DNA of 11,552 bases, taken from assembly GCA_945874815.1 (NCBI GenBank), contig CAMCIE010000018.1:1-11552 (forward strand). The letters are read 5' to 3'. Every line of letters begins with the position of its first letter. Positions within the stretch are counted from its first letter, which is position 1. This stretch comes from an uncultured Bacteroidales bacterium (GTDB lineage: Bacteria > Bacteroidota > Bacteroidia > Bacteroidales > UBA932). Shown here piece after piece: positions 1-11,552 of this stretch. The position numbers and the translations under genes were made by a program. Under the pieces are notes generated by a model. The model had not been told where the DNA came from. It worked only from the letters and a program-made list of their open reading frames with translations, and ran no database searches.

Positions 1-841
1 ACTTCACCGGCTCAACATCGGTCCTGGAAAGAGGTACGTCAGTATATATCCTGACGAATTTGGCCAGTTCGTCAAAGAATCCTCTCTGCTTGTACATATC
101 GGATGAATCGAGCCAGCAAAGGGTATTTTCAGGGAAAATTTCCGTTATGGAAATGCTCGTTTCGGAATCCGAAGCAACAATGTCCGGAAATATCTCGGCG
201 CTCTCCACCTTTTCCTTCGACAACTGGGTATTGCAGTCAAAGATATTGATTGATTCTATTTCATCACCGAAGAAAGAAATTCGGAAAGGATCATTCCATG
301 AATATGAGAAAATGTCAATGATGGCTCCCCTGACCGAAAACTGACCCGGTTCGGCAACAAAATCAACTCTCTCGAATCCATTTTCACAGAGGGCTGTCGC
401 AATATCTTCATGACTCACTTCATCGGAAACCGAGAGTTTCATCAGTGTCTTCCTGATTGAATCCGGATCCGGAATCCCTTCCTCAAGAGCATCGGGATAT
501 GTTACTGCCACCATGTTTTCCCCCGTTGAAGCACATTCCAGTATCCTTCCTATTGCGGACGTTCTCTGTACTCCGAGGGATGATTTGTAATTGCTCCTTT
601 CCAGATTCTTGCCGGAATCCGGAAGGAAGAACACGGTGTCACCCTGCATAAGGTTGTAAAGGTCTGCCGCACAGTATTCCGCAGCATCCCTGTCAGGAAG
701 AACAATCAGTTGAATTCCTTGATAATCAAGCTGTGACAAAACAAACCATCTTGCGGAAAGGAAAAGTCCTCCACAGAATATTTCCCTCTCCCGGACTATC
801 TGTTCCGATAGTTTGTTAACGGATGTTGTACTTATTAACAT
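1..841 (-). CDS. mfd: Transcription-repair coupling factor Mfd, N-terminal part (cut by window edge)
   Basis: Reading the minus strand from the ATG at 841 gives 280 codons with no stop, running off the left edge. Mfd is a DNA translocase that removes RNA polymerase stalled at lesions and recruits UvrA. The visible part is the UvrB-like N-terminal module. Residues 164-207 carry the family signature (EPGQFSVRG, then IIDIFSY, FFGDEIESI and FDCNTQLS). As is normal for this module, no working Walker A motif is seen near residues 24-38. A complete Mfd is about 1,100 residues, so roughly three quarters, including the RNA-polymerase-interacting and helicase domains, lies outside. An in-frame TAA upstream with no other ATG between fixes this start. 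It is divergent from ruvB. Identification rests on the signature region; confidence is high. Confidence 0.9.
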   Translation of the reverse strand, partial: MLISTTSVNKLSEQIVREREIFCGGLFLSARWFVLSQLDYQGIQLIVLPDRDAAEYCAADLYNLMQGDTVFFLPDSGKNLERSNYKSSLGVQRTSAIGRILECASTGENMVAVTYPDALEEGIPDPDSIRKTLMKLSVSDEVSHEDIATALCENGFERVDFVAEPGQFSVRGAIIDIFSYSWNDPFRISFFGDEIESINIFDCNTQLSKEKVESAEIFPDIVASDSETSISITEIFPENTLCWLDSSDMYKQRGFFDELAKFVRIYTDVPLSRTDVEPVK

Positions 842-949
842 TTTTCTGAATTTTCTGTTGATAACCCGTTCAAAACCCTGTTGAAAGCAATTGAAAACTT
901 AATTGGCAGATTTGATAAATCCATATATTACGGCTGTGGAATTTCAAAT

Positions 950-957
950 CAAAATTA
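950..957 (-). promoter_or_regulatory. Candidate -7 element for mfd
   Basis: On the minus strand this reads TAATTTTG, a full match to the Bacteroidota -7 consensus TAnnTTTG. A TTTG that could be the -33 element lies at 973-976, but the spacer is only 15 nt instead of about 19. The mfd leader would be roughly 100 nt, longer than the other leaders in this window. Weak call. Confidence 0.3.
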
Positions 958-1097
958 TTCATCAACATTTTCCAAAGGAGTTCATATCAGGTTTATTAAC
1001 AGATTGTGAAATTATAAAACATTGATAATCAAATGTATGTTTCCGTTGTTAACATATTCACACATTTATTATCATATTAAATCTTTAAAAATATATC

Positions 1098-1105
1098 TAT
1101 ATTTG
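1098..1105 (+). promoter_or_regulatory. Promoter -7 element of ruvB
   Basis: TATATTTG matches TAnnTTTG exactly and lies 15 nt before the ATG at 1121, predicting transcription start at about 1112 and a leader of about 10 nt. No clear TTG is seen at the -33 position. Because transcription would start here, the in-frame ATG at 1022 cannot be the start of ruvB. Confidence 0.55.
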
Positions 1106-1120
1106 TATATTATTTTTTTG

Positions 1121-2149
1121 ATGATGAGCAGCAGTGATTTCGATCCCCGCAAAGTCAGCGAGGGCAAAGATAAGGAATTGGATGGAATAATAAGGCCGCA
1201 GGAGCTCCAGGATTTCTCCGGTCAGGACAAGATAATTGCCAACTTGAAGATATTCGTCGCGGCGGCAAAAATGAGAGGGGAGTCCCTCGACCATGTTCTG
1301 TTCCATGGCCCTCCCGGACTGGGAAAAACCACCCTGGCACATATTATCGCCAATGAACTGGGGGTGAACATGAAGGTGACTTCCGGCCCTGTCCTGGACA
1401 AGCCTGGTGATCTGGCGGGTCTTCTTACCTCATTGGATGAGGGTGACGTACTCTTCATTGACGAGATTCACAGGCTTTCTCCTGTGGTGGAAGAGTATCT
1501 TTATTCGGCGATGGAGGATTTTGTCATAGATATAATGATAGACAAAGGCCCCGGAGCCCGTTCTGTCCGTATCTCCCTCAATCCTTTCACCCTCGTCGGA
1601 GCCACTACCAGAAGCGGTCTTCTCACTGCCCCTCTGAGGGCCCGTTTCGGAATCACTTGCGCCATGGAATATTACGATACGGAAACCCTTGTACATATAG
1701 TAAAAAGGAGTGCATCGATTCTGAAGATAGGTATCGACGATGATGCGGCTCTGGAGATTGCCCTCAGGAGCCGCGGAACACCGCGAATAGCCAACTCGCT
1801 TCTGCGAAGGGTCAGAGACTTTGCCCAGGTCATGGGAAACGGAAAAATTGACCTTAAAATAGCAAGATTTGCGCTGGATGCACTCAATATAGACAAGAGG
1901 GGACTGGATGCCATCGACAATAAGATATTGAGGACCATAATTACCAAATTCAAGGGAGGACCTGTCGGAGCCAATACAATAGCCACGGCGGTCGGCGAAG
2001 ACCAGGGAACATTGGAGGAAGTATATGAGCCATTCCTTATAAAGGAGGGATTCATCGTAAGGACTCCGAGGGGCAGGGAAGTGACCTCACTTGCTTATTC
2101 TCACCTAGGCATCATGCCTCAGTCGGAGGGCGAAAATACATTGTTTTAG
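1121..2149 (+). CDS. ruvB: Holliday junction branch migration ATPase RuvB
   Basis: RuvB is the hexameric AAA+ motor that, loaded by RuvA, drives branch migration at Holliday junctions. The 342-residue product is of normal family length. In order it shows Walker [10 protein letters not shown] (63-71), Walker B LFIDEIH (111-117), sensor 1 GATTR (160-164), the arginine-finger segment PLRARFG (171-177), a sensor-2 region [12 protein letters not shown] (219-230), and a C-terminal winged-helix domain ending around TPRGR (315-319). The frame is open back to an ATG at 1022, but those 33 residues are AT-rich, hydrophobic and unlike RuvB, and the promoter element at 1098 lies inside them. ATG 1121 or ATG 1124 is therefore the start. 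ruvA is present 7.5 kb away on the other strand, and ruvC is not in the window. Arginine codons are often AGG, unlike frdA next door. Confidence 0.95.
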
Positions 2150-2176
2150 AAGTTTTCCATGCTGATAGCTTCTAAA
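2145..2176 (+). terminator. Weak hairpin over the ruvB stop codon
   Basis: TTTAGAAG (2145-2152) and CTTCTAAA (2169-2176) form an 8-bp stem with a 16-nt loop, and the left arm includes the ruvB TAG. It is followed by the mixed stretch GTTTGTTCGTTTG rather than a clean T-run. It may partly end ruvB transcription before frdA. Confidence 0.3.
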
Positions 2177-2177
2177 G

Positions 2178-2209
2178 TTTGTTCGTTTGCCTAAAAATCC
2201 GTAAAATTG
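2178..2209 (+). promoter_or_regulatory. Candidate promoter of frdAB
   Basis: TTTG (2178-2181) and TAAAATTG (2202-2209; seven of eight to TAnnTTTG) are separated by 20 nt between TTG and TA, close to the usual Bacteroidota -33/-7 spacing. Transcription would begin near 2215, about 20 nt before the ATG at 2237. This argues against the in-frame ATG at 2207. Confidence 0.45.
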
Positions 2210-2236
2210 TGCCGAAATTTCAATTTACTCTATAAA

Positions 2237-4183
2237 ATGGCCGAAAAACTTATTTCTAAGATTCCTGAGGGACCTTTGTCTGAGAAATGGACAAAGCACA
2301 AATCTCAGATCCGTGTTGTCAGTCCTGGCAACAAAAGGAAACTCGAAGTCATTGTCATAGGAACCGGACTCGGCGGAGCATCTGCAGCTGCTTCTCTGGG
2401 TGAACTCGGTTACAATGTCAAGGTATTCTGTATCAGCGATTCACCTCGTCGTGCTCACTCTATCGCAGCACAGGGAGGTATCAATGCAGCAAAGAACTAC
2501 CAGAATGACAATGACTCTGTCTATCGTCTTTTCTATGATACCATCAAAGGCGGTGACTATCGTTCACGTGAGGCGAATGTCTATCGTCTTGCAGAGGTCA
2601 GCAACAACATCATTGACCAGTGCGTGGCACAGGGTGTTCCTTTTGCAAGGGAGTACGGCGGACTTCTCGCCAACCGCTCTTTCGGAGGTGCGCAGGTTAG
2701 TCGTACCTTCTACGCCCGCGGACAAACCGGTCAGCAGCTTCTCCTTGGTGCTTATGCTGCTCTGAACCGTCAGATTGCCGCAGGAACAGTCAAGTCTTAC
2801 CCTCGTCATGAGATGCTGGACCTTGTTCTTATCAATGGTGAGGCTAAGGGTATCATTGCAAGAAACCTTGTGACAGGCGAAATCGAAAGATTCGGCGCAC
2901 ACGCAGTTGTCATTGCATCCGGTGGATATGGAAACACTTACTTCCTTTCTACAAACGCTATGAACAGCAACGGTTCTGCAGCTTGGCAGTGCTACAAGAA
3001 GGGAGCATTCTTCGCTAATCCTTGCTTCGCACAGATCCACCCTACATGTATTCCTGTTCACGGTGAGCAGCAGTCCAAGCTGACACTTATGTCAGAATCA
3101 CTCAGAAATGACGGACGTATCTGGGTTCCTAAGAAGAAAGAGGATGTTGAGAAACTTCGCAAACATCAGATCAAACCTTCTCAGATTGCAGAGGAAGACC
3201 GCGACTATTATCTCGAGCGTCGTTATCCTGCATTCGGAAACCTCGTTCCTCGTGACGTTGCATCACGTGCTGCAAAAGAGCGTTGTGACGCAGGATTTGG
3301 TGTGAATGAGACCGGACTCGCAGTATTCCTTGATTTCAAGACTGCCATTGAGAGACTTGGTGAGGATAAGATCCGCGAGCGTTACGGTAACCTCTTCCAG
3401 ATGTATGAGAAGATTACTGATACCAACCCTTACAAGGAGCCTATGATGATCTACCCTGCTATCCACTATACAATGGGTGGAATCTGGGTTGACTATAACC
3501 TCATGACTACAATCCCTGGTCTTTATGCAATCGGAGAGGCTAACTTCTCTGACCATGGCGGAAACCGTCTTGGTGCTTCCGCTTTGATGCAGGGTCTTGC
3601 TGACGGTTATTTCATCCTTCCTTATACAATCGGAGACTACCTTGCTTCCAAGTTTAAAGAGCCTAAGACAGACACTAATGCTCCTGAGTTTGCAGCAGCA
3701 GAGAAGGCTGTAAAGGATAAGATCAGCAAACTTTTCTCTATCAAAGGAAAACGTTCTGTTGACTCATTCCACAAAGAGCTCGGACACATCATGTGGGAGT
3801 ATGTCGGAATGGCACGTAACGAGGCAGGTCTCAAAAAGGCAATCAAACTCATTCAGGACCTCAAGGCTGAGTTCTGGAAGAACGTATATGTAGCCGGTGT
3901 AAACGGTGAGTTCAACCAGGAACTTGAGAAAGCTCTCCGTCTTGCTGACTTCTTTGAAATCGGTGAGCTCATGGCTCGTGACGCCCTTAACAGGAACGAG
4001 TCCTGCGGTGGTCACTTCCGTGAGGAAATGCAGACTGAAGATGGTGAGACCAAGAGGGATGACCAGAACTACATGTACGTTGCTGCATGGGAGTACAAGG
4101 GAGAAGGTGCTGAGCCTGAGCTTCATAAGGAGCCTCTTGTTTATGAGAATATTAAGATTGCAACAAGAAACTATAAAGACTAA
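2237..4183 (+). CDS. frdA: Fumarate reductase / succinate dehydrogenase flavoprotein subunit
   Basis: This is the catalytic flavoprotein of complex II, interconverting fumarate and succinate; in anaerobic Bacteroidales it normally works as fumarate reductase. The 648-residue protein has an N-terminal FAD-binding GTGLGG (42-47), the [11 protein letters not shown] segment with the covalent-FAD histidine H74, HPT (268-270), the catalytic arginine region VPRD (R339), HYTMGG (410-415) and GGNRLGAS (441-448). The start at 2237 ([14 protein letters not shown]) fits relatives; an in-frame ATG at 2207 overlaps the promoter. It lies 5 nt ahead of frdB, clearly one operon. The membrane subunit frdC, normally just upstream, is absent. 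Arginine is mostly CGT/CGC, unlike the AGG/AGA-rich genes around it, consistent with high expression. The cellular direction of the reaction is inferred, not seen. Confidence 0.96.
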
Positions 4184-4188
4184 TTGAC

Positions 4189-4968
4189 ATGGATTTGACA
4201 TTGAAAGTTTGGCGTCAGAAAAACGCCAAGTCAGCAGGACATTTTGAGACATATAAGGTAAAGAACATTTCTCCTGACAGTTCTTTCCTCGAGATGCTCG
4301 ATATCCTCAATGAACAGTTGATAGCAGAGGGTCTGGATCCTGTTGCAGTCGATAAAGGTTGCAAGAGCAGCGGTCCTGTATCATTTGACCACGATTGCCG
4401 TGAAGGTATTTGCGGAGCATGCTCATTGTATATTAACGGAAGGGCACATGGTCCAGACGATGAAGTTACTACTTGCCAGCTTCACATGCGTAAATTCAAA
4501 GATGGCGACACTATCACAATCGAGCCTTGGAGAAGCAAGGGTTTCCCTGTAATCAAAGACCTCGTTGTGGATCGTCAGGCATTTGACAAAATTCTTCAGG
4601 CAGGTGGTTTCATCTCAGTTGGAACAGGCGGTGTTCCTGATGGAAATGCTATTCCTATCTCACACGAGAAAGCTGAAGAAAGCATGGACGGTGCTGCTTG
4701 TATCGGTTGCGGTGCTTGCGTAGCTACTTGTAAGAACGGTTCTGCTATGCTCTTTGTCGCTGCACGCGTCAGCTCACTAGCTCTCCTTCCTCAGGGTAAG
4801 GTAGAGGGTGCAAAACGTGCCAAAGCTATGGTTGCAAAGATGGATGAGCTCGGATTCGGTGCTTGTACAAACACCAGAGCTTGTGAGATGGAGTGTCCTA
4901 AACACATCACAGTATCACACATTGCCCGTCTTAACAGAGAGTATCTTTGCGCTAAATTCCAGGACTAA
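4189..4968 (+). CDS. frdB: Fumarate reductase / succinate dehydrogenase iron-sulfur subunit
   Basis: FrdB passes electrons between the quinone site and FrdA through three Fe-S clusters. All ligands are visible in the 259 residues: C70, C75, C78 and C96 for the [2Fe-2S] cluster (motif CREGICGAC); C171, C174, C177 and C236 for [4Fe-4S]; and C181, C226 and C232 for the [3Fe-4S] cluster, by the spacing known from E. coli SdhB/FrdB. The domain order, N-terminal ferredoxin then C-terminal helical bacterial ferredoxin fold, is normal. ATG 4189 follows the frdA stop by 5 nt. Codon use resembles frdA. A strong hairpin follows directly, so the operon is two genes and does not include a membrane anchor. 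Confidence 0.96.
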
Positions 4969-4979
4969 TTCCTGTAATT

Positions 4980-5028
4980 CATATTAAAAAAGAGAGACTG
5001 ACGTCGTCAGCCTCTCTTTTTTAATATG
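4980..5028. terminator. Long bidirectional intrinsic terminator between frdB and hflX
   Basis: The outer arms 4980-4996 and 5012-5028 are perfectly complementary over 17 bp. One A/C mismatch (4997/5011) separates them from a 5-bp inner stem (CTGAC/GTCAG) with a 3-nt GTC loop. The A-tract in the left arm and T-tract in the right arm give a U-run to either transcript, so it can stop both frdAB and the convergent hflX. Confidence 0.92.
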
Positions 5029-5070
5029 TCATTTCGACCCGAGGTGCGAAGCACCGAAGCGGAGAAATCT
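5028..5070. repeat. REP-like imperfect palindromic element
   Basis: The element begins GTCATTTCGACC and ends GCGGAGAAATCT. It folds as nested hairpins: ATTTC (5031-5035) with GAAAT (5064-5068), CCG (5039-5041) with CGG (5060-5062), and GGTGC (5043-5047) with GCACC (5051-5055) around a GAA loop. It resembles the short dispersed GTCATTTCGA...GAGAAATCT repeats I know from Bacteroidales intergenic regions; that recognition is from memory. Only one copy is in the window. Its end overlaps the first two plus-strand bases of the hflX stop codon. Confidence 0.6.
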
Positions 5071-6256
5071 ACCAAAGAAAATTATCAAAAGGATATCTCC
5101 CCGCATGAATTTCCGCCACCATTTTGTATAAATCCCCCCTCAATTTATCAATCCCAATCTTATTCTTTGCAGAGATAAAAATGCAAGGCGTATTCTCTTT
5201 TGCAATCCAGCTGTTCTTAAACTCCTCCAAAGTGTAATTTTCGGGCCTTTTAGGCTCTAATGAGAACTCGTCGTACTCTTCATACCTGTAGGCGTCAATC
5301 TTGTTAAATACGACGAAAATAGGCTTGTTTATCGCCTTGATATCCTTCAGAGTTTCTTCGACAACTCTAATATGCTCTTCAAAATTCGGGTGAGAAATGT
5401 CCACCACATGCATCAGAATATCAGCTTCGCGTACTTCGTCGAGAGTACTTTTGAATGCCTCGACAAGTTGTGTAGGCAGTTTTCTGATGAAACCAACTGT
5501 GTCGCTGAGCAGGAATGGAACATTTTCAATAACCACTTTCCTTACAGTAGTATCAAGAGTAGCGAATAGTTTATTCTCTGCAAATACGTCGCTCTTGGCC
5601 AGCAGATTCATCAATGTACTCTTACCAACGTTGGTATATCCTACAAGTGAAATTCTCACTAAAGAACCCCTGTTTCCCCGCTGTGAAGCCATCTGTTTGT
5701 CAACCTTCTTCAGCTGCTCCTTCAACTTGCTTATCTTATCCTGGATAATCCTTCGGTCTGTCTCAATCTGAGTCTCGCCAGGACCTCTCATACCGATACC
5801 TCCCTTCTGCCTTTCAAGGTGAGTCCACATACGCGTCAGACGAGGAAGAAGATATTGGTATTGAGCAAGTTCAACCTGCATTTTAGCATAAGCAGTCTTA
5901 GCCCTCTGAGCAAAAATGTCAAGAATCAGATTAGTTCTGTCCAATATCCTCACATTCAGCTCCCTTTCTATGTTTCTCAATTGGGTAGGGGAGAGCTCAT
6001 CATCAAAGATAACCACATCTATAGCGTTTTCTTCGATATAAGTTTTTATCTCCTGAAGTTTGCCACTTCTTATATAAGTCCTGTTATCAGGCTTATCTAC
6101 TTTCTGAATAAATTTCTTCTGACCTTCAGCTCCAGCCGTCTCGGCAAGAAACTCAAGTTCATCAAGATATTCCATTATCTGTCTTTCGTCGTCTCCCTGC
6201 TTTATTACTCCTACAAAGACAGCTCTTTCCCTATATTTTTCTTCTATTTTAGCCAT
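5069..6256 (-). CDS. hflX: GTPase HflX
   Basis: HflX is a ribosome-associated GTPase that splits or rescues stalled 70S ribosomes, notably under heat or antibiotic stress. The 395-residue protein has the N-terminal HflX domain with RSGKLQEI (63-70) and GMRGPGETQIETDRR (155-169). A coiled-coil-like segment follows (about 171-192). The G domain has G1 GYTNVGKST (206-214), the switch I threonines in DTT (235-237), G3 DTVG (252-255), G4 NKID (318-321) and G5 SAK (362-364). Length is in the normal range. It reads in the same direction as tonB upstream, but a terminator hairpin sits only 12 nt before its ATG, so expression by read-through or from a promoter overlapping the hairpin is likely. The stop codon abuts a REP-like repeat. 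Confidence 0.95.
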   Translation of the reverse strand: MAKIEEKYRERAVFVGVIKQGDDERQIMEYLDELEFLAETAGAEGQKKFIQKVDKPDNRTYIRSGKLQEIKTYIEENAIDVVIFDDELSPTQLRNIERELNVRILDRTNLILDIFAQRAKTAYAKMQVELAQYQYLLPRLTRMWTHLERQKGGIGMRGPGETQIETDRRIIQDKISKLKEQLKKVDKQMASQRGNRGSLVRISLVGYTNVGKSTLMNLLAKSDVFAENKLFATLDTTVRKVVIENVPFLLSDTVGFIRKLPTQLVEAFKSTLDEVREADILMHVVDISHPNFEEHIRVVEETLKDIKAINKPIFVVFNKIDAYRYEEYDEFSLEPKRPENYTLEEFKNSWIAKENTPCIFISAKNKIGIDKLRGDLYKMVAEIHAGRYPFDNFLW

Positions 6257-6268
6257 GTTAAATCAGAA

Positions 6269-6300
6269 AAACGACCGATCAAAACTTTGGTCGGTCGTTT
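6269..6300 (-). terminator. Intrinsic terminator of tonB, in the hflX leader
   Basis: AAACGACCGA (6269-6278) pairs perfectly with TCGGTCGTTT (6291-6300). The inner bases TCAA/TTGG extend the stem to 14 bp with a 4-nt loop. Read on the minus strand it is followed by a short T-run and lies 17 nt past the tonB stop. It ends 12 nt before the hflX start codon, so it may also act as a leader structure for hflX. Confidence 0.8.
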
Positions 6301-6317
6301 ATATTATTATAATTAAA

Positions 6318-7007
6318 TTATCTCAACTGGAAGATAACAGGGAATGTGTAAGTTACAGGAACTGCACGGTCTCTCTGTTTTCCTGGTTTCCATTTCGGAG
6401 ACATTGAAACTACTCTGACAGCCTCTTTGTCAAGTGATGGGTCAACGCCACGAAGAACTTTAACTTTGGTAACCGATCCATCTTTCTCAACTGTAAACTG
6501 GAGTGTAACACGACCCTGAACACCATTCTCTTTTGCAATCTCAGGATAAACGAGTCTTGAGTTCACCCATTTTGAGAACTGGTTTGCATCTCCACCTTGG
6601 AATGAAGGTTTCTCCTCTACCAACTGGAATGGGATAGCCTCTTCCTCGACAACTTCCTCTTCAACCTCTACATAGTCCATAATCTCAACTCCTGAGTTTG
6701 CATCATCCTCGAGGTTCATGAACATGTCATCATCAACTTTGATTTCATCGTCAACGATGTCAATCTGGTCTGAGAGAATAGGAATCTTAGGTGCTGATGG
6801 AGGAGGTGGAGGGGTTTCCTGGGTAATAGGAATAATTTCCTCTTCGGTTACGATCTGGGTAGTATCTTCAAGTGAAGATACAGTAGTTTCAGTGCTTGTC
6901 CACTCGAATCCTACGAGTGTAATGCCTAATGCAATCACAAGCCCAATTTCCACAAACAGGAGTTTCTTGTTCTCCAAGCTTGCCTTCTCTGACTTTTTGA
7001 TTTCCAT
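6318..7007 (-). CDS. tonB: TonB-family energy transducer
   Basis: TonB proteins carry proton-motive energy from the ExbB/ExbD complex in the inner membrane to TonB-dependent outer-membrane receptors, including SusC-type transporters in Bacteroidales. The 229-residue product has a short cytoplasmic basic N-terminus, one transmembrane segment (about 16-34), a periplasmic linker with a proline run (PPPPP, 66-70) and a very acidic stretch (about 82-132). The C-terminal TonB domain (about 135-229) carries YPEIAKENGVQGRV (154-167). This domain order is typical of Bacteroidota. No exbB or exbD is adjacent, so it is a stand-alone gene and may be one of several TonB paralogs. Its promoter lies back to back with that of ybeY, and a terminator follows. 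Family assignment is firm; which receptors it serves cannot be told. Confidence 0.92.
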   Translation of the reverse strand: MEIKKSEKASLENKKLLFVEIGLVIALGITLVGFEWTSTETTVSSLEDTTQIVTEEEIIPITQETPPPPPSAPKIPILSDQIDIVDDEIKVDDDMFMNLEDDANSGVEIMDYVEVEEEVVEEEAIPFQLVEEKPSFQGGDANQFSKWVNSRLVYPEIAKENGVQGRVTLQFTVEKDGSVTKVKVLRGVDPSLDKEAVRVVSMSPKWKPGKQRDRAVPVTYTFPVIFQLR

Positions 7008-7043
7008 ATCTGTTAGTGTATTTATATATTCACTTTTGCCCGG

Positions 7044-7074
7044 TAAAGTTAGAAAGAATAATTTTTATTTCAAA
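7044..7074 (-). promoter_or_regulatory. Promoter of tonB
   Basis: On the minus strand TTTG (7074-7071) is followed, after exactly 19 nt, by TAACTTTA (7051-7044), seven of eight to TAnnTTTG. This is the standard Bacteroidota -33/-7 layout and gives a leader of about 30 nt. It nearly abuts the ybeY promoter on the other strand. Confidence 0.6.
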
Positions 7075-7090
7075 CTTTTTATACATTTTG

Positions 7091-7098
7091 TAGATTTG
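7091..7098 (+). promoter_or_regulatory. Promoter -7 element of ybeY-mnmG
   Basis: TAGATTTG is an exact TAnnTTTG match, 16 nt before the ybeY ATG. At the expected -33 position, TTTC (7068-7071) is one base off TTTG, with a 19-nt spacer, and it overlaps the -33 element of tonB on the other strand. Confidence 0.6.
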
Positions 7099-7114
7099 CA
7101 AAAATTTTTTTGCC

Positions 7115-7534
7115 ATGATTTCCTATTATTTTGAGGATACAGACTTCATTTTTAAGGGTAAAACCAAGAACAACCGTTGGTTAAAACTTGTAGCAGAGAG
7201 TGAGATTCGCCGAATCGGCAACATCTCTATAATATTCTGTTCTGACAATTATATTCTTGACGTTAACCAGAAATATCTCCAACATGATTATTTCACGGAT
7301 ATAATCACTTTCGATTATTGTGAATCTGATAAACTGTCAGGAGATCTATTCATAAGTGTTGACAGTGTCAGGGAAAACTCTGTTGAATATGGAACCGAGT
7401 TCGAGGATGAACTCAACAGAGTGATTGTTCATGGAGTCTTGCACCTTATAGGTTATGATGATCATTCTGAGTCTGATATTGAAATGATGAGAAAGAAGGA
7501 GAATTACTATCTTTCATTAAGAGAGCTTATATAA
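7115..7534 (+). CDS. ybeY: rRNA maturation endoribonuclease YbeY
   Basis: YbeY is a metal-dependent RNase involved in 16S rRNA 3'-end maturation and 70S ribosome quality control. The 139-residue protein shows the [16 protein letters not shown] region (51-66), corresponding to the family's N-x-x-Y...TD...SF block, and the metal-binding motif [12 protein letters not shown] (106-117). Histidines 106 and 110 keep the usual spacing, but H117 is one residue further away than in E. coli YbeY (H114, H118, H124). The third ligand is known to vary in Bacteroidota, so activity is still likely. The start at 7115 fits a leader of about 10 nt from the -7 element at 7091. Its TAA overlaps the mnmG ATG by one base (TAATG), so the two are probably translationally coupled. 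Confidence 0.93.
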
Positions 7535-9633
7535 TGTTTAGTATCAAATACGATGTAATAGTAGTTGGAGGTGGTCATGCAGGTTGTGAAGCCGCTATGG
7601 CAGCCTCAAGGATGGGGTCATCAGTCTTGCTGATATCCATGGATATGGGCAAATTTGCCCAGATGTCTTGTAATCCAGCTATAGGTGGAATAGCTAAAGG
7701 TCAGATAGTCAGAGAGATAGATGCTTTAGGAGGTTATACGGGCATAGTAACGGACTCTTCAACTCTTCAGTTCCGGATGCTGAACCGCTCTAAAGGGCCG
7801 GCAATGTGGAGCCCTCGCGCTCAATGTGATAAAATACATTTTTCTCTCAACTGGCGCAAAATTCTCGAAAGTAATTGTAAATTAGATATTTACCAAGATA
7901 CAGTCACTTGTTTTGTCTTTTCTGGCTCAAAAATTTCCGGAGTCCGTACAACTACTGGGGCAATTTTCAATTCTCAGACAGTTATCCTGACTGCCGGAAC
8001 CTTCCTTGACGGAAAAATGTTCATCGGAAGGACAATGTTCGAAGGGGGAAGGATAGGGGAGTTGCCTTCTCATGGTTTGACTTCGCAACTTGTTACAATG
8101 GGAATCCAGACGGCAAGAATGAAAACCGGCACTCCTCCAAGAATTGATATTTCTTCTGTTGATACCTCAAAGCTCGTTCAGCAGACCGGGGATGTTGTTC
8201 CTGATAAATTCTCATATCTTCCTTATCTCTCAACAGCACAGAATGGAACTCCCCAGATGCCATGTTTCATTGTACATACCAATCCTCAAGTACATGACAT
8301 CCTGAAGAGCGGGTTCGGAGATTCTCCTCTATTCACTGGACTCATTAAAGGAATTGGACCACGTTACTGCCCGAGCATTGAGGATAAGCTCCGGACATTT
8401 GCCGACAAACAAGAACATCAGCTTTTTCTTGAACCCGAAGGAAGATTTACCAATGAATATTATCTCCAGGGATTTTCTTCTTCTCTTCCTTTGAATATAC
8501 AGATGGATGCTCTGCATTCAATCAAAGGACTTGAATATGTTAAAGTTTTCCGCCCAGCCTATGCAGTAGAGTATGACTATTTTGATCCTACTCAGCTTAA
8601 ACCAACCCTTGAACTTAAAGAAATAGAAAATCTCTTCTTTGCCGGACAGATTAACGGAACTACCGGGTATGAGGAAGCTGCTGCCCAGGGTTTGATGGCT
8701 GGTATTAACGCACATCTTAAGGTTCACGAAAAAGATCCGTTCATTTTGAAAAGAGACGAGGCTTATATTGGTGTTCTGATTGATGACCTCATTACTAAAG
8801 GTGTCGATGAACCCTATAGAATGTTTACCTCAAGGGCAGAATACCGGATTCTTCTCAGACAGGATAATGCTGACCTCAGACTTACCCCTATTTCTCATAC
8901 CATTGGACTTGCTGATGATTTCAGGTATGATTATACCATGAAAAAGTACGATAAAATTTCGTCCTTTAATGATTTTTTCGAGCAGGCATCCATCAAGCCT
9001 GATGAGGTTAATCCATACTTGGAATCGGTTTCATCTTCTCCCGTTGAGCATAGAGTTAAGATTTCAAGTCTTATTTCACGTCCTCAGACATCGATTCATT
9101 CTTTGTTTGATTTAGTTCCACGTGGAACACTAAATAAATATCAAATTAATATTGATGAGATGTTTGAATCTCCGCTTAAAGGTTTATGTAAGGATTATTC
9201 AGACCTTGTAAAGTATAATTCATATTCTGGTTTAAGTAATACTTTAGGTTCAGATTACGGTCATGCGATTTCAATGACAGATGCCGGATATGTGCTTCAA
9301 ACCAATTCAGAATATCCTTTATCACTTCTCGAAAGGGGGAGAATGGATGAAATTGTAGTAGAGAATTACAAAAGAGAGATTCTTGATTCCTCTGAGATTT
9401 CTATCAAGTATAAGGGTTATATCGAGAGGGAGAAACAACTTGCAGATAAGATTCAGCGTTTGGAGAATCTTATAATCCCTGATGGATTTGACTTTGATAA
9501 GGTAGAAAGCCTTTCAATTGAGTGCAGACAAAAATTGAAAAAGTACTCTCCTCGCACAATAGCCCAGGCTTCCCGTATATCCGGAGTTTCCCCGGCCGAT
9601 ATATCCGTCCTTCTGGTTTATTTTGGAAGATAA
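7534..9633 (+). CDS. mnmG: tRNA uridine-5-carboxymethylaminomethyl modification enzyme MnmG (GidA), with an apparent C-terminal-region insertion
   Basis: MnmG, with the GTPase MnmE, builds the cmnm5 group on wobble U34 of certain tRNAs using FAD. The sequence shows the FAD-binding [10 protein letters not shown] (12-21), SCNPAIGG with C46 (45-52), GTPPRID (199-205), YCPSIEDK with C279 (278-285) and [18 protein letters not shown] (369-386). The conserved C-terminal domain ends in the typical [18 protein letters not shown] block (678-695). At 699 residues it is about 70 longer than the usual 620-630. The extra material lies about 531-600, between [14 protein letters not shown] and the VVENYKREI...KYKGYI helix region. 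This extra stretch is AT-rich and starts at an embedded parS-type palindrome (9114-9129) that encodes VPRGT. The reading frame is uninterrupted, so the protein is probably functional. No trmE/mnmE, gidB or parAB is adjacent. Confidence 0.95.
9114..9129. other. parS-type centromere site inside mnmG
   Basis: AGTTCCACGTGGAACA contains a perfect 14-bp palindrome, GTTCCACGTGGAAC, and matches 15 of 16 positions of the ParB-binding parS form TGTTCCACGTGGAACA (general consensus TGTTNCACGTGNAACA). It falls in frame and encodes V528 to T532 of MnmG. The same 14-mer recurs 521 bp downstream. Confidence 0.75.
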
Positions 9634-9634
9634 A

Positions 9635-9650
9635 AGTTCCACGTGGAACT
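9635..9650. other. parS-type centromere site just downstream of mnmG
   Basis: AGTTCCACGTGGAACT is a perfect 16-bp palindrome with the same GTTCCACGTGGAAC core. It sits in the 28-bp gap between the convergent mnmG and ruvA, starting 2 nt after the mnmG stop. A transcript of ruvA could fold it into a 6-bp stem followed by TTTT, so a weak terminator role is an alternative, but the exact repeat in mnmG favours ParB binding. Confidence 0.78.
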
Positions 9651-9661
9651 AAATCATAAGC

Positions 9662-10246
9662 CTAGAGTTTTTTCAGAGCGAGTTTAATAAGCTCCTCGAC
9701 AGAAGCTCCAGGCTTTTCTTTTATGATAGAATTAAGCACTTTGTTTACATTTGGTTTGGTGAATCCGAGCATAACCAAAGCCGTGGTAGCTTCTTCTGCA
9801 TTGCTGTTTGCTGCACTCTGGAAGAGGGTAGTGTCCGATCCACCACCTTTGACAACCTTGTCCTTCAGCTCAAGAATGAGCCTCTGAGCACTTTTAAGAC
9901 CTATTCCTTTAATGCTTTTTATCTTATTTATGTCCTCCGCTATTATGGCGTTTCTGATTTCATCCGCTGTAAGGGAAGACAACATCATTCTGGCAGTGGA
10001 AGCTCCTATACCTGACACTCCGATCAGAAGACGGAAAAGTTCCCTTTCATCCTTTGTGCAGAATCCATAGTAGAGTTCTTCGTCTTCACGCAAATAATGA
10101 TGGATATATACAGTCACATCTTCTTTTGCGTTGAATCCTTCATAGGATTGAAGTGATATAAGAATTCGGTATCCTATTCCATGACACTCTACAACCATGT
10201 CCGTTGGTGTCAATTCTATGGTCCTGCCTTTAATGTAATCTATCAT
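9662..10246 (-). CDS. ruvA: Holliday junction-binding protein RuvA
   Basis: RuvA binds four-way junctions as a tetramer and loads RuvB rings for branch migration. The 194-residue product is of family length and has the N-terminal OB-fold (MIDYIKGRTIEL, about 1-62). Two helix-hairpin-helix motifs follow, VSGIGASTA (77-85) and IKGIGLKSAQRL (112-123), then a glycine/serine-rich linker (about 134-148) and the C-terminal RuvB-binding domain III (about 149-194). The frame continues upstream to an ATG at 10285, but the -7 element at 10274-10281 lies inside that extension and the family starts at MIDYIKG, so ATG 10246 is chosen. It converges on mnmG with 28 bp between, which hold a parS-type site. 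Its partner ruvB is 7.5 kb away on the other strand. Confidence 0.95.
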   Translation of the reverse strand: MIDYIKGRTIELTPTDMVVECHGIGYRILISLQSYEGFNAKEDVTVYIHHYLREDEELYYGFCTKDERELFRLLIGVSGIGASTARMMLSSLTADEIRNAIIAEDINKIKSIKGIGLKSAQRLILELKDKVVKGGGSDTTLFQSAANSNAEEATTALVMLGFTKPNVNKVLNSIIKEKPGASVEELIKLALKKL

Positions 10247-10273
10247 AATACTGCCTGATTTTTGTATCAGATG

Positions 10274-10281
10274 CAAATTTA
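10274..10281 (-). promoter_or_regulatory. Promoter -7 element of ruvA
   Basis: Read on the minus strand this is TAAATTTG, an exact TAnnTTTG match, 27 nt before the ruvA ATG at 10246. No clear -33 TTG is seen. It is divergent from an identical element for sufS, 34 bp away. Confidence 0.55.
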
Positions 10282-10315
10282 TCATAAAATCAGATTAAAA
10301 GAGAAATATGTTTAG

Positions 10316-10323
10316 TAAATTTG
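10316..10323 (+). promoter_or_regulatory. Promoter -7 element of sufS
   Basis: TAAATTTG matches TAnnTTTG exactly, 20 nt before the ATG at 10344. It lies downstream of the alternative in-frame ATG at 10308, which supports 10344 as the sufS start. No clear -33 TTG is visible. Confidence 0.55.
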
Positions 10324-10343
10324 CAGGATTTTCAGACAATAAT

Positions 10344-11552
10344 ATGGCTTCTATTACTGACATACGTTCCATGTTCCCGGCACTTGAGAGAAAAGTGTAT
10401 GGAAAGAATCTCGTGTATTTGGACAATGCTGCCACAGGGCATAGGCTTTCTTCTGTGATTGAAATGTGGGATGAATCGAGCAGAAACCATAATTCAAATC
10501 TTCACAGGGCTGTACATTTGCTCGCATCCGAGGCTACCGAGGAATATGAATCTGCAAGGGATGCAGTCAGGCAATATATCAATGCTGAAAGCAGGGAAGA
10601 GGTTATTTTTACTTCCGGAACAACAGCTTCAATCAATCTTGTCGCTTATAGTTTCGGTGAGGCCTTCGTCAAGGAAGGAAGCGAAATCATTGTAACGGAA
10701 GTTGAACATCATTCCAATATAGTTCCCTGGCAGATGCTCTGTCAGAGGAAGGGAGCTTTCCTGAAAGTGCTTCCTGTTGATGATGATGGATATCTCAGGA
10801 TTGAATGTCTTGAGAATATGATGAACGACAAGACTGCGATTGTATGTGTCAGCCATATTTCCAATGTACTGGGTATAGTGAATCCGGTGAAGGAAATTGT
10901 GAGGATCTGTCATTCAAAAGGAGTTCCTGTCTTGATTGACGGAGCTCAGGGAGCTGTTCACTGCAGCGTGGACGTGCAGGATATTGATTGTGATTTTTAT
11001 GCATTTTCAGGTCATAAGATTTATGCTGCAACGGGTACCGGAGTATTGTATGGAAAGAAGAAATGGCTTGAAGCAATGCCTCCGTTCATGGGAGGCGGGG
11101 AGATGGTCGGTACGGTTAAATTCTCCGGAACCACTTATGCTCCGCTTCCTATGAAGTTTGAGGCCGGTACTCAGAATTTCTCTTCAGCAATAACTCTGAA
11201 ACCTGCTTTGGAATTCCTTAAATTATTGAATGGTAATGAATTAACTCAATATTTTGAAAGAGTGAAGGCTTTTGTGCTTGACTCTCTTCTGAAAGACGAG
11301 AGAATTCGGCTTTTCGGTGTTCCTCGTGGAACAGCGGATGACAAGATAGCCTTGTTTTCGTTCTGTGTTGAAGGAGTTCATCATGAGGATCTCGCTCTTA
11401 TCCTTGACAAGATGGGCATAGCAACCAGGTCAGGACAAATGTGTGCGGAACCTATAATGGACAGATTCGGCGTGTCAGGAATGCTTAGGGCTTCCTTTGC
11501 TCCTTACAACACTAGTGAAGAGGCTGAATATTTTATAGAATGCCTGAACAGG
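10344..11552 (+). CDS. sufS: Cysteine desulfurase SufS (3' end cut by window edge)
   Basis: SufS is a PLP enzyme that takes sulfur from L-cysteine as a persulfide for Fe-S cluster assembly by the SUF system. The frame is open for 403 codons to the window end; E. coli SufS has about 406 residues, so only the last few are probably missing. Visible features are LDNAATG near the N-terminus, EVEHHSN with H123 over the PLP, IDGAQ (D199, Q202), the SGHK PLP lysine K225, and the active-site loop RSGQMCAEP with C367. In E. coli SufS that loop reads RTGHHCAMP, so the HH pair is QM here. Start 10344 (MASITDIRSMFP) matches the family; an in-frame ATG at 10308 adds 12 unlikely residues. No other suf gene is in view. 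A class-II desulfurase of the CsdA type is an alternative name. Confidence 0.9.
   Translation, partial: MASITDIRSMFPALERKVYGKNLVYLDNAATGHRLSSVIEMWDESSRNHNSNLHRAVHLLASEATEEYESARDAVRQYINAESREEVIFTSGTTASINLVAYSFGEAFVKEGSEIIVTEVEHHSNIVPWQMLCQRKGAFLKVLPVDDDGYLRIECLENMMNDKTAIVCVSHISNVLGIVNPVKEIVRICHSKGVPVLIDGAQGAVHCSVDVQDIDCDFYAFSGHKIYAATGTGVLYGKKKWLEAMPPFMGGGEMVGTVKFSGTTYAPLPMKFEAGTQNFSSAITLKPALEFLKLLNGNELTQYFERVKAFVLDSLLKDERIRLFGVPRGTADDKIALFSFCVEGVHHEDLALILDKMGIATRSGQMCAEPIMDRFGVSGMLRASFAPYNTSEEAEYFIECLNR
11318..11333. other. Near-parS palindrome inside sufS
   Basis: TGTTCCTCGTGGAACA differs from TGTTCCACGTGGAACA at one base, in the central CACGTG. It encodes VPRGT in SufS, the same five residues as the site in mnmG, so part of the match could come from protein sequence. 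Binding by ParB would be weakened by the central change. Confidence 0.25.

Follow-up and report, generated by a model that had tools for sequence, protein, structure and literature searches.

Predicted parS sites at mnmG mark a probable origin-region centromere in a Bacteroidales genome and recur across the Bacteroidota

Introduction

A stretch of 11,552 nt from an uncultured Bacteroidales bacterium (GCA_945874815.1, contig CAMCIE010000018.1; the whole stretch is referred to here as the window) carries the same 14-bp palindrome twice, once within the housekeeping gene mnmG (gidA) and once just beyond it. The palindrome resembles parS, the landing site of the partition protein ParB, for which the portions of PMC10197239 and PMC7383237 on which we draw give the chromosomal consensus TGTTTCACGTGAAACA. 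The locus raises the questions of whether these copies belong to a segregation centromere, whether their placement is peculiar to this genome, where they stand relative to the replication origin, and how such a site is maintained inside a reading frame.

Results

The parS-type sites of the window

The features of the window are given in Table 1. An exact motif search and the TIGR00136 match of the surrounding ORF confirmed what had been read from the sequence, namely two exact 14-mers with starts 521 bp apart, one inside mnmG and the other directly after its stop codon. Both copies match the palindrome form GTTYCACGTGRAAC, for which none of 200 shuffles gave a match. Site 2 occupies the 28-bp gap separating mnmG from the convergent ruvA gene, and together with one base on either side it forms a perfect 16-bp palindrome. 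Scanning the window for Rfam families and tRNA genes returned no match.

Table 1. Coordinates of predicted parS sites and neighbouring features in the window
Feature	Position (nt)	Strand	Details
mnmG (gidA)	7534–9633	+	699 aa; TIGR00136 equivalog above cut-off; anchor gene of the predicted parS sites
Lineage-specific MnmG insertion	9115–9366	+	about residues 528–611; starts at VPRGT; based on alignments
Predicted parS site 1	9115–9128	.	exact GTTCCACGTGGAAC; within mnmG codons 528–532 (VPRGT), frame 0
Predicted parS site 2	9636–9649	.	exact GTTCCACGTGGAAC; starts 2 nt beyond the mnmG stop
ruvA	9662–10249	-	TIGR00084 above cut-off; convergent neighbour past site 2
sufS-family cysteine desulfurase	10308–11552	+	TIGR01979 above cut-off; truncated by the contig at its 3' end; contains site 3
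parS-like site 3	11319–11332	.	GTTCCTCGTGGAAC; one mismatch (parS position 6); in-frame VPRGT within sufS

A search of the whole metagenome-assembled genome (MAG G000; 1.709 Mb in 302 contigs, 72.8% complete) returned three sites at up to one mismatch, all of them on this contig, while a reversed control motif returned none. The third, which the original prediction did not include, lies in sufS and departs from GTTYCACGTGRAAC at one base. At up to two mismatches there were 8 sites versus 9 for the reversed control, so the five further two-mismatch sites are at control level.

Conservation in the genus and across the phylum

The genus is represented by 61 genomes, 53 of which gave an mnmG match; two of these matches (G012 and G053) were weak and were judged not to be mnmG, leaving 51. 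Among 50 genus loci, that of the MAG included, 38 have an exact in-gene site and 45 have one at up to one mismatch, the other five lacking it at that threshold. Downstream, 26 of the same loci have an exact site no more than 150 bp past the mnmG stop codon and 31 have one at up to one mismatch, and none of 47 loci has a site within 300 bp upstream of the gene. Genomes lacking any site at up to one mismatch were one of the 51 with mnmG (G043) versus seven of the ten others (Fisher p = 2e-6).

The placement at mnmG is not peculiar to the window. Exact GTTYCACGTGRAAC was found in or within 200 bp of mnmG in 60 of 62 named mnmG loci (the exceptions being L070, with one mismatch, and L089, with none), a set that is biased to word matches and includes two loci from outside the phylum (L089, Phycisphaerales, and L094, Cereibacter). 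A phylum sample of 98 genomes besides the MAG (completeness at least 90%), from all of which mnmG was retrieved, was drawn to reduce this bias. Of these 98 genomes, 88 have an exact site no more than 600 bp from mnmG and 86 have one no more than 200 bp away; such counts, like those for the genus, come from related genomes and are not independent, and some families are sampled far more heavily than others. Allowing one mismatch, 93 of the 98 have a site within 600 bp. At least one exact site occurs somewhere in 92 of the genomes, and the exact sites total 220, of which 175 are within 600 bp of mnmG, versus about 0.2 expected at random placement, and 45 are not. Families with at least one linked genome number 27 of 29, and genera 50 of 58. 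In many of the phylum genomes the sites stand ahead of the mnmG start, and copies of the word are also found in non-coding sequence next to the gene.

Clustering of the largest flanking ORFs gave 36 groups on the upstream side of mnmG (94 loci), the biggest with 26 loci, and 26 groups on the downstream side (98 loci), the biggest with 21. Since the neighbours are this diverse, the tie between mnmG and parS is not simply one conserved gene block, and the idea that parS was kept merely through such a block was rejected.

No site was found near mnmG, even at one mismatch, in five of the 98 phylum genomes: G137 (locus L128), G191 (L145), G164 (L146), G113 (L199) and G134 (L202). ParB is present in all five; in G137 and G164 the exact sites are on different contigs from mnmG, and G191 has no exact site, so that the centromere of such genomes may have moved or changed. 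Outside the phylum, the alphaproteobacterium Cereibacter johrii (L094) has GTTTCACGTGAAAC at the mnmG start (10003) and again 57 bp after the gene's end (11905), so that the parS–mnmG tie may be older than the phylum.

The in-frame sites of mnmG and sufS

MnmG of the window is longer than in most relatives, in which it has about 620 residues, and the extra residues begin at VPRGT. Alignments to two solved chains matched the protein up to residue 525 or 529 and resumed at 616 or 617. The insertion is predicted to be largely helical (10-residue pLDDT means of 72–93, with one block of 59), and in the MnmG model (36 sequences, mean pLDDT 88) VPRGT would form a turn between two helices. Dependence of the site on this insertion of 75–80 residues was considered and rejected, because many genus members with MnmG of 617–630 residues have the same in-frame site and lack the insertion. 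The site therefore probably came before the insertion, the alternative being that the insertion was lost.

Some loci carry additional or differently placed words. Two MAGs with Prevotellaceae titles, whose isolate names suggest a termite source, have three in-frame parS or parS-like sites each in mnmG (L048: 10233, 11127 and 11184; L049: 1956, 2850 and 2949); in each, two of the three are in the region of the window's in-gene site, and one site of L049 has a mismatch. L152 has an exact in-frame word at mnmG codon 128, read as VSRGT, where its relatives have other residues, and L214 has one at codon 633, read as VPRET, in the C-terminal tail.

The sufS copy is more variable. At the same SufS codons, L173 has GTTCCACGTGGAAC and L159 has GTTCCACGTGAAAC, both of which match GTTYCACGTGRAAC, and GTTCCACGTAGAAC is found in L160, L162 and L163. 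Nine near relatives and L157 show third-position changes (CCT, CCG, CCC or CGG), and the remaining 13 of 28 sufS loci lack the pentapeptide VPRGT, these genus members having other residues there. The mismatch of the window's site 3 falls at position 6, one of the two positions at which parS and Noc sites differ in the part of PMC7383237 used here, and so probably weakens the site.

ParB, ParA and Smc

A TIGR00180 profile search found ParB in 25 of 26 genomes, the exception being MAG G000, and in 54 of the 61 genus genomes (MAG included), among them 24 of the 25 of good quality. The absence of parB from the genome had been named as evidence that would count against parS; TIGR00180 found none in the MAG itself, which is 72.8% complete. 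In L251 a ParA-like ORF, judged to be ParA by eye, precedes parB. The ParB of genus member G016 contains the GERRFRA motif, and when this one genus protein was aligned to Noc (7nfu) it showed R and G at the positions of R173 and G201 (Caulobacter numbering), two positions that PMC7383237, in the sections available, describes as conserved in ParB and parS-specific. The claim that the palindromes are parS is thus upheld by the consensus, the very few copies per genome, the conservation around mnmG and the parS-type ParB residues in one genus member. To judge from this sequence evidence the sites are very probably real parS, with ParB binding and function as their expected properties.

The original prediction also had ParB recruit SMC, and this part received no support: neither the MAG nor the four good genus genomes gave a TIGR02168 match above cut-off. 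The search for a condensin consisted of TIGR02168, which exceeded its threshold in 11 of 21 genomes, in two of them as separate pieces. G130 has sub-threshold pieces, and nine genomes (G000, G013, G016, G042, G044, the Alistipes genome G199, G129, G157 and G195) are below cut-off, with weak coiled-coil-like matches only. ParB and parS occur together without a TIGR02168 Smc in the four good genus genomes and in G129, G157, G195 and G199, all Bacteroidia; by this profile Smc is present in two further members of that class, G102 and G133. The missing matches fit PMC10197239, the available text of which reports no known condensin in its two Bacteroidetes.

Position relative to the replication origin

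Both mnmG and dnaA could be placed in 16 complete genomes. Their distance is at most about 60 kb in seven (G102, G103, G130, G152, G163, G173 and G175) and greater in nine, five of which were sampled for GC skew in 10 or 20 stretches of 20 kb, giving a resolution of about 100–300 kb. In Alistipes G199 (3.02 Mb), dnaA is at 34 kb, parB at 756 kb and mnmG near 1.828 Mb, and the cumulative skew minimum is at the mnmG slice. The minimum spans 780–866 kb in G129 (mnmG at 876 kb), 110–330 kb in G143 when read round the circle (mnmG at 123 kb) and 0.92–1.1 Mb in G165 (mnmG at 0.93 Mb). In G195 the curve is flat at its bottom between 2.64 and 3.08 Mb, with the lowest slice about 0.3 Mb past mnmG (2.76 Mb). 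The minimum is therefore at the mnmG slice or the adjoining gap in four of the five complete relatives, and dnaA is elsewhere in all five. In each of these five genomes parB, like dnaA, is far from the skew minimum. A sequence record that begins with dnaA does not necessarily begin at the origin.

Within the genus, contig C1 of G016 has its minimum in the 210–230 kb slice, which contains the end of mnmG, in a skew that is very weak. The window's own skew changes sign several times and was left out of the origin inference. The DnaA box TTATMCACA does not occur in the window; in ten mnmG loci it was found once each in L051 and L082 and twice in L078. The skew of the complete relatives favours the proposed origin-proximal location, and the predicted parS sites likely lie in the origin region.

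Discussion

Alternative explanations of the palindromes

The in-gene copies in mnmG and sufS could be protein motifs, with VPRGT kept as a peptide and the DNA likeness secondary. Consistent with this, in-gene mnmG sites lying well inside the frame (genus and phylum loci) are in frame 0 in 40 of 40 exact cases, mostly as VPRGT, and in seven of eight one-mismatch cases, the exception being codon 577 of L109, and part of the variation among the sufS copies is at third codon positions. Sites that overlap the mnmG start or stop codon (L203, L229, L238, L242 and L156) are in another frame. The two readings make different demands on codon choice, which was examined in an alignment of 64 mnmG coding sequences (50 genus loci and 14 named loci placed in the same clade by identity). 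L035 was left out, as its mnmG coordinates are identical to those of G059 (L098); L042 and L043 are nearly identical, and a duplicate filter on the last 600 bases removed no sequence. Among the 213 conserved columns scored (residues V, P, R, G, T, A, S and L), ranks 1–4 for codon conservation are taken by GGA, CGT, GTT and CCA of the parS site, where the modal codon accounts for 98–100% versus a median of 35–45% for V, P, R and G columns; the fifth site codon, whose third base is outside the 14-mer, ranks 10. Relatedness acts on all columns alike because they come from the same sequences. Synonymous changes in the first four codons are confined to L161, in which the site is lost (the in-gene site is lost from L113 as well), and all other changes of site codons alter the protein (CAT, TGT, AGA, CTA and, at the fifth codon, ATA). 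These ranks, together with the protein-altering changes, indicate that the in-gene mnmG site is under selection as a DNA word and not as a peptide, and the peptide reading was rejected for mnmG. VPRGT moreover opens a fast-changing segment missing from most of the phylum, and the word itself recurs in non-coding DNA, neither of which suits a peptide motif; across both genes, that explanation is very improbable.

Site 2 could instead be mainly a transcription terminator between the convergent mnmG and ruvA genes. With its flanks (9635–9650) it scores on the minus strand, the ruvA side, as a terminator-like hairpin with six pairs, a 4-nt loop and a T-rich tail, and is the sole such match in 9000–9800 (mean of shuffles 0.4). 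As the main function, termination would leave the in-gene site 1, the pre-start sites of the phylum and the exact shared word unexplained, and we give it only a slight chance of being the correct account; because the hairpin scores as it does, site 2 may nonetheless serve twice, and a double role as parS and terminator is possible. Another protein might also bind the palindromes in place of ParB, either some CACGTG-type regulator, the CACGTG core being a common 6-bp palindrome, or Noc, as the aligned genus ParB shares a lysine with Noc at one position (positions from the consulted part of PMC7383237). Against this, a genome holds few exact matches, most of them at a single locus. The Noc-binding site (NBS) shares the overall palindromic form of the window sites, but according to the same part of PMC7383237 it has A1 and C6, whereas sites 1 and 2 have G1 and A6, the parS type, and the two switch residues of the G016 ParB are R and G. 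Binding by such a protein instead of ParB is extremely unlikely.

A centromere anchored at mnmG

Our preferred reading, which we hold to be highly probable, is that the window sites are chromosomal parS, forming a segregation centromere that is anchored at mnmG in the origin region, with the in-frame site kept as a DNA word. The sites would be predicted ParB landing sites of a Bacteroidales chromosome, and by position and GC skew the Bacteroidota centromere would stay with mnmG in the origin region, while dnaA and parAB may lie hundreds of kilobases away. By analogy with the known system, these few sites would be the loading points of ParB-CTP, which would spread along the adjacent DNA and be pulled by ParA. 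In the genus, one parS appears to have been absorbed into the mnmG reading frame with the DNA word retained, the same site codons presumably persisting while the adjoining MnmG protein changed, in some members becoming up to about 80 residues longer. Part of the genus has an extra copy in the sufS frame, which in the subclade of the window no longer matches exactly. Given that the genomes yielded no canonical Smc, the sites probably act via ParA, and perhaps a condensin of another kind, rather than via Smc-ScpAB.

A broader proposal is that mnmG and parS form an ancestral centromere–origin unit of the Bacteroidota, kept whole while dnaA, parAB and the neighbours left, retaining its five-codon word inside the frames of housekeeping enzymes and working in lineages without canonical Smc; taken in full, this has about an even chance of being right. 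An mnmG-linked parS would be a simple, testable marker of origin and centromere for a major phylum of the gut in which dnaA can mislead, and it could serve even in fragmented MAGs. It would also be a case of a segregation site selected inside coding DNA, with codon choice set by the DNA word and a protein insertion adjoining it. Genomes without a recognised Smc raise the question of what role parS has there.

Comparison with known systems

The origin has been connected with this gene before. In the sections consulted, PMC2099444 lists gidA/gidB among origin genes, and PMC11278836 and PMC12843772 report Ori-Finder origins beside mnmG in Flavobacteriaceae (Mariniflexile and Bizionia-group strains), so that an origin beside mnmG is already published for two members of this family, although one figure legend of PMC11278836 labels mnmG as ter, against its text. 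Mariniflexile resembles the present case in that mnmG marks the origin region and dnaA did not fit the skew. In Blattabacterium the skew places the origin in dapB, and no gidA or dnaA was found there (PMC2768785, relevant portion). The available parts of the gidA/mnmG origin reports make no mention of parS at mnmG, whereas here the tie is through parS and extends across most of the phylum sample. In the open-licence literature, as far as its accessible text goes, we recognised no description of a phylum-wide parS–mnmG link or of in-frame parS peptides; a 2007 parS survey may contain part of this. The parS clusters of gut bacteria studied by Hi-C (PMC10197239) are similar in that a parS cluster marks ori and dnaA does not always do so, and differ in that the gene carrying the sites is unnamed in the portion consulted. 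Compared with the parS of the ParABS system, the window sites share the palindrome, the few clustered copies, a position near the skew-defined origin in relatives and the presence of ParB in the genus. They differ in that position 4 of GTTCCACGTGGAAC is C where the consensus has T, with a corresponding G in the other arm, and in that the sites are tied to mnmG and not to parAB or dnaA, one of them lying in frame inside the gene.
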